From positions 1-64,000 of the forward strand of contig NZ_BAOL01000003.1 in NCBI RefSeq assembly GCF_000350145.1: DNA of 64,000 nt, in the 5' to 3' direction. The notes under the pieces were generated by a model. That model ran no database searches. It saw nothing but the letters and a program-made list of their open reading frames with translations, and was not told the origin of the DNA. Positions 1 to 64,000 of this stretch are shown one piece after another. Made by a program: the position numbers and the translations under genes. The number at the start of each line of letters is the position of its first letter. Position 1 is the stretch's first letter. Source of the stretch: Ilumatobacter nonamiensis YM16-303 (lineage in GTDB: Bacteria; Actinomycetota; Acidimicrobiia; Acidimicrobiales; Ilumatobacteraceae).

Positions 1-63
1 GCTCCGTGCGCGAACTGTTCACGAGAACGCCGTTGACGCGTCGCCCACGCCTGGCTCGGCCGG

Positions 64-1350
64 TCAGGCCGACCCGGACGGCGGGTGGCGCCGGTGCGTG
101 GTGCCCGTGATGAGTCGTGCCCCGCGACGCCCGGTGAGGTACTGCCAGACCCAGGTGCTCATCGTGCGCAGCTTCGACCGGAAGCCGATCAGCGACCAGA
201 CGTGGACGAAACACCACACGAGCCACGCCAACAGACCACCGAAACGCAGCCTCGGGCTCAGGTCCGCGACCGCCTTCGAGCGGCCGATCGTCGCGAGTGA
301 CCCCTTGTCCTCGTAGACGAAGGTGGGTCGGGCGCTGCCCGAGAGATCGGCCTCGATGCAGCGGGCGGCGTGCTCGCCTCCCTGGATCGCCGCCGGCGCC
401 ACACCGGGAACGGCGACCCCGCCCGACTCGGACGCCGCGAGGTCACCGATGACGAAGACCTCCGGGTGGCCGCCGACCGCGAGTTCGGCGGTCACGGGGA
501 CGCGACCGGCCCGGTCGAGGTCGGCGGCAACCGCGCGACCCAGCGGTGACGCGGCGACGCCGGCTCCCCACAGCACGGTCGCCGAAGGAATTGGTCCGTC
601 GGCGGTGGCGACCCCGTCTGCGTCGATCCCGGTGACGGCCGTCGAGGTCCGGACGTCGACCCCGACGTCGGTCAACTGTTTCTCGGCCGAAGCGGACAGC
701 GAGTCGGGAAACGCCGGCAGGACGCGGGGTCCGGCCTCGAGGAGCACAACTCGACTCGCTGTCGTGTCGATCGTCCGGAAGTCGGCGCGCAGCGTCGTCG
801 TCGCGATCTCCTTCACGGCGCCGGCCAGTTCCACTCCGGTCGGCCCTGCGCCGACCACGACGAAGGTCATCTGCCGCGCTCGCTCGTCGGGATCGGTCGT
901 GGCCTCGGCACGCTCGAAGGCGAGCAGGATGCGACGCCGGACGTCGAGTGCGTCATCGATCGTCTTGAGTCCTGGGGCGAACTCGGCCCAGTCGTCGTTG
1001 CCGAAGTAGGAATGCGTCGCTCCGGTGGCGACGATGAGGTAGTCGTAGCCGATGTCGCCGTCGGTGACGCGCACCGTCCGCGCATCGAGATCGACGTCGA
1101 ACACCTCGTCGAGCAGCACCCGGGCGTTGTCCTGCTTGCGGATGACGTGCCGGATCGGCTGCGCGATGTCGGACGGGTTCAGCCCTGCGGTGGCCACTTG
1201 GTAGAGCAGCGGTTGGAACGTGTGATGGTTCTCCCGGTCCACGACGGTGACGTCGACATCGACATCCGCGAGTGCTCGCGTCGCAGCGAGACCGCCGAAA
1301 CCGCACCCGACGATCACGACGTGTGGACGATCGGACGACTGGCGGTTCAT
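64..1350 (-). CDS. Type II NADH dehydrogenase (NDH-2-like FAD oxidoreductase)
   Basis: The 428-residue protein probably passes electrons from NADH to quinone at the inner face of the membrane without pumping protons. An N-terminal FAD-binding GCGFGG motif lies at residues 15-20 and a second NAD(P)-binding GAGPTG motif at about 167-172. The late GDLA motif typical of the second FAD contact is present. The C-terminal 60 residues hold a Trp-rich hydrophobic stretch (WLVWCFVHVWSLIGF) followed by basic residues, as in the membrane anchor of NDH-2 enzymes. Length matches the family. It is divergent from the hydrolase gene at 1451, with about 100 nt between them. A related ferredoxin or sulfide:quinone reductase is less likely given the anchor. 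Confidence 0.88.
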   Translation of the reverse strand: MNRQSSDRPHVVIVGCGFGGLAATRALADVDVDVTVVDRENHHTFQPLLYQVATAGLNPSDIAQPIRHVIRKQDNARVLLDEVFDVDLDARTVRVTDGDIGYDYLIVATGATHSYFGNDDWAEFAPGLKTIDDALDVRRRILLAFERAEATTDPDERARQMTFVVVGAGPTGVELAGAVKEIATTTLRADFRTIDTTASRVVLLEAGPRVLPAFPDSLSASAEKQLTDVGVDVRTSTAVTGIDADGVATADGPIPSATVLWGAGVAASPLGRAVAADLDRAGRVPVTAELAVGGHPEVFVIGDLAASESGGVAVPGVAPAAIQGGEHAARCIEADLSGSARPTFVYEDKGSLATIGRSKAVADLSPRLRFGGLLAWLVWCFVHVWSLIGFRSKLRTMSTWVWQYLTGRRGARLITGTTHRRHPPSGSA

Positions 1351-1450
1351 CCCCGTATTCTCTCGCGCGGCATCGGTTTCGGCGCGACGGGCACGAAACG
1401 CAGGCGAGTGGGCGATGGCGGCGTCCCGGCGAATGTGTGAAGATCGATCC

Positions 1451-2317
1451 GTGACAGCTCAGCAGTCCTCATTCGTCTCCTCTGCGGACGGGACGACCAT
1501 CGCAACGTCGTCATGGACCGACGTCGACAAACCGCGAGGCGCCGTCCAGATCGCGCACGGGCTCGCCGAGCACGCAGAGCGGTACGACCGCTTCGCGACC
1601 GCGCTCAACGGTGCGGGTTTCCTCGCGTTCGGCACCGACCATCGCGGACACGGCCGCACCGGCCAGGACCGGCTGGGCGACTTCGGCAGCGTCGGCTTCG
1701 ACGGATTGATCGCGGACGTCGTCGAGTACGGAGCCGCGATCACCGAGGAGTACGGCGTGCCGTTGTTCCTGTTCGGTCATTCGATGGGATCGTTCGCCTC
1801 GCAGTCGATCGTCATCGACAACTCCGCGCAGTACGCCGGCATCGTCCTCTCCGGGTCGACCGCGCTCGACCTGCTCGCGGCGGGACTTGCGGAGTCGGAC
1901 GGACCCGTCGGGCTCGAGGCGTTCAACGTGGGCTTCGAACACCGGACGGGGTACGAATGGCTGACCCGCGACGAGTCCGAGGTCGACGCGTACGTCGCCG
2001 ATCCATTCTGCGGGTTCGACCTCCCCGACGAGCTGGTGCCGTCGTTGTTCGCTCCCGCGGAGCGCCTCGGCGATCCGACGGTGCTCGCCGGGATCCGCGA
2101 CGACCTTCCGCTCCTGGTCACGTCGGGAAGCGCCGACCCGCTCGCGGGCGGCGGTCAACTCGTCGAACTCCTCGGGCAGCGCTATCGCGATGCCGGGGTC
2201 ACCGACGTGACCGTGACGCTCTACCCGGGCGCCCGCCACGAGATCCTCAACGAGACGAATCGCGACGAGGTGACCGCCGACATCATCGCCTGGTTGTCCG
2301 ACCACGTGGCCGACTGA
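1451..2317 (+). CDS. Alpha/beta hydrolase, monoacylglycerol-lipase-like
   Basis: This 288-residue protein resembles serine lipases of the lysophospholipase/monoglyceride lipase group (Hydrolase_4). The oxyanion HG motif lies at residues 36-37, the nucleophile elbow GHSMG at 109-113 (Ser111), and a late Asp (SGSADP) and His (GARHE) complete a plausible triad. There is no signal peptide, so it is probably cytosolic. I placed the start at the GTG at 1451, where family similarity begins. An in-frame ATG at 1433 would add six residues, and upstream extension would run through the divergent promoter region. It converges on the nucleotidase gene that ends at 2375. Confidence 0.82.
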   Translation: MTAQQSSFVSSADGTTIATSSWTDVDKPRGAVQIAHGLAEHAERYDRFATALNGAGFLAFGTDHRGHGRTGQDRLGDFGSVGFDGLIADVVEYGAAITEEYGVPLFLFGHSMGSFASQSIVIDNSAQYAGIVLSGSTALDLLAAGLAESDGPVGLEAFNVGFEHRTGYEWLTRDESEVDAYVADPFCGFDLPDELVPSLFAPAERLGDPTVLAGIRDDLPLLVTSGSADPLAGGGQLVELLGQRYRDAGVTDVTVTLYPGARHEILNETNRDEVTADIIAWLSDHVAD

Positions 2318-2374
2318 CCGGTCACCCGGCCGGCGCGCAGCACGCGACGACCGGGCGACCCCGTCACAGCAGGG

Positions 2375-4168
2375 TCACGGCAGTTCGTTGACCCGATCGG
2401 TGCTCGGTGGAGCCACCGGGCTGAATGCCGCCAGGTAGTTCGACAGCGCCTCGAGGTCGTTGCCACCGTCGAGACGCGGGGCGGTGATCGTGGCGAACGT
2501 GCCGAAGTTGTCACCGCCGTCGGCCAGGAAGTTGTTGACCGTCACGTCGTAGATCGCCGCCGGATCGAGGGGCACGCCGTCGAGCACGGCGTTGCTGATC
2601 GTGACCGAGGTGCAGTTCCCGCCGACGATCGTCGTCGCGAGGTCGTAGGTGAAGCCTTCGGACACCCCGAGGTGCAGGAACGGTCGGCTGGAGCCGGCCG
2701 GCTGGCACTGCTCCTCGAGTACCGACACGATCTGCGCACCGGTCATCGGGAACGTCACCAACGTGTTCCCGAACGGCTGGAACGTGAACGCCTCACCGTA
2801 GGTGACGACGCCGTCGCCTTCTCCCGCCGACGAGGCGTAGGTGAGGTCCGAGCGCACGCCACCGGGATTCATGAACGCCACATCCGCCCCGTTCGAGGAC
2901 GTCGCCCACGCCTGGGCGTCCGCGATGAGGTTGCCCGCAGCGGACTCGACACCACGGTCCGATCCCGTCGGAGATCCCCCACGGTTGATGTCGGCCGTGA
3001 TCGTTCCGAGTGGCGTGTTGCCGGCATCGTCGAAGAGCGGCTGCCACTTGTCGATCACCGCGGTCACCGCGGGGTCGGGCGAGAGGGCGGCCTGCTCCAC
3101 CACATGGTTGGTTGCGGTGCTCAGGTCACGGCGGACGTCTTTCGTGCGCTTGTCGAGCACGAGGTTCATCTCGGTCACGACCCGTCCGAACGAATAGGCG
3201 CTCGTCACCAGACGCGGGTCACCGGCGGCGTCGGCGAGCGAGCAGTTGTACGGCAGGTGCGTGTGGCCGGTGATCATCGCGTCGATCGCCGGATCCAGCG
3301 CGTCGTTGATCGCGAGGATCGGTCCGCTGATGCCGTCGCACGAGTTGACGTCGCCGGGTGCCGGATTCTGCATCCCGCCCTCGTGCAACAGGACGATGAT
3401 CGCCTCGACCCCCTGATCCTGCAGGATCGGGACGAGCGCATTGGCCGTCTCGGCCTCGTCGAGGAACTCGTAGCCCTGAATGCCTGCCGCGGCGACGAGG
3501 GTGTCGGTCGCCTCGAGGGTCATGCCGATGAAGGCGACCTCGACGTTCTTGAACTTCTCGATCGAGTAGGGCGGGAGTGGGCTGTCGCCGTTCTGGTCGA
3601 CCACGTTCGCGGAGAGCCAGTCGAAGTCGGCTCCGGCATACGGCTCAGCGGGGAAGTAGCAGCCGTCCTCGGGGTGGCACCCGCCGTTCTGCATCCGCAG
3701 GAGCTCGGTGACGCCTTCGTCGAATTCGTGGTTGCCGACACCCGACACGTCGAGCTCCATCGCGTTCAGCGACTCGACGGACGGCTCGTCGTGGAAGAGC
3801 CCCGAGAACGCTGTCGAGCCGCCGATGAGGTCGCCGGCTGCCGCCGTGATGCTGTACTTCTGTCCCTGGCGAAGCTCGTTCAGCTTCGCCGACAGGTACT
3901 CGCCGCCTCCGGCTTCGGCACCGTCGACGGTGCCGTTTCCGGTCGGTTCGACGTGGCCGTGGTAGTCGTTGAAGCCGAGGACCTGGACGTCGATCAGCTG
4001 GCCCTTCGGGTCAGGATTGCCCGGCGGCTTCGGCTTGTCCTTCCCCGCGGCCGCCGTCGACGCCGAGATGCCCACGGCGCCGATCGCCAGTGCGGCAACA
4101 CCCAACCCGACAAACAACCGGTGTCGACGAGTGCGGATCTCTCGACCTGTGCGTGATGTCGTTGACAC
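2375..4168 (-). CDS. Secreted bifunctional metallophosphatase/5'-nucleotidase
   Basis: This 597-residue protein probably hydrolyses nucleotides outside the membrane to recover phosphate or nucleosides. A signal sequence covers residues 1-42 (basic start, hydrophobic core, ASTAAAG). The metallophosphatase domain follows, with NDYHGH at 67-72, GNHEFDEG and GHTHLPYNC as metal ligands. The C-terminal 5'-nucleotidase domain carries the substrate-binding region (NPGGVRSDL, GNTLVTFPMTG, VNNFLADGGDNF). The GTG start at 4168 has an AAGGAGC ribosome site about 7 nt upstream and leaves a proper signal peptide. A longer reading frame to 4297 would add an arginine-rich stretch ahead of it. No cell-wall anchor is visible at the C-terminus. 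Confidence 0.88.
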   Translation of the reverse strand: MSTTSRTGREIRTRRHRLFVGLGVAALAIGAVGISASTAAAGKDKPKPPGNPDPKGQLIDVQVLGFNDYHGHVEPTGNGTVDGAEAGGGEYLSAKLNELRQGQKYSITAAAGDLIGGSTAFSGLFHDEPSVESLNAMELDVSGVGNHEFDEGVTELLRMQNGGCHPEDGCYFPAEPYAGADFDWLSANVVDQNGDSPLPPYSIEKFKNVEVAFIGMTLEATDTLVAAAGIQGYEFLDEAETANALVPILQDQGVEAIIVLLHEGGMQNPAPGDVNSCDGISGPILAINDALDPAIDAMITGHTHLPYNCSLADAAGDPRLVTSAYSFGRVVTEMNLVLDKRTKDVRRDLSTATNHVVEQAALSPDPAVTAVIDKWQPLFDDAGNTPLGTITADINRGGSPTGSDRGVESAAGNLIADAQAWATSSNGADVAFMNPGGVRSDLTYASSAGEGDGVVTYGEAFTFQPFGNTLVTFPMTGAQIVSVLEEQCQPAGSSRPFLHLGVSEGFTYDLATTIVGGNCTSVTISNAVLDGVPLDPAAIYDVTVNNFLADGGDNFGTFATITAPRLDGGNDLEALSNYLAAFSPVAPPSTDRVNELP

Positions 4169-4477
4169 GATGATGCTCCTTGTCGCTTGTGCTCGTTCTT
4201 CGGGACGACGACGGTGACCGAGTCGACGGCTCGAAGCCCCCCGCACACTGTCAGCTCCGAGCTCGAACTTCAACACACCCCGTGATCGCGCACCCACTGT
4301 CGGTCCCGGTTGGTTCCCCAGTCATTGCCGCGTCACGATCGGATCCGCGCACGAGCGCAGGTGGACCCTGTCTCGATCAGCCAGTGCTCAGTGGTTGCTG
4401 CGCGCCTCGATCAGTCCGTCGGCGCCGTCGGGACCGGCGCAGCTCGTCCTTGGGGATGCGGTCCGACGCCGAGAGCT
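4169..4477. other. Intergenic region with no recognised gene
   Basis: These 309 bases lie upstream of the secreted nucleotidase and downstream of the thiolase-fold gene, both on the minus strand. Apart from the nucleotidase ribosome-binding site next to 4168, I see no convincing coding sequence, RNA gene, hairpin or clear promoter. Frames crossing it have no family similarity. Confidence 0.5.
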
Positions 4478-5626
4478 TCAGGCGGGACGCGAGAGCACGT
4501 GAACGACACAGACCGCGCCGACACCGACCATGTGTGCGAGCCCGGTTCGAGCGTCGGGCTGCTGGCGTTCGCCGCCTTCGCCTCGCAGCTGCGTCGTGAT
4601 CTCACAGATCTGGCCGACACCGGTGGGACCGGTCGGGTGGCCCATGGCGAGAAGCCCTCCCGATGGGCTGACTGCGACGCGACCGCCGATGTCGAACTCA
4701 CCCGACATCAGTGCCTCCGCAGCGTGCCCGGGCTCGCAGAGCCCCATCGCCTCCACGTAGAGCAGTTCCTCGACGGTGAACGCATCGTGGAGTTCGACCA
4801 CGTCGAGGTCGCCGGGGCCGATGCCGGCCTCGCCGAGCGCCTGCTCGGTCGTTGCCTTCGTGAGCGCCACGTCGAAGTTCTCGCCGTCATACACCTGCTC
4901 GGACTGCGACGCCGAGGAACTGATCCGTACGGCCCGTGACCGATCGATGCCGAGCCGTTCGATCGCATCCTCGGAGACGATGATCGCCGCTGCCGCGCCC
5001 TCACCGATCGGGGTGCACTGCAGCCGAGTCAGGATCCCACTGATCTGCGGCGGCTCGAGCACGTCCTCGAGCGTGCGCACCTTGCGTCGTTGAGCGTTCG
5101 GGTTGAGCGCGCCGTTCCGGCTGTTCTTGACCGCCACCTGGGCGAAGTTTTCGGGTGTCGCCCCGGTTTCGTGCATGTAGCGATCGGCCAACAATGCGAA
5201 GTGGGTGAACGGCGCGGCGCGGCCACCGACGAGGTCGCGGGCGCCGGCGGCTCCCTGCGGCATGGTGAAGTTGAGCGGCTTGTCGACCCCGACCGCGATC
5301 GAGACATCCGCGAGACCTGCCGCGACCTCGAAGGCGGCCTGGCGGACGGCCGTCGATCCCGACGCCGAGGCATTCTCGACCTGGACCATCGGGATCCCGG
5401 TGGATCCGAGGTGGCGGTACATGAGACGCGACAACGCCATCGCCGTCGTGGCGGTACCCGTGTAGGCACTCTCGACATCGGTCCACTCGATTCCGGCGTC
5501 GGCGAGCGCACCGCGGATCGCGTGCACCCCGAGCGCCGTGTACGGCGTCTCGCCGGGGCGCTGGTAGGGATGCAGTCCGATGCCGACCACATAGACCGGA
5601 CGAAGATCCGACAGCGGACGCCTCAC
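4478..5626 (-). CDS. Thiolase-fold protein with Ser in place of catalytic Cys
   Basis: This 382-residue protein belongs to the SCP-x/lipid-transfer thiolase group. The motif that normally carries the nucleophilic cysteine reads ENASASGS, so residue 87 is Ser; the codon at 5368-5366 is TCG on the minus strand. The C-terminal motifs HDAF and GHPTGPTG, which carry the catalytic His residues, are intact. The GTG start overlaps the stop of the upstream DUF35 gene in a GTGA junction and is preceded by GAGGAGG. Such pairs include thiolases and the actinobacterial aldolases that cleave steroid side chains. Loss of the Cys argues against ordinary thiolysis and suggests an aldolase or retro-Claisen-type role, but this is inference. 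Confidence 0.8.
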   Translation of the reverse strand: MRRPLSDLRPVYVVGIGLHPYQRPGETPYTALGVHAIRGALADAGIEWTDVESAYTGTATTAMALSRLMYRHLGSTGIPMVQVENASASGSTAVRQAAFEVAAGLADVSIAVGVDKPLNFTMPQGAAGARDLVGGRAAPFTHFALLADRYMHETGATPENFAQVAVKNSRNGALNPNAQRRKVRTLEDVLEPPQISGILTRLQCTPIGEGAAAAIIVSEDAIERLGIDRSRAVRISSSASQSEQVYDGENFDVALTKATTEQALGEAGIGPGDLDVVELHDAFTVEELLYVEAMGLCEPGHAAEALMSGEFDIGGRVAVSPSGGLLAMGHPTGPTGVGQICEITTQLRGEGGERQQPDARTGLAHMVGVGAVCVVHVLSRPA

Positions 5627-6039
5627 GACCGAACCTCCTCGATCGCAGCGAAGACCGGTTCGACGACGTCGTTGCCGTCGTCATCGACACGTTCGACCTG
5701 CCATGTCGCGGCAACCCGCTGGCCGACGCTGAATCCGTCGGAACCCGGATCGCCCATGCCTCGGGCGATCGGACCGTCGTCGAGGCGTACCTCGACGATC
5801 GTGAACGGCGTCGGTGGCTCGCCGAAATGGCGGTGCACGGTCGCGCTGGCGTGGATCACCCCGGCGGCTTCCACGGCGATCGGGGTCAGCTGTTCCTCGA
5901 GCGCTCCACACACGTCACAACCGATCGCGATCGGAGGGAACGCAACCCTTCCGCACGACGCGCAGCGCGTCGCACGCAGCGTCGGGGATTCGGCGTCGGG
6001 GTCGAACAGTTCGGGGTGAGCGGCAACTCGCATTCGCAT
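5623..6039 (-). CDS. DUF35 zinc-ribbon/OB-fold protein, partner of the thiolase-fold protein
   Basis: The 138-residue protein has a rubredoxin-like zinc ribbon near residues 26-44 (CASC ... CDVC) followed by an OB-fold of about 80 residues, the DUF35 (ChsH2/BbsA-like) architecture. Such proteins form obligate complexes with thiolase-fold enzymes and help bind the acyl-CoA. It is the first gene of a two-gene minus-strand operon, overlapping the thiolase-fold gene by 4 nt, which fits a one-to-one complex. It is divergent from the TetR gene at 6093 with only 53 nt between them, so the regulator probably controls it. A second thiolase/DUF35 pair lies at 29656-31280. Confidence 0.82.
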   Translation of the reverse strand: MRMRVAAHPELFDPDAESPTLRATRCASCGRVAFPPIAIGCDVCGALEEQLTPIAVEAAGVIHASATVHRHFGEPPTPFTIVEVRLDDGPIARGMGDPGSDGFSVGQRVAATWQVERVDDDGNDVVEPVFAAIEEVRS

Positions 6040-6050
6040 CCTCTCGAGAA

Positions 6051-6086
6051 AACTTACTTGCTAAGCGTTCAGCATGTTAGTACGTT
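6051..6086. promoter_or_regulatory. Candidate TetR operator in divergent promoter region
   Basis: The short gap between the DUF35 gene and the divergent TetR gene contains a palindrome CTTA-N5-TAAG at 6053-6065 and a wider inverted pair AACTTACT (6051-6058) / AGTACGTT (6079-6086). Placement between a TetR gene and its neighbour is typical of TetR autoregulation. The motif is unlike the TCGACA palindromes found after 20.9 kb, so this block is probably separately controlled. Confidence 0.45.
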
Positions 6087-6092
6087 CGTGCC

Positions 6093-6752
6093 ATGCCGTC
6101 CAGCGCCCGCAGTACGACGAGTACCGGTCGCCGCACCCAAGGGGAGCGGCGCACCGAAGCCGAGACCGCGCTGCTCGATGGCGCTGAGCGATTGTTCGCC
6201 CGCAAGGGTCTCGACGCCACCTCACTGGCCGACATCGGTGCGGAGGCCGGCTACAGCCGCGCTCTCGTCAATCACCACTTCGGTACCCGGACCGCCCTGG
6301 TCGAACGCTTGGCGGCGCGCTGCCAGCGTCGATTCATCAGCGGACTCCGCACCACCGCCGAGACGCAGTGCCCACGCGGCAGCGACACGCTGGTCGCGAT
6401 CGCCGACGCCTACCTCGACGCGGTCGAGCGCGATGCCGACCGCAGCAGAGCGTTTCTCGTCATGTGGGGATCGTCGTTTGCCGAGGAAGCTCAACTCCGA
6501 CCCGTCTTCGACGAGGACGACGAGCGTTTCCGAACGAGCATCACCGCGGTGATCCGAGCCGAGCAGGAGGCCGGGGCAATCCGCCACGACGTCGATGCCG
6601 ACGTGTTCGCGGTCACCTTCGTCGCGCTCCTGCGCGGGATCGCCGGGCAGTTCGCTGTCTCGCCGGCGGCGGTCGACCTCACGGCCGCACGATCGACCTG
6701 CGCGCAGATCGTCCACTCCCATCTCGAACCCACCATCAAGGAGAACAGCTGA
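6093..6752 (+). CDS. TetR/AcrR family transcriptional regulator
   Basis: The 219-residue protein has an N-terminal helix-turn-helix of the TetR type at about residues 27-72 (ALLDGAERLFARKGLDATSL, then ADIGAEAGYSRALVNHHFG) and a divergent ligand-binding C-terminal half. It starts the rightward run 6093-11280, and its stop overlaps the acyl-CoA ligase start by one base (TGATG). It is divergent from the DUF35/thiolase-fold pair. By position it probably represses both directions until an acyl-CoA or related ligand binds. The ligand cannot be deduced. Confidence 0.85.
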   Translation: MPSSARSTTSTGRRTQGERRTEAETALLDGAERLFARKGLDATSLADIGAEAGYSRALVNHHFGTRTALVERLAARCQRRFISGLRTTAETQCPRGSDTLVAIADAYLDAVERDADRSRAFLVMWGSSFAEEAQLRPVFDEDDERFRTSITAVIRAEQEAGAIRHDVDADVFAVTFVALLRGIAGQFAVSPAAVDLTAARSTCAQIVHSHLEPTIKENS

Positions 6753-8296
6753 TGTTGCCAGAAGCCGAACGCGGTACGCCCGAGTACTGGGCTGCAGAAC
6801 GACCCGACGCCACAGCGGTCATCAGCGGCGACACCACCCTCACCTACAGCGAGTGGAACGACCGTGCCGACCGCGTCGCCGAGGGCCTGTCGCAGCTCGG
6901 ACTCGTCGCCGGGGACCGACTCGGGATGCGATTCCACCTCGGGATCGAATGGTTCGTCATCCAGCGCGCCCTCCAGAAGATCGGAGTCGCGCAGGTCGCG
7001 GTGAACTGGAAGCTCACCGCCGACGAGGCTGCCTACATCGTCCGCGACAGCGAGGCCAAGGGACTGGCGTGCAACGACACCGACCCGACGGGCTGGCACG
7101 ATGCCGATGTCGGACTCGTGGTGACGGTGGGACAAGAGCCGGGCTCTCCCGGCGTGCGCTACGAAGACCTCCTCGACACCGCGGATGCACCCACCCGGTT
7201 CGGCCCGCTCCGAGCATCGATGGTCCTCTACACGTCGGGCACCACCGGCGCTCCACGCGGCGTCCCACCGCTCGACCCCGCATCGGTCACCGACCTCGAT
7301 CGCCTCTTCCGGTACGGCGCCTCCGTCGGCTCGGTGCCGCCGTACCCCGACGAAGCGGTCACCCTGCTCACCTTGCCGATCCATCACGGCGCGGGACCGA
7401 TGATCGCCACGGCCACGTGCGCGAACGGAGGCACGGCGGTGCTGCTCGATCCGTACGACGCCGAGGAGGCGTTGCGCCTGATCGACCGCCACGGAGTGCA
7501 ATCCTGGACCGCCGTTCCGACCATGCTGCTGCGGATCATGGCGCTCCCGGAGGACGTCCTCGACCGTTACGACCTGTCGTCGCTCACGGCGCTCACCACC
7601 GGAGCGGCGGCGGTTCCCCAGACGCTGAAGGAGTGGGTGATCGAACACCTCGGACCCGACGTGTTGTGGGAGTCGTACGGAGCCAGCGAGGCCGGGATGA
7701 TCTCCTACACCGCCCCGGAGCATCAGTTGTCCAAGCCCGGGACCAGTGGAATCCCGTTCGACGGTGTCGAGATCGCGATCGTCGACGAACAATGGAACCG
7801 TCTTCCGGCCGGCGAAACGGGCGAGATCGCCGTCAACACACCGACGGTGCTGAAGGGATACCTGGGCCGCGACGAACTCGGCGAGGACACCATCAAGGAC
7901 GGCTTCTACCGCACCGGCGATGTCGGGCACCTCGACGAGGACGGCTTCCTGTTCATCACCGACCGGATCAAGGACATGATCGTCGCAGGCGGTGTCAACA
8001 TCTACCCCGCGGAGATCGAGAAGGCGATCGTCGAGCATCCCGACGTCGAGGACTGCGCGGTCATCGGGATCCCCCACGACGACTTCGGCGAGCAGCCGCT
8101 GGCCTACGTCGTGCCTCGCTCAGGAAGCTCGCCCACCGCCGACGACATCCTCGCGTTCCTCGACGGCCGACTGGCCTCGTACAAGCGACCACGGGGGTTC
8201 GAGTTCGTCGAGTCCCTGCCGACCAGCCCGATGGGCAAGGTCCTCAAGAACGATCTCCGCGCACCGCACTGGGAAGGACGCGACCGGAGTGTCTGA
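6752..8296 (+). CDS. AMP-forming acyl-CoA synthetase (FadD-like)
   Basis: This 514-residue enzyme should activate a carboxylic acid to its CoA thioester through an acyl-AMP. The P-loop TSGTTGAPRG is at 161-170, with Arg where Lys is usual. Later motifs are ESYGASEAG, YRTGDVG, DRIKDMIVAGGVNIYP and the C-terminal catalytic Lys in SPMGKVLK. The ATG at 6752 shares a base with the TetR stop and has AAGGAGA about 7 nt upstream, so a longer frame is rejected. Its stop lies inside the start of the next SDR, giving tight coupling. It is probably the entry step of the first catabolic block; the substrate is unknown. Confidence 0.87.
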   Translation: MLPEAERGTPEYWAAERPDATAVISGDTTLTYSEWNDRADRVAEGLSQLGLVAGDRLGMRFHLGIEWFVIQRALQKIGVAQVAVNWKLTADEAAYIVRDSEAKGLACNDTDPTGWHDADVGLVVTVGQEPGSPGVRYEDLLDTADAPTRFGPLRASMVLYTSGTTGAPRGVPPLDPASVTDLDRLFRYGASVGSVPPYPDEAVTLLTLPIHHGAGPMIATATCANGGTAVLLDPYDAEEALRLIDRHGVQSWTAVPTMLLRIMALPEDVLDRYDLSSLTALTTGAAAVPQTLKEWVIEHLGPDVLWESYGASEAGMISYTAPEHQLSKPGTSGIPFDGVEIAIVDEQWNRLPAGETGEIAVNTPTVLKGYLGRDELGEDTIKDGFYRTGDVGHLDEDGFLFITDRIKDMIVAGGVNIYPAEIEKAIVEHPDVEDCAVIGIPHDDFGEQPLAYVVPRSGSSPTADDILAFLDGRLASYKRPRGFEFVESLPTSPMGKVLKNDLRAPHWEGRDRSV

Positions 8297-9095
8297 GCGA
8301 ATCGACCGCCGGAACATCCTCGAACTCACCGGGCGAACCGCGCTCGTGACCGGTGCCGGGCAGGGCGTGGGTGCCGAGACGGCCCGCTACCTCGCAGCCC
8401 AGGGCGCCAACGTCGTGATCAACGACTACGTCGCCGAACGCGCCGAAGCGGTCGTCGCAGAGATCGTCGATGCCGGTGGCCACGCCGTCGCCGCCCCGGC
8501 GGACATCACCGACTTCCAACTCGTTGCCGACCTGGTCGCGTCGACGAGCGCCGAGCTCGGCCCGATCGACGTGCTGGTGAACAACGCCGGCAACGCCGGA
8601 GCCGACCCCGATGCTCTCACCGGGAAACCGTTCTGGGAGAAGGACCCGGCCGAGTGGGAGCCGTTCCTGCAGGTCAACCTGTACGGAGCACTCAACTGCA
8701 GTCGGGCGGTGATCCCTGGGATGATCGCCGCGGGCAACGGTGGCCGACTCATCACCGTGATCAGCGACGCCGGTCGCGTCGGCGAGTCGGGCCTCGAGGC
8801 GTACTCCGCGGCCAAGGCAGGAGCTGCCGGTCTCACCCGTGCGCTCGCGCGCAGCCTCGGCCGCTACGACATCACCGCGAACAACGTCGCCATCGCCGCC
8901 ACCCGCACGCCGGCGATCACGGCCATGACCGACAACGAGGACTACGCCAAGAAGGTCCTGCGGAACTATGTGATCCGCAGGTTCGGCGAACCGTCCGACC
9001 CCGCCGCACTGATCACGTTCCTCGCCTCCGGGGCGTCGGGATGGATCACCGGACAGACCTACCCAGTGAACGGAGGATTCAGTGTCAACCAGTGA
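8289..9095 (+). CDS. Short-chain dehydrogenase/reductase (3-hydroxyacyl-CoA type)
   Basis: This 268-residue SDR has the cofactor motif TGAGQGVG near residues 20-27, NNAG near 97-100 and the catalytic Y-x3-K in EAYSAAKAG. The C-terminal GGF ending is typical of the family. The GTG start at 8289 overlaps the ligase gene by 8 nt and begins exactly where the Rossmann fold begins; an upstream reading frame is a shadow of the ligase. The enoyl-CoA hydratase start lies inside its last 14 nt. In this context an oxidation of a hydroxyacyl-CoA or alcohol is likely, but the substrate is not visible. Confidence 0.85.
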   Translation: MSERIDRRNILELTGRTALVTGAGQGVGAETARYLAAQGANVVINDYVAERAEAVVAEIVDAGGHAVAAPADITDFQLVADLVASTSAELGPIDVLVNNAGNAGADPDALTGKPFWEKDPAEWEPFLQVNLYGALNCSRAVIPGMIAAGNGGRLITVISDAGRVGESGLEAYSAAKAGAAGLTRALARSLGRYDITANNVAIAATRTPAITAMTDNEDYAKKVLRNYVIRRFGEPSDPAALITFLASGASGWITGQTYPVNGGFSVNQ

Positions 9096-9894
9096 AGTTC
9101 CCGAGGTGCCGAACGCGGCGCCAACCGGTCCAGACGCCATCAGGACCGAGCGGGTCGGCGAGCACCTGCTCGTGATCCGCATCGACCGACCCCACCGCCG
9201 CAATGCCTTCGACGGTGCCACCGCGCGCGCGATGGAAGCCACGATCGACGCCTACGAAGACGACGATTCGCTGTTCTGTGCGATCATCACCGGCTCCGAC
9301 ATCGTGTTCTCCAGCGGGCAGGACCTGATCGCCGCCGCCTACGACGACATGGGCGCGTCGCCGAAGCGAGGCGGGTTCGGCATCATGGGCAAGCCGCCCA
9401 CCAAGCCGGTCATCGCCGCCGTCGAGGGCCACGCTCTCGCGGGTGGCCTCGAACTGTGCCTCGCGTGTGACCTGATCGTGTCGTCGCGCACGGCAACGAT
9501 GGGAATCCCCGAGGCGGCCCGATCGCTCGTCGCGATCGGCGGTGGACTCTTCCGCCTCCCGAAGCGGATCCCCTACCACCTGGCCATGGAGCTCGCTCTC
9601 ACCGGCAAGGCATGGTCGGCCGAGCGAATGGCCGAACTCGGTTTCGTCAACAAGCTCACCGAACCGGGCGAAGCCCTTGCGGGAGCGATCGAGCTCGCCG
9701 ACGAGATCCTCGCGGCCGGACCGCTCGCCGTACGCGCCAGCAAGCAGATCGTGCAGCGCGCATACGACTGGGACGATGGCGACGGCTGGAAGAACCAGAT
9801 GGAGTACGCCGCTCCGGTCATGGCGTCTGAGGATCTGAAGGAAGGCCTCGCCGCCTTCGCCGAGAAACGGCCGGCCGTCTGGAAAGGACGCTGA
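9082..9894 (+). CDS. Enoyl-CoA hydratase/isomerase family protein
   Basis: This 270-residue crotonase-fold protein has the CoA-binding core (RPHRRNAFDG), the oxyanion-hole segment SSGQDL near residue 75 and the second GHALAGGLELCLACD segment that shapes the active site. The GTG start lies within the last codons of the preceding SDR (14-nt overlap), and the next SDR begins 2 nt after the stop. It probably hydrates or isomerises an enoyl-CoA made in the same pathway. Crotonase members also include hydrolases and lyases, so the exact reaction is open. Confidence 0.85.
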   Translation: MSTSEVPEVPNAAPTGPDAIRTERVGEHLLVIRIDRPHRRNAFDGATARAMEATIDAYEDDDSLFCAIITGSDIVFSSGQDLIAAAYDDMGASPKRGGFGIMGKPPTKPVIAAVEGHALAGGLELCLACDLIVSSRTATMGIPEAARSLVAIGGGLFRLPKRIPYHLAMELALTGKAWSAERMAELGFVNKLTEPGEALAGAIELADEILAAGPLAVRASKQIVQRAYDWDDGDGWKNQMEYAAPVMASEDLKEGLAAFAEKRPAVWKGR

Positions 9895-9895
9895 C

Positions 9896-10822
9896 ATGAC
9901 CATCATCGAACCCCGACTCCAGTCCGACCTGCTGGCGGACCGCGTCGCGATCGTCACCGGCGGCTCGCGCGGCATCGGCGGCGCCACCTCCACCATGCTC
10001 GCGGCGAACGGCGCCAAGGTCGTGATCGCCGAGGTCGACGCCGCCAAGGCCGAAGAATCGGTCGCCACACTGAACGACGCATACGGAGCGGGGACCGCCA
10101 GCGCGTTCGTTGCCGACCTCGTCGCTCCCGACTCGTGCGATCGGCTGGTCGCCCACACTCGCGACACATTCGGCGGCTCACTCGACATCGTCGTCAACAA
10201 CGCCGGATACGCATGGGACGGTGGCATCCACTCCATGACCGACGAGCAATTCCAAGCGATGCTCGACATCCATCTCGTCGTTCCGTTCCGGCTGGCGCGC
10301 GCCACCGCACCTGTCTTCCGCGAACTCGCCGGAGCCGACGGCGACCGCGACGACATCTATCGCAAGACCGTCATGGTGTCGTCGATGGCCGGACAGTGGG
10401 GCCTGCAGGGTGCGGGCAACTACGCCGCAGCCAAGGCGGGCATGCTCGGCCTCATGCGAACCATGTCCCAGGAGTGGGGCAAGTATCGGGTGTGCGTGAA
10501 CGCTGTCGCCTTCGGCATCATCCAGACGCGGTTCGGACTCCCCCAGTCCGAGGACGAGGTCATCGAGGTCGGTGGCCGCACGGTGCACGTGGGCATGCCG
10601 GCCAAGCAGGCCGAACGGAGGGGAGTCTCACTCGACGAGAAGCCCACCGAGGAGCAGATGTACGCCTCGCAACCGGTGCCGAATGCGATGGTCCCGCTCG
10701 GTCGCACGGGCAACATCCGAGACGCTGCCGAGTCGATCTTCTGGCTCTGCTCGCCGCTGTCCGACTACGTCACCGGCCAAACCCTCGTCGTCAGCGGCGG
10801 CGCGAAGGGCGGCATGAGTTGA
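9896..10822 (+). CDS. Short-chain dehydrogenase, long form
   Basis: At 308 residues this SDR is longer than usual. It has TGGSRGIGG near 22-30, NNAGYAWDG near 101-109 and the catalytic Tyr/Lys in GNYAAAKAG. An insertion of about 40 residues (VIEVGGRTVHVGMPAKQAERRG) sits between the active-site helix and the C-terminal part, close to where SDRs bind substrate. The insertion resembles SDRs acting on bulky CoA substrates, though I cannot assign one. It follows the crotonase by 2 nt and overlaps the SnoaL-like gene. Confidence 0.82.
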   Translation: MTIIEPRLQSDLLADRVAIVTGGSRGIGGATSTMLAANGAKVVIAEVDAAKAEESVATLNDAYGAGTASAFVADLVAPDSCDRLVAHTRDTFGGSLDIVVNNAGYAWDGGIHSMTDEQFQAMLDIHLVVPFRLARATAPVFRELAGADGDRDDIYRKTVMVSSMAGQWGLQGAGNYAAAKAGMLGLMRTMSQEWGKYRVCVNAVAFGIIQTRFGLPQSEDEVIEVGGRTVHVGMPAKQAERRGVSLDEKPTEEQMYASQPVPNAMVPLGRTGNIRDAAESIFWLCSPLSDYVTGQTLVVSGGAKGGMS

Positions 10823-11280
10823 CCTCCGACACCACGACGATGAGACACATCGCCGACGAGTTCGTGGCCGCCTGGAACGATGCCGACGCCGACCGTCTCG
10901 AGCAACTGTTCCACCCCGACTTTCGGTGGCACATCGCGGTCACCGACCATGACGACCCGAACATGCGGTCGCTGCAGTCCGAGCTGCTCGACGGGATGAA
11001 CCTGCCGTGGCAGCAATCGATCTACGACAAGGCCGAAACGCTCGAGGTCTTCCGCGGAATCTTTGCCGCGACCGATCAGTTCCAACTCGAACTGAAGTCG
11101 GTGATCGCCGACGGCGACCGCGCCGCGATCGAGGCCGTCGGCGACGCGATCAACCCGCTCAACGGGCGCCGATACCAGAACCTGTACTGCTACGTGTTCG
11201 AACGCCGCGACGACCAACTCGTCCTGTTCCGGGAGTACCAAGACACCTTGCATCTCTTCGACGTGTGGGTCGCGGAGTAG
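10819..11280 (+). CDS. SnoaL/NTF2-like fold protein
   Basis: The 153-residue protein fits the NTF2-like alpha+beta cone: an N-terminal helix FVAAWNDADADRLEQLFHPDF, a mid-section with YDKAETLEVFRGIF, and C-terminal strands (NGRRYQNLYCYVFE). Such proteins act as small cyclases, hydratases or isomerases, or as binding proteins. The chosen TTG at 10819 overlaps the SDR stop (TTGA) and has AGGGCGG upstream; an ATG at 10840 has no ribosome site. Last gene of the 6093-11280 run, followed by a perfect palindrome at 11296. Confidence 0.7.
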   Translation: MTSDTTTMRHIADEFVAAWNDADADRLEQLFHPDFRWHIAVTDHDDPNMRSLQSELLDGMNLPWQQSIYDKAETLEVFRGIFAATDQFQLELKSVIADGDRAAIEAVGDAINPLNGRRYQNLYCYVFERRDDQLVLFREYQDTLHLFDVWVAE

Positions 11281-11295
11281 GCCACGCACGACAGC

Positions 11296-11315
11296 GGCGC
11301 AGCGCGCGCTGCGCC
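11296..11315 (+). terminator. GC-rich perfect palindrome after the first catabolic operon
   Basis: A 20-bp perfect palindrome (GGCGCAGCGC and its complement) begins 15 nt after the stop of the SnoaL-like gene. No T-run follows. It is placed like a transcription terminator and probably acts as a hairpin at the end of the 6093-11280 operon. Confidence 0.5.
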
Positions 11316-11336
11316 GGCGGCACCGAGAGGAGAGAG

Positions 11337-11825
11337 ATGGCTCGATCGGTCGTGAGGCTGGAAGATCAGAGAGCGAGCCGATTCCCCGACCGGTGTGTGC
11401 TGTCCGGTGTTGCGACCGACCGTGCGGTGCACGCGACCGCTGTCGTGTGGAGGGGCCGTCGCTGGATTCTCGGCATTCCCGGAATGGTGCCGGTGCTGGG
11501 CGTCGTGCACGAACGCGCACGCGTGTCGTTGCCGGTGAGTACCCGGGTATGGAGGACGTGGCACCGCCGAAACGTTGCCGCGCTGACGGTGTTGGTGTTC
11601 GGTGCCGGGTTGATCGCCGCGAGCACAGTGCGCCAGGCCGGCGATCTGTTCGGCGTCGGCCTCGTGCTCGTCCTGGTCGCCGGCACGTATCGAACGCGCG
11701 CCCATCACAATTACTGGACCACCTGTCGCCTGAGCGCCGACCGAGCCACCGTGGTCATCGAGCCGACTCATCCGGAGTTCGACCAGCAGGCGCGCGAGCT
11801 CTTCACCCGATCGATCCGAAGGTAG
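11337..11825 (+). CDS. Small membrane protein of unknown function
   Basis: The 162-residue protein is not recognised. It has a basic N-terminal region of about 75 residues, two likely transmembrane segments (NVAALTVLVFGAGLIAAS and the next at GDLFGVGLVLVLVAG) separated by a short loop, then a polar C-terminal tail. The ATG at 11337 is preceded by GAGAGGAGAG, a good ribosome site, so a longer upstream frame is rejected. It lies after the terminator-like palindrome, between the first operon and an SDR, and may be an independent transcript. Confidence 0.6.
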   Translation: MARSVVRLEDQRASRFPDRCVLSGVATDRAVHATAVVWRGRRWILGIPGMVPVLGVVHERARVSLPVSTRVWRTWHRRNVAALTVLVFGAGLIAASTVRQAGDLFGVGLVLVLVAGTYRTRAHHNYWTTCRLSADRATVVIEPTHPEFDQQARELFTRSIRR

Positions 11826-11904
11826 ACGCCGTTCCGCTCGGGTCGCCCGCACCGACCGCCGATGTGCAAGGGTTCAGCACGCACCACGACAGAGGAGGAA
11901 CCAC

Positions 11905-12732
11905 ATGAGCGGACGAGCTACGGAGCGAACGATCGTCACCACGGGGGCCAACTCGGGCATCGGTCTCGCAACGGTGATCGAGGCGGCGATCCGCGGGCAT
12001 CGCTCGGTCGGTACGGTTCGGTCGGAAGAGAAGGCGAAGACCGTGCACGCTGCTGCAGACGAAGCAGGCGTCACGGTCGAGACAGCGCTCCTCGACGTCA
12101 CCGACGAGGCGGCCGGGGCAGCGGTCGTCGACGAGTACCGTCCCGACGCTCTGGTGAACAACGCCGGCTTCTCGATCACCGGTGCCATCGAGGACGTCAC
12201 CGACGACGAAGCCCGTTTCGCATTCGAGACGATGGTCCTCGCGCCGATGCGGTTGGCGCGCCTCTCGGTGCCGCACATGCGTGACCGCGAGTGGGGCCGG
12301 ATCGTGAACGTGTCGTCGATCTACGGGCGAACGAGCACCCCGTTGACCGGTTGGTATCAGGGTTGCAAGCACGCCCTCGAAGGACTCTCGGACGCGCTGC
12401 GCATGGAAGTCGCTCGGGACGGGATCAAGGTCGTGCTCGTCGAGCCGGGCGGCGTGAAGACTGCGATCTGGGACGAGACCGAACGTGACCTGGACAAGCG
12501 TTCGGGTTCGCGATTCGACGCGAGCTATCAGCGCTCATTGGACAGTGCTCGTCTGTGGCAACCGATCATGATCGAGTCGAAACACTGTGCGAAGGTGATC
12601 GTCGACACGATCGAGGGGAACCCGCGAGCTCGATATCGGGTGGGGCTCGATGCACAGGCGCTCGGCCTCACCGAGAACCTCGTTCCGACGTTCGTCCGGG
12701 ATCGGATCGCACGCATCACACTCGGGCTCTGA
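11905..12732 (+). CDS. Classical short-chain dehydrogenase/reductase
   Basis: The 275-residue protein has TGANSGIG near residues 12-19, NNAG near 85-88, a catalytic Ser in NVSSIYG and Tyr/Lys in WYQGCKHALEG. The long C-terminal part (about 70 residues after PGGVKT) resembles the retinol or hydroxysteroid dehydrogenase-like SDR subgroup rather than the FabG type. The start has AGAGGAGG about 6 nt upstream. It converges on the P450 gene. A role on a hydrophobic alcohol or ketone made by that P450 is possible but unproven. Confidence 0.82.
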   Translation: MSGRATERTIVTTGANSGIGLATVIEAAIRGHRSVGTVRSEEKAKTVHAAADEAGVTVETALLDVTDEAAGAAVVDEYRPDALVNNAGFSITGAIEDVTDDEARFAFETMVLAPMRLARLSVPHMRDREWGRIVNVSSIYGRTSTPLTGWYQGCKHALEGLSDALRMEVARDGIKVVLVEPGGVKTAIWDETERDLDKRSGSRFDASYQRSLDSARLWQPIMIESKHCAKVIVDTIEGNPRARYRVGLDAQALGLTENLVPTFVRDRIARITLGL

Positions 12733-12803
12733 CAGCCGACCCGGTGACGTCCACGTTCGGCACGAATGGAACCTCGCGTCGTCGGAGTCGCGGGTCCTTG
12801 TCG

Positions 12804-14048
12804 TCAGTCGACGACGACGTTCAGCGGCAGGTACTTGTGGCCCCCGACGAAGAGCGTGCTGATCAAAGCCGGGTCCCCAGCGAGTTCGATGTCACGGAGG
12901 CGGGGAATCAGCTCCCGGAAGAACGCTCGTAGTTCGATCCGAGCAAGTTGGGCTCCAAGGCAGAAGTGTGCACCGTGGCCGAACGCAAGGTGCCTGTTCG
13001 GCGTTCGACCGACGTCGAAGTTCTCAGGGTTGTCGAAAGCGAGCTCGTCGCGGTTCCCACTCGGATAGAGCAGGAGCAGAGCATCACCCTGCCGCACGGG
13101 GTTGCCCTGCAGCTCCGTGTCCTGGGTAGCGGTTCTCATGAACGACTTCACCGGCGTGGTCCACCGAAGCATCTCCTCGACGGCGGAGTTCAGGAGCTCC
13201 GGTTGTGCCTCCAGGCGGGACAACTGGTCAGGGAAGCGAGCGAGCGCCTCGACGCCGCCGGCGAGCACGGCGGCCGTCGTGTCGTGACCGGCAGTGGCAA
13301 GAATCGCGAAGTAGGAAATGGTCTCGAGATCGGGAAGGGGTTCCCCGTCCAGGCGCGCATTTGCGATGGCTGATGTCAAGTCGTCGGTCGGATGGGCCCG
13401 CCGATCCGGGGCGAGCTGGCCCAACCACTCGAACCAGTCGGGGCCATCGCCGAGATTCGCCGCTGCCGTCGCCACGTAGTCGGGATCCTCGGCACCGAAG
13501 TTGATCTGCGTCTGACGGAGGATGTACTCGCCATCGTCGTCCGAGATGCCCAGCATCGCACAGATGATGCGGAGCGGCATCCACATCGAGACGGTCGAGA
13601 CGAAGTCGAACGCGCCTGTCTGCTCGGCCATCAGATCAACCGCGTCCTTGGCGAACGTTGCAGCTCGTTCCTCCATCACCCTCAGATTCTTCGGGATGAA
13701 CCAGTCGGCGGCGAGCGCCCGATACGCCGTGTGATCAGGCGGGTCCATACGAACCAGTGACCGCACGCCGACGCCGCCGCTCGCGTCCTCTTGGCTCTTG
13801 CGAAAGAGCCGATACCGGGGGCCCGCTTGAAAGCGATCCGCGTCGCGCTCGATCGTCTGGATGTCCGCATGACGAGTCACGGCGTGGAACGGTCGAAACT
13901 GGTCGTGCTCGACCAGGTGAATCGGCGCTTGGTCCCGGAGCACCCGGCACGCGCGCTCGAGGCGACCGTCGGCGTATGCGACTGGGTCGACCAGAGCCTG
14001 GCCGGCGCCTTCGACGTTCATGTCGTGATGTTGATCTTCGGTGAGCAT
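12804..14048 (-). CDS. Cytochrome P450
   Basis: This 414-residue soluble bacterial P450 has the I-helix oxygen-activation motif AGHDTT, the K-helix ExxR (EEMLR) and the heme loop FGHGAHFCLG, with the proximal Cys at about residue 363. Length and lack of a membrane anchor are typical of actinobacterial class I P450s, which need a ferredoxin partner; none is visible nearby. The ATG has a GGAG ribosome site. It is probably co-transcribed with the enoyl-CoA hydratase that ends at 14098. Hydroxylation of a hydrophobic substrate before CoA activation is the simplest role. Confidence 0.9.
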   Translation of the reverse strand: MLTEDQHHDMNVEGAGQALVDPVAYADGRLERACRVLRDQAPIHLVEHDQFRPFHAVTRHADIQTIERDADRFQAGPRYRLFRKSQEDASGGVGVRSLVRMDPPDHTAYRALAADWFIPKNLRVMEERAATFAKDAVDLMAEQTGAFDFVSTVSMWMPLRIICAMLGISDDDGEYILRQTQINFGAEDPDYVATAAANLGDGPDWFEWLGQLAPDRRAHPTDDLTSAIANARLDGEPLPDLETISYFAILATAGHDTTAAVLAGGVEALARFPDQLSRLEAQPELLNSAVEEMLRWTTPVKSFMRTATQDTELQGNPVRQGDALLLLYPSGNRDELAFDNPENFDVGRTPNRHLAFGHGAHFCLGAQLARIELRAFFRELIPRLRDIELAGDPALISTLFVGGHKYLPLNVVVD

Positions 14049-14097
14049 GTGGGTTCTCCGATCTCCGATTCAACGCACCCCGAGGTGGTGTCGACGA

Positions 14098-14841
14098 TCA
14101 TCGGCCGCCGGAACGCATTCGCTCGGCGGCATCGCGGGGAAAGCCGTGGGGCAGCTCCCGCTCCTGAAGCAGCGCATCGAACCGACTCGTCTGCAGGCGA
14201 TCGTCGACGAGCTTCTTCACGATCCGGTTCGTGTCGCGCGAGTTCGCCAGGATCTCGGCGACGAGGCCGTCGACGGTGGAGTCGAGGTCGTCATCGGCGA
14301 CGCACCGGTCGACGAGTCCGATCTCCGCAGCGGCGCGGGCGTCGATGCGACGACTCGTGAACATCAGTTCTTTGGCGGTGGACCGCCCGACGCGCTCGGG
14401 GAGTCGAATCGACATTCCCCAGATCGGGACCAGGCCCCACTGCCCGTGCGTGTCGCCCAGCTTCGCCGACTCCGCGGCGACGAGCAGGTCACAGGCCAGC
14501 GCGAGTTCGAGTCCGCCGGTGTAGCAATGGCCGTGGATGCGAGCGATCGTCGGCTGGGGAAGGGCTTCGAGAGCGTCGACCGTCTCGGGTTCGAAGTGTT
14601 TCGACGGTGCCTCTTCCTGAGTGGCGATCGCGCCGAGGTCATGGCCGGCGCAGAAGGCTCGCCCCGCGCCGGTCAGCACCACGCATCCGACGGAGTCACT
14701 TTCGGCAATCGCATCGAGGTGCTCGCGCAGTTCGACGAACACGCCCGGGTTCAGCGCGTTCAGCTTGTCGGGTCGATTGAGGATCAGTGTCGTGAGGCCG
14801 TCGGAACGATCGGTTCGGACGACGAGTGGCTCGGAGGTCAT
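14098..14841 (-). CDS. Enoyl-CoA hydratase/isomerase family protein
   Basis: This 247-residue crotonase-fold protein has the N-terminal core RPDKLNALN, the oxyanion segment AFCAGHDL near residue 63 and the second HGHCYTGGLELALACD segment. The active-site region GLVPIWGMSIRL contains no obvious Glu at the usual place, so isomerase or other crotonase chemistry should be kept open. GGAGG precedes the ATG. It is upstream of the P450 on the same strand with 49 nt between them, so the two are likely one operon. Confidence 0.82.
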   Translation of the reverse strand: MTSEPLVVRTDRSDGLTTLILNRPDKLNALNPGVFVELREHLDAIAESDSVGCVVLTGAGRAFCAGHDLGAIATQEEAPSKHFEPETVDALEALPQPTIARIHGHCYTGGLELALACDLLVAAESAKLGDTHGQWGLVPIWGMSIRLPERVGRSTAKELMFTSRRIDARAAAEIGLVDRCVADDDLDSTVDGLVAEILANSRDTNRIVKKLVDDRLQTSRFDALLQERELPHGFPRDAAERMRSGGR

Positions 14842-14935
14842 CCGTTCCTCCCTCTCGGATGTGGTGTCGGGCAGAACGTGGGGTTGCAGAACTGGGTGCC
14901 ACAGGTGGATCGCGGTGGCGACGCATGATCACCAG

Positions 14936-14981
14936 GGTCGGAAGGGCGGCCCCGGGGGGAGACGGGGCGGCCCTTCCGACC
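14936..14981 (-). terminator. Strong hairpin after the ABC importer operon
   Basis: An inverted repeat with 18-nt arms and one mismatch (arm starts GGTCGGAAGGGC) and a loop of about 10 nt lies 39 nt beyond the stop of the substrate-binding-protein gene, the last gene of the leftward importer operon. No long T-run follows. Position and stem strength make it the likely terminator. Confidence 0.6.
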
Positions 14982-15019
14982 GGTCGCGGCGTTCCGAGAT
15001 CAGAACGCCGCTGTCGGCA

Positions 15020-16888
15020 TCACTCGGCGGCGCGCCAGGCCACCTCGACGGCAGGGAGTCCATACCAGTTCGGGACGCCGTAGGGAGCGATGTTCCGAAC
15101 CCACGGTTGCGCTGCGGTCCGATACTCGATCGTCCAGAGCGGGATCGGTGTGTTCATGTCCTCCATCACGTAGCGCTGGATCTCCTGGATCTTCGCCACC
15201 CGCTCGTCGCCGAACAACGACAGCTGCTCGTCGATCAGCGCGTCGAGGGTCGGATCCGAACATGTGCTGTTGTTGCGCGGTCCGTCCGTGTGGTACTGAC
15301 CTCGGAGCCACTCGTCAGGTTCCTGGAACGGCGTCTGAGGGCCGACGATCATCTCGAAGTCCAACGTGACATTGCCCCGTTCGATGTAGGTGCCGTAGTC
15401 CAGCGTCTCGAGGGTGACGTCGATTCCCAGCGCCTCCAGGTCGGCAACCACCCATTCGGTCTGAGCGGTGTAGGCCGGTCCGTACACCTCGGTGGTGAGG
15501 ACGGTGAGCTCGAAACCGTCCGGATAACCGGCATCGGCCAGCAGCTGCTGAGCGGCCTCGAGGTCGTAGCGATAGGCCTCGAGACGCTCCTCTTCGGGCA
15601 ACGAGAAGTCCGGGAAGGCCAGCGAGATCGGCGACGTGATCGCGCCGCCGCCCCATACGTTTTCACCCAGTCCCTCACGATCGATCGCGAGGCTGATCGC
15701 TCGCCGCACGTCGGGGTCGTTGAACGGTTCGACCTTGCAACTCAACGCCATCCGGCTGAGCCCCTCGCCGAGTGCCAGGAGATACTGCCCATCCGGGTAG
15801 TCCTGCTTGAGCTGCTCGTACCCCTCGCGTGAGCTTCCGGCATCGCCCAACAGGTCGATCTCGCCGGCGATGAACGCTGCGTTCCGGGCGGCGGCGTCCT
15901 TGATGACCGCGATCCGGAATTCGTCGAGGTACGGCAGTTGGTTCCCGTTGTCGTCGGTCTTCCAGTAGTTGTCGTTGCGGACATAGGTCGTTGCGACGTC
16001 GAACTCGTGGGATTCGAGCTCGAACGGCCCGGTTCCGACGGGAGCCTCAGGGTCGTACCCCGACGCCTCGTCGAACGCCTCGGCGGGCAACATCCAGAAC
16101 TGGTGGTTGGCAAGGTTGTTCGACAACGGCGAGAACTGTTCCGAGAGGTTCAGCTGCACCGTGAAGTCGTCGATCGCCTCGATGGTCTCGACGCGCTCGA
16201 TCATCGCGCCTTGGAAGGTCGACCGGTACGCCTCCATCGTCGCGACGACGTCGTCGGCGGTGAACTGGCGACCGTTCACCGGCGGAAGGTCCTGCCAATA
16301 GACATCATCGCGAAGTTGGATGGTGTAGGTCAGGCCGTCGTCGCTGATCTCGGGCAGTTCGGCCGCGAGTTCGGGGACGGCGGTCTTGCCGAACTGCGGA
16401 ACGTCGGGCCCGTAGTCCCAGCTGTAGAGCTTGTTGAAGATCGGTCCCAGACGAGTGTGCAGGTTGTAGGAAATCGACGATTGGGGATCCAGCGTCTGCA
16501 CGTCGGATGTCCACGAATGGGTGAGCGTTCCGCCGTACTCCGGTTCGCCGGTGAACCGGAGGTCGTTCACGGTCTCGATGAGGCTGTCGGCGTTGACGTT
16601 GCTCTCCGCGCCGGACTCCGCATCCTCCGACGCTGCATCCTCGGACTCGTCGCCCTCGGACTCATCGTCCTCGGCGGTCTCGGAGTCGTCTTCGCTGTCG
16701 AGTCCTGCGGCCTGGTTGGCGAGATCGTCTCCGTCCTCGTCCGCGCCGGTGTCGCCGCTGCCCTGTTCTTCGGTCCCATCGTCGACGCTGCTGTCTCCGT
16801 CGGAGCCGCCGCAGGCTGCCACGACGAGTGCGATCGCCGACAGTCCTGCTAGGAGTCGGGTTCTCCGACCCGCTCGTGATTTCCTCAT
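15020..16888 (-). CDS. ABC importer substrate-binding lipoprotein, family 5 (DppA/NikA-like)
   Basis: This 622-residue lipoprotein captures the importer's substrate outside the membrane. A lipobox VVAAC places the lipidated Cys at residue 26. A very acidic linker of about 80 residues rich in D, E, S and G follows, then the family 5 solute-binding domain (GGTLTHSW ... LDPQSSISYNLHTRLGPIFNKLY ... YTIQLRDDVYWQDLPPVNGRQFTADDVV). The ATG at 16888 has AGGAGGAG upstream; any longer frame lacks a signal peptide. Unusually for such systems it is the last gene of the operon. Family 5 proteins bind peptides, nickel-chelates, sugars and other organic solutes, so the substrate is open. Confidence 0.9.
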   Translation of the reverse strand: MRKSRAGRRTRLLAGLSAIALVVAACGGSDGDSSVDDGTEEQGSGDTGADEDGDDLANQAAGLDSEDDSETAEDDESEGDESEDAASEDAESGAESNVNADSLIETVNDLRFTGEPEYGGTLTHSWTSDVQTLDPQSSISYNLHTRLGPIFNKLYSWDYGPDVPQFGKTAVPELAAELPEISDDGLTYTIQLRDDVYWQDLPPVNGRQFTADDVVATMEAYRSTFQGAMIERVETIEAIDDFTVQLNLSEQFSPLSNNLANHQFWMLPAEAFDEASGYDPEAPVGTGPFELESHEFDVATTYVRNDNYWKTDDNGNQLPYLDEFRIAVIKDAAARNAAFIAGEIDLLGDAGSSREGYEQLKQDYPDGQYLLALGEGLSRMALSCKVEPFNDPDVRRAISLAIDREGLGENVWGGGAITSPISLAFPDFSLPEEERLEAYRYDLEAAQQLLADAGYPDGFELTVLTTEVYGPAYTAQTEWVVADLEALGIDVTLETLDYGTYIERGNVTLDFEMIVGPQTPFQEPDEWLRGQYHTDGPRNNSTCSDPTLDALIDEQLSLFGDERVAKIQEIQRYVMEDMNTPIPLWTIEYRTAAQPWVRNIAPYGVPNWYGLPAVEVAWRAAE

Positions 16889-16991
16889 GTCTGTTCTCCT
16901 CCTGGTGTTGTTCTGGTGACCTCTGAGTGGTGGGCCCGAGCAGTTGCCCGGCTCGCTGTGTTCGCGATGGTGTGGCGTGTCGACCGAGCGG

Positions 16992-17933
16992 TCAGAGCAC
17001 GAGTTTTGGATCGAGGTGGTCGCGCAGTGCGTCGCCGAAGAGATTGAAGGCGAGGACCGAGACGGAGATGGCCGCTGCGGGAAAGAGCAGCATCCACGGA
17101 TACAAGCGGATCCATTCGCGTGCATCGGACACCATCCGGCCCCATGACGGCTCGGGGGGTGGCACGCCGAGCCCGATGAAGCTGAGACTGGCCTCGGCCA
17201 CGATCGCGTTGCCGAACGTGAGGCTGGCCAGGATGATGATGGGCGCGAACAGATTCGGGAGCCCGTGGCGTACGACGGTGCGGAACGGGCTCGCGCCGAG
17301 CGCGTCAGCGGCACGCACGTAGTCCGAACTGCGGATGCGCAGCATCTCGCCTCGCGCAACTCGAACGAAACTCGGGGTGACGACGATCGTCAGGGCGAGG
17401 ATCAGGTTGCGGATCGACGGGCCGAGCAGTGCGACGATGAAGAGCGCGAGCACGAGGACGGGAATCGACATCACCGCATCGACGATCCGTTGGAGGACGA
17501 GATCGAACCGACCTCCGTAGTAGCCCGAGAAGCCGCCGACCAGCGTTCCGACGACGGTCGCGACGAGCACGGTGACACCGCCGACGGTGAGGCTCACCCG
17601 AGCGCCGTACGCAATGCGCGCGAAGATGTCGCGGCCCAGATGGTCGGTGCCGAACCAGTAGGCACCGTTCGGGCCGACCTTGACGTCACCTCGGTTCTGC
17701 AGCGCCGGATCGTTCGCTGAGATCACACCGGCGAAGACCGCCATCAGCACGAGCAGCAGAATCACCGCGAGGGCCGCCATCCCGAGCTTCTGCGTCTTCG
17801 CGAAGTGACGAGCGCTGCCGACAAAGCGCGAGAACGCCGAATCGGAAGCATCGGCGGAGACGTCGGTGTCCTCGTCGACGACCTCGGATGGCGGGTTCGT
17901 CGGAGACCCGAGATGCTGGTTCACGTCGACCAT
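16992..17933 (-). CDS. ABC importer permease, DppC/OppC-like
   Basis: The 313-residue inner-membrane permease has an N-terminal cytoplasmic tail, a first transmembrane segment (LGMAALAVILLLVLMAVFAGV), then the BPD_transp_1 region with five more. The permease-ATPase coupling loop (RAADALGASPFRTVVRHGLPN) and the domain-typical GTDHLGRDIFARIAYGARVSL motif are clear. GAGGAG precedes the ATG. It starts 10 nt after the DppB-like gene ends and belongs to the five-gene operon whose promoter is at 20967-20995. Confidence 0.9.
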   Translation of the reverse strand: MVDVNQHLGSPTNPPSEVVDEDTDVSADASDSAFSRFVGSARHFAKTQKLGMAALAVILLLVLMAVFAGVISANDPALQNRGDVKVGPNGAYWFGTDHLGRDIFARIAYGARVSLTVGGVTVLVATVVGTLVGGFSGYYGGRFDLVLQRIVDAVMSIPVLVLALFIVALLGPSIRNLILALTIVVTPSFVRVARGEMLRIRSSDYVRAADALGASPFRTVVRHGLPNLFAPIIILASLTFGNAIVAEASLSFIGLGVPPPEPSWGRMVSDAREWIRLYPWMLLFPAAAISVSVLAFNLFGDALRDHLDPKLVL

Positions 17934-17943
17934 GGGTGACTCC

Positions 17944-18891
17944 TCACGACGCCCGGATCCGGGGGTCGATCCAGCCGTAGGCGAGATCGACCATGATGTT
18001 GACCAAGATGAACATTGCGCCGTACACGAGCGCGGCGGCCTGGATGAGCGGATAGTCGCGAGTGCGGACCGCCTCGAACACCTGACTGCCGAGACCCGGC
18101 AACGAGAACATCGCCTCGAGAATCACCGTGCCCCCGAGGAGCCCGCCGAATTGCAGGCCGACCAACGTGAGCACCGGGATCAGCGAGTTCTTGAAGGCGT
18201 GCCGAGTGTTGATCATCCGCTCGTCGGCGCCCTTGGCGCGAACGGTGCGGATGTAGTCGGTTCCGAGTACTTCGAGCATCGAGCTTCGAGTCATCCGAGC
18301 GGTCGCGGCTCCGACGGACAGCGCCAGCGCGATTGCTGGAAGGATCATCTGTTGAAGGTTGACCCAGGGCGACTCCCAGAATTCCTGGTAGCCGATCGGC
18401 ACCGAGTAGCCGAACCACTCGGACAGATAGGTGATCATCAAGACGCCGACGAGGAAGTTCGGAATCGACAGTCCGACGATGGACCCGACCCGCAGGATCG
18501 CGTCGCTGGGCTTGCCCCGGCGGATGGCGCTCAGCATCCCGACGATCGGCCCGAATGCCAGCGACAGCGCGATCGCGAGGAACGACAGCTCGAGCGTGAC
18601 GGGCAGCCGCCGCAGGATGATGTCGAGTACCGACTCGTCGCGTACCAAGCTGTCGCCGAAGTCGAGCCGGACGATGCCACTCGCCCAGTCCGCGTACTGC
18701 TCGAGAATGGGGTCGTTGAGCCCCATCTCGTCCTTGACCTCCGTGATCCGCTCCTCCGAGAGGCCGGACTCGGCGAGCTGGATGTCGATCGCGTCGCCCG
18801 GAACCGAGCGCATGACGAAGAACAAGAACGTCGCGATCAGGAACAGTGCGAGCAGCCCGCTGAGCAACCGCTTGACGATCAGCTGGGTCAT
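17944..18891 (-). CDS. ABC importer permease, DppB/OppB-like
   Basis: This 315-residue permease has the family N-terminus (TQLIVKRLLSGLLALFLIATFLFFV), the periplasmic loop with VPGD, and the coupling loop YIRTVRAKGADERM. The ATG at 18891 overlaps the stop of the ATP-binding gene as ATGA and begins at the first transmembrane helix; an upstream frame to 19005 is a shadow of that gene. It pairs with the DppC-like protein to form the channel. Confidence 0.9.
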   Translation of the reverse strand: MTQLIVKRLLSGLLALFLIATFLFFVMRSVPGDAIDIQLAESGLSEERITEVKDEMGLNDPILEQYADWASGIVRLDFGDSLVRDESVLDIILRRLPVTLELSFLAIALSLAFGPIVGMLSAIRRGKPSDAILRVGSIVGLSIPNFLVGVLMITYLSEWFGYSVPIGYQEFWESPWVNLQQMILPAIALALSVGAATARMTRSSMLEVLGTDYIRTVRAKGADERMINTRHAFKNSLIPVLTLVGLQFGGLLGGTVILEAMFSLPGLGSQVFEAVRTRDYPLIQAAALVYGAMFILVNIMVDLAYGWIDPRIRAS

Positions 18892-19925
18892 CGGACCCTG
18901 ACTCCGTCGGTCGTGTAGCACGGGCACGCTGCGGCTCGGTGGCCCGGCTCGAATTCCACCGTCTCCGGGATCTGTTGCGTGGCTGCCTCGCAGCTGAACG
19001 GACACCTGGTGTGGAACTTGCAGCCAGAGGGCGGATTCGACGGACTCGGGAGCTCTCCCGAGGCGAGGAACGGTTCACGCTTCTCGGCCAGATCCGGGTC
19101 GACGACCGGCACCGCGGAGAAGAGCGAGCGGGTGTACGGATGAATCGGATTCTCGAACAGGTCTTCTGTCGCCGCCTGTTCGACGATCTCGCCGAGATAC
19201 ATCACGATGACCTCGTCACTGATGTAGCGCACGACGTTGAGATCGTGCGTGATGAACAGGTACGTGAGGTTCAATTCGGCCTGCAGATCCTTCAGGAGGT
19301 TGAGCACCTGAGCCTGGATGGACACGTCGAGAGCCGAGACGGCCTCGTCACAGACGATGACCTCTGGATTGGTTGCCAGCGCTCGGGCGATGCCGATGCG
19401 TTGTCGCTGGCCACCCGAGAACTCGTGCGGGAACTTGCGCAGATCCCGACTCGACAGCCCGACCAGTTCGAGCAGCTCGACCACTCGGTCGACCTTCTGC
19501 TTGCCGGAGGCAATACCGTGCACCTCGAGGCCCTCGGCGACGATCGACAGGGTGCTCATCCTGGGATCGAGCGAACTGAACGGGTCCTGGAAGATGATCT
19601 GCATTCGCTGACGGAGTCGGCGCAGTTCGCCGCGCTGGAGGCCGGCCAGATCGCGACCCTCGAAACGCACCGTGCCTGACGTTGGTTCGAGCAGATGCAG
19701 GATCAGTTGCCCTGTCGTCGTCTTTCCACAGCCCGACTCTCCGACGAGTGCCACCGTGGAGCCACGCCGGACGTCGAAGCTGATGCCGTTGACGGCCTGC
19801 ACCTGTCCAACCGTTCGTTTGAGGAGGCCCTTCTCGATGGGGAAGTGCTTCGTCAGGTTCCGCACCTCGACGATCGTGTCGGAGCTGGCTTCGGCCGAAA
19901 TGGATGACGGCTCGGTCACGGTCAT
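18888..19925 (-). CDS. ABC importer ATP-binding protein, DppF/OppF-like
   Basis: This 345-residue ATPase has Walker A GESGCGKTT near residues 62-70, the signature FSGGQRQR, Walker B VIVCDEAVSALD and the oligopeptide-type C-terminal region with a cysteine cluster (SGCKFHTRCPF, then CPCY) expected to bind an Fe-S cluster in this group. The ATG at 19925 overlaps the stop of the preceding ATPase as ATGA, supporting this start over one ten codons upstream. It powers the importer together with the DppD-like protein. Confidence 0.9.
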   Translation of the reverse strand: MTVTEPSSISAEASSDTIVEVRNLTKHFPIEKGLLKRTVGQVQAVNGISFDVRRGSTVALVGESGCGKTTTGQLILHLLEPTSGTVRFEGRDLAGLQRGELRRLRQRMQIIFQDPFSSLDPRMSTLSIVAEGLEVHGIASGKQKVDRVVELLELVGLSSRDLRKFPHEFSGGQRQRIGIARALATNPEVIVCDEAVSALDVSIQAQVLNLLKDLQAELNLTYLFITHDLNVVRYISDEVIVMYLGEIVEQAATEDLFENPIHPYTRSLFSAVPVVDPDLAEKREPFLASGELPSPSNPPSGCKFHTRCPFSCEAATQQIPETVEFEPGHRAAACPCYTTDGVRVR

Positions 19926-20959
19926 GTCGACACCTCCGCCGGCTGACGTCGCCACGACTCACTCGGGTCGCTCAACCAACACCGCGCGTTTCGGTCCGAG
20001 CCGAGTTCGTGCACCGGGGGCGGCTCGACGGTGCACCGGTCGAAGGCGTGCTTGCACCGGGGGGCGAATCGGCACGCGTGAGGCATGTTGAAGAGCGAAG
20101 GCACCGAACCGTCGATCGCCTCGAGACGCTGTCCGGTCATCGCCGCATTCCCTGGCATCGAATTGAGGAGCGCGGCCGTGTACGGGTGCTGAGGCGTCTT
20201 GAGCACCTCGCGCACTCTGCCCTGCTCGATCACCTGCCCGGCGTACATGACGACGACGCGGTCGGCCATCTCGGCAACGACCCCGAGGTCGTGGGTGACG
20301 AACAGGATCGCCGCCCCGGTCTCGTCCGCGAGCGTGCGGAGGAGGTCGAGGATCTGCGCTTGCACGGTGACGTCGAGCGCCGTGGTGGGCTCGTCGGCGA
20401 TGAGGAGCGAGGGCGACAACGCCAGCGCCATCGCGATCATCACGCGCTGTCGCTGCCCTCCCGACAGCTTGTGTTGATATGTGTCGAGGCGGGCCTCGGC
20501 GTCCGGCATGCCGACGTGTCGCAACAGCTCGAGCGCACGTGTCCGCGCCTCGGCATCGGTGATGTCCCGGTGCAGATGGAGCATCTCGGCCAACTGATGC
20601 TCGACGGTGAACAACGGGTCGAGACACGTGGACGGGTCCTGGAAGATCATGGCGATCTTCTCCCCCCGAAGGCTCCGCATCTCCCTCTCCTCGAGGTGGG
20701 CGATGTCCCGACCCTCGAAGATCACTTCACCGCCTGCGATCGATCCCGTCGATTCCAGCAGGTGCATGATCGAAAGTGCCGTGACGGTCTTCCCGGAACC
20801 CGACTCGCCGACGAGCGCGACGGTCTCCCCTGGCCGGACATCGAAGCTGACATCTGACACCGCTGCGACCTGACCATGACGCGTCGCGAACTCGGTGCGC
20901 AACTGTCGCACCGACAGCACGGCGTCCGACGTCTCAGCATGCAACCCCCCGGTGTCCAT
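19922..20959 (-). CDS. ABC importer ATP-binding protein, DppD/OppD-like
   Basis: This 345-residue ATPase is the first gene of the importer operon. Walker A GESGSGKT is at residues 51-58, the signature is LSGGQRQR, and Walker B is [12 protein letters not shown]. The C-terminal oligopeptide-type extension carries [16 protein letters not shown]. The ATG at 20959 lies 7 nt after a -10-like TACCTT and has no ribosome site, so a leaderless transcript is predicted; a longer frame to 21049 would run through the operator. The gene order is DppD-F-B-C-A on the minus strand. Confidence 0.88.
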
Positions 20960-20966
20960 GGCGGTC

Positions 20967-20998
20967 AAGGTACCCGAAGTCGACAACGTTGTCGACTT
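20967..20998 (-). promoter_or_regulatory. Importer promoter overlapping a perfect 22-bp palindrome
   Basis: A perfect 22-bp palindrome covers 20977-20998, with the core TCGACAACGTTGTCGA at 20980-20995. Read on the minus strand, TCGACA (20995-20990) sits where a -35 box should be, followed by a 17-nt spacer and TACCTT (20972-20967) as -10. The ATG follows 7 nt later. A repressor bound to the palindrome would block RNA polymerase. This is the only fully symmetric copy in the window. Confidence 0.75.
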
Positions 20999-21011
20999 AC
21001 AACGAAAGAAA

Positions 21012-21027
21012 TCGACATAGATATCGA
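21012..21027. promoter_or_regulatory. Degenerate copy of the TCGACA palindrome
   Basis: TCGACATAGATATCGA differs from the consensus right half-site by one base (ATATCGA instead of ATGTCGA). It lies 99 nt upstream of the TetR start, between the importer and the regulator, and may allow autoregulation or cooperative binding with the site at 20980. Confidence 0.5.
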
Positions 21028-21125
21028 AATTCTCGCTTTCCGTCGACACTTTGCATCCACCTCGGCGACGCCCGGTCGGTCGGACGACTAGCCTCGTTCA
21101 TCGTTCCTCCGATCGTCCCGAACCC

Positions 21126-21875
21126 ATGAACCCCCGAGCCGCCAACACACAACAACCGTCAGCCGACGGAGACAGCACCCGCACTCGTGGCGGTTGGATC
21201 CCGGTCGGCACCGCAGCCGAACGACGTACGAAGCACGCCGAACATGGCACCGACCGCGGTCGCAAGACGCGCAACGGCATCATCGACGCCGCCCGTCGCG
21301 TCTTCGAACGGATGGGATATCTCGACGCGACGGTGGATGACATCGTCTCCGAGGCGGAGGTCGCGCGCGGGAGCTACTACACCTACTTCCCCGACAAACT
21401 CGCTGTCTTCCGTGTGGTGTCGGAAGCCGTGGGCAAAGAGATTCTCGCGGCGGTCAGCGGGATGCCGCAGCCGGCTGGGACGACGACCGAGCGTCTCGCA
21501 CAGTCGAATCGACAGTACGTCGAGGCCTACCGCGAGCACGCCGCCATCTACGGCCTGACCGAACAACTCGCGACCATCGACCCGGTGATCCACGACGCCC
21601 GACTCGCCCGGCGACAGCAGCACGCGCATCGAGTCTCCGCATCGATCCGGCGGTGGCAATCGGCGGGACGCGCCGACCCCGAGATCGACGTCGACGCCAC
21701 CGCTGCGATGCTCGTCTCGATGACCTCGAACTTCTGCTATTGGTGGTTCGTCGGCGGCGAGGATTGGGAGACCGAACGCGCCGTCGAGACACTCACGTCG
21801 AACTGGATCCGAGTTCTCGGCCTGCGCGATCGACCGCGCAAGGCCTGGCGCGAAGCGTACGCCGCTCGCCTCTGA
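21126..21875 (+). CDS. TetR family regulator, probable master repressor of the second catabolic block
   Basis: The 249-residue protein has a 50-residue polar N-terminal extension, then a TetR helix-turn-helix (GIIDAARRVFERMGYLDATV ... VARGSYYTYFPDKLAVF) and a helical ligand domain ending with a Trp-rich segment (FCYWWFVGGEDW). It sits at the centre of the TCGACA palindromes, directly beside the perfect copy and divergent from the importer, which makes it the best candidate to bind them. The ATG at 21126 is chosen because the frame upstream is unconserved. The only other TetR genes, at 6093 and 36196, have different motifs at their own promoters. Confidence 0.85.
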   Translation: MNPRAANTQQPSADGDSTRTRGGWIPVGTAAERRTKHAEHGTDRGRKTRNGIIDAARRVFERMGYLDATVDDIVSEAEVARGSYYTYFPDKLAVFRVVSEAVGKEILAAVSGMPQPAGTTTERLAQSNRQYVEAYREHAAIYGLTEQLATIDPVIHDARLARRQQHAHRVSASIRRWQSAGRADPEIDVDATAAMLVSMTSNFCYWWFVGGEDWETERAVETLTSNWIRVLGLRDRPRKAWREAYAARL

Positions 21876-21935
21876 CGTCGCTGTCCTGACGTCGCGGAAC
21901 ACCCCTTTCGTCCGCGACGCTGCAGCTGACGCGAC

Positions 21936-21951
21936 TCGACATTGATGTCGA
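21936..21951 (+). promoter_or_regulatory. TCGACA palindrome upstream of the MaoC operon
   Basis: TCGACATTGATGTCGA, flanked by C and G so that symmetry extends to 18 bp, lies 45 nt upstream of the first dehydratase ATG. A weak -10 (TAGAAC at 21960-21965) follows at an 18-nt spacer. Unlike the leaderless genes of the block, this one has a ribosome site (GAAAGGA) before its ATG. Confidence 0.65.
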
Positions 21952-21996
21952 GATGGTGATAGAACACGACTTCTCTCGAGCGAAAGGACCCACGAG

Positions 21997-22488
21997 ATGG
22001 GAGCGGAGAACTTCTACGTCGAGGCCGGACACATCATGATGTTCGCCCGCAGTATCGGAGATGAGAACCCCGCGTTCGACCCGACCCGGACCGACCCGTC
22101 GACGGTCGTCGCACCGCCGACGTTCGTGCAATCGAGCGCCCACTTCGACCCCGACTACTACCTCCGGCCGAAGATCGGGGCATCCGGATGGTTCGGCTCG
22201 GGCGGTACACCGAGTGGAACGCAGCCCGACGTCGGGGGCGAGTCGACAGGGGGCCGCCAAGGCGGTGGGCTCCATGCCGAGCAGCACTTCGAATACCACC
22301 GGCCGGTGGTGCCCGGAGCGGCGCTCACCGCCAGGGTCAGTGATGGCGAAACATGGGAAAAGCAGAGCTCACGTGGAGGAACCCTGGTTTTTCGCGAGCG
22401 GATCACCGAATACGTCGACCGCAACGGCGACGCCGTCGTGACGGCGCGATCGGTGGGCGTCCAGGTGATCGAGGACGGCGCGTCGTGA
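21997..22488 (+). CDS. MaoC-type dehydratase, N-terminal (FAS1-like) domain protein
   Basis: The 163-residue hot-dog protein resembles the N-terminal half of two-part MaoC hydratases (MaoC_dehydrat_N): it opens with a helix containing FARSIGDENPAF and has no full R-hydratase motif. It overlaps the next gene, a catalytic MaoC, in a GTGA junction. In actinobacteria such pairs form heterodimeric enoyl-CoA hydratases for bulky substrates, for example the ChsH1/ChsH2-type steroid hydratases. The residues 65-95 form a Gly/Ser-rich loop. I infer that it forms the structural half of such a heterodimer. Confidence 0.78.
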   Translation: MGAENFYVEAGHIMMFARSIGDENPAFDPTRTDPSTVVAPPTFVQSSAHFDPDYYLRPKIGASGWFGSGGTPSGTQPDVGGESTGGRQGGGLHAEQHFEYHRPVVPGAALTARVSDGETWEKQSSRGGTLVFRERITEYVDRNGDAVVTARSVGVQVIEDGAS

Positions 22489-22901
22489 GCCGGTCGATCC
22501 ACGACCTCACGGTCGGCGACATCGTCGAACTGCGGTTGGTCGATGACCTGAAACGCACCACCATCGTGCAGTACGCCGGAGCGTCGGGCGACTTCAACCC
22601 ACTCCACACCGACGAGGTGTTCGCAACCGAGGTCGCCGGGTACCCATCAGTCTTCGCGCACGGGATGTTGACGATGGGGATGACGGGACGTGTGGTCACC
22701 GACACGTTCGGTGTCGACTCGATTGCCTCGTTCGGTGGACGATTCACCGCCCAGGTGTTTCCCGGCGATTCGCTCACGGCGGTGCTCACCGTCGATGCAA
22801 TCGACACCGATGCGACCACGGTCTCGGTCGTGACGCGCAATCAGCGCGACGAGGTGGTGTTCTCGGGGCACGCTCGGATTCGAGCGGACCAGCCGACATG
22901 A
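22485..22901 (+). CDS. MaoC-type enoyl-CoA hydratase, catalytic subunit
   Basis: The 138-residue hot-dog protein carries the R-specific hydratase motif SGDFNPLH with Asp36 and His41 as the likely catalytic pair. The GTG at 22485 overlaps the partner's stop (GTGA), and its own stop overlaps the acyl-CoA dehydrogenase ATG (ATGA). It should add water to a trans-enoyl-CoA, working with the acyl-CoA dehydrogenase encoded next. An upstream frame to 22353 is a shadow. Confidence 0.83.
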   Translation: MSRSIHDLTVGDIVELRLVDDLKRTTIVQYAGASGDFNPLHTDEVFATEVAGYPSVFAHGMLTMGMTGRVVTDTFGVDSIASFGGRFTAQVFPGDSLTAVLTVDAIDTDATTVSVVTRNQRDEVVFSGHARIRADQPT

Positions 22902-24082
22902 ACGCTCCATCGGTCGCCGACGTCGAGAATCTCCTTCGCGACCCTGCGCCAGCGGGGGACCACGTACCGTCACCGACACACGAGGTCGAGCTCGCCCCAG
23001 GACGGGAGTACCTCCGCAAGCTCGCGGTCCACGGCTGGGCCGTACCGACCTGGCCCGTCGAACACGGTGGATGCGGAGCGACCGAGGCCGACGCAGCAGC
23101 GATCCGATCAACTGTCGCCTCCCTCCCGGCACCCGACCTCTATGCCTTCGGTATCGGGATGTCGATCGTCGGCCCGACCCTGCTCACACATGGGACCACG
23201 GAACAGCAACAGCGTTGGCTCAGGCCGATCGCGACCGGCGATCGAATCGTGTGTCAGATGTTCTCCGAACCCGACGCCGGGTCCGACGTCGCCAATCTCG
23301 CCACCCGCGCCACCCGCGACGGCGACGTGTGGTCCCTGCAGGGCCAGAAGGTCTGGACGTCGCGTGGCATGTACTCGGACTGGGGCCTGTGTCTGACCCG
23401 AACCGACCCGGATGCCCCCAAACATCGCGGTCTCACCATGTTCATGATCGACATGCGCCAGCCCGGCGTGACGGTGACGCCCCTCCATCAGATGGACGGA
23501 GAGGCACACTTCACCGAAGTCTTCCTCGATGGCGCCACCGTGTCCGACGCCGACCGAGTCGGCGACATCGGGCAGGGATGGGCCGTCGCGATGACGGTGC
23601 TGGCCAACGAACGTGCGGGCATCGCACGCGGTCGGTCAGCCGAGCCGAAGATGTTCGTACTCCCGAGCTGGCTGCGAGCCCTCGCCGAGCGCGGCGACCT
23701 CGACGACCGAGTTCGACGCGACCGAGCGATGCGCGCATTCGTCAACGGGCGAGTGCTCGAACTCACCGCCCGGCGCAGTGCTGCCGAGGCCCGATCCGGC
23801 ACTCCCGGACCCGGCGGATCCGGCGGAAAGTTGAGGATCGTACGAACGTTCAAGGAGCGCGCCGAGTTGTGTCTCGATACCTCCGGAGCGAACGGGATGC
23901 TGCGCGATGATTCCGCGGCCGACGACTTCCTCCTCTCCCCCTCGATGTCGCTCCGCGGTGGAACCGACGAGGTTCAGCTCAACATCATCGGAGAACGCAT
24001 CCTCGGACTTCCGAGTGACGTCCGACTCGATCGCGACGTGCCATGGACCCAGTCGCGCAACGGGCTGCTGCCGCCGATCTAA
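22898..24082 (+). CDS. Acyl-CoA dehydrogenase
   Basis: This 394-residue flavoenzyme introduces a double bond into an acyl-CoA. It has the FAD/substrate loop CQMFSEPDAGSDVANLATRA, the beta-domain WSLQGQKVWTS and the C-terminal RGGTDEVQLNIIGERILGLP typical of the family. It lacks a clear catalytic Glu in the usual 376-type position as far as can be judged, which is common in actinobacterial heteromeric FadE proteins. It is the third gene of the operon beginning at 21997. Confidence 0.87.
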   Translation: MNAPSVADVENLLRDPAPAGDHVPSPTHEVELAPGREYLRKLAVHGWAVPTWPVEHGGCGATEADAAAIRSTVASLPAPDLYAFGIGMSIVGPTLLTHGTTEQQQRWLRPIATGDRIVCQMFSEPDAGSDVANLATRATRDGDVWSLQGQKVWTSRGMYSDWGLCLTRTDPDAPKHRGLTMFMIDMRQPGVTVTPLHQMDGEAHFTEVFLDGATVSDADRVGDIGQGWAVAMTVLANERAGIARGRSAEPKMFVLPSWLRALAERGDLDDRVRRDRAMRAFVNGRVLELTARRSAAEARSGTPGPGGSGGKLRIVRTFKERAELCLDTSGANGMLRDDSAADDFLLSPSMSLRGGTDEVQLNIIGERILGLPSDVRLDRDVPWTQSRNGLLPPI

Positions 24083-24083
24083 G

Positions 24084-24112
24084 TCGACATCGTTGTCGAC
24101 TTCGACTACGAT
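24084..24112 (+). promoter_or_regulatory. Promoter with operator-embedded -35 for the crotonase/CoA-transferase operon
   Basis: The operator TCGACATCGTTGTCGA (24084-24099) has AAG/CTT flanks giving 22-bp near-symmetry. Its first six bases act as -35; a 17-nt spacer leads to TACGAT (24107-24112), and the ATG begins 6 nt later. The operator begins immediately after the stop codon of the upstream gene. A leaderless transcript is predicted. Confidence 0.72.
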
Positions 24113-24118
24113 GGGCTC

Positions 24119-24919
24119 ATGACAGAACAATCTGCTCCTCCGGTCGAAGCGCTCGATCGCGACGTCGCCGTCACGATCGACGATGACGCCCACATCGCGA
24201 TCGTCGAGGTGCGACGGGGTCCACACAACTTCTTCGACCTCGATGTGTTGACCCGCCTCGCCGAGGCCACCGAAGAGCTCGCTCAGGGTGACACCCGCGC
24301 GGTGGTGCTGTGTGCGGAGGGCAAGAACTTCTGCGCCGGTGCCGACTTCAGCGGTCGCGATGGCGAGCTGCGCCGCGAGGGAGCTCCGCACATCTACGAC
24401 ATGGCCATCAGGCTCTTCGAGCAGCCGCTTCCGATCGTCGCGGCAGTCCAAGGTGCGGCCATCGGAGGCGGTCTGGGACTTGCGATGGCCGCAGACTTTC
24501 GCGTGGCAGGGCCGTCATCGAAGCTCGCCGCCAACTTCTCGCTCCTCGGATTTCATCAGGGTTTCGCCCTGAGCGTCACGCTTCCCCTCGTCGTCGGACA
24601 CCAGGCGGCGCTCGACCTGCTGTACACCGGTCGACGAATCGACGGGGAGACGGCGCATCGAATCGGGTTGTGCGACGACCTGGTCGCCGATTCCGAGATC
24701 CGCCAGCGGGCGATCGATCGCGCGACCGACATCGCTGCGGCGGCACCGTTGGCAACGCGTTCGATTCGCCAGACCATGCGGGGCCCGCTCGTCGAAGAGG
24801 CCCGCGCTGCAATGGTCCACGAACGTGCGGAACAGGAACGTCTCCAACAGACCGCCGATTTTGCCGAAGGCATCGCGGCAGTCGGAGCGCGCCGACCTGC
24901 GACGTTCGTCGGACGATGA
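24119..24919 (+). CDS. Enoyl-CoA hydratase/isomerase family protein
   Basis: The 266-residue crotonase-fold protein has the oxyanion segment NFCAGADFSGR near residue 75 and the second AAIGGGLGLAMAADFRVAG segment. Its ATG sits 6 nt after the -10 TACGAT, so it should be leaderless and under the TCGACA operator. It overlaps the CoA-transferase gene in an ATGA junction, so translation is coupled. The GFHQGFALSVTL region lacks the usual second Glu; exact chemistry is uncertain. Confidence 0.85.
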   Translation: MTEQSAPPVEALDRDVAVTIDDDAHIAIVEVRRGPHNFFDLDVLTRLAEATEELAQGDTRAVVLCAEGKNFCAGADFSGRDGELRREGAPHIYDMAIRLFEQPLPIVAAVQGAAIGGGLGLAMAADFRVAGPSSKLAANFSLLGFHQGFALSVTLPLVVGHQAALDLLYTGRRIDGETAHRIGLCDDLVADSEIRQRAIDRATDIAAAAPLATRSIRQTMRGPLVEEARAAMVHERAEQERLQQTADFAEGIAAVGARRPATFVGR

Positions 24920-26133
24920 GCGTGGTGGAGTCGGCGGAGACCTCATCCAGCCGAGGCGTCCTCGACGGAATCAGAGTGCTCGACCTCACGTCGGTGATCA
25001 TGGGACCGTACGCCACACAACAGCTCGGCGACCTGGGCGCCGATGTGATCAAAGTGGAATCGGGCCGAGGCGACATCAACCGTTTCATGGGTGGCGGCCC
25101 CCACGGTGAGCTGTCAGGGATCGCGCTCAACATCAATCGCAACAAGCGGGCTGTCTCGCTCGACCTGAAATCGCCGGGTGGGCGCGAGGCATTTTCGCGC
25201 ATCCTCGATTCGTGCGACGTTTTCGTGACCAATCTCCGCCCTCAACCGTTGAAGCGGCTCGGGCTCGATTACGAGACCGTCGCGCCGAGTCGTCCCGACC
25301 TCGTCTTCTGTCAGGCGCAGGGCTTTCGGACCGGTACCGACGAGGAGGACCGTCCCGCGTACGACGACATCGTCCAGGCCGCGACCGGAATGCCTCACCT
25401 CAACGACCGCACGGTCGGCACGACCGCGTTCTTTCCGTCGATCATCGCGGACAAGATCGCCGGCCAGACGATCGTCAGCGCCGTGCTTGCCGCTCTCCTC
25501 CATCGAGAGCGAACCGGCAGCGGTCAGCGAGTCGAGGTGCCGATGTTCGATGCCGTGCTCTCGTTCAACCTCACGGAACACCTCTCTCGTGCCGCCGTGG
25601 TCGGCGAACCCTCTGGCTACAGCCGCATCATGACCACGACGCGCGGCCCGCACCGGACCGCCGACGGCTACATCGCCATGATGCCGTACAGCGACGACCA
25701 TTGGCGTCGCCTGTTCGCCGCAGTCGGTCGCGAGGAACTGCTCGAGGAACCCTGGTTCGCAGATCACAACACCCGCCTGCTCGAGGCCGAGAGGGTCTAC
25801 TCCGAGCTGGCCGCAATCGTTCGCGAGCGTTCGACCGGCGACTGGCTCGAACTCTGCGCAACGGAGGGAATCCCAGCGAACCCCGTGCCGGACCTCGACG
25901 AGATCCTGGCCGACCCTGCCCTCCACCGCGGCATGATCAGCGAGGCCGAGCATCCGGTGATCGGGCCCTACCGCTCGATCGGCCCGGCGATGATCCTCGA
26001 CGACTCGCCGGCGACCGTCCGGCGACCGGCGCCGATGCGTTCCGAGCACACTGCCGAGATTCTCTCCGAGGTCGGGTACGACGACGACGCGATCACGTCG
26101 CTCGTCGATTCCGGCGCGGCGGAGGTTCGCTAG
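24916..26133 (+). CDS. CaiB/BaiF-type (class III) CoA-transferase
   Basis: The 405-residue protein moves CoA between an acyl-CoA and a free acid. It begins with RVLDLTSVIMGPYATQQLGDLGADVIKVE, the family fingerprint, and has a catalytic Asp at about residue 150 in RPAYDDIVQAATG. Length fits. The ATG at 24916 overlaps the crotonase stop; longer frames are shadows. In this operon it offers an ATP-free way to activate the substrate by recycling CoA from a product, complementing the AMP-forming ligase at 27144. Confidence 0.87.
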   Translation: MSVVESAETSSSRGVLDGIRVLDLTSVIMGPYATQQLGDLGADVIKVESGRGDINRFMGGGPHGELSGIALNINRNKRAVSLDLKSPGGREAFSRILDSCDVFVTNLRPQPLKRLGLDYETVAPSRPDLVFCQAQGFRTGTDEEDRPAYDDIVQAATGMPHLNDRTVGTTAFFPSIIADKIAGQTIVSAVLAALLHRERTGSGQRVEVPMFDAVLSFNLTEHLSRAAVVGEPSGYSRIMTTTRGPHRTADGYIAMMPYSDDHWRRLFAAVGREELLEEPWFADHNTRLLEAERVYSELAAIVRERSTGDWLELCATEGIPANPVPDLDEILADPALHRGMISEAEHPVIGPYRSIGPAMILDDSPATVRRPAPMRSEHTAEILSEVGYDDDAITSLVDSGAAEVR

Positions 26134-26207
26134 AGGCGGTGGGGGGAGCAAATGCGCGATCTCGGCCGATGAGCTTCACGGTTTCATCAGCGGGCCAAGG
26201 GCCAAAC

Positions 26208-26237
26208 TCGACAATGATGTCGAAACCGATCTAGCCT
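26208..26237 (+). promoter_or_regulatory. Promoter with operator-embedded -35 for the LLM oxidoreductase
   Basis: TCGACAATGATGTCGA (26208-26223) supplies TCGACA as -35; after an 18-nt spacer TAGCCT (26232-26237) is the best -10, and the ATG starts 7 nt later at 26245. The arrangement repeats that at 24084 and 31374. Confidence 0.68.
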
Positions 26238-26244
26238 GCTGCGC

Positions 26245-27117
26245 ATGACGCAAACACCGCAGGAAATGACCGCCGGAATGCACCTCCCACAGGCCGGACC
26301 GGCAGCGTCAGGGGGTTCGTTGACCGCAGCAGCAGTGCTCTCAGAAGAGTTGGGGTTCGCAGACGTCTGGGTGAGCGACCACCTCGTTGTTCCAACCGGT
26401 GTTCCGTACCCACCTTCGGCCTACGTACTCGAGCCGCTGACCGCAATGACATGGGTTGCAGCAGCAACCACGCGCGTCCACATCGGAACCACGGTGCTCG
26501 TGATGCCGATGCGAAACCCGATCGTGGTGGCGAAGTCCATTGCCACGATCGACTTGCTCAGCGAGGGGCGCGTGATCCTCGGCACCGCAGCTGGCTGGTT
26601 GCGCGCCGAGTTCGATGCGTTGGGCGTGCCGTTCGAGGAGCGTGGAGCGCGCACCAACGAGGCGATCGAGATGCTTCGCACGATGTGGACGGAAGATCAC
26701 ATCACCGCCGAGTTTCCGGTGCACGGCGCGAGCTTCGAGTCGATTCGATGCAAGCCGCAACCGAGCCGCCACATCCCGCTCTGGATTGGTGGGCACGCCC
26801 GCGTGGCCCTCGACCGTGCGACTTCGGTCGGCGACGGTTGGCATGGCGGCTTCGTCTCGCCGCAGGACTCGATTCCGATGATCGCGCACCTGCGCGCCGC
26901 ACGTCCCGAACCCGAGTTTGCGATCTCGATGCGGACCCGCTGGGACCCGCTCGAGGACGATCGCAGTTTGATCCTGGACGAGATCGAGCAGTATCGGGCC
27001 GTCGGCGTCAATCACGTCGTCGCAGAACCTCGACAACGGACGGTGTCGGCGTACCTCGAATCGATCGAGGCGATGGCCGAGATTCTTGTCGAGGCTGGCG
27101 TCTCGATGGCGACCTGA
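26245..27117 (+). CDS. LLM-class (F420- or flavin-dependent) oxidoreductase
   Basis: The 290-residue TIM-barrel protein matches the luciferase-like monooxygenase/F420-dependent group: LGFADVWVSDHL near the N-terminus, RVHIGTTVLVMPMRNPIVVAKSIATIDLLSEGRVILGTAAGWLR in the centre and PLWIGGHARVALDRA later. Actinobacterial members use F420 for hydride transfer or FMN for monooxygenation. It is a single-gene transcript under the TCGACA operator. A redox step in the same catabolic route is inferred from co-regulation. Confidence 0.83.
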   Translation: MTQTPQEMTAGMHLPQAGPAASGGSLTAAAVLSEELGFADVWVSDHLVVPTGVPYPPSAYVLEPLTAMTWVAAATTRVHIGTTVLVMPMRNPIVVAKSIATIDLLSEGRVILGTAAGWLRAEFDALGVPFEERGARTNEAIEMLRTMWTEDHITAEFPVHGASFESIRCKPQPSRHIPLWIGGHARVALDRATSVGDGWHGGFVSPQDSIPMIAHLRAARPEPEFAISMRTRWDPLEDDRSLILDEIEQYRAVGVNHVVAEPRQRTVSAYLESIEAMAEILVEAGVSMAT

Positions 27118-27143
27118 AGCCCACCCAGCCGACGAAACTCAGT

Positions 27144-28715
27144 TCATGCCGAGGACGCGGACGACGCGGCCGGCCCCGCTGCTTCGTCACGCAACACACG
27201 TCGGAGCAACTTGCCCGCCTCGTTGCGCGGGAGTTGATCACGGAACTCGTACGAGCGGGGGTGCTTCTGCGAACTCAGTTGCTCGGCCACGAGGAGGGAC
27301 AGCTCCGCGACGAGATCCTCGCTGTCCCGATCCGGATCCGCGAGTTCCACGACGGCGTGGACGACCTGCCCGAGGTCGTCATCCGGCCGACCGATCACGG
27401 CGACATCGGCAACATCGGAGTGCATGATCAGCACGTCTTCGACTTCCCTCGGATACACGTTCACGCCACCGGTGAGGATGAGATCGGTTCGACGATCGGC
27501 AATGAACAGGTAGCCCGCCTCGTCCAGGTAGCCGACATCACCCGCCGTGACATAGTTGCCGCGCATCGACGCAGCGGTCTTCTCGGGGTCGTTGTGATAC
27601 GTGAACGGTCGATTGTTGAGCATGTAGATGTCGCCGGTGACGCCCGGCGGGACATCGTTGCCCACCTCGTCGAAGATCCGGATCTCGGCGCCGGGGTACG
27701 GCCGCCCGACACTTCCGGGACGCTCGAGCCACTCGTGCGCGCTGATGACGGTGCCGCCGCCTTCCGTCGACGCGTAGTACTCCCACACCACATCACCGAG
27801 CCAGTCGATGACCCGGCGCTTGAGGTCGACCGGGCACGGGGCGGCGGCATGGATGAGCCACCGCAGCGATGACGTGTCCGCACCGGCCCGAACCGCCTCG
27901 GGCAGCTCCATGAAGCGGCGCATCATGGTCGGGACGACGTGGGTCCAGGTCACCGCGTGCTCCTCGATGAGGAGCAATGCCGACGCCGCGTCGAACCGGT
28001 CCATGAGGACGACCGGGTGACGCAGATCGAGAGCGATCGACGCGTTGGCGAGCGGGGCCGCGTGGTACAGCGGGGAGGTCACGAGATGGACACCGTTGCC
28101 GAGCTGCTCGCTCGGGTCGATGCCGTACCTGCGCAGCAGTCCGCTGCGTATCGTCGCGTACTCCTCCGGTGACATGTCGACGCGCGGCGGGCGAACACCC
28201 TTCGGTCGTCCCGATGTCCCCGACGTGTACAACATCACCGGACCGATGGTGCGGTCGCTCGGCGCTTCGACAGACTCGGTGGAACTCCATTCCTCGACGG
28301 TGACGAAGTGATCACCGGGGTCGAGCGAGCAGACGCGGCCGTGCTCGATGCCGGCCAGGTCGACCGCGCGACGAGCGAGCTCGGCCGTTCGGTCCTCGAC
28401 GAAGACGCGACGGGGCGAGCTGTCCTCGAGGATGTACGCGACCTCCGGCGCCGTGAGGTGGCTGTTGACCATCGTGTGGTACACGCCGATCTGCGCGCAG
28501 GCACGCTCGAGCACCAGCGTGTCGGCTCGATTTCGGGTCAGGATCGCCACGTCGTCGCCCGCTTCGACGCCCTCGGCACGGAGCGCGTTGCTGACGCGAT
28601 TGGTCTTGGCGAGGATCTCCCCCGCCGTGTATGCGGTTCCATCGATGTCGTGGACGGCAACCCACTCGGGTGTTTCGGTCGCTTCGTACCAGAAGCCGGG
28701 GACGGCGTTGTCCAA
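27144..28715 (-). CDS. AMP-forming acyl-CoA synthetase
   Basis: The 523-residue ligase carries P-loop TSGTSGRPKGV, the mid motif EYYASTEGGG, TAGDVGYLDEAGYLFIADR and RTDLILTGGVNVYP. The C-terminal Lys in PRNEAGKLLRR should catalyse adenylation. The TTG at 28715 is chosen because GGGAGA lies 7 nt upstream and the family N-terminus (PGFWYEATETPEWVAV) follows at once; longer frames belong to the SDR shadow. It is the last gene of the leftward operon 31280-27144 (DUF35, thiolase, SDR, ligase). Confidence 0.85.
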   Translation of the reverse strand: MDNAVPGFWYEATETPEWVAVHDIDGTAYTAGEILAKTNRVSNALRAEGVEAGDDVAILTRNRADTLVLERACAQIGVYHTMVNSHLTAPEVAYILEDSSPRRVFVEDRTAELARRAVDLAGIEHGRVCSLDPGDHFVTVEEWSSTESVEAPSDRTIGPVMLYTSGTSGRPKGVRPPRVDMSPEEYATIRSGLLRRYGIDPSEQLGNGVHLVTSPLYHAAPLANASIALDLRHPVVLMDRFDAASALLLIEEHAVTWTHVVPTMMRRFMELPEAVRAGADTSSLRWLIHAAAPCPVDLKRRVIDWLGDVVWEYYASTEGGGTVISAHEWLERPGSVGRPYPGAEIRIFDEVGNDVPPGVTGDIYMLNNRPFTYHNDPEKTAASMRGNYVTAGDVGYLDEAGYLFIADRRTDLILTGGVNVYPREVEDVLIMHSDVADVAVIGRPDDDLGQVVHAVVELADPDRDSEDLVAELSLLVAEQLSSQKHPRSYEFRDQLPRNEAGKLLRRVLRDEAAGPAASSASSA

Positions 28716-28726
28716 CTCGCGTCTCC

Positions 28727-29656
28727 CTATTCTGCCGAGCGGCTGGAGGCCGGTGTCAACGCTTCGGTCGACCGAGCAACCAGATCGGGAATGATCTCGT
28801 CGAGCTCGGCCGGGTCCCAGCGACGATCGACCTCGGCCGAGGGACCCGGGCGCCAATTCTCGGCGACCACGATCGACCCACCACGCACGCCGAACACCTG
28901 CCCGGTGATCCCCGTGGACCGACTGCTCCCCAGCCACACCACGGCGGGCGCCACGTTCGCGGCGTCGAAGGGAGAGAATTCGCCCTCGGCCACGGCCTCG
29001 TCGGTCAGGCCCGCTTTGGCGAAGACTTCTTCGGTGAGACGGCTCAGCGCGGTCGGATAGATCGCGTTGGCGAGCACGCCGTACCGAGCGAGTTCTCGAC
29101 TGGCGACGACCGTGAAGGTCGCGATCCCCGACTTGGCGGCCGCGTAGTTGGCCTGGCCGGGGTTTGCATAGAGACCGGACGACGAACAGGTGTTGATCAG
29201 GCGGGCATCGATCTGGTCGCCCGCTTTGGAGCGCTCGCGCCAGTATTCGCCGGCCCAGCGCGTCGGCGAGAAGGTGCCCCGGAGATGCACTCGGATCACG
29301 GAGTCCCACTCCTCGATCGACATGTTGACGATCGTGCGGTCGCGCAGGATGCCCGCGTTGTTGACCAGGGTGTCGAGCCGGCCGAACGAGGAGATGGCCG
29401 ATTCGACGAAACGCTTGGCGCCGTCGAAGTCGGCGATGTCGTCGGTGTTCGCGACCGCTGCGCCGCCCATCGCCTCGATCTCGTCCACGACCTGCTGAGC
29501 AGGCCCGGCCGACGAGCCGCCCCCGTCGCTCTCGCCACCCAGGTCATTGACCACGACACGCGCGCCTTGGCGCGCGAACTCGAGCGCGTACTCGCGGCCG
29601 AGGCCGCGGCCCGCACCGGTGATCGCGACGACGCGACCATCACAGATTCCGTTCAT
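28727..29656 (-). CDS. Short-chain dehydrogenase, 3-hydroxyacyl-CoA (MFE2-like)
   Basis: The 309-residue SDR has TGAGRGLGREYALEFARQGA near residue 13, the loop VVVNDLGG, NNAGILRD and Tyr/Lys in ANYAAAKSG. The GREYALEFA and NDLGG segments are those of the hydroxyacyl-CoA dehydrogenase domain of peroxisomal multifunctional enzyme type 2, so oxidation of a 3-hydroxyacyl-CoA is likely. The ATG shares one base with the thiolase stop (TGATG) and has AAGGGAAA upstream. It feeds the thiolase encoded just before it. Confidence 0.86.
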   Translation of the reverse strand: MNGICDGRVVAITGAGRGLGREYALEFARQGARVVVNDLGGESDGGGSSAGPAQQVVDEIEAMGGAAVANTDDIADFDGAKRFVESAISSFGRLDTLVNNAGILRDRTIVNMSIEEWDSVIRVHLRGTFSPTRWAGEYWRERSKAGDQIDARLINTCSSSGLYANPGQANYAAAKSGIATFTVVASRELARYGVLANAIYPTALSRLTEEVFAKAGLTDEAVAEGEFSPFDAANVAPAVVWLGSSRSTGITGQVFGVRGGSIVVAENWRPGPSAEVDRRWDPAELDEIIPDLVARSTEALTPASSRSAE

Positions 29657-30876
29657 CACAGGTTTCCCTTCTCGAGAATGTGGATGGAGCAGGCCGAACC
29701 GAGGCCGATCACGTGCGTCAAGCCGACGGTCGCTCCTTCGACCTGACGGTCGCCGGCCTCGCCCCGGAGGTGGGTGGAGACTTCGAAGATGTTGGCGACT
29801 CCCGTGGCACCCAGCGGATGGCCCTTCGACAGCAATCCGCCCGACACGTTGACGGGCGTCTCGCCATCGCGCTTCGGAGCACCGCGATCGATGAAATCGC
29901 CGGCCCCACCGGGCTCGCACAGTTCGAGGTTGTCGTAGTGGATCAACTCGGCGGTCGCGAAGCAGTCGTGCAGTTCGACCAGGTCGAGATCGGCCGGACC
30001 GACCCCGGCGACCTCATAGGCTTGTCGCGCCGCGTTCCGGGTGAGGGTGTTGATGTCGGGCTGGACAAGCCCGTCGGGAGCCCATGGATCGCTCGTGAGG
30101 ACCGACGCGCTGATCTTCACCGCGCGGCGTTGCGTTTCGACCGGAAGCGACCGCAGTCGCTCGCCCGAGACCAACACTGCACCGGACGCGCCGTCCCCCG
30201 TCGGACAGCACATCAGGGTCGTGTTCGGGTACGCGATCATCTCGGCGTCGCGGATCTGCTCGGCGGTGAACGCCTTCTGGTACTGGGCGAGTGGGTTGCG
30301 CACCGAGTTCTCGTGGTTCTTGACCGCGATCTTGATGAACTGCTCCGGTCCGACTCCGTCGTGCTGGGCGGCATAGCGCATGCCCGCCTGGGCGAACGTG
30401 CCCGGCATCAGCCCCGTCCCGAGGATTCCTTCGGTCTGCATCACGGCACCCTGCGGACCCTCGGGGACGAACCTGCGCTCCCCACCTGCACCGAATCGGC
30501 CGGCACCCAGCATGCCCTGCTTGCCCATCTGCTCGGTCCCGACAGCGAGACCGATGGAAGCTTCTCCCGCCTTGATCGCCTGATGAACGGTACGGACGGC
30601 GGTGGCGCCGGTCGCGCAGGCGTTGATCACGTTGACGGCGGGGATGCCGGTCTGGCCGATGTGCTTCTGGATGCGCTGTGCAGGGTACGCACGGATCTGA
30701 TTGACGCTGCCGGCGGCGAGAATGTCGATGTCGTGGATGGTGAGATCGGCATCGTCCAGCGCGTCGAGGGCGGCTTCGGCTCCGAGCAGGAATGCGTCCT
30801 TGTCGGGGTACCGGCCGAAACGCGTCATGGAGACGCCGATGATCCAGATGTCGTGGTCGTCGATGTTGCTGCTCAC
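29656..30876 (-). CDS. Thiolase (SCP-x/lipid-transfer type) with intact Cys
   Basis: This 406-residue thiolase keeps the nucleophilic Cys at residue 87 (INACATGATA) and the histidine motifs HDCFATAEL and GHPLGATG. It should cleave a 3-ketoacyl-CoA with CoA. The GTG start overlaps the DUF35 gene stop as GTGA. The pair is expected to act as a complex. Compare the Ser-bearing homologue at 4478-5626, which aligns at the same residue number. Confidence 0.87.
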   Translation of the reverse strand: MSSNIDDHDIWIIGVSMTRFGRYPDKDAFLLGAEAALDALDDADLTIHDIDILAAGSVNQIRAYPAQRIQKHIGQTGIPAVNVINACATGATAVRTVHQAIKAGEASIGLAVGTEQMGKQGMLGAGRFGAGGERRFVPEGPQGAVMQTEGILGTGLMPGTFAQAGMRYAAQHDGVGPEQFIKIAVKNHENSVRNPLAQYQKAFTAEQIRDAEMIAYPNTTLMCCPTGDGASGAVLVSGERLRSLPVETQRRAVKISASVLTSDPWAPDGLVQPDINTLTRNAARQAYEVAGVGPADLDLVELHDCFATAELIHYDNLELCEPGGAGDFIDRGAPKRDGETPVNVSGGLLSKGHPLGATGVANIFEVSTHLRGEAGDRQVEGATVGLTHVIGLGSACSIHILEKGNL

Positions 30877-31280
30877 GATGCTCCTTTCGACGGGACGAAG
30901 CCGAACGCGACGGCGGCGGTGCCGTCGTCATCGGTGCCGACCTCGTACGTGGTGAGTTCGACGGTCATGCCGAGCCGGACGGACTCGGGATCGGCGGGAC
31001 AGCCGACGATGTTGGCCTTGACGACCGCTCCGTCATCGAGGTCGACGATTGCTGATACGTACGGGGCCTCGACTCCGGCCGGAGCGCGGTGGATGATCGA
31101 GAACGAACCGACGGTGCCGGTACGAGCCGAGCGCTCGTGGTGGAAGCCCCGTCCACCACAGCGAGCACAGGCGAGCCGCTCTCCGAAGAACTTCGCACCA
31201 CACTCGTCACATGTGGTCGCGACGAGATGAGCGGGGTCATCGAGATCGAGGTAGTTGACAATCGGGATGTGTGTTGCCAC
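30873..31280 (-). CDS. DUF35 zinc-ribbon/OB-fold protein
   Basis: The 135-residue protein has a CDEC ... CARC zinc ribbon near residues 25-43 and an OB-fold, as in partners of SCP-x-type thiolases. The GTG at 31280 has AAGGAG at 7-nt spacing, so the longer frame to 31304 is rejected. It is the first gene of the leftward operon and is preceded by a TCGACA operator with a good -10. Overlap with the thiolase supports an equimolar complex. Confidence 0.83.
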   Translation of the reverse strand: MATHIPIVNYLDLDDPAHLVATTCDECGAKFFGERLACARCGGRGFHHERSARTGTVGSFSIIHRAPAGVEAPYVSAIVDLDDGAVVKANIVGCPADPESVRLGMTVELTTYEVGTDDDGTAAVAFGFVPSKGAS

Positions 31281-31327
31281 AGGTGGACTCCTTGACTTCT
31301 GCATCTCCGCAGTGAGCGAGTGGGGTC

Positions 31328-31357
31328 AGCATAGATCCTACTCGACACCGATGTCGA
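31328..31357 (-). promoter_or_regulatory. Leftward promoter with operator-embedded -35 (DUF35/thiolase operon)
   Basis: The operator TCGACACCGATGTCGA (31342-31357 as written on +) reads on the minus strand with TCGACA as -35 at 31357-31352, an 18-nt spacer and TATGCT (31333-31328) as -10. The coding start is 47 nt further with an AAGGAG ribosome site, so this transcript has a normal leader. Confidence 0.7.
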
Positions 31358-31373
31358 ATTCTCGACGTAGTAA

Positions 31374-31402
31374 TCGACATCGTTGTCGAGTCGAGGTACG
31401 GT
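31374..31402 (+). promoter_or_regulatory. Rightward promoter with operator-embedded -35 (acyl-CoA dehydrogenase)
   Basis: TCGACATCGTTGTCGA (31374-31389) provides TCGACA as -35; a 17-nt spacer leads to TACGGT (31397-31402), and the ATG at 31409 begins 6 nt later, predicting a leaderless mRNA. Its operator centre is 32 bp from that of the leftward promoter, about three helical turns, so one repressor array could close both. Confidence 0.72.
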
Positions 31403-31408
31403 GTCGCC

Positions 31409-32680
31409 ATGATCGCTGCCACGAGCAATCCCACCGATTCGTCACGCACGACCCCTGAAACCGTCCGTGCCGAGGTGCGAGCGTGGCTCGCAGCAGCCTG
31501 GGATCCAGATCTCTCGCTACTCGAATGGCGCCGGCGACTCCTGGAGTCGGGCTGGGCCGTTCCGAGTTGGGCTCCCGAGCGCCACGGTCGTGGCCTGGGG
31601 GCGTGGGCCGACGCGATCGTGTCCGAGGAGCTCACTGCCGTCGGAGCGGTGGGGACACCGGTCGGCGGCGGAATGTCACTCGCTGCCCCCACCATCGTCG
31701 ATCACGGCCCCGACCGAGTGCGGGACCGCTTCTTGGAGCCGATCATCACCGGCGAAGAGACCTGGTGTCAGCTGTTCAGCGAGCCCGGCGCAGGCTCGGA
31801 CCTCGCAGGAATCACGACCCGCGCCGAACGCGACGGAGACCGGTGGATCCTCAACGGCCAGAAGGTCTGGAACACGAGCGCCGACCACGCTGACTTCGGG
31901 CTCCTGGTCGCACGATCGAACTGGGACGTGCCGAAACATCGTGGCCTCACCTATTTCGTCCTGCCGATGAATCAACCCGGCGTGGAGGTTCGGCCGCTGA
32001 AGCAGATGAACTACCACGCATCGTTCATGGAGGTCTTCCTGACCGACGCAGTCGTTCCGGCCGAGAACGTGGTGGGCGACGTCGGTCAGGGATGGTCGGT
32101 CGCGCTGACGACACTGTCGTACGAGCGTCGATTCGCCTCGATGGGCAAGGCCGATCTCCCGGGTGAGGGGCGCGCCGCCGAGGAAGCGCGCGCCGAAGCG
32201 GAGAGGTACTACCAGACGTACGCGTGGTACCCGCAGCGCGCCGGACGTGTCGACCTGGCTGTCGAATACGCCCACCGGGCACAGTCCTCCGATGACCCCG
32301 TGATACGACAAGAGTTGGCACGCCTGATCTCGATGCAACGTGTGAGCCAGTGGACCGCTCGCCGAGCAGCTGCGGCTCGGGCGCTCGGTCGGCCTCCCGG
32401 CGCCGAAGGGTCGATCGGCAAGCTGGCGTTGAGCAACCTCGCACGACAGGCGGCACGCACCCACTCCCTCATCGGCGGAGCCGACGGAATGTTGTCGGGC
32501 GCCGACGGCGCCTTCGACGGAATGATCGGCGAGGTACTCATCTCCGTCCCGGCCCAGTCCATCGCGGGCGGGACCGACGAGATCCAGCGCAACATCCTCG
32601 GCGAACGCATCCTCGGCCTGCCCCGCGAGCCCTCCGTCGATACCGACGTCGCGTTCCGCGACGTCCGGCGAAACGCGTGA
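31409..32680 (+). CDS. Acyl-CoA dehydrogenase
   Basis: This 423-residue flavoenzyme has CQLFSEPGAGSDLAGITTRAERD, WILNGQKVWNT and the C-terminal IAGGTDEIQRNILGERILGLP. It is about 30 residues longer than the 22898 homologue because of a charged insertion (KADLPGEGRAAEEARAEAERY) in the central helical region. The ATG is 6 nt after the predicted -10. It is likely co-transcribed with the LLM gene at 32698. Confidence 0.87.
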   Translation: MIAATSNPTDSSRTTPETVRAEVRAWLAAAWDPDLSLLEWRRRLLESGWAVPSWAPERHGRGLGAWADAIVSEELTAVGAVGTPVGGGMSLAAPTIVDHGPDRVRDRFLEPIITGEETWCQLFSEPGAGSDLAGITTRAERDGDRWILNGQKVWNTSADHADFGLLVARSNWDVPKHRGLTYFVLPMNQPGVEVRPLKQMNYHASFMEVFLTDAVVPAENVVGDVGQGWSVALTTLSYERRFASMGKADLPGEGRAAEEARAEAERYYQTYAWYPQRAGRVDLAVEYAHRAQSSDDPVIRQELARLISMQRVSQWTARRAAAARALGRPPGAEGSIGKLALSNLARQAARTHSLIGGADGMLSGADGAFDGMIGEVLISVPAQSIAGGTDEIQRNILGERILGLPREPSVDTDVAFRDVRRNA

Positions 32681-32697
32681 GCCGGCTGGAGCACGAC

Positions 32698-33720
32698 ATG
32701 CGAATCGGCGTCCACTACGGCTCGAGCACCGAATTCTCCGAGATCATCGACGACGTCGTCGCGTACGAGAACGCCGGAATCGACGTCGCGTGGCTGGGCG
32801 AATCGTACGGTTACGACTCACCCACGGCGCTCGGCGCGCTGGCGGCCCGAACCGACCGGATCCACCTCGGACCGGCGATCCTCGCGGTCCAGACGCGATC
32901 GCCGGCACTCATCGCGATGACGGCGGCGGGGCTCGACGCGCTCAGCGATGGCCGAGCGCTGCTCTGCCTCGGCGCCTCCGGACCTGCGGTCATCGAAGGC
33001 CTCCATGACCGCCAATTCGGCCGTCCACTCGCCCGCACCCGCGAGGTGATCGAACAGTGCCGAGCGCTCTGGTCCGGTGAACGGTTGTCGTCAGGGCGCC
33101 TCGAACCCGGTGGCGAGCCGTATCGCGGTCTGAAGCTCATCCACCGACCCGAACGGCTGATCCCGATCTACGTGGCCGCGGTCGGCGACCGCAACGTCGC
33201 GCTGGCCGCGGAGGTCGCAGACGGCTGGATGCCGGTCTTCTTCTGGCCCGAGCGTGCACGAGAAGTCTGGGGCGAACCGCTGACCGCAGCGAGCACACGA
33301 CGCTCCGCCGAACTCGGTCCGCTCCAGATCAGCGTCACCGCACCACTGGCCATCGACCTCCACACCGACCGCGCCATGCGTGGTCACCGAGCGAGCCTGG
33401 CGCACTACATCGGAGGAATGGGCACCAAGGAGACCAACTTCTACCTCCGACTCGCCCACCGCTACGGGTTCGGCGACCTGGGCGAACGGATCCAGGCGCT
33501 CTACCTCTCCGGCGCACGCCAGGAGGCGGTCGACCTGGTGCCGGACGAGTTCGCCCGAGCGACGTCGCTCATCGGTGACGAGGCCTTCGTCTCCGCGAGG
33601 CTTTCCGCCTACCGCGAGGCCGGCGTGACCGTCCTCAACGTGGTGCCGGTCGGTGACGATCGCCACGAGCGCGTCGACCAGGTCGAGCGGTTCCACCGAC
33701 TGGTCGACTCGGCCGACTGA
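32698..33720 (+). CDS. LLM-class flavin-/F420-dependent oxidoreductase
   Basis: The 340-residue TIM-barrel protein resembles F420-dependent enzymes of the luciferase-like family (YENAGIDVAWLGESYGYDSPTALGALAARTDRIHLGPAILAVQTRSP ... DGRALLCLGASGPAVIEGLHDRQFGRP). The ATG at 32698 has TGGAG 7 nt upstream; a GTG at 32677 overlapping the previous stop (GTGA) would add seven residues and is also possible. It lies 17 nt after the acyl-CoA dehydrogenase and shares its operator. Confidence 0.82.
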   Translation: MRIGVHYGSSTEFSEIIDDVVAYENAGIDVAWLGESYGYDSPTALGALAARTDRIHLGPAILAVQTRSPALIAMTAAGLDALSDGRALLCLGASGPAVIEGLHDRQFGRPLARTREVIEQCRALWSGERLSSGRLEPGGEPYRGLKLIHRPERLIPIYVAAVGDRNVALAAEVADGWMPVFFWPERAREVWGEPLTAASTRRSAELGPLQISVTAPLAIDLHTDRAMRGHRASLAHYIGGMGTKETNFYLRLAHRYGFGDLGERIQALYLSGARQEAVDLVPDEFARATSLIGDEAFVSARLSAYREAGVTVLNVVPVGDDRHERVDQVERFHRLVDSAD

Positions 33721-33736
33721 CCGCTCGCCGCGATCT

Positions 33737-34507
33737 TCACCGGAAGTTCGGTGGCCGCCGTTCGGCGAACGCCGCGCGCGCTTCGCGAGCGTCCGGCCCC
33801 GCCATCATCCGGCGCTGTGCGCGTTCTTCGAGTTTGAGCGCTTCGACATGGCTCGCCGGAGAAGCCGCCAAGAGTTGTTTCATGGCTCGGATCGCCTCGG
33901 GGGAGTTGACGGCCCACGCAGCCGCCACGTCGCTGGCAGTTTCCAATGCTTGGCCCGCTGGAGCCAGACGGTCGACGAGGCCCATCCCCAGGGCCTCCCC
34001 TGCCGACGCCCGTTCCGCGCCGATGAGCATGCTGCGCGCTCGCGATGGGCCGATTCGGCGCGGAAGAGTCCACGTGATGCCCCCGTCGCCGACGAGCCCG
34101 ACCTTGGTGAAAGGAGCACCGAAGCTCGACTCTTCGCTCGCGACGATGTGATCACAGGCGACCGCGATCGACAGGCCGACACCGTGCGCTCCACCCTCGA
34201 CAGCAGCAATCACCGGAACCGGGGCGAGCAGGATGGCGTCGACGATGGCGAGTAGGTCGTCGAATCGACGGACCTCGTCGGCATCGGTCGTCGATTCGGT
34301 CAAGTCGCCCCCCGAGCAGAAGTAGCCCTCGGCACCCGTGATGACGACTGCCCGCACATCGCTCGCCAGACCGGTGATCGCCGTTCGGAGTTCTCGGCGC
34401 ATGTGCAGGCTGAGTGCGTTTCGCTTCTCGGGTTGCGACAACGTGATCGTCAGGAGCCCTTCGGTGGTGCATTCGGCCAGGATCTGACCAGATTGTTCGG
34501 CGCTCAT
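33737..34507 (-). CDS. Enoyl-CoA hydratase/isomerase family protein
   Basis: The 256-residue crotonase-fold protein has QPEKRNALS, the oxyanion segment YFCSGGDLT near 66 and EGGAHGVGLSIAVACD. AGGAG lies 5 nt before the second of two adjacent ATGs, so I start at 34507 (34510 is the alternative). It is convergent with the LLM gene and divergent from the hydrolase at 34657, with a TCGACA palindrome between, so it probably belongs to the regulon. Confidence 0.83.
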   Translation of the reverse strand: MSAEQSGQILAECTTEGLLTITLSQPEKRNALSLHMRRELRTAITGLASDVRAVVITGAEGYFCSGGDLTESTTDADEVRRFDDLLAIVDAILLAPVPVIAAVEGGAHGVGLSIAVACDHIVASEESSFGAPFTKVGLVGDGGITWTLPRRIGPSRARSMLIGAERASAGEALGMGLVDRLAPAGQALETASDVAAAWAVNSPEAIRAMKQLLAASPASHVEALKLEERAQRRMMAGPDAREARAAFAERRPPNFR

Positions 34508-34574
34508 CATCGCTCCTCGGGGTCAGGGCCAGCACCGCTCACGGGCAACACACCCGGGCCGCATCGACGCTTCT

Positions 34575-34597
34575 TCGACATTGATGTCGACTATACT
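34575..34597. promoter_or_regulatory. TCGACA palindrome between divergent crotonase and hydrolase genes
   Basis: TCGACATTGATGTCGA (34575-34590) is followed by a strong -10-like TATACT at 34592-34597 facing the hydrolase. The spacer from TCGACA is only 11 nt, so here the operator overlaps the space between -35 and -10 rather than providing the -35. A further half-site (TCGATGTCGA, 34611-34620) lies downstream. Confidence 0.62.
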
Positions 34598-34656
34598 CGA
34601 CTGTCGGGTTTCGATGTCGAAGTCCAACCGAACCGAAACCAGGAAGGGCCTCTGAC

Positions 34657-35421
34657 ATGCCAACACTCACCCGCGACGGAGTCGACATCCATTTCGAAGT
34701 GCACGGCGCCGGCCCGGCGCTCCTGCTGACGCATGGCTACTCGGCCACGTCCGAGATGTGGAGCGGCCAGATCGAGGCTCTGGCCGCCGACCACACACTC
34801 ATCACCTGGGACATGCGAGGCCATGGCCAAAGCGACAGCCCGACCGATGCCGATCAGTACAGTGCCGCTCTCACCGTGGCCGACATGGCAGCGCTGCTCG
34901 ACCACGTAAACGCGCCGTCGGCGATCGTCGGCGGGCTCTCGCTCGGCGGCTACATGTCGCTCGCCTTCTACGGCGCTCATCCCGAGCGCGTTCGAGCGCT
35001 CCTGATCATCGACACGGGGCCCGGCTTCAAGAACGACGAGGCACGTGCCGGCTGGAACACCTACGCCAACTCGTTCGCCGACGGCTTCGCAGAAAGTGGC
35101 CTCGACCATCTCGCGGACCGCTCGGTGGAGCAGGCAACAGCCAGCCACCGAGATCCCAACGGTCTCGTGCTCGCCGCTCGACACATGCTCACCCAGCACA
35201 GCGCCGACGTCATCGAGTCACTGCCGTCGATCGGCGTTCCGAGCCTGGTGCTCGTGGGGGCGGACGACGAACCCTTCCTGAACGCCACCGACTACATGGC
35301 AGCCAAGATTCCCGGCGCAACGAAGGTCGTGATCCCCGACGCCGGCCATGCCTCCAACATCGATCAGCCCGCAGCGTTCAACGCAGCAGTTCTCGATTTC
35401 CTGGCAGCCCACGATCTCTGA
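34657..35421 (+). CDS. Alpha/beta hydrolase (lactonase/esterase-like)
   Basis: The 254-residue protein has the oxyanion region THGYSATSEMW near 27, the nucleophile elbow GGLSLGGY near 91-98 (Ser94), a late Asp (GADDEPF) and His (DAGHASNID). It resembles 3-oxoadipate enol-lactonase/ C-C hydrolase-like enzymes. AGGAAGGG precedes the ATG. It is controlled by the palindrome at 34575, so hydrolysis of an ester, lactone or thioester intermediate is likely. Confidence 0.82.
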   Translation: MPTLTRDGVDIHFEVHGAGPALLLTHGYSATSEMWSGQIEALAADHTLITWDMRGHGQSDSPTDADQYSAALTVADMAALLDHVNAPSAIVGGLSLGGYMSLAFYGAHPERVRALLIIDTGPGFKNDEARAGWNTYANSFADGFAESGLDHLADRSVEQATASHRDPNGLVLAARHMLTQHSADVIESLPSIGVPSLVLVGADDEPFLNATDYMAAKIPGATKVVIPDAGHASNIDQPAAFNAAVLDFLAAHDL

Positions 35422-35443
35422 GCATCGGGGGCCACCTCGCGAG

Positions 35444-36199
35444 CTATCGCCCGCCGCCGTCGACGCGCATGAGCGTGCCGGTGGTGAACGAGCTGGTGCG
35501 GCTGGCGAGGTACAGGGCTGCCCCGACGATCTCGTCGGGTTCGCCACCTCGCTTCAGGGCCTGGTTGATCCTTGCGTCCTTCTCGAAGGCGTCCATGTTC
35601 CAGTGATCCGAGATGTCGGTCAGGAACGGCCCGGCGACGATGCAGTTCACCCGCACCGCCGGGCCGAGGGCGAACGCGAAGGAACGGGTGAGGGCGTTCA
35701 GCCCCGCTTTGGCGGCACCGTACGGTTCGGCTCCCGGCATCGGACGCTCGGAGGCGACGCTGCTGACGTTGATGATCGATCCGCCACCGTCGGCGACCAT
35801 CCGCTCGCCGACGACGGCCATCAATCGGAACGGCCCCTTGAGGTTGACCCCGACCACCTTGTCGAAGAGCTCTGACGAGAGATCGCTGATCTTGTCGTAC
35901 AGCGGCGACATGCCGGCGTTGTTGATCAAGATGTCGATCTTGCCGAAGCGCTCGTAGGCCGCCTCGACGAGTCCGTCGATCTGATCCCAGTCCGCAACGT
36001 GGCACCCGTACGGGAGGGCCTGGCGCCCCATCGCCTCGATCTCGCCGGCGACCTCGACGCATGCGTCGACCTTGCGACTGGTCACGACGACGTCGGCGCC
36101 TCGCGCGGCGAGGGCGAGGGCCATCTGGCGGCCGAGGCCGCGGCTGCCGCCGGTGATCAGTGCGACCTGGCCCGTGAAGTCCAGGAGTTCGTCGGTCAT
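35444..36199 (-). CDS. Short-chain dehydrogenase/reductase
   Basis: The 251-residue SDR has TGGSRGLGRQ near 17-26, NNAGMSPLY near 93, SSVAS and Tyr/Lys in EPYGAAKAG, ending in DGGG. The ATG at 36199 overlaps the TetR stop as ATGA, and AAAGGGCAG lies upstream. It is thus the second gene of a leftward TetR-SDR operon, convergent with the hydrolase. A FabG-like or gluconate-dehydrogenase-like role cannot be decided. Confidence 0.84.
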   Translation of the reverse strand: MTDELLDFTGQVALITGGSRGLGRQMALALAARGADVVVTSRKVDACVEVAGEIEAMGRQALPYGCHVADWDQIDGLVEAAYERFGKIDILINNAGMSPLYDKISDLSSELFDKVVGVNLKGPFRLMAVVGERMVADGGGSIINVSSVASERPMPGAEPYGAAKAGLNALTRSFAFALGPAVRVNCIVAGPFLTDISDHWNMDAFEKDARINQALKRGGEPDEIVGAALYLASRTSSFTTGTLMRVDGGGR

Positions 36200-36876
36200 G
36201 TTGCTGCCCTTTCGGTGGGGGTGTCGAGCTGTTTCTTCATGCGTTGTCGTTCTCGCTCGTCGAGCAGCTGTCGCGTCTCGTCGGACACGTCGGCGAGGAG
36301 GACGCCGGTCACGAGGTCGATCAGGTCGCTGACGAAGAGACGGTGATCCGGACGCCGACGAGTCGCAGCGCGCCGGCCGAGTTCGCTGAAGCAGAGCGAG
36401 ATGGCGGCGTAGCGACGGTGGAGCGGGAGCGTGGTGTCGGCCATCTTCGAACGGGCCAGGCGATCCCATTCGACCAGGTGGTTGTCGGCGTCACCGGTCG
36501 ACGCGTTGAACCGGTCCATGTCGACGATCAGTTCGGCAACGATGCGCAGGTGCTCCCGCCCTTCCGGAACTTCGAGCATCGCCGCCGATGGACGCACCAG
36601 CGCACCGGCGATCGAACGCATTGACGGAACCGCTTCCGAAGCGAGGACGTCGACGAGTGCGGCTCGCCGGGCACCGACATCGTGTTCGAACGGTTCGACG
36701 ACCGCCGCGACCAGCGCGTCACGGTCCCCGAAGTGGTACTGCACCGCGTTGGTGTTGCGGTGGCCGGCGGCACGGGCGACCTCGCGCAACGAGACGGCGT
36801 CGATGCCCTGCTCGGCGAAGAGATGCCGGGCGCTACTGACCAATGCGTCCCGTCCACTCGAGCCGTTCCCGTCCAT
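36196..36876 (-). CDS. TetR family transcriptional regulator
   Basis: The 226-residue protein has a TetR helix-turn-helix (LVSSARHLFAEQGIDAVSLR, then EVARAAGHRNTNAVQYHFGDRDALV) and an unrelated ligand domain. It starts a two-gene operon with the SDR and is divergent from the acyl-CoA dehydrogenase at 36971. The ATG at 36876 is preferred because the longer frame to 36972 would run across the divergent promoter. Ligand unknown; by position it probably controls the ACAD10/11-like module. Confidence 0.84.
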   Translation of the reverse strand: MDGNGSSGRDALVSSARHLFAEQGIDAVSLREVARAAGHRNTNAVQYHFGDRDALVAAVVEPFEHDVGARRAALVDVLASEAVPSMRSIAGALVRPSAAMLEVPEGREHLRIVAELIVDMDRFNASTGDADNHLVEWDRLARSKMADTTLPLHRRYAAISLCFSELGRRAATRRRPDHRLFVSDLIDLVTGVLLADVSDETRQLLDERERQRMKKQLDTPTERAAT

Positions 36877-36886
36877 GCGGTCACTG

Positions 36887-36923
36887 TAACACAGTAAGTA
36901 GCTATTTTGAAACAGTTGTGTTA
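36887..36923. promoter_or_regulatory. Candidate operator of the 36196 TetR
   Basis: An AT-richer patch between the divergent genes contains TAACACA (36887-36893) and its inverted partner TGTGTTA (36917-36923), 23 nt apart. It is a different motif from TCGACA, so the 36.2-41.2 kb genes are likely under separate control. Confidence 0.45.
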
Positions 36924-36970
36924 ACATGCGGATCGCTTGACTGAGCGACAGAATTGACTGGAGAAACGCC

Positions 36971-38269
36971 ATGGCCTGGGATTTCGAGACCGACCCCGAA
37001 TTTCAAGAACAGCTCGACTGGATGGACGAGTTCGTCACCAACGAGGTGCAGCCCCTCGACCTCGTGCTGGACGACCCCTACGACAAGTCCGACTCAGCCG
37101 GCCTGGCGCTCATCACCCCGCTGCAGGACCAGGTCCGCGAACGTGGGCTGTGGGCCTGCCACCTCGGCCCCGAACTCGGCGGACCCGGCTACGGACAGGT
37201 GAAGCTCGCGCTGATGAACCAGATCCTCGGCCGGTCCCGGTTCGCACCGACCGTGTTCGGCTGCCAGGCACCCGACAGCGGCAACGCAGAGATCCTCGCC
37301 CACTACGGCAGCGACGCCCAGAAGGAGCGCTACCTCCAGCCTCTGCTCGACGGCAAGATCAGCTCGTGCTACTCGATGACCGAACCCCAGGGCGGCGCAG
37401 ATCCGACCATGTTCACCACCAGCGCCGTGAAGGATGGCGACGAGTGGGTCATCAACGGCGAGAAGTGGTTCTCGTCCAATGCCAAGTTCGCCAGCTTCTT
37501 CATCGTCATGGTGGTCACCAACCCCGACGTGAGTGCGTACGAAGGCATGTCGATGTTCATCGTCCCGGCCGAGACTCCGGGCGTGAACATCATCCGCAAC
37601 ACAGGGATCGGCAACGAGACCGAAGCGGAGGGCAGCCACGCCTACATGCACTACGACAACGTCCGGGTGAGCAACGACCACCTCCTCGGCGAGCCGGGCT
37701 CCGCGTTCGCCATCGCCCAGACCCGCCTCGGCGGCGGGCGCATCCATCACGCGATGCGCACCATCGCCCAGGTCGAAGCTGCGTTCGCCATGATGTGCGA
37801 ACGGGCTCTGTCACGTGAGACACGCAACGGCCCGCTCGCATCGCTGGGCGTCGTGCAAGAGCAGATCGCCGATACGTGGATCGAGATCGAACAGTTCAAA
37901 CTGCTCGTCCTGCGCACGGCCTGGCGCATCGACAAGTACAACGACTACCGCAAGGTCCGCAAGGACATCTCCGCCGTCAAGGTCGCGATGCCGAAGGTGT
38001 ACCACGACGTCGCGCTGCGGGCGATGCATCTGCACGGCGCACTGGGAGTGTCCAACGAGATGCCCTTCACCGGAATGCTCATCGCGTCCGAAGTCATGGC
38101 GCTCGCCGACGGCCCCACCGAGGTCCACAAGACCACCGTCGCCCGCCAGGTCCTGCGCGAACACAAGCCCGTCGACGGGCTCTGGCCGAGCGCCCACATT
38201 CCTGCCCGCAAGGCTGCGGCTCGGGCGAAGTACGCCGCTCACTTCGAGCGCGAAGCGGCCGATCACTGA
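36971..38269 (+). CDS. ACAD10/11-like acyl-CoA dehydrogenase
   Basis: This 432-residue acyl-CoA dehydrogenase has CYSMTEPQGGADP in the FAD loop, WVINGEKWFSSNA and LADGPTEVHK. The segment RLGGGRIHHAMRTIAQVEAAFAMMCERA matches the signature region of ACAD10/ACAD11. Eukaryotic relatives carry an APH-type kinase domain in the same chain and process 4-hydroxyacyl-CoAs by phosphorylation and elimination. Here the kinase is the next gene. GGAG precedes the ATG. Starts a rightward run to 41180. Confidence 0.87.
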   Translation: MAWDFETDPEFQEQLDWMDEFVTNEVQPLDLVLDDPYDKSDSAGLALITPLQDQVRERGLWACHLGPELGGPGYGQVKLALMNQILGRSRFAPTVFGCQAPDSGNAEILAHYGSDAQKERYLQPLLDGKISSCYSMTEPQGGADPTMFTTSAVKDGDEWVINGEKWFSSNAKFASFFIVMVVTNPDVSAYEGMSMFIVPAETPGVNIIRNTGIGNETEAEGSHAYMHYDNVRVSNDHLLGEPGSAFAIAQTRLGGGRIHHAMRTIAQVEAAFAMMCERALSRETRNGPLASLGVVQEQIADTWIEIEQFKLLVLRTAWRIDKYNDYRKVRKDISAVKVAMPKVYHDVALRAMHLHGALGVSNEMPFTGMLIASEVMALADGPTEVHKTTVARQVLREHKPVDGLWPSAHIPARKAAARAKYAAHFEREAADH

Positions 38270-38294
38270 TCGTCTGGCTGGCGACCGACCACTC

Positions 38295-39338
38295 ATGAGT
38301 ACGAACGAGACCGTCGAAGGCGTCGACCTCGATCGCCTTCGCCAATGGATGGACGAGCAGGACCTCGGCTCCGGCGACCTCACCGACGTCGCCCAGCTCA
38401 CCGGCGGCACGCAGAACGTGCTGGTGCGCTTCCGGCGAGACGGCCGCGACTACGTGCTGCGGCGTCCGCCGCTCCACAAGCGGGCGAACAGCGACGAGAC
38501 GATGCGGCGAGAGTCGCGGGTGCTCGCAGCGCTCGCCGGCACCGATGTTCCGCACCCTCGTTTCATCGCGGGCGAGCCCGATGACGAGGTGCTCGGCGCG
38601 AGCTTCTATCTGATGGAGCCAGTCGACGGTTTCAACGCGGCAGCACATCTGCCCGAACCACATCGATCCGACCCGGCAATGCAACGCGAGATGGGTCTCG
38701 CGCTCATCGATGGCGCCGCGACGCTCAGCACCGTCGATCACGAGCAGGTCGGACTCGGCGACCTCGGCCGACCCGACGGGTACCTCGAACGACAGGTCGG
38801 CCGCTGGCGGAAGCAGTTGGCGGGCTACCGCGAGATCAGCGACCAGTGGGTGCCCGACATCCCGGGCATCGACGATGTCGGGAACTGGCTCGATGCGAAT
38901 CGCCCGGAGAGTTCAGCCCCCGGCATCATCCACGGCGACTATCACACCGCCAACGTCATGTATCGACATGACGGTCCACAGCTGGCGGCGATCGTCGACT
39001 GGGAGCTCACGACGATCGGCGACCCACTGATCGACCTCGGGCTGATCATCGCGTTCCGCACTCCCGACGACGAGGCGGACGCAGGCCCCGCCGCCGAACT
39101 CGTCCAAGCGTTTCCGTCGGTCGACGACCTCGTCGCCCGATACGCCGAACGATCCGGGCGCGACGTCTCGGCGGCCGCCTGGTACGGCGTTCTCGCCTGC
39201 TACAAGACCGGCATCATCCTGGAGGGGACGCACGTTCGCGCGATCGCAGGCAAGGCTCCGAAGGCGACCGGCGACACCCTCCACGCCATCACGCTCAGCC
39301 TGTTCCGCAAGGCTGACCGACTCATCCGTCAGTCCTGA
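38295..39338 (+). CDS. APH-family kinase, probable 4-hydroxyacyl-CoA kinase
   Basis: The 347-residue protein has the aminoglycoside-phosphotransferase fold: VLRRPP (ATP-binding Lys/Arg region), the catalytic loop HGDYHTANVM and metal motif DWELTTIGDPLIDLG. It is homologous to the kinase domain of ACAD10/11 and to the LvaA-type 4-hydroxyacyl-CoA kinase of bacterial levulinate catabolism, which acts together with an acyl-CoA-dehydrogenase-like partner. It starts 25 nt after the ACAD gene. Antibiotic resistance is unlikely given the setting. An upstream frame is a shadow of the ACAD gene. Confidence 0.82.
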   Translation: MSTNETVEGVDLDRLRQWMDEQDLGSGDLTDVAQLTGGTQNVLVRFRRDGRDYVLRRPPLHKRANSDETMRRESRVLAALAGTDVPHPRFIAGEPDDEVLGASFYLMEPVDGFNAAAHLPEPHRSDPAMQREMGLALIDGAATLSTVDHEQVGLGDLGRPDGYLERQVGRWRKQLAGYREISDQWVPDIPGIDDVGNWLDANRPESSAPGIIHGDYHTANVMYRHDGPQLAAIVDWELTTIGDPLIDLGLIIAFRTPDDEADAGPAAELVQAFPSVDDLVARYAERSGRDVSAAAWYGVLACYKTGIILEGTHVRAIAGKAPKATGDTLHAITLSLFRKADRLIRQS

Positions 39339-39347
39339 AAGGACACC

Positions 39348-40394
39348 ATGAAAGCACTCGTCTTCAACGGTCCACGCGATATCCGCTACGAGGACTTCGA
39401 CGATCCCGAGTTGACCATCGACAACGGGGTCATCGTCAAGGTCCAGATGTGCAGCATCTGCGGGTCGGATCTGCACATCTACCACGGGGATGCGATCGGC
39501 AAGGTCGACTACACGACCGGGCTCGACCCGTTCTGCGTCGGGCACGAGTTCATCGGCGAAGTCGTGGAAGCAGGGCCCATGGTCCACAACTCGACAGTCG
39601 GCGACCGCGTCTTCGTCGCTGGTGGGACCGGCTGCGGAAACTGTCGCGCCTGCCGCTCCGGCATCGGACGATGTCCGGCAACCGTGGCATTCGGCTGTTC
39701 GGCGCGACTCCAGGGAGGGCAAGCCGAGTTCGTCCAGGTCCCGAACGCGGATCGCACGATTCGCACGATTCCCGAGTACGTCACCGATGAACAGGCACTC
39801 CTGCTCACCGATGCGCTGGCCACGGCCAAGTTCGGGATCGACCGGTGCGAGATCAGGCCGGGTGACACGGTCGCCGTGGTCGGCCTCGGGCCGATCGGAC
39901 TGCTCGGTGTCGAACTCGCCTCCCTCAGTGGTGCAGCGCAGGTCATCGCGATCGACCCGGTCGCTGAGCGCCGAGACCACGCTGCCGGCCTCGGTGCGAG
40001 TGTGTTGTCGCCGGGCGATGATCTGGATCCTGCGATTCGCCAGCTGACCGGCGGTCGTCTCGTCGACCGCTGCTTCGAAGCATCCGGAGCGGCCGCCGCG
40101 ATCGCCTCGGTTCCCCGCATCCTTCGCAGCGGTGGCACAGCATCGTTCATCGGTCTGCCGCAGGGTGGCACCGGGCTGGACATGGCCCAGCTGATCTACC
40201 GCAGTCTGACCGTGCGGGCGGGAGTGGCTCCGGTCCCCGAACTCTGGCCGTCGCTGCTGCCGCTGCTCGAGAGCGGACGGCTCCGCGCAGAGGGCCTGTT
40301 CACCCACCGGATGCCGCTCTCCGAAGGAGCCGAGGGGTACCGCTTGTTCGACGCCCGCCAGGACGGTGTGAACAAGATCCTCTTCGAACTCTGA
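39348..40394 (+). CDS. Zinc-dependent MDR alcohol dehydrogenase
   Basis: This 348-residue medium-chain dehydrogenase has the catalytic-zinc ligand CSICGSDLH at about residues 32-40 and GHEF, and a structural-zinc loop with four cysteines (CGNCRACRSGIGRC) near 89-102. The Rossmann motif GLGPIGLLG is near 181-189. It begins 9 nt after the kinase, with AAAGGAC upstream. It should oxidise a secondary or primary alcohol, possibly a hydroxyl from the same substrate class. Confidence 0.87.
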   Translation: MKALVFNGPRDIRYEDFDDPELTIDNGVIVKVQMCSICGSDLHIYHGDAIGKVDYTTGLDPFCVGHEFIGEVVEAGPMVHNSTVGDRVFVAGGTGCGNCRACRSGIGRCPATVAFGCSARLQGGQAEFVQVPNADRTIRTIPEYVTDEQALLLTDALATAKFGIDRCEIRPGDTVAVVGLGPIGLLGVELASLSGAAQVIAIDPVAERRDHAAGLGASVLSPGDDLDPAIRQLTGGRLVDRCFEASGAAAAIASVPRILRSGGTASFIGLPQGGTGLDMAQLIYRSLTVRAGVAPVPELWPSLLPLLESGRLRAEGLFTHRMPLSEGAEGYRLFDARQDGVNKILFEL

Positions 40395-40469
40395 CACGTG
40401 TCGAGCTCGTCACGCTGCCCGCACCTCTCCTCTCCAGCCACTCCTCCCCCGCCACGTGAAGGACCACCG

Positions 40470-41180
40470 ATGAACGACAATGACCCGAACCCCACTCCCG
40501 GCACCCGCCACCCGCGAACCGGCTTCGATCTCGCCGAGGCCGACCGCCTCTTGAAGACGACCAAGCAGGTCCGTCGACGGCTCGATCTCAGCCGACCCGT
40601 ACCGAACGACGAGATCCTCGAGTGCATCGACGTCGCCAGTCACGCACCGATGGGCGGCAATCTCGAACGCAACCGATGGATGATCATCGACGACGCTTCG
40701 ACGAAGCAGGAGATCGCGAAGCGATACGTCGAGGTCGGCGCGCCGTACCTCGAAGGACACTCCAGCGCGCCGCAGGACCAGCGCGCCGAACGTGTCATCG
40801 AATCGGGCAAGTTCCTGGTCGAGCACCTCGCCGATGTCCCCGCGCTGGTGCTGGCAATGCGCCTCGATCGCCCGCCGCCCGCCGAAGCGCTCGGTTCCAC
40901 CGCCGCGTACTACGGGTCGGTTCTTCCTGGCGTGTGGAGCTTCCAACTCGCGGCTCGCGCCCGAGGCGTGGGCTCGGCGTGGACGACGTTCCACCTCGAA
41001 CACGAGGCCGACATCGCGGATGTCCTCGGTATTCCGTCGACGGTGACCCAGGTGTGCCTGCTCCCCGTCGCCTACTACACCGGCGACACCTTCACCCCCG
41101 CACCCCGTCGCCCGGCACGCGAGGTGACCTATCTCAACCGCTGGAAGCAACCGGTCGAGCCACCCGGCAGCAGGACCTGA
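40470..41180 (+). CDS. Nitroreductase-family flavoprotein
   Basis: The 236-residue FMN protein begins its fold with a TTKQVRRRLDLSRPVP segment (Arg contacts to FMN), then APMGGNLERNRWMII, and SVLPGVWSFQLAARARGVGSAWTT in the second half. Such proteins act as nitro-, quinone- or enone reductases or as dehalogenases. GAAGGA lies upstream of the ATG at 40470; the frame to 40398 is unconserved. It is probably in the same operon as the alcohol dehydrogenase, 75 nt away. Confidence 0.83.
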   Translation: MNDNDPNPTPGTRHPRTGFDLAEADRLLKTTKQVRRRLDLSRPVPNDEILECIDVASHAPMGGNLERNRWMIIDDASTKQEIAKRYVEVGAPYLEGHSSAPQDQRAERVIESGKFLVEHLADVPALVLAMRLDRPPPAEALGSTAAYYGSVLPGVWSFQLAARARGVGSAWTTFHLEHEADIADVLGIPSTVTQVCLLPVAYYTGDTFTPAPRRPAREVTYLNRWKQPVEPPGSRT

Positions 41181-41373
41181 CCCGTCGAGAAACCGCAGAG
41201 TTCGCTCGGTCGGTCGGTCGGTTGACCATTCGGTGCGAGACCGTGTTGTGATGAGCAGCTGATCCACCGAGCCCTCGCGCACGTTCCCACCGTCGTTCTG
41301 TAAGCGTTTCGGGCACAAGCACGACGACGAGGGGCATGCCGACGGATCGGACATCTCCGTCACGCCTGCTCGT

Positions 41374-41462
41374 TGGTGCCCGGGGCGGGACTTGAACCCG
41401 CACTTTCCCGAAGGAAAAGGGGGGTTTAAGCCCCCCGCGTCTGCCAGTTTCGCCACCCGGGC
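41374..41462 (-). tRNA. tRNA-Leu (anticodon TAA)
   Basis: The 89-nt minus-strand sequence starts GCCCGGGTGGCG and ends GGGCACCA. The acceptor stem pairs GCCCGGG with CCCGGGC, the anticodon loop CTTAAAC sits in a five-G/five-C stem giving anticodon TAA, a long variable arm (CCTTTTCCTTCGGGAAAG) marks a class II tRNA, and the T-arm GCGGGTTCAAGTCCCGC is canonical. CCA is encoded. It reads UUA/UUG codons, rare in this high-GC sequence. Confidence 0.95.
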
Positions 41463-41477
41463 CGGTGGCAGCGAAGA

Positions 41478-41801
41478 CTAGGCCGTGGCCCGCAGTTCGG
41501 CCGCCGCCATGACCGTCCAGAGTTCGTTGCGCACCCGGTCGGCGTCGGGCGGTCCGAGTCCGTTGCCGACGACGACGCCCTCGATCATGTCGGCGAGCAC
41601 CGCTTCCCGAGGGCGACCCTTCACCCGCACCGACACGACCGGGTCGTCGCCCTGACGGCCGGATCGGCGGCGGATGCTCCGATCGACGCCGACGAGGCGC
41701 GGCGGGCACCGGAAGCTCGGCGCGATCAGCGACCGGCGAGCAGCGGCACGGCTGAGCGCGCGGGCCGCCTGCGCGAACTCGACGGTCGAGGAGAACTCCA
41801 T
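41478..41801 (-). CDS. Hypothetical protein
   Basis: The 107-residue protein is not recognised. It has an N-terminal amphipathic stretch (MEFSSTVEFAQAARALSRAA), a basic middle (RLVGVDRSIRRRSGRQG) and a C-terminal helix (RVRNELWTVMAAAELRATA). GGAG lies 4 nt before the ATG at 41801. It precedes the tRNA-Leu by 15 nt on the same strand, so co-transcription is possible. No signal peptide or membrane segment. Confidence 0.55.
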   Translation of the reverse strand: MEFSSTVEFAQAARALSRAAARRSLIAPSFRCPPRLVGVDRSIRRRSGRQGDDPVVSVRVKGRPREAVLADMIEGVVVGNGLGPPDADRVRNELWTVMAAAELRATA

Positions 41802-41877
41802 GTCTCCATCATGACGGCGGGGTACCCCAGAGTTGATCGCCCGCCCGGTGACCGTCACGGGACCCGTTCGCGGCAAA

Positions 41878-41920
41878 ATCTCGGCGGATCGGGACGCTGA
41901 GCGTCTCGATCCGCCGAGAT
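41878..41920 (-). terminator. Rho-independent terminator of the beta-helix gene
   Basis: A long near-perfect hairpin (arm ATCTCGGCGGATCG, inner stem GACGC/GCGTC, three-base loop) is followed on the minus strand by TTTT. It lies 46 nt after the beta-helix gene stop and is the clearest intrinsic terminator in the window. Confidence 0.85.
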
Positions 41921-41966
41921 GTGCCAGGGAGGAGGCGCCTCGAGGGCACCCAGCTCAGTCAACGCA

Positions 41967-43820
41967 TCAGATCTGGTTCGGACCCTCGGGGATGGTTTCC
42001 CCGTCGACCGTGAACACGCCGCCCTCGAGCGGTGCCTGCTGGAAGACGTTCGGACCGTTCTCGGCGACGCCGACCTCGTTGTCGGTGATGTCGCTGGCGG
42101 TCACGGTCAACGTGCCGACCGTCGAGTTCCACAGTCCGCCGCCCTCGTTGGCAGCGAAGTTGCCGGTGACCTGCGACCCGTTCACGTCCACACTTCCCGG
42201 ACCGCTGATGTGCAGCGCCCCGCCGTTGCCCGGTTCCGAACCGGTGGCGTTGCGATCGAACACCACCCTGTCGACGTCGACCGTGCCGCCGACGGTCTCG
42301 ATGCCGCCACCCGCTCGTGCCGAACTGTTCCGCGAGATGTCACTTCCGACCACGGTCAAGCTGCCGTTCTCGTTCAGGATGCCGCCCCCCGACCCGGCAC
42401 CCTCGAGCGCCGTGTTGTGGGTGATCTTGGAGTCGGTGACCGACAGGGTTCCGCCGGTTTCGCCGTCACCCTGGTTGAACAGGGCGCCGCCACCGTTGTC
42501 CGCCTCCACACCGTTCGCGGCGTTGAACCGGAGGGACACATCGTCCAGCGTCATCACGCCGACCGATGAGTTCCAGAGCGCCCCACCCTCGTTGGCGGCG
42601 ACGTTGTTGTAGAACTGGCTCCGGGTGACGTCGACGACGCCGGCACCACTCATGTGCAGGCCGCCACCGTTGCCGGGCTCGGGTCCGGTCGCATTCCGGG
42701 ACATCCACGTCCGATCGATCGTGACCGTTCCGGCCACCGTTTCGATGCCGCCACCGGCGCGGGCCGCTTCGTTGTCGACGAAACGACTGCGCAGCACGGT
42801 CAGGTCCCCGCCCTCGTTGAGGATGCCTCCACCGGACCCCGAGCCTTCGGGAGCGGTGTTCCCGGACAGCGTGGAGCGAACGACGGTCAGGACTCCACCG
42901 CTGGTGTTGTCGTCGTTGCCCTGGTTGAAGATCGCTCCACCGCCGGTGTCCGCTTCGACACCGCTGGCGACATTCCCCGTGAATTCGACACGGTCGAGCG
43001 TCATGTCACCGAGCGCCGAGTTCCACACACCGCCGCCCTCGTTGGCAGCCGTGTTGCCGGAGACCACGCTCCGGCTGATGTCGACCGTGCCGGCGCCGGT
43101 GAGGTGGAAGGCACCCCCGTTGCCGGGCATCGGTCCCGCTGTGTTGCCGTCGAGCGTCGAGCGATCGATCGACGTTGCCGAGCCCTCGGTCGCCTCGATG
43201 GCACCGCCGGCGCGCGTGGCCTCGTTGCCGGTGAACTCGCTGCGCTGCACGCGCAGGTCGCCGCCGTTGGCGATCGCGCCGCCGGATGCTCCTTCACCGG
43301 TGACGACGTTGTCCCGGAAATTGGACCGGGACACGTCGAGGATGCCCGCATTCCGGATCGCGCCGCCGGACTCCGTGTCCGCGGTCGCTCCGTTGACGAT
43401 GTCGACACGCGACACGGCGAGGCTCGCGTCGGCGGCCACGTCGAAGGCGCGGTCGCCGGAGCCCGCGAGGTCGATCACGCTCCCACGGCCGTTGATCACC
43501 ACGTTGCCGGTGATGTCGAGGTCACCCGACTCCGCGGATTCGTCACCCGCCTCACCCACGCTGAGCACGTAGGTCTCGGAACCGAGTCGGACCGATGACG
43601 CACCGTCGTGTTCGTTCGCCTCTTGCACCGCGGCGCGCAGTGAACACGCCCCGTCGGCATCGGCGCACTCGCCGTCTCCGGGTGCGGCGTCGACCGTGTC
43701 GTCGGTCGTATCGACGTCGAAGATTCCACCACCCTCTTGAGCCAGCGCTGAACTCGGGAAACCCGCGGCCAGGAGCACGGCGGCTCCGGTCGCGGCGATG
43801 AGTGGTCGTGTGCGGGTCAT
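41967..43820 (-). CDS. Secreted right-handed beta-helix protein with tandem repeats
   Basis: The 617-residue protein has a signal peptide (residues 1-27, ending SSALAQ), then a CSLREA-like N-terminal element (CSLRAAVQEAN) and a polymorphic outer-membrane-protein-like beta-helix. Three long units of about 147-151 residues repeat the pattern NxAxNEGGGxWNS ... GGGAxFNQG ... GSGGGILNE ... ARAGGGIE. The DNA encoding them recurs at roughly 0.45 kb intervals. No LPXTG or membrane anchor is visible. Such proteins serve at the cell surface or in exported matrix; function unknown. AAGGAG precedes the ATG. Confidence 0.82.
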   Translation of the reverse strand: MTRTRPLIAATGAAVLLAAGFPSSALAQEGGGIFDVDTTDDTVDAAPGDGECADADGACSLRAAVQEANEHDGASSVRLGSETYVLSVGEAGDESAESGDLDITGNVVINGRGSVIDLAGSGDRAFDVAADASLAVSRVDIVNGATADTESGGAIRNAGILDVSRSNFRDNVVTGEGASGGAIANGGDLRVQRSEFTGNEATRAGGAIEATEGSATSIDRSTLDGNTAGPMPGNGGAFHLTGAGTVDISRSVVSGNTAANEGGGVWNSALGDMTLDRVEFTGNVASGVEADTGGGAIFNQGNDDNTSGGVLTVVRSTLSGNTAPEGSGSGGGILNEGGDLTVLRSRFVDNEAARAGGGIETVAGTVTIDRTWMSRNATGPEPGNGGGLHMSGAGVVDVTRSQFYNNVAANEGGALWNSSVGVMTLDDVSLRFNAANGVEADNGGGALFNQGDGETGGTLSVTDSKITHNTALEGAGSGGGILNENGSLTVVGSDISRNSSARAGGGIETVGGTVDVDRVVFDRNATGSEPGNGGALHISGPGSVDVNGSQVTGNFAANEGGGLWNSTVGTLTVTASDITDNEVGVAENGPNVFQQAPLEGGVFTVDGETIPEGPNQI

Positions 43821-43947
43821 GTGAACGCTCCTTGTTGGGATGGTTCACCTGGGTTCGTTCACGGACCTGATTTGGATGCGCGGAATTTTCGACAACGTTC
43901 CCGGGCCCGCGCACCGTGTCCGTCCGGCGGTGACCACGCGGGGCGGA

Positions 43948-44529
43948 TCAGACGTCCGCGGGCGGGGCCTCGGTGATCGGCGGCGGTTCGGGCAGTGCAC
44001 CCGGACCCAGGTACACGATCACCTTTGCCACCCCGATTCCCGGCACGGGCGGCGCGTCCGAGATCGGCAGGATCTCGATCTCGTCCAGGTCGAATCCGAG
44101 GTCCAGGGCGACGTTCTCGGCCTCGGCGATGTACGGATCGACGTAGTAGATCCGTGTCTCCTGCGCCTGCACCGCGCCGGCAACACCACGAACATCGAGG
44201 TACCCGCGGTCGTTCAGGGTCTGCACGACAGGATCCAGCCGCTCCCCCGCGCTCGTTCCGTTGACGACGAGCACACCCACGAAGAACCGTTCGATCGGGG
44301 CGGCAGTCGTCGGTGGCACGGTCGAGGTGGTCGACGTGCTCGTCGTGGACGACGTCGAGGTGGTCGTCGACGTGGTGGTCGTGGGGGGAAGCGTCGTGGT
44401 GGTGGTCGTTGTCGTGGTGGTCGTCGTCGGCGGCGGAGCGTCCTCGGTCACCTTCACCATGATCAACGTCGCCACCAGCCCGACCATGATGGTCGCGAGG
44501 ATGATGCTGAGTGCGGTCTTGTTCGACAT
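43948..44529 (-). CDS. Membrane-anchored LytR_C domain protein
   Basis: The 193-residue protein has an N-terminal transmembrane anchor (LSIILATIMVGLVATLIMV), a Thr/Ser/Pro linker of about 45 residues, and a C-terminal LytR_C-like domain (VGVLVVNGTSAGERLDPVVQTLNDRGY ... IYYVDPYIAEAENVALDLG). LytR_C domains are extracytoplasmic and often linked with cell-wall proteins. The ATG at 44529 starts at the anchor; ten extra residues upstream are not supported. The ACC/ACG-rich linker makes a simple-sequence patch near 44380-44430. Confidence 0.78.
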   Translation of the reverse strand: MSNKTALSIILATIMVGLVATLIMVKVTEDAPPPTTTTTTTTTTTTLPPTTTTSTTTSTSSTTSTSTTSTVPPTTAAPIERFFVGVLVVNGTSAGERLDPVVQTLNDRGYLDVRGVAGAVQAQETRIYYVDPYIAEAENVALDLGFDLDEIEILPISDAPPVPGIGVAKVIVYLGPGALPEPPPITEAPPADV

Positions 44530-44641
44530 GGGCGAGGGGAAAACGACGGGCCGATCGCACACGACGGAGGCTCGACGGCGCCTGCGAGACTACCGAGGGG
44601 ACGAAGGGCACGGGGGGATCTGCCGCCTACAGTCGGCGTGG

Positions 44642-45583
44642 ATGACCGACGGAATCGACGGCCTCAGCCCGGTCCAACAGCGCACGCTCGACGTGCTCCG
44701 GCGATCGGGTGATCCGGTGGTCTTCGATGCAGGATTCGTCGACGACATCCGCGATGAGATGCGCGCCGCACTCGATCACTTCGCCGCGCGGCTCGGTGCC
44801 GACGAGGAGGTCTGGATCTCCAAGCATCGGATCGCATCGGTCCTCGAATGCGAGGAGCATCATCTGCTTCCCGACGAGTTCGAGTGGACGAGCGCGAACG
44901 CGAACGGCACCATCGCCCACAAGGCGATCGAACTGCTGCTCTCCTGGCCGCAACGCCGCGGTGAACCGACGCCGATCGATCTCGTCGACGAGGCGATGTC
45001 CCGTCTGGGCGACGAGAGCCGAAGCATCGGTCAGTGGATCGAGACGCTGTCTCCGGCCGACGAAGCCGACGTCCGAAGTCAGACCACCGTGCGGGTGACC
45101 CAGTTCCTCGAGAACTTCCCGCCGCTCAGCAGACGCTGGGCACCGGTGACCGAAGCGTCGATCCGGTGGCCGAACAGCGGCCCGATCACGTTGTCGGGCA
45201 AGGTCGACCTGCTGTTCGGCCGACCGAACGGACGCGAGAGCCGCAAGGTGATCATCGACCTCAAGACCGGCCGACCCAACGCACGACATCGTCAGGACCT
45301 CGCGTTCTACGCACTCCTGGAGACGCTCGTACGCGAGGTGCCGCCTCGCAAGGTCGCCACCTTCTACCTCGACGCGGCCGAGGCCCAGGCCGACGACGTA
45401 TCGGAGCGGATGCTCGAAACGGCGATGCGCCGGACGCTCGACGGACTCCATCGCATCATCGAGCTCGAGTCGGAAGGACGCGCTCCGACGCGCCGACCCG
45501 GCGTCACGTGTCGCTGGTGTGCGATCAACGACTCGTGCGAAGTCGGCGTGGCCTATCTCGACGCGCGACGCGCGAGCGACTGA
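44642..45583 (+). CDS. PD-(D/E)XK nuclease of the RecB/Cas4-like family
   Basis: The 313-residue protein resembles stand-alone RecB-family nucleases (PDDEXK_1). A first Cys (VLECEEHHLL, near 80) and a C-terminal CRWCAINDSC cluster suggest an Fe-S cluster as in AddB and Cas4. The nuclease core has GTIAHKAIELLL, GKVDLLFG and VIIDLKTGRPN followed by QDLAFYALL. No helicase, cas or recombination gene is adjacent. A DNA repair or end-processing role is inferred. Confidence 0.78.
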   Translation: MTDGIDGLSPVQQRTLDVLRRSGDPVVFDAGFVDDIRDEMRAALDHFAARLGADEEVWISKHRIASVLECEEHHLLPDEFEWTSANANGTIAHKAIELLLSWPQRRGEPTPIDLVDEAMSRLGDESRSIGQWIETLSPADEADVRSQTTVRVTQFLENFPPLSRRWAPVTEASIRWPNSGPITLSGKVDLLFGRPNGRESRKVIIDLKTGRPNARHRQDLAFYALLETLVREVPPRKVATFYLDAAEAQADDVSERMLETAMRRTLDGLHRIIELESEGRAPTRRPGVTCRWCAINDSCEVGVAYLDARRASD

Positions 45584-45615
45584 AGGGCACCGGCCCCACT
45601 CGGTAACGTGGTCCG

Positions 45616-46575
45616 ATGTCGATCGATCGGGACAGCAGGGTGTTCGTCGCCGGCCACGGTGGACTGGTCGGATCCGCCATCATGCGCCGACTCGAACGCG
45701 AGGGCTTCACCAATCTTCTCACCGCCACGCGCTCCGAACTCGACCTCAGGCACCAGGCCGCCGTCTCGCGCTGGTTCCAGGACCACCGTCCCGATCATGT
45801 CTTCCTCGTCGCCGGAACCGTCGGCGGGATCATGGCCAACAGCACCCGGCCGGCCGAGTTCATCTACGACAACATGATGATCCACGGCACCGTCGTCCAC
45901 GCCGCGCACGAGAGCAACGTGAGCAAGTTGCTCTACCTCGGATCGTCCTGCATCTACCCACGCGACGCTCATCAGCCGATCGACGAGGAGCAGCTGCTCA
46001 CCGGTCCACTCGAACCGACCAACGAGGCGTACGCGATCGCAAAGATCGCCGGGATCAAGGTGTGCCAGTCCTACCGCCAGCAGTACGGCAGTGACTTCAT
46101 CTCGGCGATGCCGACCAACCTCTACGGGCCGAACGACAACTTCGACCTCACTTCGAGCCACGTGCTCCCGGCGCTGATGCGCAAGTTCCACGACGCCCGC
46201 TCGACCGACGACAAGATCGTCGAGGTGTGGGGCACCGGCTCACCGATGCGCGAGTTCCTCCACGTCGACGATCTCGCCGACGCCTGCCTGTTCCTGATGG
46301 ACAACTACAGCGATGTCGGTCACATCAATGTGGGAACCGGCCAGGATCTCCCCATCCGCGAGCTGGCCGAGAAGATCCGCGACGTCGTGTGCGGCGAGGC
46401 CGAGCTGAGGTTCGACCCGTCGAAGCCCGACGGGATGCCGCGCAAGGTGCTCGACGTGTCGAAGCTCAACGCCCTCGGCTGGAAGCCGTCGATCGAACTC
46501 GACGAGGGGATCGCCGAGACCTACGCGTGGTTCCTGGATCAGCTCGCAACCGACTCCCAGGTCCGCGGCGCCTGA
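45616..46575 (+). CDS. fcl: GDP-L-fucose synthase
   Basis: The 319-residue extended SDR converts GDP-4-keto-6-deoxymannose to GDP-L-fucose with NADPH. It has GHGGLVGSA near residue 14, VAGTVGGIMAN, SSCIYPRDAHQPIDE and the catalytic Tyr/Lys in EAYAIAKIAG, followed by SAMPTNLYGPNDNFD, all diagnostic of the Fcl/WcaG group. The GDP-mannose dehydratase partner is not in this window. It follows the nuclease gene by 32 nt. Confidence 0.92.
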   Translation: MSIDRDSRVFVAGHGGLVGSAIMRRLEREGFTNLLTATRSELDLRHQAAVSRWFQDHRPDHVFLVAGTVGGIMANSTRPAEFIYDNMMIHGTVVHAAHESNVSKLLYLGSSCIYPRDAHQPIDEEQLLTGPLEPTNEAYAIAKIAGIKVCQSYRQQYGSDFISAMPTNLYGPNDNFDLTSSHVLPALMRKFHDARSTDDKIVEVWGTGSPMREFLHVDDLADACLFLMDNYSDVGHINVGTGQDLPIRELAEKIRDVVCGEAELRFDPSKPDGMPRKVLDVSKLNALGWKPSIELDEGIAETYAWFLDQLATDSQVRGA

Positions 46576-46591
46576 CGTCCACCGTCGGCGT

Positions 46592-47218
46592 TCACACCGT
46601 CATCAGGGCGACAGGAACACCGAGTCCGACCTCGTCTCGAATCGTCGCGATTCGACGACCCGGCTGAACGGCGTCCTTCGGCGGGCTCACCCGGTCGGGG
46701 CCGATCCGATCGCACGCTGCGTCGATGTCGCCGACGTTGAGCACCAGACCCCAGAAACTCGCCGGTCCGGCCGGGATCTCGGGGCGCGTGACGATCTCGA
46801 CGATCAACCCTCCTCGGCCGATCCGATGAAATCCTTGCCGCATCGAACCCACTTCGCGGACCCGCTTGAGTTCGCAGCCGGTCGCGACGGCGATGGCCCC
46901 GCTGGTCCGCTCGAGGTCGGGCGTCATCACCACGACGTGGTCGAGCCCGCTCGCGCCGAGCTCGTGAGCTCCGAACACGGGATCGCACGCGCTGACCGCC
47001 CGAGTACGCAGTCCGTCCACTTCTGTTCCGTCGAGCGTGTCGGACACTCCGCTCAACGTCCAGCCCACCACACCCGGCCCGCCATGCTCGGTGGGGTCGA
47101 CGATCCGCAGTGACGTCCCCATCAGCGGCACAAGGCCGTCGTCGGCGACGACGAGCCCGATCGAGCGCCACGCACCCGGCTCCCCCGCCACGTCCAACCA
47201 CTCCACGCACGCCGTCAT
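46592..47218 (-). CDS. VOC-superfamily (glyoxalase-like) protein
   Basis: The 208-residue protein has one VOC module visible from about residue 95: SGLDHVVVMTPDLERTSGAIA ... GFHRIGRGGLIVEIVTRP. The N-terminal half is less clear. The ATG at 47218 (MTACVEWLDV) is chosen because longer frames are shadows. It is convergent with the fucose synthase. Substrate unknown. Confidence 0.7.
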   Translation of the reverse strand: MTACVEWLDVAGEPGAWRSIGLVVADDGLVPLMGTSLRIVDPTEHGGPGVVGWTLSGVSDTLDGTEVDGLRTRAVSACDPVFGAHELGASGLDHVVVMTPDLERTSGAIAVATGCELKRVREVGSMRQGFHRIGRGGLIVEIVTRPEIPAGPASFWGLVLNVGDIDAACDRIGPDRVSPPKDAVQPGRRIATIRDEVGLGVPVALMTV

Positions 47219-47355
47219 CACCCGATCCTTCCAGACCGACCGCGCAGCTCCGACATCCACGAAACGTGCCCGAACGCGACAAAGCGCCCGCGTACCCATC
47301 AGCGATGAGCGTGCGGACGCCTCGTGGTTCGTTCGGTTGCGTGTACGCGTGGCGG

Positions 47356-47442
47356 TCAGCCGCGGCCCATGTTGGGACGCTTGCCGTGGTTCGCCTTCGA
47401 GCGGCGGAGCCGAGCCTTGCGCTTCTTGGTCTTCTTCGACAT
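47356..47442 (-). CDS. Ribosomal protein bL37-like miniprotein (28 residues)
   Basis: The 28-residue, strongly basic protein reads MSKKTKKRKARLRRSKANHG then KRPNMGRG. The SKANHGKRPN segment is the hallmark of bL37, a small 50S protein first seen in mycobacterial ribosome structures (mycobacterial bL37 is about 24 residues). It is too short for ordinary gene finders. A well-formed promoter (TTGGCG-N17-TAGCAT) ends 10 nt upstream, predicting a nearly leaderless mRNA. No ribosome site is evident. Confidence 0.85.
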   Translation of the reverse strand: MSKKTKKRKARLRRSKANHGKRPNMGRG

Positions 47443-47452
47443 AAGGCATTCG

Positions 47453-47481
47453 ATGCTACGGCCGTTTCGACGCATCGCCAA
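47453..47481 (-). promoter_or_regulatory. Promoter of the bL37-like gene
   Basis: On the minus strand TTGGCG (47481-47476) and TAGCAT (47458-47453) are separated by 17 nt, a good fit to the vegetative sigma consensus. The predicted start of transcription (about 47446) is 4-5 nt before the ATG. Confidence 0.7.
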
Positions 47482-47650
47482 CCGAGTGAGCTTCGCCCAC
47501 GTCGAGCGGCCAATTTCCCACCCTCTGCATTACGGATTCACTACGGGTGAGAAAAAGCTAGTGGTCGCCCACCACTTTCTGTAGTATTGCCCGCGTTCTG
47601 CAGTCGCGGCCAGTTCGGTTCGGGACGAGAGGTTGATCGGAGAACTCAAC

Positions 47651-48337
47651 ATGTTGAAGAAATCGCTCGTCCGAGCCACGGTTGCCGCCGCAGCTGCGAC
47701 GATCGCGCTCTCGATGAGTGCATCACTGGCCAGCGCGGGCGGTGACTACCCGCCGAACACCGATCCCCCGGAGGAACGCACGCTCGATGTCAGCGCGTTC
47801 GCTCCCGTCTGTCAGAACGACGTCCCGTACATCCAGTACGAGATCCTCCCGGTCGGGTTCTCGTCCCTCGGTCCGGCGACCTTGACGATCTTCGACATCA
47901 ACGGTGACTTCGTCGAGGAGTTCGTCGTTCAATCACTCAGCGGACAGTTTCTCTACCCTGGTGCCACCGTCGACAGCGAGGGCCACGGAACGGACTGGCC
48001 CGGATGGTTCTTCGACGGCGACGAGTGGGTTCCCGACACGTCCGACGCGATTCTTCGCGACGGTCTCACCATCCAGGTCGAGGTCAACCCGACGGCGACC
48101 GCGGCAGTCAGCTATCCGCCCGCGACCAGCGCCTGCGCGAGCCCAGAGAATCCGGAAGAGCCCAGCGGTGCTGACGATCCCGACGAGCCCACCAGCAGCT
48201 CCTCGTCGGGAGTGCTGCCGTCCACCGGCAGCAACGCCACGATGATCACGCTGATCATCGGCGCCGGCCTCCTCGGTGCCGGCATCGTGACCTCGGTCGC
48301 CATGCGCCGTCGCCACGCTGTTCCCAACGCCGACTGA
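47651..48337 (+). CDS. LPXTG-anchored cell-surface protein
   Basis: The 228-residue protein has a signal peptide (residues 1-30, ending ASLASA), an acidic exposed domain, an Asp/Glu/Ser/Pro linker and a sorting signal LPSTG at 189-193 followed by a hydrophobic segment and RRR. Sortase should attach it to the cell wall; no sortase gene lies in this window. GATCGGAG precedes the ATG. The exposed domain is not recognised. A hairpin at 48359 ends the transcript. Confidence 0.8.
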   Translation: MLKKSLVRATVAAAAATIALSMSASLASAGGDYPPNTDPPEERTLDVSAFAPVCQNDVPYIQYEILPVGFSSLGPATLTIFDINGDFVEEFVVQSLSGQFLYPGATVDSEGHGTDWPGWFFDGDEWVPDTSDAILRDGLTIQVEVNPTATAAVSYPPATSACASPENPEEPSGADDPDEPTSSSSSGVLPSTGSNATMITLIIGAGLLGAGIVTSVAMRRRHAVPNAD

Positions 48338-48358
48338 ACAACTGAATCCGATCCGACG

Positions 48359-48402
48359 GTAGCCATCGTCTCGTCCCGGTCGGGACGACGGGCGGTGGCT
48401 AC
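48359..48402 (+). terminator. Hairpin after the LPXTG gene
   Basis: Inverted repeat with outer arms GTAGCCA/TGGCTAC and inner arms CGTCCCG/CGGGACG around a two-base loop, 22 nt after the stop. No T-run. It ends about 10 nt before the next start. Confidence 0.5.
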
Positions 48403-48411
48403 TGTCGCGTC

Positions 48412-49554
48412 ATGACCGAGATCCACGGAACCGTCGCGCCTGGCTACGAGGGGGTTCGCGACGCGTTCGCCACCAACTGGGAGTTGCACGGCGAGGCCGG
48501 CGCCTCGGTGTGCGCCACCGTCGACGGTGAGGTCGTGTTCGACCTGTGGGGTGGCAGCGCCACGTTCGACGACGGCGAACGCGACTGGGCCGAGGACACG
48601 ATCATCAACGTCTGGTCGACGACGAAGACGATGTCGTTCCTGTGCTGCCTCCTTCTCGCCGATCGGGATGAGCTCGACCTGCACGCGCCCGTTGCCACGT
48701 ACTGGCCGGAGTTCGCCGCTGCCGGAAAGGACCAGGTCGCCACCCGCCACATCATGGGCCACACCGCGGGCCTGTCGGGCTGGGACGAGCCGCTCGACAT
48801 GAGTGACTTCCTCGACCACGACAAGCTGGTCGGACTGCACGCTGCTCAGGCACCGTGGTGGGAACCGGGCTCCGGGTCGGGCTACCACGCGATCAGCCAG
48901 GGCTATCTGCTCGGCGAGATCGTGAAGCGAGTGTCCGGTCGGTCGCTCGGCACCTTCTTCGCCGACGAGATCGCCGGCCCGCTCGGAGCCGACTTCCACA
49001 TCGGCACCGCTGCCGAACACGACGGCCGGATCGCCCACGTCATCCCGCCCGTCGCCCCGCTGGGCGCCGACGCTGGTCTGGTCGATCCCGACTCGATCGC
49101 TGTCCGCACGCTGTCCAACCCGGTGATGGACGCTTCGTTCTCGTCCACACCCGCGTGGCGGCGGGCCGAGATTCCCGCGGCGGGTGGACATGGAAACGCA
49201 CGATCGGTCGCGCTCATCCACACCCTCACCGCCAACCGGGGCACGGCGAACGGGAAGCAGATCATCTCGCCCGAGGGGCTCGAGCGGATCTTCGAGGTCC
49301 AGGCCGAAGGAATCGACAAGGTGCTGGGTGCCGACCTCAAGATCGGGATGGGCTTCGGTCTGCCCAGCCCGATGCTCCCTCTCCCCAACCCGCACACCTG
49401 CTACTGGGGTGGCTGGGGCGGCTCGCTCGCGATCATCGACATGGACGCCAAGCTCAGCTACAGCTACGTCATGAACAAGATGGGCGACACCACAACCGGC
49501 GACCCGCGCGGAGCCGGTCCGCTCCTCGCCACGTACACCGCCCTCATGTCCTGA
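48412..49554 (+). CDS. Serine hydrolase, beta-lactamase family (EstB/class C-like)
   Basis: The 380-residue protein has the S-x-x-K nucleophile motif STTK near residue 72 (VWSTTKTMSFLCCL), a GYHAISQGYLLGEIV segment at the Tyr position and WGGWGGS near the C-terminus in place of KTG. It has no signal peptide, which argues for an esterase of the EstB type rather than a periplasmic beta-lactamase. Located between the LPXTG gene and a pair of palindromic repeats. Confidence 0.83.
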   Translation: MTEIHGTVAPGYEGVRDAFATNWELHGEAGASVCATVDGEVVFDLWGGSATFDDGERDWAEDTIINVWSTTKTMSFLCCLLLADRDELDLHAPVATYWPEFAAAGKDQVATRHIMGHTAGLSGWDEPLDMSDFLDHDKLVGLHAAQAPWWEPGSGSGYHAISQGYLLGEIVKRVSGRSLGTFFADEIAGPLGADFHIGTAAEHDGRIAHVIPPVAPLGADAGLVDPDSIAVRTLSNPVMDASFSSTPAWRRAEIPAAGGHGNARSVALIHTLTANRGTANGKQIISPEGLERIFEVQAEGIDKVLGADLKIGMGFGLPSPMLPLPNPHTCYWGGWGGSLAIIDMDAKLSYSYVMNKMGDTTTGDPRGAGPLLATYTALMS

Positions 49555-49580
49555 CCCGCCGCTACCTCACCGCCCCCTCC

Positions 49581-49629
49581 GTTCTCGTCGCGCTTGCGCC
49601 CGCTACCCGGGCCAGAACGCGACCAGAAC
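49581..49629. repeat. 49-nt intergenic palindrome, copy 1
   Basis: Left arm GTTCTCGTCGCG and right arm CGCGACCAGAAC (one mismatch) enclose a GC-rich middle with its own CCCG/CGGG pairing. It lies between convergent genes (serine hydrolase and PHP protein). Confidence 0.8.
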
Positions 49630-49671
49630 CCAGTCCAGCTGCGGTGCCCGCTCCCGTCCGCCCGCACCTTC

Positions 49672-49720
49672 GTTCTCGTCGCGTTTGCGCCCGCTACCCG
49701 GGCCGATACGCGACGAGAAC
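49672..49720. repeat. 49-nt intergenic palindrome, copy 2
   Basis: Left arm GTTCTCGTCGCG, right arm CGCGACGAGAAC; the central 15 nt are identical to those of copy 1, 43 nt away. It ends 16 nt before the stop of the PHP gene. Confidence 0.85.
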
Positions 49721-49735
49721 GGCTTCGGCTGCGCG

Positions 49736-50755
49736 TCACGCGGCGGCGCGGGTCCATTCGAGCAGGTCGTCGACCGGCTTCGTGTTCAAGATTCGGTCGA
49801 TCGGAACATTGCAGTCCGCCGCACGGTCACAACCGAGCGCCTGCCATTCGAGCTGACCCGTCGCGTGGGCATCGGTGTCGATCGTGAACCAACACCCGTA
49901 CTCGACCGCGAGTCGCAACAGGTCCCGTGGCGGATCCAACCGCTCGGGACGGCAATTGATCTCGACGGCCGTGTTGAACTGAGCGCACGCGGCGAACACG
50001 TAGTCGGCGTCGAAATCGCTCGGCGGACGCTTGCCGATCATCCGACCGGTGCAGTGCCCGAGGATGTCGACGTGCGGTGACGCGATCGCCTGCAACATCC
50101 GCTCGGTCATCTGCTGCTTCTCCATCCGCAGCTTGGAGTGAACGCTCGCCACGACGACGTCGAGCCGTTCCAGCATCTCGTTCGACAGATCGAGAGCGCC
50201 ATCCTCGAGGATGTCGACCTCCATCCCGGACAGGATCTGGAAGTCGTGTCCGGCATCGGCGATCGCCTCGTTCACGGCCGCGATCTGGTCGAGTTGCTCA
50301 CTCAACCGCTCCTCGTTGAGACCATGAGCGATCGTCAGACGAGCCGAGTGGTCGGTCTGCACCATGTACTCGTGCCCGATCGCCATCGCAGTCGTCGCCA
50401 TCCGCTCGATCGGCGCTCCCCCGTCGCTCCACGTCGAATGCAGGTGACAGTCGCCGCGCAGCGCGTCGAGGTACGGACGGGCCTCGTCGCTCACTTCGAC
50501 CTGCGACGACGCCTCGATGTCGATCAAGTACGCGGGTGTCCGTCCGGCGAGCGCGTCCGAGATGACCTGCGCGGTCGACGAACCGATGCCGTCGAGGTCG
50601 GTCAGCGTGTCGTTCTCGGCCCGGCGGACGAGCTCGTCCGGGTCGGTCGAACGCACGACGTCGATGGCACGTACGAACGCTTTGGTCTTGAAACCGGATG
50701 CCCGCGAGCGGTCGAGGCAGTGGATCACGCGTAGGAGCGCGGCCTCCGGTGTCAT
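49736..50755 (-). CDS. PHP-domain phosphoesterase with helix-hairpin-helix (PolX-like)
   Basis: The 339-residue protein begins with a DNA polymerase beta-type helix-hairpin-helix region (AIDVVRSTDPDEL ... DTLTDLDGIGSSTAQVISDAL) and continues with a PHP domain: GDCHLHSTWSDGG, QTDHS, GMEVDIL, SVHS, GHC and DTDAHA supply the metal ligands. It corresponds to the end pieces of bacterial PolX without the central polymerase palm. A DNA-end or nucleotide phosphatase role is likely. Palindromic repeats flank both ends. Confidence 0.83.
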   Translation of the reverse strand: MTPEAALLRVIHCLDRSRASGFKTKAFVRAIDVVRSTDPDELVRRAENDTLTDLDGIGSSTAQVISDALAGRTPAYLIDIEASSQVEVSDEARPYLDALRGDCHLHSTWSDGGAPIERMATTAMAIGHEYMVQTDHSARLTIAHGLNEERLSEQLDQIAAVNEAIADAGHDFQILSGMEVDILEDGALDLSNEMLERLDVVVASVHSKLRMEKQQMTERMLQAIASPHVDILGHCTGRMIGKRPPSDFDADYVFAACAQFNTAVEINCRPERLDPPRDLLRLAVEYGCWFTIDTDAHATGQLEWQALGCDRAADCNVPIDRILNTKPVDDLLEWTRAAA

Positions 50756-50786
50756 ACCTGCGATCGTAGCGAGGCTCCGGTCCTCC

Positions 50787-50835
50787 GTTCTCGTCGCGAA
50801 TCGACCCGCCCGCCGATCCGATGCGCGACGAGAAC
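50787..50835. repeat. 49-nt intergenic palindrome, copy 3
   Basis: Left arm GTTCTCGTCGCG and right arm CGCGACGAGAAC. It lies between the divergent PHP and lipoprotein genes. Its right arm contains an ATG (50821) in frame with the lipoprotein, which is why the coding start is set downstream at 50851. Confidence 0.85.
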
Positions 50836-50850
50836 AGTACGTTGGCCGCG

Positions 50851-51855
50851 ATGCTGCCGACCGCGTCGCTCCACGGACGCACCACGATCGTCGGCCTGAT
50901 CGCGGTCGCCCTTCTCGGCACGGCGTGCGGTGGCGGCGACTCGTCCGAGCCGGAGGTTCTCGCCGAGTTCGGCCAGGCGCAACCGGGCGACACGGTCGGC
51001 CTGATCGCCGTGGACGCCGCCGACGGCACGCGCACCGTCGAGTGGGCTTCGCGCCGAGATGGCACCATCCACCGACTCGACATCGACGATTCCGGCTCCG
51101 AGATCGAGACCGTCGCGACGGTCGACGTGGGCATCGACGGCGAGCAGCGCGGTCTGCTCGGCCAGGTGCTCATCGACGGGCGCCGCTACGCATCGTGGAC
51201 CACCCCGGACCTCGAACTGATCGTCGGGGAGATCGGCCCTTCGGCGGATCCACGCATCGTGTGGAGCGCGGGCGAGTCCGGCAGCGGAGCGATCGGCGGA
51301 GTGCTCCAGCGTGACGACGCGAGCTCCATCCTCATCGGGCTCGGGCGCAACACCGGGTGGGACACCGAGACCGGGATCGGCGGTGCGATCCTCCGACTCG
51401 ATCCCGATGCGATGCCCGACCAGGCCGAAGGAGTCGTCAGCACCGGGTACACCAACCCGTGGGCGTTTCGGGCGACGGACGACGGGTCGGCGATCTGGGT
51501 TGCGGACAACGCCGCCGGCCCCGATCCCGACGACGAGTCGCGTGACGACGTGGAGAGGATCGGGCGAGCTGACATCGAGCCGGATCGGAACGAGATGGAC
51601 GAGATCGACGAACCTGCACGCGCGCCGTCGGCGATGATCGAACTTCCGGACGGGCGACTCGGCATCTGTGGATTCCTCGACAACGAATTGCGCGCGTACG
51701 ACACCATCGACACCGATCGCGGGCGCGACACGGGTCTCGAACCGGCCGAGATCGTGATGCCCTGCAACACCGGCGCCGCCGTTTTCGACGACGGAACGAT
51801 CGTGACCGCCGCGCAAACCGACGTCGGCGAGTCGCTCCTCATCCTCCATCCCTGA
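50851..51855 (+). CDS. Putative lipoprotein with beta-propeller-like domain (sugar-dehydrogenase-like)
   Basis: The 334-residue protein has a signal segment with a possible lipobox (ALLGTAC, Cys near residue 27, imperfect at -3), then a domain with VDVGIDGEQRGLLG and GYTNPWAFRATDDGSAIWVADN, reminiscent of PQQ-type soluble glucose/aldose dehydrogenases (GSDH). The set of PQQ and Ca ligands cannot be confirmed. The start is at 50851 rather than inside palindrome copy 3. Extracytoplasmic location likely. Confidence 0.65.
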   Translation: MLPTASLHGRTTIVGLIAVALLGTACGGGDSSEPEVLAEFGQAQPGDTVGLIAVDAADGTRTVEWASRRDGTIHRLDIDDSGSEIETVATVDVGIDGEQRGLLGQVLIDGRRYASWTTPDLELIVGEIGPSADPRIVWSAGESGSGAIGGVLQRDDASSILIGLGRNTGWDTETGIGGAILRLDPDAMPDQAEGVVSTGYTNPWAFRATDDGSAIWVADNAAGPDPDDESRDDVERIGRADIEPDRNEMDEIDEPARAPSAMIELPDGRLGICGFLDNELRAYDTIDTDRGRDTGLEPAEIVMPCNTGAAVFDDGTIVTAAQTDVGESLLILHP

Positions 51856-51890
51856 CCGGTCACGCCGCGTCCTCGCGCTCCCGCCCCTTC

Positions 51891-51939
51891 GATCTCGTCG
51901 CGCATCGACCCGCATCGCGCGCAGGAACGCGACGAGAAC
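51891..51939. repeat. 49-nt intergenic palindrome, copy 4
   Basis: Left arm GATCTCGTCGCG (one change) and right arm CGCGACGAGAAC. It starts 36 nt after the lipoprotein stop; centre rich in CG. Confidence 0.8.
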
Positions 51940-51992
51940 CGAGAACGGCACACACTTCCGCACTCCTGCGTTCCGCTCGTCCCCGGCCAAGG

Positions 51993-52042
51993 GTTCTCGT
52001 CACGCATCGACCCCGCGTCGCGGGCGGGAACGCGACGAGAAC
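51993..52042. repeat. Intergenic palindrome, copy 5 (50 nt)
   Basis: Left arm GTTCTCGTCACG (one change) and right arm CGCGACGAGAAC, with CCCGCGTCGCGGG at the centre. 56 nt upstream of the next start. Confidence 0.8.
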
Positions 52043-52098
52043 CAAGCCGGTCGAACGCTGTTTCCGGTTTCGCGGCCGCGACGACCCCGTGTCAGCGC

Positions 52099-52626
52099 AT
52101 GAAGCAACTCGGACGCCGATCGATCGCGCCGCACCACCAGCGCAAGCCCAGACGCTCGCGTCAACTCGCACTCGGGAGTTGCGCGGTCGTGCTGGTCACC
52201 GCCCTCGCGATGCCCGACGAGCCGGTCACGATCGGACCGGATTGGTGCTGGCAGCACTACGCCCTCGCACCAGCGAGCGCGCTCGTGACCGACCACGGTC
52301 CGCCCTCCGCCGACGCTGCCGACGAATGGCTCACGTGGCTCGCAGCGACCGTCGACGCGCCAGCCGCTCGACGCCACGCGCACGCGGCGCAGCTGGAGTT
52401 GGTCGAGGAGCTGCGATCGGCCGGAGCCTGGACGGCCACCGAGGCACGCCGCTATCGGGAAGCAGCAGCGAGCGATCCGACGCCGGCAACCGTGTGCGAG
52501 ACGTTCGGTGCTCGGATCATTCCCGAGCCCGATGGATCCCTCCCGCCTCGGTGGGCCGACCGCTTCACCGATGCGCAGAACGCCGCGTTCTCGCAGCTTG
52601 CCGGCTCCGAGGGCGAGGCGAGGTGA
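52099..52626 (+). CDS. Secreted or membrane-anchored hypothetical protein, coupled to the adhesin gene
   Basis: The 175-residue protein has a basic N-terminus and a hydrophobic segment (QLALGSCAVVLVTALAM) that may be a signal or anchor, then an all-helical body with WCW near residue 50 and three Cys in all. Not recognised. Its stop shares a base with the start of the large surface protein (TGATG), so the two are translationally coupled and may be exported together, for example as an accessory factor. Confidence 0.6.
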   Translation: MKQLGRRSIAPHHQRKPRRSRQLALGSCAVVLVTALAMPDEPVTIGPDWCWQHYALAPASALVTDHGPPSADAADEWLTWLAATVDAPAARRHAHAAQLELVEELRSAGAWTATEARRYREAAASDPTPATVCETFGARIIPEPDGSLPPRWADRFTDAQNAAFSQLAGSEGEAR

Positions 52627-55328
52627 TGGCAACGCAGCGGCATCCTCGGGGACGGGTCGCACGGATCGCTGGTGCCATCGGCCTGCTGATCACAGTGATC
52701 GCCCTTCAGTCGGCGCGGTCGGACGAGCCGGTCGACGCCTCCGCTCCGAACCCGGGAGCGTGCGCCGGCAATCCGTCGTTCTGTGGCATCACGCTGCGGA
52801 TCGACTCCGACGCAGGCACCATCCCGTCGGTCGCCGCCGGTGCGCACTACGGACCGGCGTGGGGGATTCCGACGACGAAGAACAACTCCACCGGAGTGGG
52901 CTGGTGCGTCGACGACACCCACACAGGATTTCCCGTCGGACCGATCTCGGAACGAGCGCTGCCGACCTCCTGGACTGCCGACGAGATGCGACGAGCGGCA
53001 ACCATCATCACGCTCTACGGGGGCGACAAGGTCGTTCCGTACCAGCCGCTGCGCATCGATCGGGCCGGCGAACTGGCAGGCATCGCCACAGCGGGAATCT
53101 CCGCAACGCGACACCGTCAGATCGCCGTCTGGTTCGCGTTGCGCTCGCTGTTGCCTGACGGTGCGCGCACTCCACGGATCGACCTCGAATCGGCAGTGAC
53201 GTTCAGCGACCCCGGCGGTCGCCGGCGATCAGCGATCGGTGATTCGGCAGTACAACTCGCTCGGCGCCTGGTCGCTGTCGCCGGGGACATGACGGCCTCG
53301 GGCCGACCGACCGTCACGGTCGAGTCGACGGACGGACAACCGCCGGCGACGATCGGCGCCGCGGAAGAAGTGACCGTCCACGTTCAGGACAGGGCGGGGA
53401 ACCCGCTTCCGAACTTTCCTGTGTGGCCGTCGTCATCGACCAACGCGAACGTCGAGTCGGCGAGCAATCGAGCCGTCCGCCGATCGGTCGCCTTCCTCAA
53501 CGCTCAGGACGCCGGCTGGCCCGCACTCGGCGGGAGCCGTCGCCTCGAGGGTGCGAGCATGACCGACGCGTCGGGCAACGCGACATTCACGATCGAGGTC
53601 ACCGAACCAGGCACCTGGTCGGTCGGGTTCGAGACGTCGGCCGCGCCATCCCGCCTGCACCTGTACGGCGACGGCATCAATGCGCAGAACAACGTCTCGA
53701 CCCTCACCGCCGACATCCGGAGCGCGTCGGGCTCACTGTCCGGGGAGGTGGTCGAACGATTCGTCCGAGCGGTCAAGACCACGACCGACTCGACCTTCGG
53801 CGTGGACGGCGCCGTGTTCTCCCTCATCGATGCGAACGGAACCGAGGTGACCCGCAGGACCACCGACGACCAAGGAGTCGTCGACTTCCCGCCGATCGCC
53901 GCCCACCACCCGACGCCGCTCACGATCCGCGAGATCACCGCGCCCGTCGGCCTGGCGCTGCGTCCCGACGCCGTCGAGGTGATCGCGGACGGCGGACTCT
54001 CCACCGACCCGGACGCGCCGACCGTCGTCGAGATCGAGAACCGTCCGGTCGAGCACGACGTGACCATCCAGAAGAAGGTCGTCGGATCCCCGGGCTTCGG
54101 TCCGCAGCTCGCCGGGTTCACGTTCACCGTCACCCGCGACAGCGACGGGACGAACTTCGGGACGCTCACCACCGACGACACCGGACGAGCCTCATCTCTC
54201 GCGGTGCCCGCCGGTGACTATTCGATCCGGGAGGTCGACCGACCGGAGCGATGGCCCGGCGACGAACCGTTCCCCGAACCGATTCGTGTCGCCGTACCAG
54301 TCGACACGACCGAACCGCTCGTCGTGAGCTTCGAGAACACACTTCCACCGCCGACGATCAGAACGACGGCAACCGACCGGGCCGACGGTGACAAGTACCT
54401 GAGCGCTGCCGGCGGCGTGATCGTCGATGCCGTCGAGGTGTGTGGCGTGGTCGAGGGAACGACGTACCGGGTCGAGGGTGAGCTGATGTTCGTCGATTCC
54501 GACTCCGGGACGGTCGAACCGACCGACATCCACGCGACCGCGGAGTTCGTCGCGGCTCCTGGCGACGACGGCTGCCAGGCGTTCGAGCTCGATTTCAACG
54601 TTCCCGTCGACTCCGAGTGGCTCGACCGATCGGGGCACTTCGTCGTCGCCGAGGACCTGTTCGTCGGGGACGATCGTGTCGCCACGCACCACGACATGGA
54701 ATCGATCGAGCAGAGCGTCTTCGTCCCCACGGTCCGATCGCTGGCAGTCGATGGCGCGGACGGTGACGGATGGATCGACCTCGGCGGGGGCACCGTCGTC
54801 GAGACCCTGTGGCTGTCCGACCTCGACGTGTCCCGACCCGATGTCGAGCTCCGCGCCGACTCTGTTCTGATGACGCTGGACGCGGCCGGCGAACCGACCG
54901 CGACGAGCGCTTCGGCGTCTTCCACGTTCGCGGTCGAGGACGTCGGAGGCGGGACGCAGCCGTCGGTCGAGATCCCGTACACGTCGGCGGACCTGTCCGA
55001 CGAGGGCGGCACCGCCGTCGTGTTCACGACGATCACCGACGCGGACACCGGCCTCGTCATCGCAGAACACCACGACCCGCAGGACACCGACCAGCAGGTG
55101 CGCTGGCGCCCCGCACCCACGGAACTACCGCCCGCGGAACCCCCGACGACCGAACCTCCACACGTGTCGGCCCCGCCGTCGATCCCGCCCGACGACCTCC
55201 CCCGGACCGGCGGGGGCTCCGCTGTCCCGATCCAGCGCTGGGGAAGCGGCCTCGCGTTGCTGGGATCGTTGCTGTTCTTCGCATCAGGCACCCGCCGCCG
55301 CGACGATCCCCACCGACCCGCTCCCTGA
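52626..55328 (+). CDS. LPXTG surface adhesin with thioester (TQXA) domain and SpaA/VaFE-type repeats
   Basis: The 900-residue protein has a signal anchor (about 11-32), then a thioester-type head: Cys94 in GWCVDD and Gln165 in HRQIAVWF match the Cys and Gln of TQXA domains that form an internal thioester for covalent host or surface binding. Ig-like and prealbumin/SpaA-like domains follow (about 370-470 and 475-575), then two VaFE-like repeats (TDRADGDKYL at about 580; a degenerate one at about 690), a Pro/Thr stalk and the sorting signal LPRTG at 858-862 with a hydrophobic tail and RRR. A sortase substrate at the cell wall. No sortase gene is in the window. The ATG overlaps the preceding stop. 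Confidence 0.83.
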   Translation: MATQRHPRGRVARIAGAIGLLITVIALQSARSDEPVDASAPNPGACAGNPSFCGITLRIDSDAGTIPSVAAGAHYGPAWGIPTTKNNSTGVGWCVDDTHTGFPVGPISERALPTSWTADEMRRAATIITLYGGDKVVPYQPLRIDRAGELAGIATAGISATRHRQIAVWFALRSLLPDGARTPRIDLESAVTFSDPGGRRRSAIGDSAVQLARRLVAVAGDMTASGRPTVTVESTDGQPPATIGAAEEVTVHVQDRAGNPLPNFPVWPSSSTNANVESASNRAVRRSVAFLNAQDAGWPALGGSRRLEGASMTDASGNATFTIEVTEPGTWSVGFETSAAPSRLHLYGDGINAQNNVSTLTADIRSASGSLSGEVVERFVRAVKTTTDSTFGVDGAVFSLIDANGTEVTRRTTDDQGVVDFPPIAAHHPTPLTIREITAPVGLALRPDAVEVIADGGLSTDPDAPTVVEIENRPVEHDVTIQKKVVGSPGFGPQLAGFTFTVTRDSDGTNFGTLTTDDTGRASSLAVPAGDYSIREVDRPERWPGDEPFPEPIRVAVPVDTTEPLVVSFENTLPPPTIRTTATDRADGDKYLSAAGGVIVDAVEVCGVVEGTTYRVEGELMFVDSDSGTVEPTDIHATAEFVAAPGDDGCQAFELDFNVPVDSEWLDRSGHFVVAEDLFVGDDRVATHHDMESIEQSVFVPTVRSLAVDGADGDGWIDLGGGTVVETLWLSDLDVSRPDVELRADSVLMTLDAAGEPTATSASASSTFAVEDVGGGTQPSVEIPYTSADLSDEGGTAVVFTTITDADTGLVIAEHHDPQDTDQQVRWRPAPTELPPAEPPTTEPPHVSAPPSIPPDDLPRTGGGSAVPIQRWGSGLALLGSLLFFASGTRRRDDPHRPAP

Positions 55329-55372
55329 CCCACTTCGTCGCCCCGCCTCGACTTCGTTCTCGTCGCGCCTCG

Positions 55373-55421
55373 GTTCTGGTCGCGCTCTCGCCCGGGTTCC
55401 GGGCCGATGCGCGACGGGAAC
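55373..55421. repeat. 49-nt intergenic palindrome, copy 6
   Basis: Left arm GTTCTGGTCGCG and right arm CGCGACGGGAAC, each with one change from the consensus and mutually not complementary at those positions. An extra left arm (GTTCTCGTCGCG) lies at 55356-55367, suggesting a partial second copy inserted or lost. Confidence 0.75.
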
Positions 55422-55475
55422 GAAGTTCGCAATGCCGTTTCCTGTTCCGGTGAGTCACGACCCCGTGTGTGGGGC

Positions 55476-56411
55476 ATGAAGCTCGACACACTCGACCGCA
55501 TCGCCCGACGACAACACGGGGTCGTGGCCCGTCACCAGACCGAACTCTCGTCATCCTCATGGCAGCGGGCGACGACGAACGGGACATTCGTTCCGATCCA
55601 CCGCAACGTTGCACGACTGGTCGGAACGGCGGACACCTCGCGCCAGCGGATCGCGGCGGCGGTGCTCGCCGCAGGCGACGGGGCGCTCGCCTCCCACCGC
55701 TCGGCGGCCCTGCTGCACGGAATCCCCACGGTCGATCCTCCGCCCGTCGACGTGATCGTTCCTCGGACCCGAATGGGTGACCGGACGACCTACATCCGCG
55801 GGCTCGATGGGGTTGTCGTCCACCGACCCTCCGACCTGATGCGTCTCAAGCCGCACCGCCAGGACAACATTTCGTGCACCTCGATCCTCCGGACCCTGCT
55901 CGATCTCGGTGCCGTCGCGGCCGACGACGTCCATGGAGCGGTTGGCCATGCACTCACCAACGACCTCGCTTCCATCGCTGCGATCGAGACCGTGCTGCAG
56001 CAACACGCTCGCCGCGGACGCGCCGGAGTCACTGCGCTCCGATCGGCACTCGACGACTGGGCGATCGACGCGAAGCCGGCCGATTCCGTGTTGGAACCAG
56101 CGATGCGACGGCTCGTGTCGGCATACGGACTTCCGCCCATCGAGTTCCATCCCTTCGTCGGCGGTCGAGAGGTCGACTTCCGCGTGGTCGGCACACCGAT
56201 CGTCATCGAGTGCGACGGGTGGCGCTACCACGGTCGAGCACGTGACCAGTTCGAGCGCGATCGCGACAACGACGCCGAGTTCGCCGCCCACGGCTGGATC
56301 GTGCTCCGATTCACCTATCGCAAGATCACGACCCGTCCGAGCGACGTCGCCGCGCACATCCGCCGCGCGGTCGAACGATGGGTCGACATCCCCGCCCCCG
56401 ATGCCGCCTGA
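55476..56411 (+). CDS. AbiEi-like regulator fused to DUF559 (Vsr-like) endonuclease domain
   Basis: The 311-residue protein has an N-terminal winged-helix region of the AbiEi antitoxin type (MKLDTLDRIARRQHGVVARHQ) and a middle domain (LASHRSAALLHGIPTVDPP ... IVPRTRM). A C-terminal DUF559 nuclease-like domain has VDFRVVGTPIVIECDGWRYH, then RDQFERDRDNDAEFAAHGWIVLRFTYRKI. In actinobacteria this architecture occurs as single genes without an AbiEii toxin, and none is seen here. A defence or regulatory role is possible. Confidence 0.78.
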   Translation: MKLDTLDRIARRQHGVVARHQTELSSSSWQRATTNGTFVPIHRNVARLVGTADTSRQRIAAAVLAAGDGALASHRSAALLHGIPTVDPPPVDVIVPRTRMGDRTTYIRGLDGVVVHRPSDLMRLKPHRQDNISCTSILRTLLDLGAVAADDVHGAVGHALTNDLASIAAIETVLQQHARRGRAGVTALRSALDDWAIDAKPADSVLEPAMRRLVSAYGLPPIEFHPFVGGREVDFRVVGTPIVIECDGWRYHGRARDQFERDRDNDAEFAAHGWIVLRFTYRKITTRPSDVAAHIRRAVERWVDIPAPDAA

Positions 56412-56502
56412 CCGAGCCTGGGGCCATCGTTTCGTCCGTTCTCGTCGCGCCTCGGCGCACGATCGGGGCCATTCGCGTCGCGCCGTTTCTCATCGGACCT
56501 CA

Positions 56503-56551
56503 GTTCTCGTTGCGAATCGACCCGCGACCCGGGCAGAGACGCGACGAGAAG
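56503..56551. repeat. 49-nt intergenic palindrome, copy 7
   Basis: Left arm GTTCTCGTTGCG and right arm CGCGACGAGAAG (arms with one and two changes). It lies in the 235-nt gap before ychF. The same gap has an isolated left arm (GTTCTCGTCGCG at 56438-56449) and an isolated right arm (CGCGACGAGAAC at 56571-56582), so two decayed copies may be present. Confidence 0.78.
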
Positions 56552-56646
56552 CAAGATCGCCGAGAAGAGGCGCGACGAGAACGGCGGCAGGTCACCACGA
56601 TCGAGCGGGGCTCGTGGCGGAGCGACGTCGGTAGCCTCCCCGCTGC

Positions 56647-57735
56647 ATGGAACGCTTCGGATTGGTCGGCCTCCCCAACGCGGGCAAGAGCTCGCTCTAC
56701 AACGCGCTGACCGGGGGCGGGGCGCTCGCCGCGCCGTACCCGTTCGCGACCAAGGACCCGAACATCGGTGTGGCGATGGTTCCCGACGAGCGCGTCGACC
56801 GTCTCTCCGCCATGTCGGAGTCGAGGAAGACGATCCACGCCCAAGTGGAGGTGGTCGACATCGGCGGTCTCGTGGAGGGCGCGAGCACCGGTGAAGGTCT
56901 GGGCAACAAGTTCCTCGCCAACATCCGCGAGGTCGACGCGATCGTGTTCGTCCTCCGAGCGTTCGTCAACGACGACATCGTCGGACCGTCCGACCCGCTC
57001 GAACACCTGCGCATCGTCGAGATCGAGCTCGCGCTCGCCGACCTCGAAACCGTCGAGAAGCGCCTGCACCAGACCAAGCGCGCGGCCAAGCTCGACAAGT
57101 CGATGGTCGACGAAACCGAGGCACTGCAAGCTGCCTACGACGCCCTCGCCGACGGTCTCCCGCTGTATCGGGCAGGCCTGAGCGACGACGTGCGCGAGGC
57201 GCTTCAGCCGTACTTCCTCCTCACGAACCGACGCGTCCTCGTCGTCGTGAACGTCGGCGAGGACGACCTCGACGCGATCCCCGAACACGAAGCTCGAGTG
57301 GCCGCCGAGTTCAACAACGCCGGCGACAACGTCGAGATCATCGGGATGTGCGTCCAACTCGAGGCGGAAGCCGCGGCGATCACCGATCCCGAGGAGCGCG
57401 CCGAGATCCTGGAGGGATTCGGGCTCGGCGAAGGCGCTCTGTTCCGGATGGTCCGCAGCGCGTATCACCTGCTCGGACTGCGGACGTACCTGACCACGGG
57501 CGAGCAGGAGTCCCGGGCGTGGACGTTCTACGAGGGGTCGACCGCACCGGAGTGCGCCGGCAGGATCCACACCGACTTCCAGCGCGGTTTCATCAAGGCC
57601 GAGGTGATCCAGTGGGACCAATTGCTCGAGCTCGGGTCGTGGACCAAGGCCAAGGAGGTCGGCAAGATGCGCGTCGAGGGCAAGGACTACATCGGCCAGG
57701 ACGGCGACGTGATGGAGTTCCGCTTCAACGTCTGA
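56647..57735 (+). CDS. ychF: Redox/translation-associated GTPase-like ATPase YchF
   Basis: The 362-residue OBG-family P-loop protein has G1 GLPNAGKSSLYNAL near 8-21, the YchF-specific DIGGLVEGAS, and the C-terminal TGS domain (LRTYLTTGEQESRAWTF ... IHTDFQRGFIKAEVI ... GQDGDVMEFRFNV). YchF binds ATP in preference to GTP (its G4 motif is altered) and associates with the ribosome. Length and motifs are standard. Confidence 0.95.
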   Translation: MERFGLVGLPNAGKSSLYNALTGGGALAAPYPFATKDPNIGVAMVPDERVDRLSAMSESRKTIHAQVEVVDIGGLVEGASTGEGLGNKFLANIREVDAIVFVLRAFVNDDIVGPSDPLEHLRIVEIELALADLETVEKRLHQTKRAAKLDKSMVDETEALQAAYDALADGLPLYRAGLSDDVREALQPYFLLTNRRVLVVVNVGEDDLDAIPEHEARVAAEFNNAGDNVEIIGMCVQLEAEAAAITDPEERAEILEGFGLGEGALFRMVRSAYHLLGLRTYLTTGEQESRAWTFYEGSTAPECAGRIHTDFQRGFIKAEVIQWDQLLELGSWTKAKEVGKMRVEGKDYIGQDGDVMEFRFNV

Positions 57736-57763
57736 AACGTTCGCTCCGCGGGTCGGGCGTGCC

Positions 57764-58111
57764 ATGCTCGTGCACATGGCATGGCTGGTCAGCGAGGCAC
57801 GAGTGCTGGCGTCGGCCGAGTGCGCCTCCTCCCGGTCCGCCCGACGCAAGGGTCTGCTCGGCCGGGACTCCCTCGATGGTGCGATCGTCCTCGATCGATG
57901 CCGTTGGGTCCACACCATCGGCATGCGATTCCCGATCGACGTCGCGTTCCTCGACGAGGACGACCTCGTGATCCGCACCGTGCAGATGCCGCGCCAACGC
58001 GTCGGCCTCCCCGTGCCCAGGGCCCGACGGGTCATCGAGGCCGAAGCCGGGGCATTCGCTCGATGGGGTGTCCACGTCGGCGACACCATCGAAGTGCGCG
58101 ACGACCGATGA
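57764..58111 (+). CDS. DUF192 family protein
   Basis: The 115-residue protein has the DUF192 core (KGLLGRDSLDGAIVLDRCRWVHTIGMRFPIDVAFLDED, then VRTVQMP and VIEAEAGAFARWGVHVGD). Function unsettled; some members are exported, but no signal peptide is visible here. It overlaps rsmI by 4 nt (ATGA). Confidence 0.85.
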   Translation: MLVHMAWLVSEARVLASAECASSRSARRKGLLGRDSLDGAIVLDRCRWVHTIGMRFPIDVAFLDEDDLVIRTVQMPRQRVGLPVPRARRVIEAEAGAFARWGVHVGDTIEVRDDR

Positions 58112-58965
58112 GCACGCTGTGGCTCGTCGCCACACCGATCGGGAACCTCGGCGACCTCGCGCCGCGAGCGATCGAAGTCCTGAGCACCGCGGAACTCGTG
58201 TGCTGCGAGGACACCCGCCGCACCGGCAAGCTCCTGCAGCACGCCGGAATTCGAGCGAAGCGCCTCGCGGTGTGCAACGAACACACCGAGTTCGACCTGG
58301 TCGCGCAGGTACTCGACACGCTCGGCTCCGGTGGCGATGTCGCCGTCGTCAGCGATGCGGGAAGCCCCGGCATCTCCGACCCTGGGGAGCTTCTCGTGGC
58401 CGCCGCCGTCACGGCCGGTCACGACGTGAGCGCGGTCCCCGGACCCACTGCCGCGACGATGGCGGTCACGATCAGCGGCCTTCCGAGCGGTCGCCACGTC
58501 TACGAGGGGTTCCTCCCACGAAAGGGTCGCGAGAGATCGGAGCGCATCGACGCGATCGCGACGGAACACCGCACCGTCGTGCTGTACGAGGCTCCGCACC
58601 GCGTGCAGCGCACCCTCGCCGAGCTCACCGCTGCGTGCGGTGCCGACCGTCCGGTCTCGATCTCCCGCGAGCTGACGAAGCTGCACGAGGAGACGATTCG
58701 CGGCACGCTCGGCACGGTCGACCTGGGCGAACCGCGAGGTGAATACGTGATCGTCGTCGGTGGAGCGGCAACGGCGGTCGTCGATGCCTCCGACGACCAC
58801 GTCCGACGCGAGCTCCGAAACGCGCTCGCCGGCGGCGCCTCGACTCGCGATGCCGTGGCGAAGATCACCGCCGCCACCGGACGTCGCAAACGCGAGGTGT
58901 ATCAACTCGCCCTGGAACAGGAGACGAACGTCTCACCCGCAGTCGACACGACGGACTCCGAATGA
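58108..58965 (+). CDS. rsmI: 16S rRNA (cytidine-1402-2'-O)-methyltransferase
   Basis: The 285-residue protein uses S-adenosylmethionine to methylate the ribose of C1402 in the decoding centre. It has the N-terminal LWLVATPIGNLGDLAPRAIEVL, CCEDTRRTGKLL, VSDAGSPGISDPG and VPGPTAATMAVTISGL motifs that define RsmI (tetrapyrrole-methylase fold). The ATG overlaps the DUF192 stop, and an upstream frame is its shadow. Confidence 0.94.
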   Translation: MSTLWLVATPIGNLGDLAPRAIEVLSTAELVCCEDTRRTGKLLQHAGIRAKRLAVCNEHTEFDLVAQVLDTLGSGGDVAVVSDAGSPGISDPGELLVAAAVTAGHDVSAVPGPTAATMAVTISGLPSGRHVYEGFLPRKGRERSERIDAIATEHRTVVLYEAPHRVQRTLAELTAACGADRPVSISRELTKLHEETIRGTLGTVDLGEPRGEYVIVVGGAATAVVDASDDHVRRELRNALAGGASTRDAVAKITAATGRRKREVYQLALEQETNVSPAVDTTDSE

Positions 58966-58983
58966 ACGGGCACACTGGACCCG

Positions 58984-59796
58984 ATGAGTGAATACGTCTC
59001 CGTCACGAGCAGCGGTCCGAGCGCGGCGTTCTTCGACCTCGACCGAACGCTGATCTCGGGCTCGTCCGCGTTCACGCTCGCCATCCAGGCCCGCAAGGTC
59101 GGATTCATCCCGACGCACGAGTTCGTGCGCGACGCCGGAAGCGCGATCGCCTTCAAACTGTTCGGCGCGAGCGACGACACGAGCGACGAGGTCCGCAAGC
59201 GAATTCTCGGCGCGGTCACCGGCCTCCGCAAGGCCGATCTCCAGGCGCTCAATGCCGAGATCCTGCCCCGACTGATCCAGCGCGTTCGTCCGGAAGCGAA
59301 GCGTCTCCTCGAGCGTCACGGTCGCGCCGGGCGCGACACGTTCATCGTCTCGGCGGCACCACAGGAGATCGTGGAGCCTCTCGCCCACGCGCTGGGCATG
59401 ACCGGCGGGATCGGCACCCGGAGCCAGGTCGAGGACGGGCTCTACACGGGCGAACTCGACGGTCCGTTCTGCTACGGCGAGGGCAAGGTCGAGGCAATGC
59501 AGGCGGTGGCGTCGTGGAACAGCTACGACCTCGGCCAGAGCTACGCCTACAGCGACTCGGCGAGCGACCTGCCGATGTTGGAGTCGGTCGGCCACCCCGT
59601 CGCGGTCAATCCCGACTCGAAGCTCGAACGCTACGCCCGACGCAACGGCTGGCCGATCGTGATCTTCAGCCAACGCACGAAGTCGGTGATCCGCCGAACG
59701 TTGTCGGGGGTCGCGACCGTGGGAATCGGAATCGGTGGCTTCGCCCTGGGCACCCAGGTCAACCGGGGCAAGCGGGCCGGCGTGTTCCGGCGCTGA
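58984..59796 (+). CDS. HAD-superfamily subfamily IB hydrolase
   Basis: The 270-residue phosphatase-like protein has motif I FFDLDRTLISGSSAF (nucleophile Asp about 19), motif II FIVSAAPQEI, and motif III/IV YSDSASDLPMLESVG with VNPD. It is related to SerB and to CicA-type HAD-IB proteins. The C-terminus has a hydrophobic stretch (GVATVGIGIGGFALG) that could touch the membrane. Substrate unknown; possibly a phospholipid or phosphoserine-type phosphatase. Confidence 0.83.
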   Translation: MSEYVSVTSSGPSAAFFDLDRTLISGSSAFTLAIQARKVGFIPTHEFVRDAGSAIAFKLFGASDDTSDEVRKRILGAVTGLRKADLQALNAEILPRLIQRVRPEAKRLLERHGRAGRDTFIVSAAPQEIVEPLAHALGMTGGIGTRSQVEDGLYTGELDGPFCYGEGKVEAMQAVASWNSYDLGQSYAYSDSASDLPMLESVGHPVAVNPDSKLERYARRNGWPIVIFSQRTKSVIRRTLSGVATVGIGIGGFALGTQVNRGKRAGVFRR

Positions 59797-59814
59797 GACC
59801 GATCAGCGCTCGCG

Positions 59815-60684
59815 TCACGCCCGGGGCATCAACGCGAGCTGGCGGGACTGACAGACGAGCTCACCGGCGGAGTCCCAGACCTCGCCCTCCTCGTCCAGCA
59901 ATCCGTCGTGGATGAACCGCGACCGGAACGAGCACCGGAGCGGTCCGGGCGCGGGGACGCCGCGGACGTGAACGGTCAGTTCGACCGTGGGTACCCACGC
60001 GACCGGGAGACCGGAGTTGAACACCGGCGGAGGAAATGCATCGGCGACGAGCATCAGTCCGATGGCATCGATCGGTTCGTCGTCGGCCAGGGCGAACCAT
60101 CCGCTGATCTCGGCGCGCCCCGACGGATTCCCGCTGCGGAATCCCCCGTCCGACGGGCGGAGCCGAACGTCGATCTTCTCCATCAGCGCCGGAAGCGGTC
60201 CCTCGGTCGGCGCGGGCGCGGCAACGCAGTCCTCGTACGCCGGCAGGTCGACGGGATCGTTCATCCGAGCGCGTGGGCCACCCGGGGTCTGCTCGGCGAA
60301 CGATCCGAGCAGCCGCAGCGTCGGTTTGCCATCCATCGACAAGGTCGCTGTTGCGGTGGCGAGGCGGCGGCCGGACCGGACGATCGACACGTCGATCTCG
60401 CATGCTCCCGCGGGTGCCGGTCGGAGATAGTGGGCCGTGATCGTCAGCGGCGGCCGACCCACGACGTCCGCCATCGCTCGGGTCGCGATCGCCAACAGGT
60501 AGCCGCCGTTCGCGTTGCCGCCGATGTCCCAACCTTCGTGCACGACGGCGGCAAAGCGTCCCTCCCCGATCGGACGGACAGCGGTTGCATCGGCGAAGAG
60601 GCTCACGCCGGGGAACCGTACGCAACCGACCGATGCGGCTCCCAGCCCCGGCGATGTGACATCGGCGTCGTCGAAAGTGTTCAT
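59815..60684 (-). CDS. Acyl-CoA thioesterase-like double hot-dog protein
   Basis: The 289-residue protein has two hot-dog halves as in TesB/TesB-like thioesterases: HEGWDIGGNANGGYLLAIATRAM with LTITAHYLRPAPAG first, and LPVAWVPTVELTVHVRG ... SRFIHDGLLDEEGEVWDSAGELVCQSRQLALM second. It should hydrolyse an acyl-CoA. ATG at 60684 chosen as family similarity begins there. Divergent from metG, 59 nt away. Confidence 0.8.
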   Translation of the reverse strand: MNTFDDADVTSPGLGAASVGCVRFPGVSLFADATAVRPIGEGRFAAVVHEGWDIGGNANGGYLLAIATRAMADVVGRPPLTITAHYLRPAPAGACEIDVSIVRSGRRLATATATLSMDGKPTLRLLGSFAEQTPGGPRARMNDPVDLPAYEDCVAAPAPTEGPLPALMEKIDVRLRPSDGGFRSGNPSGRAEISGWFALADDEPIDAIGLMLVADAFPPPVFNSGLPVAWVPTVELTVHVRGVPAPGPLRCSFRSRFIHDGLLDEEGEVWDSAGELVCQSRQLALMPRA

Positions 60685-60743
60685 CGGCGACGGGCAACAG
60701 CGCACATTTTCCTCCGAGTCGGGGGACGACGTCGGCCAGTAGC

Positions 60744-62279
60744 GTGCAGGCCGTGAGCTCGACGTATGTGACGACACCGATCTACTACGTGAACGCGGAG
60801 CCTCACCTCGGACACGCGTACACCACGATCATCGGCGACGCGATCACGCGATGGAGCCGCTTGACCGGCGCACCGACCAAGTTCCTCACCGGCACCGACG
60901 AGCACGGCCTCAAGATCCAGCAGGCCGCCGAGGCGGCCGGCGTCTCGCCGCAGGCGTTCACCGACGACATCGCGCCGAAGTTCGCCGCCGCCTGGGACAA
61001 GCTGAACATCGCGAACGACGACTTCATCCGCACCACCGAACCCCGTCACAAGGTCGCCGTCGCCGAGCTGCTCCAGCGTTGCTACGACGCCGGCGACATC
61101 GAACTCGACACGTTCGCCGGCAAGTACTGCGTCGCTTGTGAGGAGTACTACTCCGACGACGAACTCGTCTCGGCCGAGGGTGTGGCCGGCGAGGGGGAAC
61201 TGTGCCCGATCCACCAGCGGCCGGTCGAGTACTTCGAGGAGGAGAACTACTTCTTCCGCCTCAGCCGGTTCCAGGACCGCCTGCTCGACTGGTACGCCAA
61301 GCATCCGACGGCGATGACGCCCGAGCACCGTGGCAACGAGGCGCTCGGTCTGATCCGCAGTGGCCTGCGTGACTTCTCGATCAGCCGCACCTCGCTCGAA
61401 TGGGGCATCCCGCTCCCGTGGGATCCGAAACACGTCACCTACGTCTGGTTCGACGCGCTCACCAACTACCTCGCGGCGGTCGGCTTCGGCTCCGACGATC
61501 AGGACTACGAGGACTGGTGGCCGGCGATTCACCTGATCGGCAAGGACATCGTCCGCCAACACTGCGTGTACTGGCCCGCGATGCTGATGTCTGCAGGGGT
61601 CGAACTCCCGAAGCGTTGGGCGATCGGTGGGTGGCTGCTCGTCGGTGGCGAGAAGATGTCGAAGACGTCGGGCAACGTCGTCAACCCCCTCGATCTCATC
61701 GACGACATCGGACTCGACGGGTTCCGCTACTACGTGCTGGCCGAGACCCCCTACGGCAGCGACGGCGACTTCACCTACGAGGGTCTCGTCGCCCGCTACA
61801 ACTCCGATCTCGCGAACAACCTCGGCAACCTCGCCGCGCGCGTCGCAACGGTCGTCGCCAAGAAGTGCGACGGCGTCGGTCCTGCACCCGACCCGGACAG
61901 CCCGCTCTCCGCCGCGGCCGAGACCGCCTACACCGAATCGGCCGCGCAATGGGCCGAACTCCAGCCGAGCCGCGCCCTCGATGCGACATGGGGGCTTATC
62001 CGTGCAACGAACGCACACCTCGAGCAGAACGAGCCCTGGAAGGCCGATCCCGGACCGGACGTCGACCGGGTGATGGGCGACGCGCTCGAAGCACTCCGGA
62101 TCGTCGCGATCCTCTCCTCCCCCGCGATCCCCGACACCGCACAAACCGTGTGGGAACGGATCGGGATGCCCGGCCAGGTCGCGGACCAGCATCTCCCCGA
62201 CGCCGTCACATGGGGCGGCTACCCGGGCGGTGCCGACGTCGTGAAGGGCGATCCGCTCTTCCCCCGGATCAAGCTGTGA
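60744..62279 (+). CDS. metG: Methionyl-tRNA synthetase
   Basis: The 511-residue class I synthetase has the HIGH equivalent HLGHAY near residue 20, the Zn-binding knuckle CVAC ... CPIH, WFDALTNYLA, LIGKDIVRQHCVYWPAML and the KMSKS equivalent GEKMSKTSGN. The C-terminal tRNA-binding dimer domain of larger forms is absent. GTG at 60744 or at 60753 (VSSTYVTTPIYYV) could be the start; neither has a convincing ribosome site. Overlaps tatD by 4 nt. Confidence 0.95.
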   Translation: MQAVSSTYVTTPIYYVNAEPHLGHAYTTIIGDAITRWSRLTGAPTKFLTGTDEHGLKIQQAAEAAGVSPQAFTDDIAPKFAAAWDKLNIANDDFIRTTEPRHKVAVAELLQRCYDAGDIELDTFAGKYCVACEEYYSDDELVSAEGVAGEGELCPIHQRPVEYFEEENYFFRLSRFQDRLLDWYAKHPTAMTPEHRGNEALGLIRSGLRDFSISRTSLEWGIPLPWDPKHVTYVWFDALTNYLAAVGFGSDDQDYEDWWPAIHLIGKDIVRQHCVYWPAMLMSAGVELPKRWAIGGWLLVGGEKMSKTSGNVVNPLDLIDDIGLDGFRYYVLAETPYGSDGDFTYEGLVARYNSDLANNLGNLAARVATVVAKKCDGVGPAPDPDSPLSAAAETAYTESAAQWAELQPSRALDATWGLIRATNAHLEQNEPWKADPGPDVDRVMGDALEALRIVAILSSPAIPDTAQTVWERIGMPGQVADQHLPDAVTWGGYPGGADVVKGDPLFPRIKL

Positions 62280-63052
62280 CTCCGCGCTACATCGACTCGC
62301 ACTGCCACATCCACGACGAGCGGATTCCCGACGGACCGGACGGCGCCGTCGCCGCAGCGGACGAGATGGGCGTCGACATCCTCGTCACCGTCGGGTGCGA
62401 TCGGGCGACGTCACTGGCAGCGATCGAGGTCGCGGCTCGCCACGACAACGTCTTCGCAACCGTGGGGGTCCATCCGCACGAGGCGACCAACGGGACCAGT
62501 TCGATCGTCGACCTGCTCGACACCGACGGCATCGTCGCGATCGGCGAGGCGGGACTCGACTACTACTACGAGCACTCGCCGCGGGACGCGCAACGCACCG
62601 TGTTCGCCGAGCACATCGCCCTCGCCCACGAACACGACCTCACGCTCGTCATCCACACCCGTGACGCATGGGACGAGACGTTCGAGATCCTCGACTCCGA
62701 GGGCGTCCCGGAACGCACGATCTTCCATTGCTTCACCGGTGGACCCGACGCGGCCGCCCGTGGACTCGAACGCGGGATCTACCTGTCGTTCTCCGGCATC
62801 GTCACGTTCAACTCGGCGAAAGACGTCCAGGAAGCCGCCGCACTGTGTCCGTCGGAGAAACTGCTCGTCGAAACCGACAGCCCGTACCTCGCGCCCGTGC
62901 CGTACCGCGGGAAGAAGAACCGGCCCGCGTGGGTCCCGCACGTCGGTCAGTTCCTCGCCGACCTCCGCGACGAGCCGGTGGCCGACTTCGCAGCTCGCAC
63001 GGTCGACGCGACACACGAGGCCTTCGGCGGTCGCCTGACCTCGGTCGCCTGA
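62276..63052 (+). CDS. tatD: TatD-family metal-dependent deoxyribonuclease
   Basis: The 258-residue TIM-barrel hydrolase has the ligand motifs DSHCHIHDER at the N-terminus, VGVHPHEA, IGEAGLDYYY, VIHTRDAW, FHCFTGG and ETDSPYLAPVPYRGKKN, all TatD-specific. The GTG overlaps the metG stop (GTGA). Position between metG and rsmA is conserved in actinobacteria. Confidence 0.94.
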   Translation: MTPRYIDSHCHIHDERIPDGPDGAVAAADEMGVDILVTVGCDRATSLAAIEVAARHDNVFATVGVHPHEATNGTSSIVDLLDTDGIVAIGEAGLDYYYEHSPRDAQRTVFAEHIALAHEHDLTLVIHTRDAWDETFEILDSEGVPERTIFHCFTGGPDAAARGLERGIYLSFSGIVTFNSAKDVQEAAALCPSEKLLVETDSPYLAPVPYRGKKNRPAWVPHVGQFLADLRDEPVADFAARTVDATHEAFGGRLTSVA

Positions 63053-63154
63053 TTCTCGACCAGGCTCGTCCGGTTCCGTTGCGGGGTTGGTGACACGTGA
63101 CGCTGCCCGGTCGCCGAGACGGCCGAGCGGTACGCTGCGGAGCGAGGAATCACC

Positions 63155-63673
63155 ATGGCATACGAAGACATCGATCGACGCCGGTTCCTGCTGTTGGGCC
63201 TGCTCACGCTCATCGCGCTCCCCGCGATCTACTTCTTCAGCCAGCGTGAGAATGCCGAGACGACCGACGACGAGGCCGTTGCGACCGATCAGGTCGCCAT
63301 CGAGGTCGACAGCAACTCGAACCGACCGCCGCTGGAGCTGACCGACGACGACCCCACCTTCCTGACGGGCCCCGTCGGAGACGCCAATCCCGGCGTCAAC
63401 GAGATCGCCGTGCCGGAACAACCGGACACGGCGCCCCTCCAGCTGAGCGCCAGCTATCGCGGCAACGTGCCCGGAGTTCGGACCTGCCTGCTCAGCGAGA
63501 TCGGCGCCGGTCTCACGGTCACCGTCAGGAATCTCGACAACGGCCGAACGGTCACGTGCTTCACCGGTCAACCCCCGGAATCGCAGGTCGCCGACATCGT
63601 CCTGCACACCGACACGTTCACCCGCCTCGCCGACCCGACGGAAGCCCCGATCACCGTCGAGGTGACCCAGTGA
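63155..63673 (+). CDS. Membrane-anchored protein with RlpA-like (DPBB) domain
   Basis: The 172-residue protein has an N-terminal membrane anchor with RRRFLLLGLLTLIALPAIYFF, an acidic linker, and a C-terminal domain of about 80 residues with RTCLLSEIGAGLTVTVRNLDNGRTVTC ... DIVLHTDTFTRLADPTEAPITVEV. That spacing recalls the double-psi beta-barrel of RlpA-type cell-wall proteins, a tentative assignment. In many actinobacteria the gene between tatD and rsmA encodes a resuscitation-promoting factor; this protein takes that position. Confidence 0.65.
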   Translation: MAYEDIDRRRFLLLGLLTLIALPAIYFFSQRENAETTDDEAVATDQVAIEVDSNSNRPPLELTDDDPTFLTGPVGDANPGVNEIAVPEQPDTAPLQLSASYRGNVPGVRTCLLSEIGAGLTVTVRNLDNGRTVTCFTGQPPESQVADIVLHTDTFTRLADPTEAPITVEVTQ

Positions 63674-63701
63674 CCAGTGAAGCAGTGACCGGACGCACTC
63701 G

Positions 63702-64000
63702 GTGACCCACTCCCGCCCCGCTGTCCGCTCGCTGCTCGACGACCACGGCCTCGCCCCGCGTCGCGACCTGGGACAGAACTTCGTCGTCGACCCGAACACG
63801 GTCCGGCGGATCGCCGAACTCGCCCGCGTCGGGCTGTCCGACCACGTCGTCGAAGTCGGTGCCGGCCTCGGATCGTTGACGCTCGCGCTCGCCGAGACCG
63901 GCGCCTCGGTGACCGCGATCGAGGTCGACCGAGGTGTCGTTCCCGTGTTGCGCGACATCGTGGCGGACGCCGGCGTGGACAACGTCGCGGTCGTCGAAGC
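63702..64000 (+). CDS. rsmA: 16S rRNA dimethyladenosine transferase (partial, runs off the right edge)
   Basis: Only about 99 residues of the N-terminus are visible. They show the RsmA/KsgA features: RRDLGQNFVVDPNTVRRI, then VVEVGAGLGSLTLALAE as SAM motif I and VTAIEVDRGVVPVL. The full enzyme dimethylates A1518/A1519 of 16S rRNA. The GTG at 63702 follows the DPBB gene by 28 nt. The end at 64000 is the window edge, not a stop. Confidence 0.93.
   Translation, partial: MTHSRPAVRSLLDDHGLAPRRDLGQNFVVDPNTVRRIAELARVGLSDHVVEVGAGLGSLTLALAETGASVTAIEVDRGVVPVLRDIVADAGVDNVAVVE

Follow-up and report, generated by a model that had tools for sequence, protein, structure and literature searches.

What kind of element fills one intergenic gap after another in the genome of Ilumatobacter nonamiensis YM16-303 with palindromes of almost constant length? 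In the window, by which we mean the whole 64,000-nt stretch of contig NZ_BAOL01000003.1 that was analysed, palindromes with arms GTTCTCGTCGCG and CGCGACGAGAAC cluster between 49.58 and 56.58 kb. The initial annotation took them for a mobilised family similar to bacterial REP sequences, and expected a REP-associated transposase somewhere in the genome. RAYT transposases are the usual explanation for repeats of the REP type. Is this family dispersed as REPs are, is it linked to a RAYT, and what keeps its arms complementary?

Results

The cluster in the window

All seven palindromes are present where they had been placed, six of them 49 nt and one 50 nt long, as are the three isolated arms, each of which is exact (Table 1). 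No further pair with four or fewer arm mismatches occurs in the 64 kb, in keeping with the claim that the rest of the window is free of copies. Arm matches with at most two mismatches number 57 in the window, against 33 ± 5 in shuffled sequence, and none of 100 shuffles reached 57. The palindromes are predicted to fold strongly on either strand (-22 to -34 kcal/mol), and an Rfam search of 48-58 kb gave no match near the gathering scores. Copies 1 and 2 are sisters, with 21 of 25 middle bases identical. That all copies lie outside genes, as first supposed, is true only with two annotated starts shifted, since at both 50821 and 55407 the longest ORF has its start within an element; later starts are plausible for both.

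Table 1. Palindromes and solitary arms in the window; bit scores are those of covariance model R1 (see text).
Feature	Position	Strand	Context
Palindrome copy 1, 49 nt	49581..49629	.	convergent gap; R1 60.6 bits
Palindrome copy 2, 49 nt	49672..49720	.	convergent gap shared with copy 1; R1 70.2 bits
Palindrome copy 3, 49 nt	50787..50835	.	divergent gap; includes first ATG of downstream ORF (50821)
Palindrome copy 4, 49 nt	51891..51939	.	tandem gap
Palindrome copy 5, 50 nt	51993..52042	.	same gap as copy 4; middle similar to copy 4
Solitary left arm, exact	55356..55367	+	17 nt before copy 6
Palindrome copy 6, 49 nt	55373..55421	.	tandem gap; includes first ATG of DUF559-type ORF (55407)
Solitary arm, exact	56438..56449	+	upstream of copy 7
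Palindrome copy 7, 49 nt	56503..56551	.	gap between DUF559-type gene and ychF
Solitary right arm, exact	56571..56582	-	20 nt after copy 7

Two genes of the region may be mentioned here. The ORF at 52629-55325, between two element-bearing gaps, encodes a surface protein with T-Q ester bond and SpaA domains. That at 55407-56411 encodes a DUF559/MTES_1575-type nuclease-like protein, paralogues of which recur near elements in other genomes; this is probably coincidental, as the protein type seems abundant.

Copy number and anatomy in the draft genome

Does the cluster stand alone? The genome-wide arm search that the initial annotation proposed, run as GTTCTCGTCGCG-N{15,40}-CGCGACGAGAAC on the 4.28-Mb draft genome, gave 14 perfect places, all of 49 nt: with the spacer free over 15-40 nt only 25 nt occurs (14/14), and the reversed control pattern had no match in the same genome. 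A covariance model built from these 14 perfect-arm places (R1) found about 43 full, dispersed copies, which is a lower bound because 150 of 12,356 candidates were scored, the counts resting on model searches. From the copy counts in window and genome, the cluster belongs to a genome-wide family, of which it is the densest part seen.

The consensus in this genome is GTTCTCGTCGCG-n-WTC-nn-CCCG-N5-CGGG-nn-GAW-n-CGCGACGAGAAC. Its ends are symmetric (GTTCTC...GAGAAC), the flanks carry no one-sided GTAG/GTRG or CGTC tag, and no T-run follows the hairpin. Over 42 copies the inner arm GTCGCG/CGCGAC is nearly invariant, and the loop and its flanking bases are near saturation. The middles had been said to keep internal pairing; this stands for the CCCG/CGGG core, which is conserved, but fails for pair 17/31, which is broken in 28 of the 42 copies, pairs 18/30 and 19/29 being broken in 12 and 14. 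The mismatches are uncompensated and the mutual information between paired positions is close to 0 across the 42 copies, which argues that what is conserved within the genome is a symmetric sequence and not pairing as such. G-U mismatches do not clearly favour the sense strand, and selection on an RNA sense through G-U bias was rejected for want of a clear signal.

Might the 49-bp dyad then be the site of a sequence-specific DNA-binding protein, one concerned with nucleoid or chromosome organisation? The near-invariant inner arm, the mutual information of about 0 and the fixed spacing are what such a site would give. Against it stand the compensated changes and loop inversion of the genus with perfect stems (below), which is how a hairpin behaves, and also the seven copies in 7 kb, the adjacent sisters and the stray half-arms, which resemble local copying. 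We consider a binding site of this kind quite improbable.

RAYT genes and their palindromes

A single Y1_Tnp (RAYT-type) gene was detected in the I. nonamiensis genome, so that a transposase of the expected kind exists, but the expected link to the 49-nt element does not: no copy lies in the 10 kb around the gene, and it is flanked by palindromes of a different family, CCATCSGGTGTCWGACACCSGATGG (CCATCSGGTGTCWGACACC-type; L021 9181-10188, near the end of contig C360 of genome G000). The CCATCSGGTGTCWGACACCSGATGG family is itself dispersed, with copies also at L029 4522, L036 3138, L046 6060 and L047 8647, several of them at contig ends, as is expected of a high-copy repeat. None of 31 Y1_Tnp loci examined has a 49-nt element, and many have palindromes of other kinds on their flanks. 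In the complete relative G001, which has five Y1_Tnp genes, the model detects no 49-nt copy; there a 33-nt perfect palindrome, CCGGACGGTTTGTCTCAGAGACAAACCGTCCGG, brackets the Y1_Tnp gene at 3756449-3757318 (span 3756415-3757357; L096 16415-17357) and is dispersed, with 7 copies in the 400 kb sampled (loci L080, L083, L085 and L094). It follows from CCATCSGGTGTCWGACACCSGATGG and CCGGACGGTTTGTCTCAGAGACAAACCGTCCGG that true pairs of RAYT and palindrome exist in this lineage, and that the 49-nt family is not among them.

G001 holds other palindromes as well. A 43-nt one, CCAACCTGGTTACATCGCTCCGGGAGCGATGTAACCAGGTTGG, is also repeated, and at L097 (1030-1140 and 4795-4905) local 49-nt palindromes of an unrelated kind, GTTTGTGTGACC...GGTCACCCAAAC, form two pairs whose flanks are similar, which looks like the duplication of a block.

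What remains of the proposal of the initial annotation, a classical REP/REPIN that a RAYT mobilises? Copy number, size class and location are REP-like, the genome has its one Y1_Tnp gene, and Y1_Tnp is weakly enriched among genomes that carry the family (7/39, against 11/183 of non-carriers; Fisher p = 0.02, a statistic that ignores phylogeny). In 32 of the 39 carriers, however, near-complete genomes among them, no Y1_Tnp was detected at E ≤ 1e-6, and with the five genes of G001, the other palindromes beside the RAYTs and the missing GTAG/CGTC tag this explanation is largely refuted and must be thought very unlikely. The Y1_Tnp neighbourhoods and the presence of the gene across the 222 genomes compared likewise led us to reject a RAYT as a requirement for the 49-nt family. 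A mobiliser was also sought by all-against-all comparison of the proteins encoded around elements: no neighbouring gene recurs across genera, and a recurrent neighbour as mobiliser was rejected, as nothing was found beyond ordinary orthologues and the abundant paralogues of DUF559 type.

A family with lineage-specific arms

With a second model (R2) the family was detected in 39 of the 222 genomes of the same bacterial family, which belong to 10 of its 27 genera, and the other 183 genomes had no detectable copies; one genome from another family of the order has a 51-nt form. R2 was trained on 49-mers and so favours 49 nt, and the unbiased evidence for length is the variable-spacer search of the I. 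nonamiensis genome. Across 84,980 species, a scan with a strict pattern gave 33 places, labelled mostly Actinomycetota/Acidimicrobiia, plus a few mislabelled or oddly labelled MAGs. The Acidobacteria entry REEB451 has match places identical to those of family member G089; it is the same genome and therefore a mislabelled MAG; a match also stands under the label 'Bifidobacterium breve' MaH. The strict consensus matched none of 2.9 million viral contigs.

In other lineages the arms read GTTCTCGGCGCGGTATGT, GTTCTCGGTGTGTAATTA, GTTCTGGTCGCG or CTTCTCGGTGGTTTGGTT; those of the 51-nt form read GTTCTGGTGGAGGTTCG. The opposite arm has changed to match in every case, and the tips (GTTCTSG...CSAGAAC), the centre (CCCG-N5-CGGG) and the length stay; in g8, the best-resolved genus, the stem measures 22 bp and the loop 5 nt. 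The CGTC of the I. nonamiensis arm lies within both arms and is absent from other genera. Covariation across genomes is 0.194, against 0.100 ± 0.015 in shuffles, none of 500 reaching it, and seven pairs have changed on both sides. Covariation of the arms, by which the initial annotation had proposed that its reading be judged, is thus absent within the I. nonamiensis genome and present across genomes.

Filled and empty sites

Is the element gained and lost? One orthologous intergenic site in g8 is filled in G091, G092, G087 and G095 and empty in G085, G094 and G096, three species that flank those with a filled site. At these three empty sites, whose exact borders are uncertain, no target-site duplication is visible, so that loss is as possible as gain, and orthologous copies often persist. 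Of three close pairs scored in the I. nonamiensis genome, two are sisters (22/25 and 21/25 middle bases identical), where 0.9% of other pairs reach 20 identical middle bases; the flanks of sister copies differ.

Orthologous g8 copies differ at three loci by an exact inversion of the 5-nt loop, with the stem unchanged or nearly so, one of these loci keeping asymmetric stem mismatches too, and at two g8 loci both sides of a G-C pair have changed to give C-G. Template switching between the arms of an inverted repeat is known to yield spacer inversion and arm homogenisation (PMC8604942), and on this ground we read the loop inversions and paired swaps as footprints of hairpin formation during replication. 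Because template switching can keep arms complementary, perfect pairing alone is no proof of an RNA function.

Position relative to genes

Throughout the genome, copies occupy divergent, convergent and tandem gaps alike. Five of the 43 lie within predicted genes, though about 80% of the sequence is coding; the simple gene caller used makes crude calls, and at least one of the five placements is spurious (window 56503, where the ORF is long and antisense), and a further one or two appear to be intergenic. In tandem gaps the median distance is 44 nt to the upstream stop and 128 nt to the downstream start (Wilcoxon p = 0.02).

Some copies are coding. One (C309:4963-5011; L023 4963-5011) lies in the gene of a lipoyl acyltransferase (E2), where it encodes 17 residues of an interdomain linker. 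In g8 an MFS transporter gene (L128 2053-2101; orthologues L224-L234) has the element in frame, in its central loop. Every genome that covers the site has it, distant members of the genus included, and its arms are those of the local lineage, GGTGTG in the G089 group and GGCGCG elsewhere; on sequence comparison, this is concerted arm turnover at one locus. As the MFS site is always filled and acyltransferase linkers vary in length, the coding copies give no exact border for the length of an insertion. A match inside an oxidoreductase gene (C351) may be there by coincidence, as coding sequence; a PDB search yielded no homologue.

These positions bear on a further explanation, that the family is a selected cis-acting hairpin, a bidirectional terminator or a protector of mRNA 3' ends that acts in RNA from either strand and has been recruited at many gene ends. 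The nearness of tandem copies to the upstream stop, the strong predicted folds on both strands and the frequent persistence of orthologous copies are consistent with it. Of an intrinsic terminator, which is a GC-rich hairpin with a T-run after it at the 3' end of a gene, the copies have the 3' bias and lack the T-run. Also against a selected hairpin, at least 5 of some 40 gaps are divergent and have no 3' end, some copies are inside reading frames, the G-U mismatches lack a clear sense-strand preference, and 183 of the 222 relatives lack a detectable family; the gene calls, moreover, are crude. A selected hairpin of this kind seems to us rather unlikely; a cis-acting hairpin, of RNA or DNA, is the chief rival of the reading that we prefer.

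Discussion

What, then, is the family? We think, with a probability of about 0.5, that it is a REP-like, untagged, non-autonomous mobile hairpin of this Acidimicrobiia-type order, served in trans by a putative mobiliser and owing its self-complementarity partly to template switching. The putative enzyme would recognise the tips of the hairpin, its centre or both, and would paste it into gaps, often beside an existing copy. Extrusion of the hairpin during replication, together with template switching, would preserve the pairing of the arms and invert the loop. Mobility as such we infer from presence and absence and from local sister copies. Short, dispersed, extragenic, tuned to its lineage, and gained or lost, the family would work like a REP, and the dispersed REP-like family of the initial annotation is borne out by some 43 mostly extragenic copies with a 3' bias, by gain or loss, and by adjacent sisters.

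Several observations count against a mobile element: the copy at the MFS site persists through a whole genus, unlike a fast-moving element, no mobiliser appears among recurrent neighbours, the empty sites are without duplication, and the arms do not covary within a genome. Of the features of MITEs, the inverted ends are there; the three empty sites, with their uncertain borders, have no duplication. A more specific form of the mobile hairpin, which we offer tentatively, is a new untagged class whose mobiliser would measure a 22-bp stem and 5-nt loop and read only tips and centre, so that the length would be fixed and the arms would drift in concert in each lineage.

How does the family compare with known repeats? 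Like the REP/REPIN sequences of RAYTs (PMC2817692, PMC3116915, PMC3733652), it consists of short, dispersed, extragenic palindromes in tens of copies and in clusters, with lineage-specific sequence and a bias to gene ends; unlike them it is symmetric, lacks the GTAG head, is a single length-locked hairpin and flanks no RAYT. Of what defines a GTAG-class REP, a dispersed extragenic palindrome in tens of copies is found, and a GTAG/GTRG head at one end, a rayt flanked by the same repeat and co-occurrence with rayt are not. The CGTC-tagged REPs, with an 8-9-bp stem, a 4-5-nt loop, one unpaired CGTC tag and a CCA-like tail (PMC3733652), are likewise palindromic repeats without a dedicated transposase, but the 49-nt family has a 22-bp stem and no unpaired tag. 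It shares with the palindromic elements of Rickettsia (in part PMC3733652) the ability to sit in frame within proteins, and differs from them in size, in sequence and in being predominantly extragenic. As the tested features of RAYT-linked and CGTC-tagged REPs (tags, a flanked RAYT, co-occurrence, a short stem) are lacking, we file the family as neither.

The attC sites of integrons are folded imperfect palindromes that start with RYYYAAC and end with GTTRRRY. The 49-nt element is of similar size and is also a folded imperfect palindrome, but its ends read GTT...AAC and its copies, judged by sequence, are scattered singly in gaps of all types and not between cassettes. The polarity of the ends led us to reject attC identity.

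A genome in which a RAYT with its own palindromes stands beside a RAYT-free, length-locked family makes the spread of transposase-less REPs, such as the CGTC class, a testable matter, and the related genomes are a defined set for asking how such REPs spread and persist. The exact loop inversions at orthologous sites preserve a natural trace of hairpins forming in bacterial chromosomes. There is also a warning in the family, that compensatory changes in repeats of this kind need not reflect selection on RNA.

What the first reader, a model, noticed from the sequence alone, without database searches (positions are those of the whole stretch)
52626..55328. Thioester-domain adhesin in a non-pathogenic actinobacterial setting
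Cys94 and Gln165 lie in the two motifs (WC-D-D and RQ-AVW) that form the internal thioester of TQXA domains. Surface proteins of this sort are best known from Gram-positive pathogens that attach covalently to host. Here it has SpaA/VaFE-like stalk domains, an LPRTG signal and sits beside a coupled unknown secreted protein, so the organism may bind to surfaces, algae or other microbes by a covalent mechanism.
Basis: partly seen in the sequence, partly recalled or inferred. Interest (0 to 1): 0.75.

Follow-up and report, generated by a model that had tools for sequence, protein, structure and literature searches.

The report
Covalent-grip adhesin in marine-type actinobacterium

Summary
The gene at 52626-55328 (900 aa) is real: signal peptide, head, two SpaA/CnaB domains, two T-Q ester domains, LPRTG anchor. 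That is the architecture of a TIE (thioester-isopeptide-ester) adhesin. Gln165 (RQIAVW) belongs to the central-helix motif, reported as dispensable, and is Met in one of two relatives. The likely partner of Cys94 is Gln354, after a Big_1-like beta-sandwich as in class II thioester domains; Cys94 and Gln354 are the only head Cys and Gln kept in both relatives. Weak points: no Pfam or NCBIfam thioester-domain hit, no profile link to other thioester domains above decoys, two useless AlphaFold models; thioester formation is inferred. The head type is rare (3 of 221 Ilumatobacteraceae genomes). With its upstream small ORF it forms a 3.4-kb insertion absent from all 5 same-genus genomes where both flanks could be read. 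Four sortases lie elsewhere in the genome. The 'coupled' small ORF is not conserved. Thioester-domain proteins are already known in non-pathogens, so the setting is only mildly surprising. In passing: a species-specific 47-nt palindrome brackets the insertion.

The parts
52626..55328 (+). TIE-type adhesin gene, 900 aa
   Evidence: translation; domains; codon-position GC 0.68/0.55/0.83
52626..52724 (+). N-terminal signal peptide (about residues 1-33)
   Evidence: read by eye: basic start, hydrophobic stretch; no predictor run
52755..53744 (+). head, residues 44-373, proposed class II-like thioester domain
   Evidence: alignment with two relatives, 41% and 35% identity; helix order in a low-confidence model
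52905..52907 (+). Cys94 codon, proposed thioester Cys (GWCVDD)
   Evidence: only head Cys kept in both relatives
53115..53132 (+). RQIAVW (residues 164-169): counterpart of the TQxxPhiW helix motif, not the bond Gln
   Evidence: Q165 is M in one relative; lies in a predicted helix (low confidence); motif role from PMC4450167/PMC6194298
53316..53597 (+). Big_1-like beta-sandwich (residues 231-324), candidate class II insert
   Evidence: PF02369 E 3.5e-9, 37.1 bits over cut-off 34.9 on the head fragment; PF05688 E 0.00099 below cut-off
53685..53687 (+). Gln354 codon (GINAQNN), proposed thioester Gln
   Evidence: only head Gln kept in both relatives, 1 of 7
53763..54047 (+). SpaA/CnaB domain 1; candidate isopeptide K384-N472 with E436
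   Evidence: PF17802; residues assigned by eye on the CnaB pattern, positions
54051..54344 (+). SpaA/CnaB domain 2; candidate isopeptide K483 or K484-N571 with E536
   Evidence: PF17802 494-543; PDB 6FWV weak match; residues by eye
54351..54725 (+). T-Q ester domain 1: T580, D599, E676, H688, Q696
   Evidence: PF18202 E 2.9e-22 for the whole protein; A6 profile aligns H688 and Q696 with Cpe0147 H572 and Q580
54729..55115 (+). T-Q ester domain 2, degenerate: Ser705 in place of Thr, Thr801 in place of the acid Glu, H815 and Q823 kept
   Evidence: second PF18202 match E 9.3e-6; alignment
55197..55211 (+). LPRTG sorting signal (858-862), followed by a hydrophobic span and an RRR tail
52099..52626 (+). 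upstream small ORF, 175 aa, probably secreted (by eye), two Cys after the signal; stop/start overlap of one base
   Evidence: coding-like GC by position; no Pfam family, no convincing relative
51994..52041 (.). palindrome copy on the left of the insertion
55374..55420 (.). palindrome copy on the right of the insertion

Best explanation
A sortase-anchored TIE adhesin. The N-terminal head is a divergent class II-like thioester domain, in which Cys94 and Gln354 (not Gln165) form an internal thioester after folding, with loss of ammonia. The thioester lies at the tip of a stalk stiffened by two isopeptide-type domains and one or two T-Q ester domains, and LPRTG lets one of the cell's sortases fix it to the wall. 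On docking with a suitable surface, a lysine-like amine attacks the thioester, Cys94 is freed and an amide bond to Gln354 fixes the cell. Shown here: architecture, conservation of Cys94 and Gln354, presence of sortases, absence of the locus in same-genus genomes. Inferred: bond formation, slipknot topology, reaction with a target, identity of the target (another microbe, a particle or a marine host are all open).
For: Full TIE order of domains. Of 3 Cys and 7 Gln in the head only Cys94 and Gln354 are kept in both relatives. Cys94 is the one Cys without an obvious partner (the others are 46/53 and 606/650). A Big_1 domain lies between the helical part and Gln354, as the beta-sandwich does in class II domains (PMC6194298). 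Five other T-Q proteins of the same family have heads with an invariant Cys and a late invariant Gln but no helix Gln in any of the five. A profile of Pfam-TED proteins from the same class matches class II structure 6FWY (E 7.6e-9) with the late Gln aligned. Four sortases.
Against: No TED hit in Pfam at E up to 10 or NCBIfam at E up to 1. Profile comparisons with the other thioester-type heads are not significant; HMMs of those heads score the three heads of this type no better than decoys; a column-shuffle test gave at best z 2.3, and over the Ig strand, not the Gln. A profile of these heads matched no PDB chain at E up to 10. Both AlphaFold runs failed (mean pLDDT 39.6 and 34.9) and the one structure search was meaningless. 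Only two relatives are known, one of them cut by its contig end.
Confidence: 0.65

Rival explanations
1. One reading: a thioester between Cys94 and Gln165.
For: Both motifs are present in the right order.
Against: Gln165 is Met in the closest relative; published work assigns the bond to a later Gln, and the helix Gln is dispensable (PMC4450167, PMC6194298).
Confidence: 0.05
2. A thioester-type fold that has lost or never had the bond; the head binds its target non-covalently.
For: Pfam-TED proteins of the same class include heads without the Cys (by eye L046 has Met, L049 has Gly at that place); the helix Trp is not kept in the two relatives (His and Asn).
Against: Cys94 and Gln354 are both kept at 35-41% identity.
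Confidence: 0.15
3. The head is an unrelated adhesive fold on a TIE-like stalk, and the motif resemblance is coincidence.
For: No detectable sequence link to known thioester domains.
Against: Motif pair found in 1 of 20000 shuffles; conserved Cys and late Gln; typical place before CnaB and T-Q domains.
Confidence: 0.15

Closest known systems
Class II TIE proteins (BaTIE 6FWV, SaTIE, EfmTIE86 6FWY)
   Same: N-terminal thioester head, isopeptide stalk, ester domains in SaTIE, sortase anchor; beta-sandwich before the bond Gln (PMC6194298)
   Different: no detectable sequence similarity of the head; Cys-Gln spacing 260 here against 195, 171 and 204 there (from residue numbers in PMC6194298); environmental genus
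TIEpLS20, B. subtilis conjugation adhesin (PMC8092201)
   Same: class II-type thioester domain with CnaB stalk in a non-pathogen, acting between bacteria
   Different: plasmid-borne in a conjugation operon, no sorting signal; no conjugation gene among the neighbours named here
T-Q ester domains (Cpe0147; PF18202, VaFE repeat)
   Same: domain 1 keeps Thr, Asp, Glu, His and Gln
   Different: Ser693 stands where Cpe0147 has Asp577; domain 2 has Ser for Thr and lacks the Glu
Second head type in Ilumatobacteraceae (L039, L040, L042, L043, L044)
   Same: conserved Cys and late Gln before SpaA and T-Q domains, LPxTG
   Different: no significant sequence similarity to the head here
'Cys-Gln thioester bond-forming surface protein' of Streptomyces (WP_326683026.1)
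   Same: annotated thioester-type surface protein in a non-pathogenic actinobacterial genus
   Different: found with a Pfam-TED-type query; the head of this finding gave no plasmid match

Membership tests
TIE protein | secretion signal, N-terminal head, isopeptide and/or ester domains, LPXTG anchor | tested here: met
   signal peptide by eye only; that the head is a thioester domain is judged in the rows below
Thioester domain (TED, PF08341) | match to the curated family profile | tested here: not met
   no hit; thioester domains outside the Pfam model have been reported (PMC9210967 passages)
Thioester domain | Cys in [YFL]C-hydrophobic-hydrophilic motif | tested here: inconclusive
   WCVD here, FCLG and YCVM in the relatives: Cys invariant, motif only loosely met
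Thioester domain | late Gln in a weak hydrophobic-Gln-hydrophilic-hydrophobic-hydrophobic motif | tested here: inconclusive
   AQNNV here, SQDNI and GQVTW in relatives: Gln invariant, motif weak
Class II TED | beta-sandwich inserted between third helix and bond Gln (slipknot) | tested here: inconclusive
   Big_1 hit in the right place; topology not shown, models failed
Class II TED | internal Cys-Gln thioester (17 Da loss) | not testable with these tools
   needs mass spectrometry
T-Q ester domain (PF18202) | profile match and Thr/Asp/Glu/His/Gln set | tested here: met
   domain 1; domain 2 keeps His and Gln, with Ser for Thr and no Glu
CnaB/SpaA isopeptide domain | profile match and Lys-Asn with Glu | tested here: inconclusive
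   PF17802 above cut-off, two stretches; residues assigned by eye
Sortase substrate | LPxTG, hydrophobic span, basic tail, and a sortase in the genome | tested here: met
   one class E over its cut-off, two class E-like below it, one class F-like just below; which one acts is unknown

The most novel reading that the evidence does not exclude
The head is a separate thioester lineage, invisible to current profiles, that travels between Ilumatobacteraceae as a small cassette; and the overlapping upstream gene makes a secreted partner that either reacts with the thioester or caps it until release, so that the two form a covalent two-part surface device aimed at other microbes.
Probability: 0.08. 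Interest if true: 0.7.

Novelty: new member of a known kind. Interest (0 to 1): 0.38.

Why it matters
It extends covalent-grip adhesins to an aquatic actinobacterial group in which a host is not known, and gives a testable bond pair (Cys94-Gln354) in a head that family profiles miss. If true, profile-based counts of such adhesins outside pathogens are too low.

Tried and rejected
AlphaFold on the head with the three available sequences, once for the window and once for the G140 head: mean pLDDT 39.6 and 34.9, not used as evidence beyond the helix order.

Profile-profile comparison, HMMs against decoys and a column-shuffle aligner failed to connect the head with other thioester heads. PDB profile search with these heads: nothing.

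Weak matches dropped after inspection or for quality: G114, G191 and G019 (inspected), G222, G122 (97-aa open frame, one stop, not inspected further). Upstream-ORF matches (six besides its own, E 3.5e-5 to 0.01, four of the six with stops inside) were not taken as relatives; they were not inspected one by one.

No head relatives in viral contigs, plasmids or phages. The L041 (G121) protein end resembles the stalk of the G140 protein by eye, but its head lies off the contig.

The A3 alignment held one wrong frame (L011:8480-8900) and was discarded; A6 replaces it. L046, a PF08341 hit without the Cys, was left out of the A5 set (5 of the 6 hits used).

A paper search for TQXA domain, thioester and Streptomyces listed only papers that do not hold the TQXA term.

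Full report
What is there. The ORF 52626-55328 encodes 900 aa. Pfam finds a T-Q ester family match (PF18202, E 2.9e-22) and SpaA (PF17802, E 9.3e-15), two stretches each; NCBIfam finds VaFE repeats (E 2.6e-20). On the head fragment alone Big_1 (PF02369) passes its cut-off. LPRTG at 858-862 is followed by a hydrophobic span and an RRR tail. Codon-position GC is coding-like.

The bond pair. In the papers read here (PMC4450167, passages; PMC6194298, introduction and first part of results) the thioester joins the Cys of a [YFL]C motif to a Gln in a weak motif near the end of the domain; the TQxx-hydrophobic-W motif is a separate helix motif whose Gln and Trp are not needed for bond formation. RQIAVW matches the helix motif. 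In the alignment with the two relatives (A2) Gln165 is Met in one and Gln in the other, and the Trp is His and Asn. Of the 7 Gln and 3 Cys in the head only Gln354 and Cys94 are kept in both. Gln354 lies after the Big_1-like stretch, just before the first SpaA domain, the place expected for a class II domain. The spacing Cys94-Gln354 (260) is longer than in the three solved class II domains (195, 171, 204, from residue numbers in PMC6194298).

How firm the head is. Not firm by homology. There is no Pfam or NCBIfam thioester match. Profile comparisons with two sets of thioester-type heads from the same class failed, HMMs of these sets rank the three heads among decoys, and a column-shuffle alignment gave z 2.3 at best. 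AlphaFold with three sequences gave useless models. Solved class II domains share only 18-23% identity (PMC6194298), and divergent thioester domains outside the Pfam model have been reported before (PMC9210967, passages), so this silence does not exclude membership. The case rests on motif order (1 of 20000 shuffles), conservation and architecture.

Stalk. T-Q domain 1 keeps Thr580, Asp599, Glu676, His688 and Gln696; the A6 profile aligns His and Gln with Cpe0147 (residue roles from PMC12679949, passages). Ser693 stands where Cpe0147 has Asp577; that paper reports 79-86% of wild-type cross-linking in Asp577 mutants. Domain 2 has Ser705 for Thr and Thr801 for Glu. Asp599, Glu676, Ser705 and Thr801 were assigned by reading the alignment. 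SpaA isopeptide residues were assigned by eye.

Sortases. Four PF04203 matches in the genome: by NCBIfam one class E over its cut-off (164.3 against 160), two class E-like below it (156.9 and 102.5), one class F-like just below (161.6 against 166).

Distribution. Full-length matches to the head profile occur in 3 of 221 genomes of the family, a fourth weak match being dropped; in no genome but its own among 395 of the class by single-sequence search (one weak match dropped) and among 296 of the phylum by profile; the named-genome scan gave the same two relatives, a MAG labelled Actinomycetota bacterium C12_concoct.bin.167 and Ilumatobacteraceae bacterium DC_out45. None of the 9 other same-genus genomes has it (completeness 69-99%). 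One of these (G012) has a single contig of 4,830,181 bases, exactly the chromosome length of Ilumatobacter coccineum YM16-304 (PMC3910706, passages), so the genus is Ilumatobacter by inference. That paper counts 13 LPXTG ORFs in the type strain and suggests adhesion to sponges.

Insertion. In G012 the genes flanking the pair (51186-52007 on the minus strand, and the DUF559 gene) are 107 bases apart; in the window 3399. In all 5 same-genus genomes where both sides of the site were read (G012, G034, G064, G076, G099) the pair is missing, though G034 also lacks both immediate neighbours and G076 and G099 lack the left one. In G050 the contig ends too early. Of the remaining three, G088 gave only a partial match and was not fetched, and G121 and G110 gave none.

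The upstream ORF. P0002 overlaps by one base and looks secreted (by eye). It has no Pfam family, no convincing relative in 221 genomes, and the small overlapping ORF upstream of the G140 gene is unrelated to it. G052 has upstream, on the other strand, an ORF read by eye as WhiB-like, and no such partner was seen. Coupling to this protein is therefore not a conserved trait; a partner role is possible but unsupported.

Known or new. Thioester-type proteins in non-pathogens are in print: the B. subtilis conjugation adhesin (PMC8092201, abstract and passages). NCBI names one in Streptomyces. PF08341 hits 6 of 296 genomes of the class. In the searches no listed paper was, by title, about thioester adhesins of Ilumatobacter or Acidimicrobiia; most were seen as listings only. 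Hence: new member of a known kind, with a divergent head.

Noticed in passing
window 49582-56550 (copies at 49582, 49673, 50788, 51892, 51994, 55374, 56439 and 56504): A 47-nt palindrome, TTCTCGTCGCG-N25-CGCGACGAGAA, has 8 copies (up to 4 arm mismatches, spacers 22-28) all inside this 7-kb stretch and none elsewhere in the window. Exact copies: 16 in the own genome, 0 in 19 relatives, 9 of them same-genus. Seven copies folded as DNA, z from -1.6 to -6.5. It looks like a species-specific REP or MITE-like element bracketing the adhesin insertion.
   Followed up: partly
L039, L040, L042, L043, L044: A second thioester-type head family in Ilumatobacteraceae T-Q proteins: invariant Cys (ALC.EA) and late Gln (QR), no helix Gln in 5 of 5. 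A dGTPase-like gene lies just upstream, clear by eye in L040 and L044 and visible only in other frames in the rest.
   Followed up: partly
window 47633-48337: A second wall-anchored protein (234 aa, LPSTG), the only Gram_pos_anchor match over cut-off in the own genome; no match in the six same-genus stretches, not all of which reach that far.
   Followed up: partly
window 52207-52227 and 52713-52733: The upstream ORF and the adhesin share DEPV just after their signal peptides, within a 21-nt 81% repeat; may be chance.
   Followed up: no
L046 and L049: Pfam-TED proteins of the same class whose Cys position holds Met or Gly by eye: apparently bond-less thioester domains.
   Followed up: no
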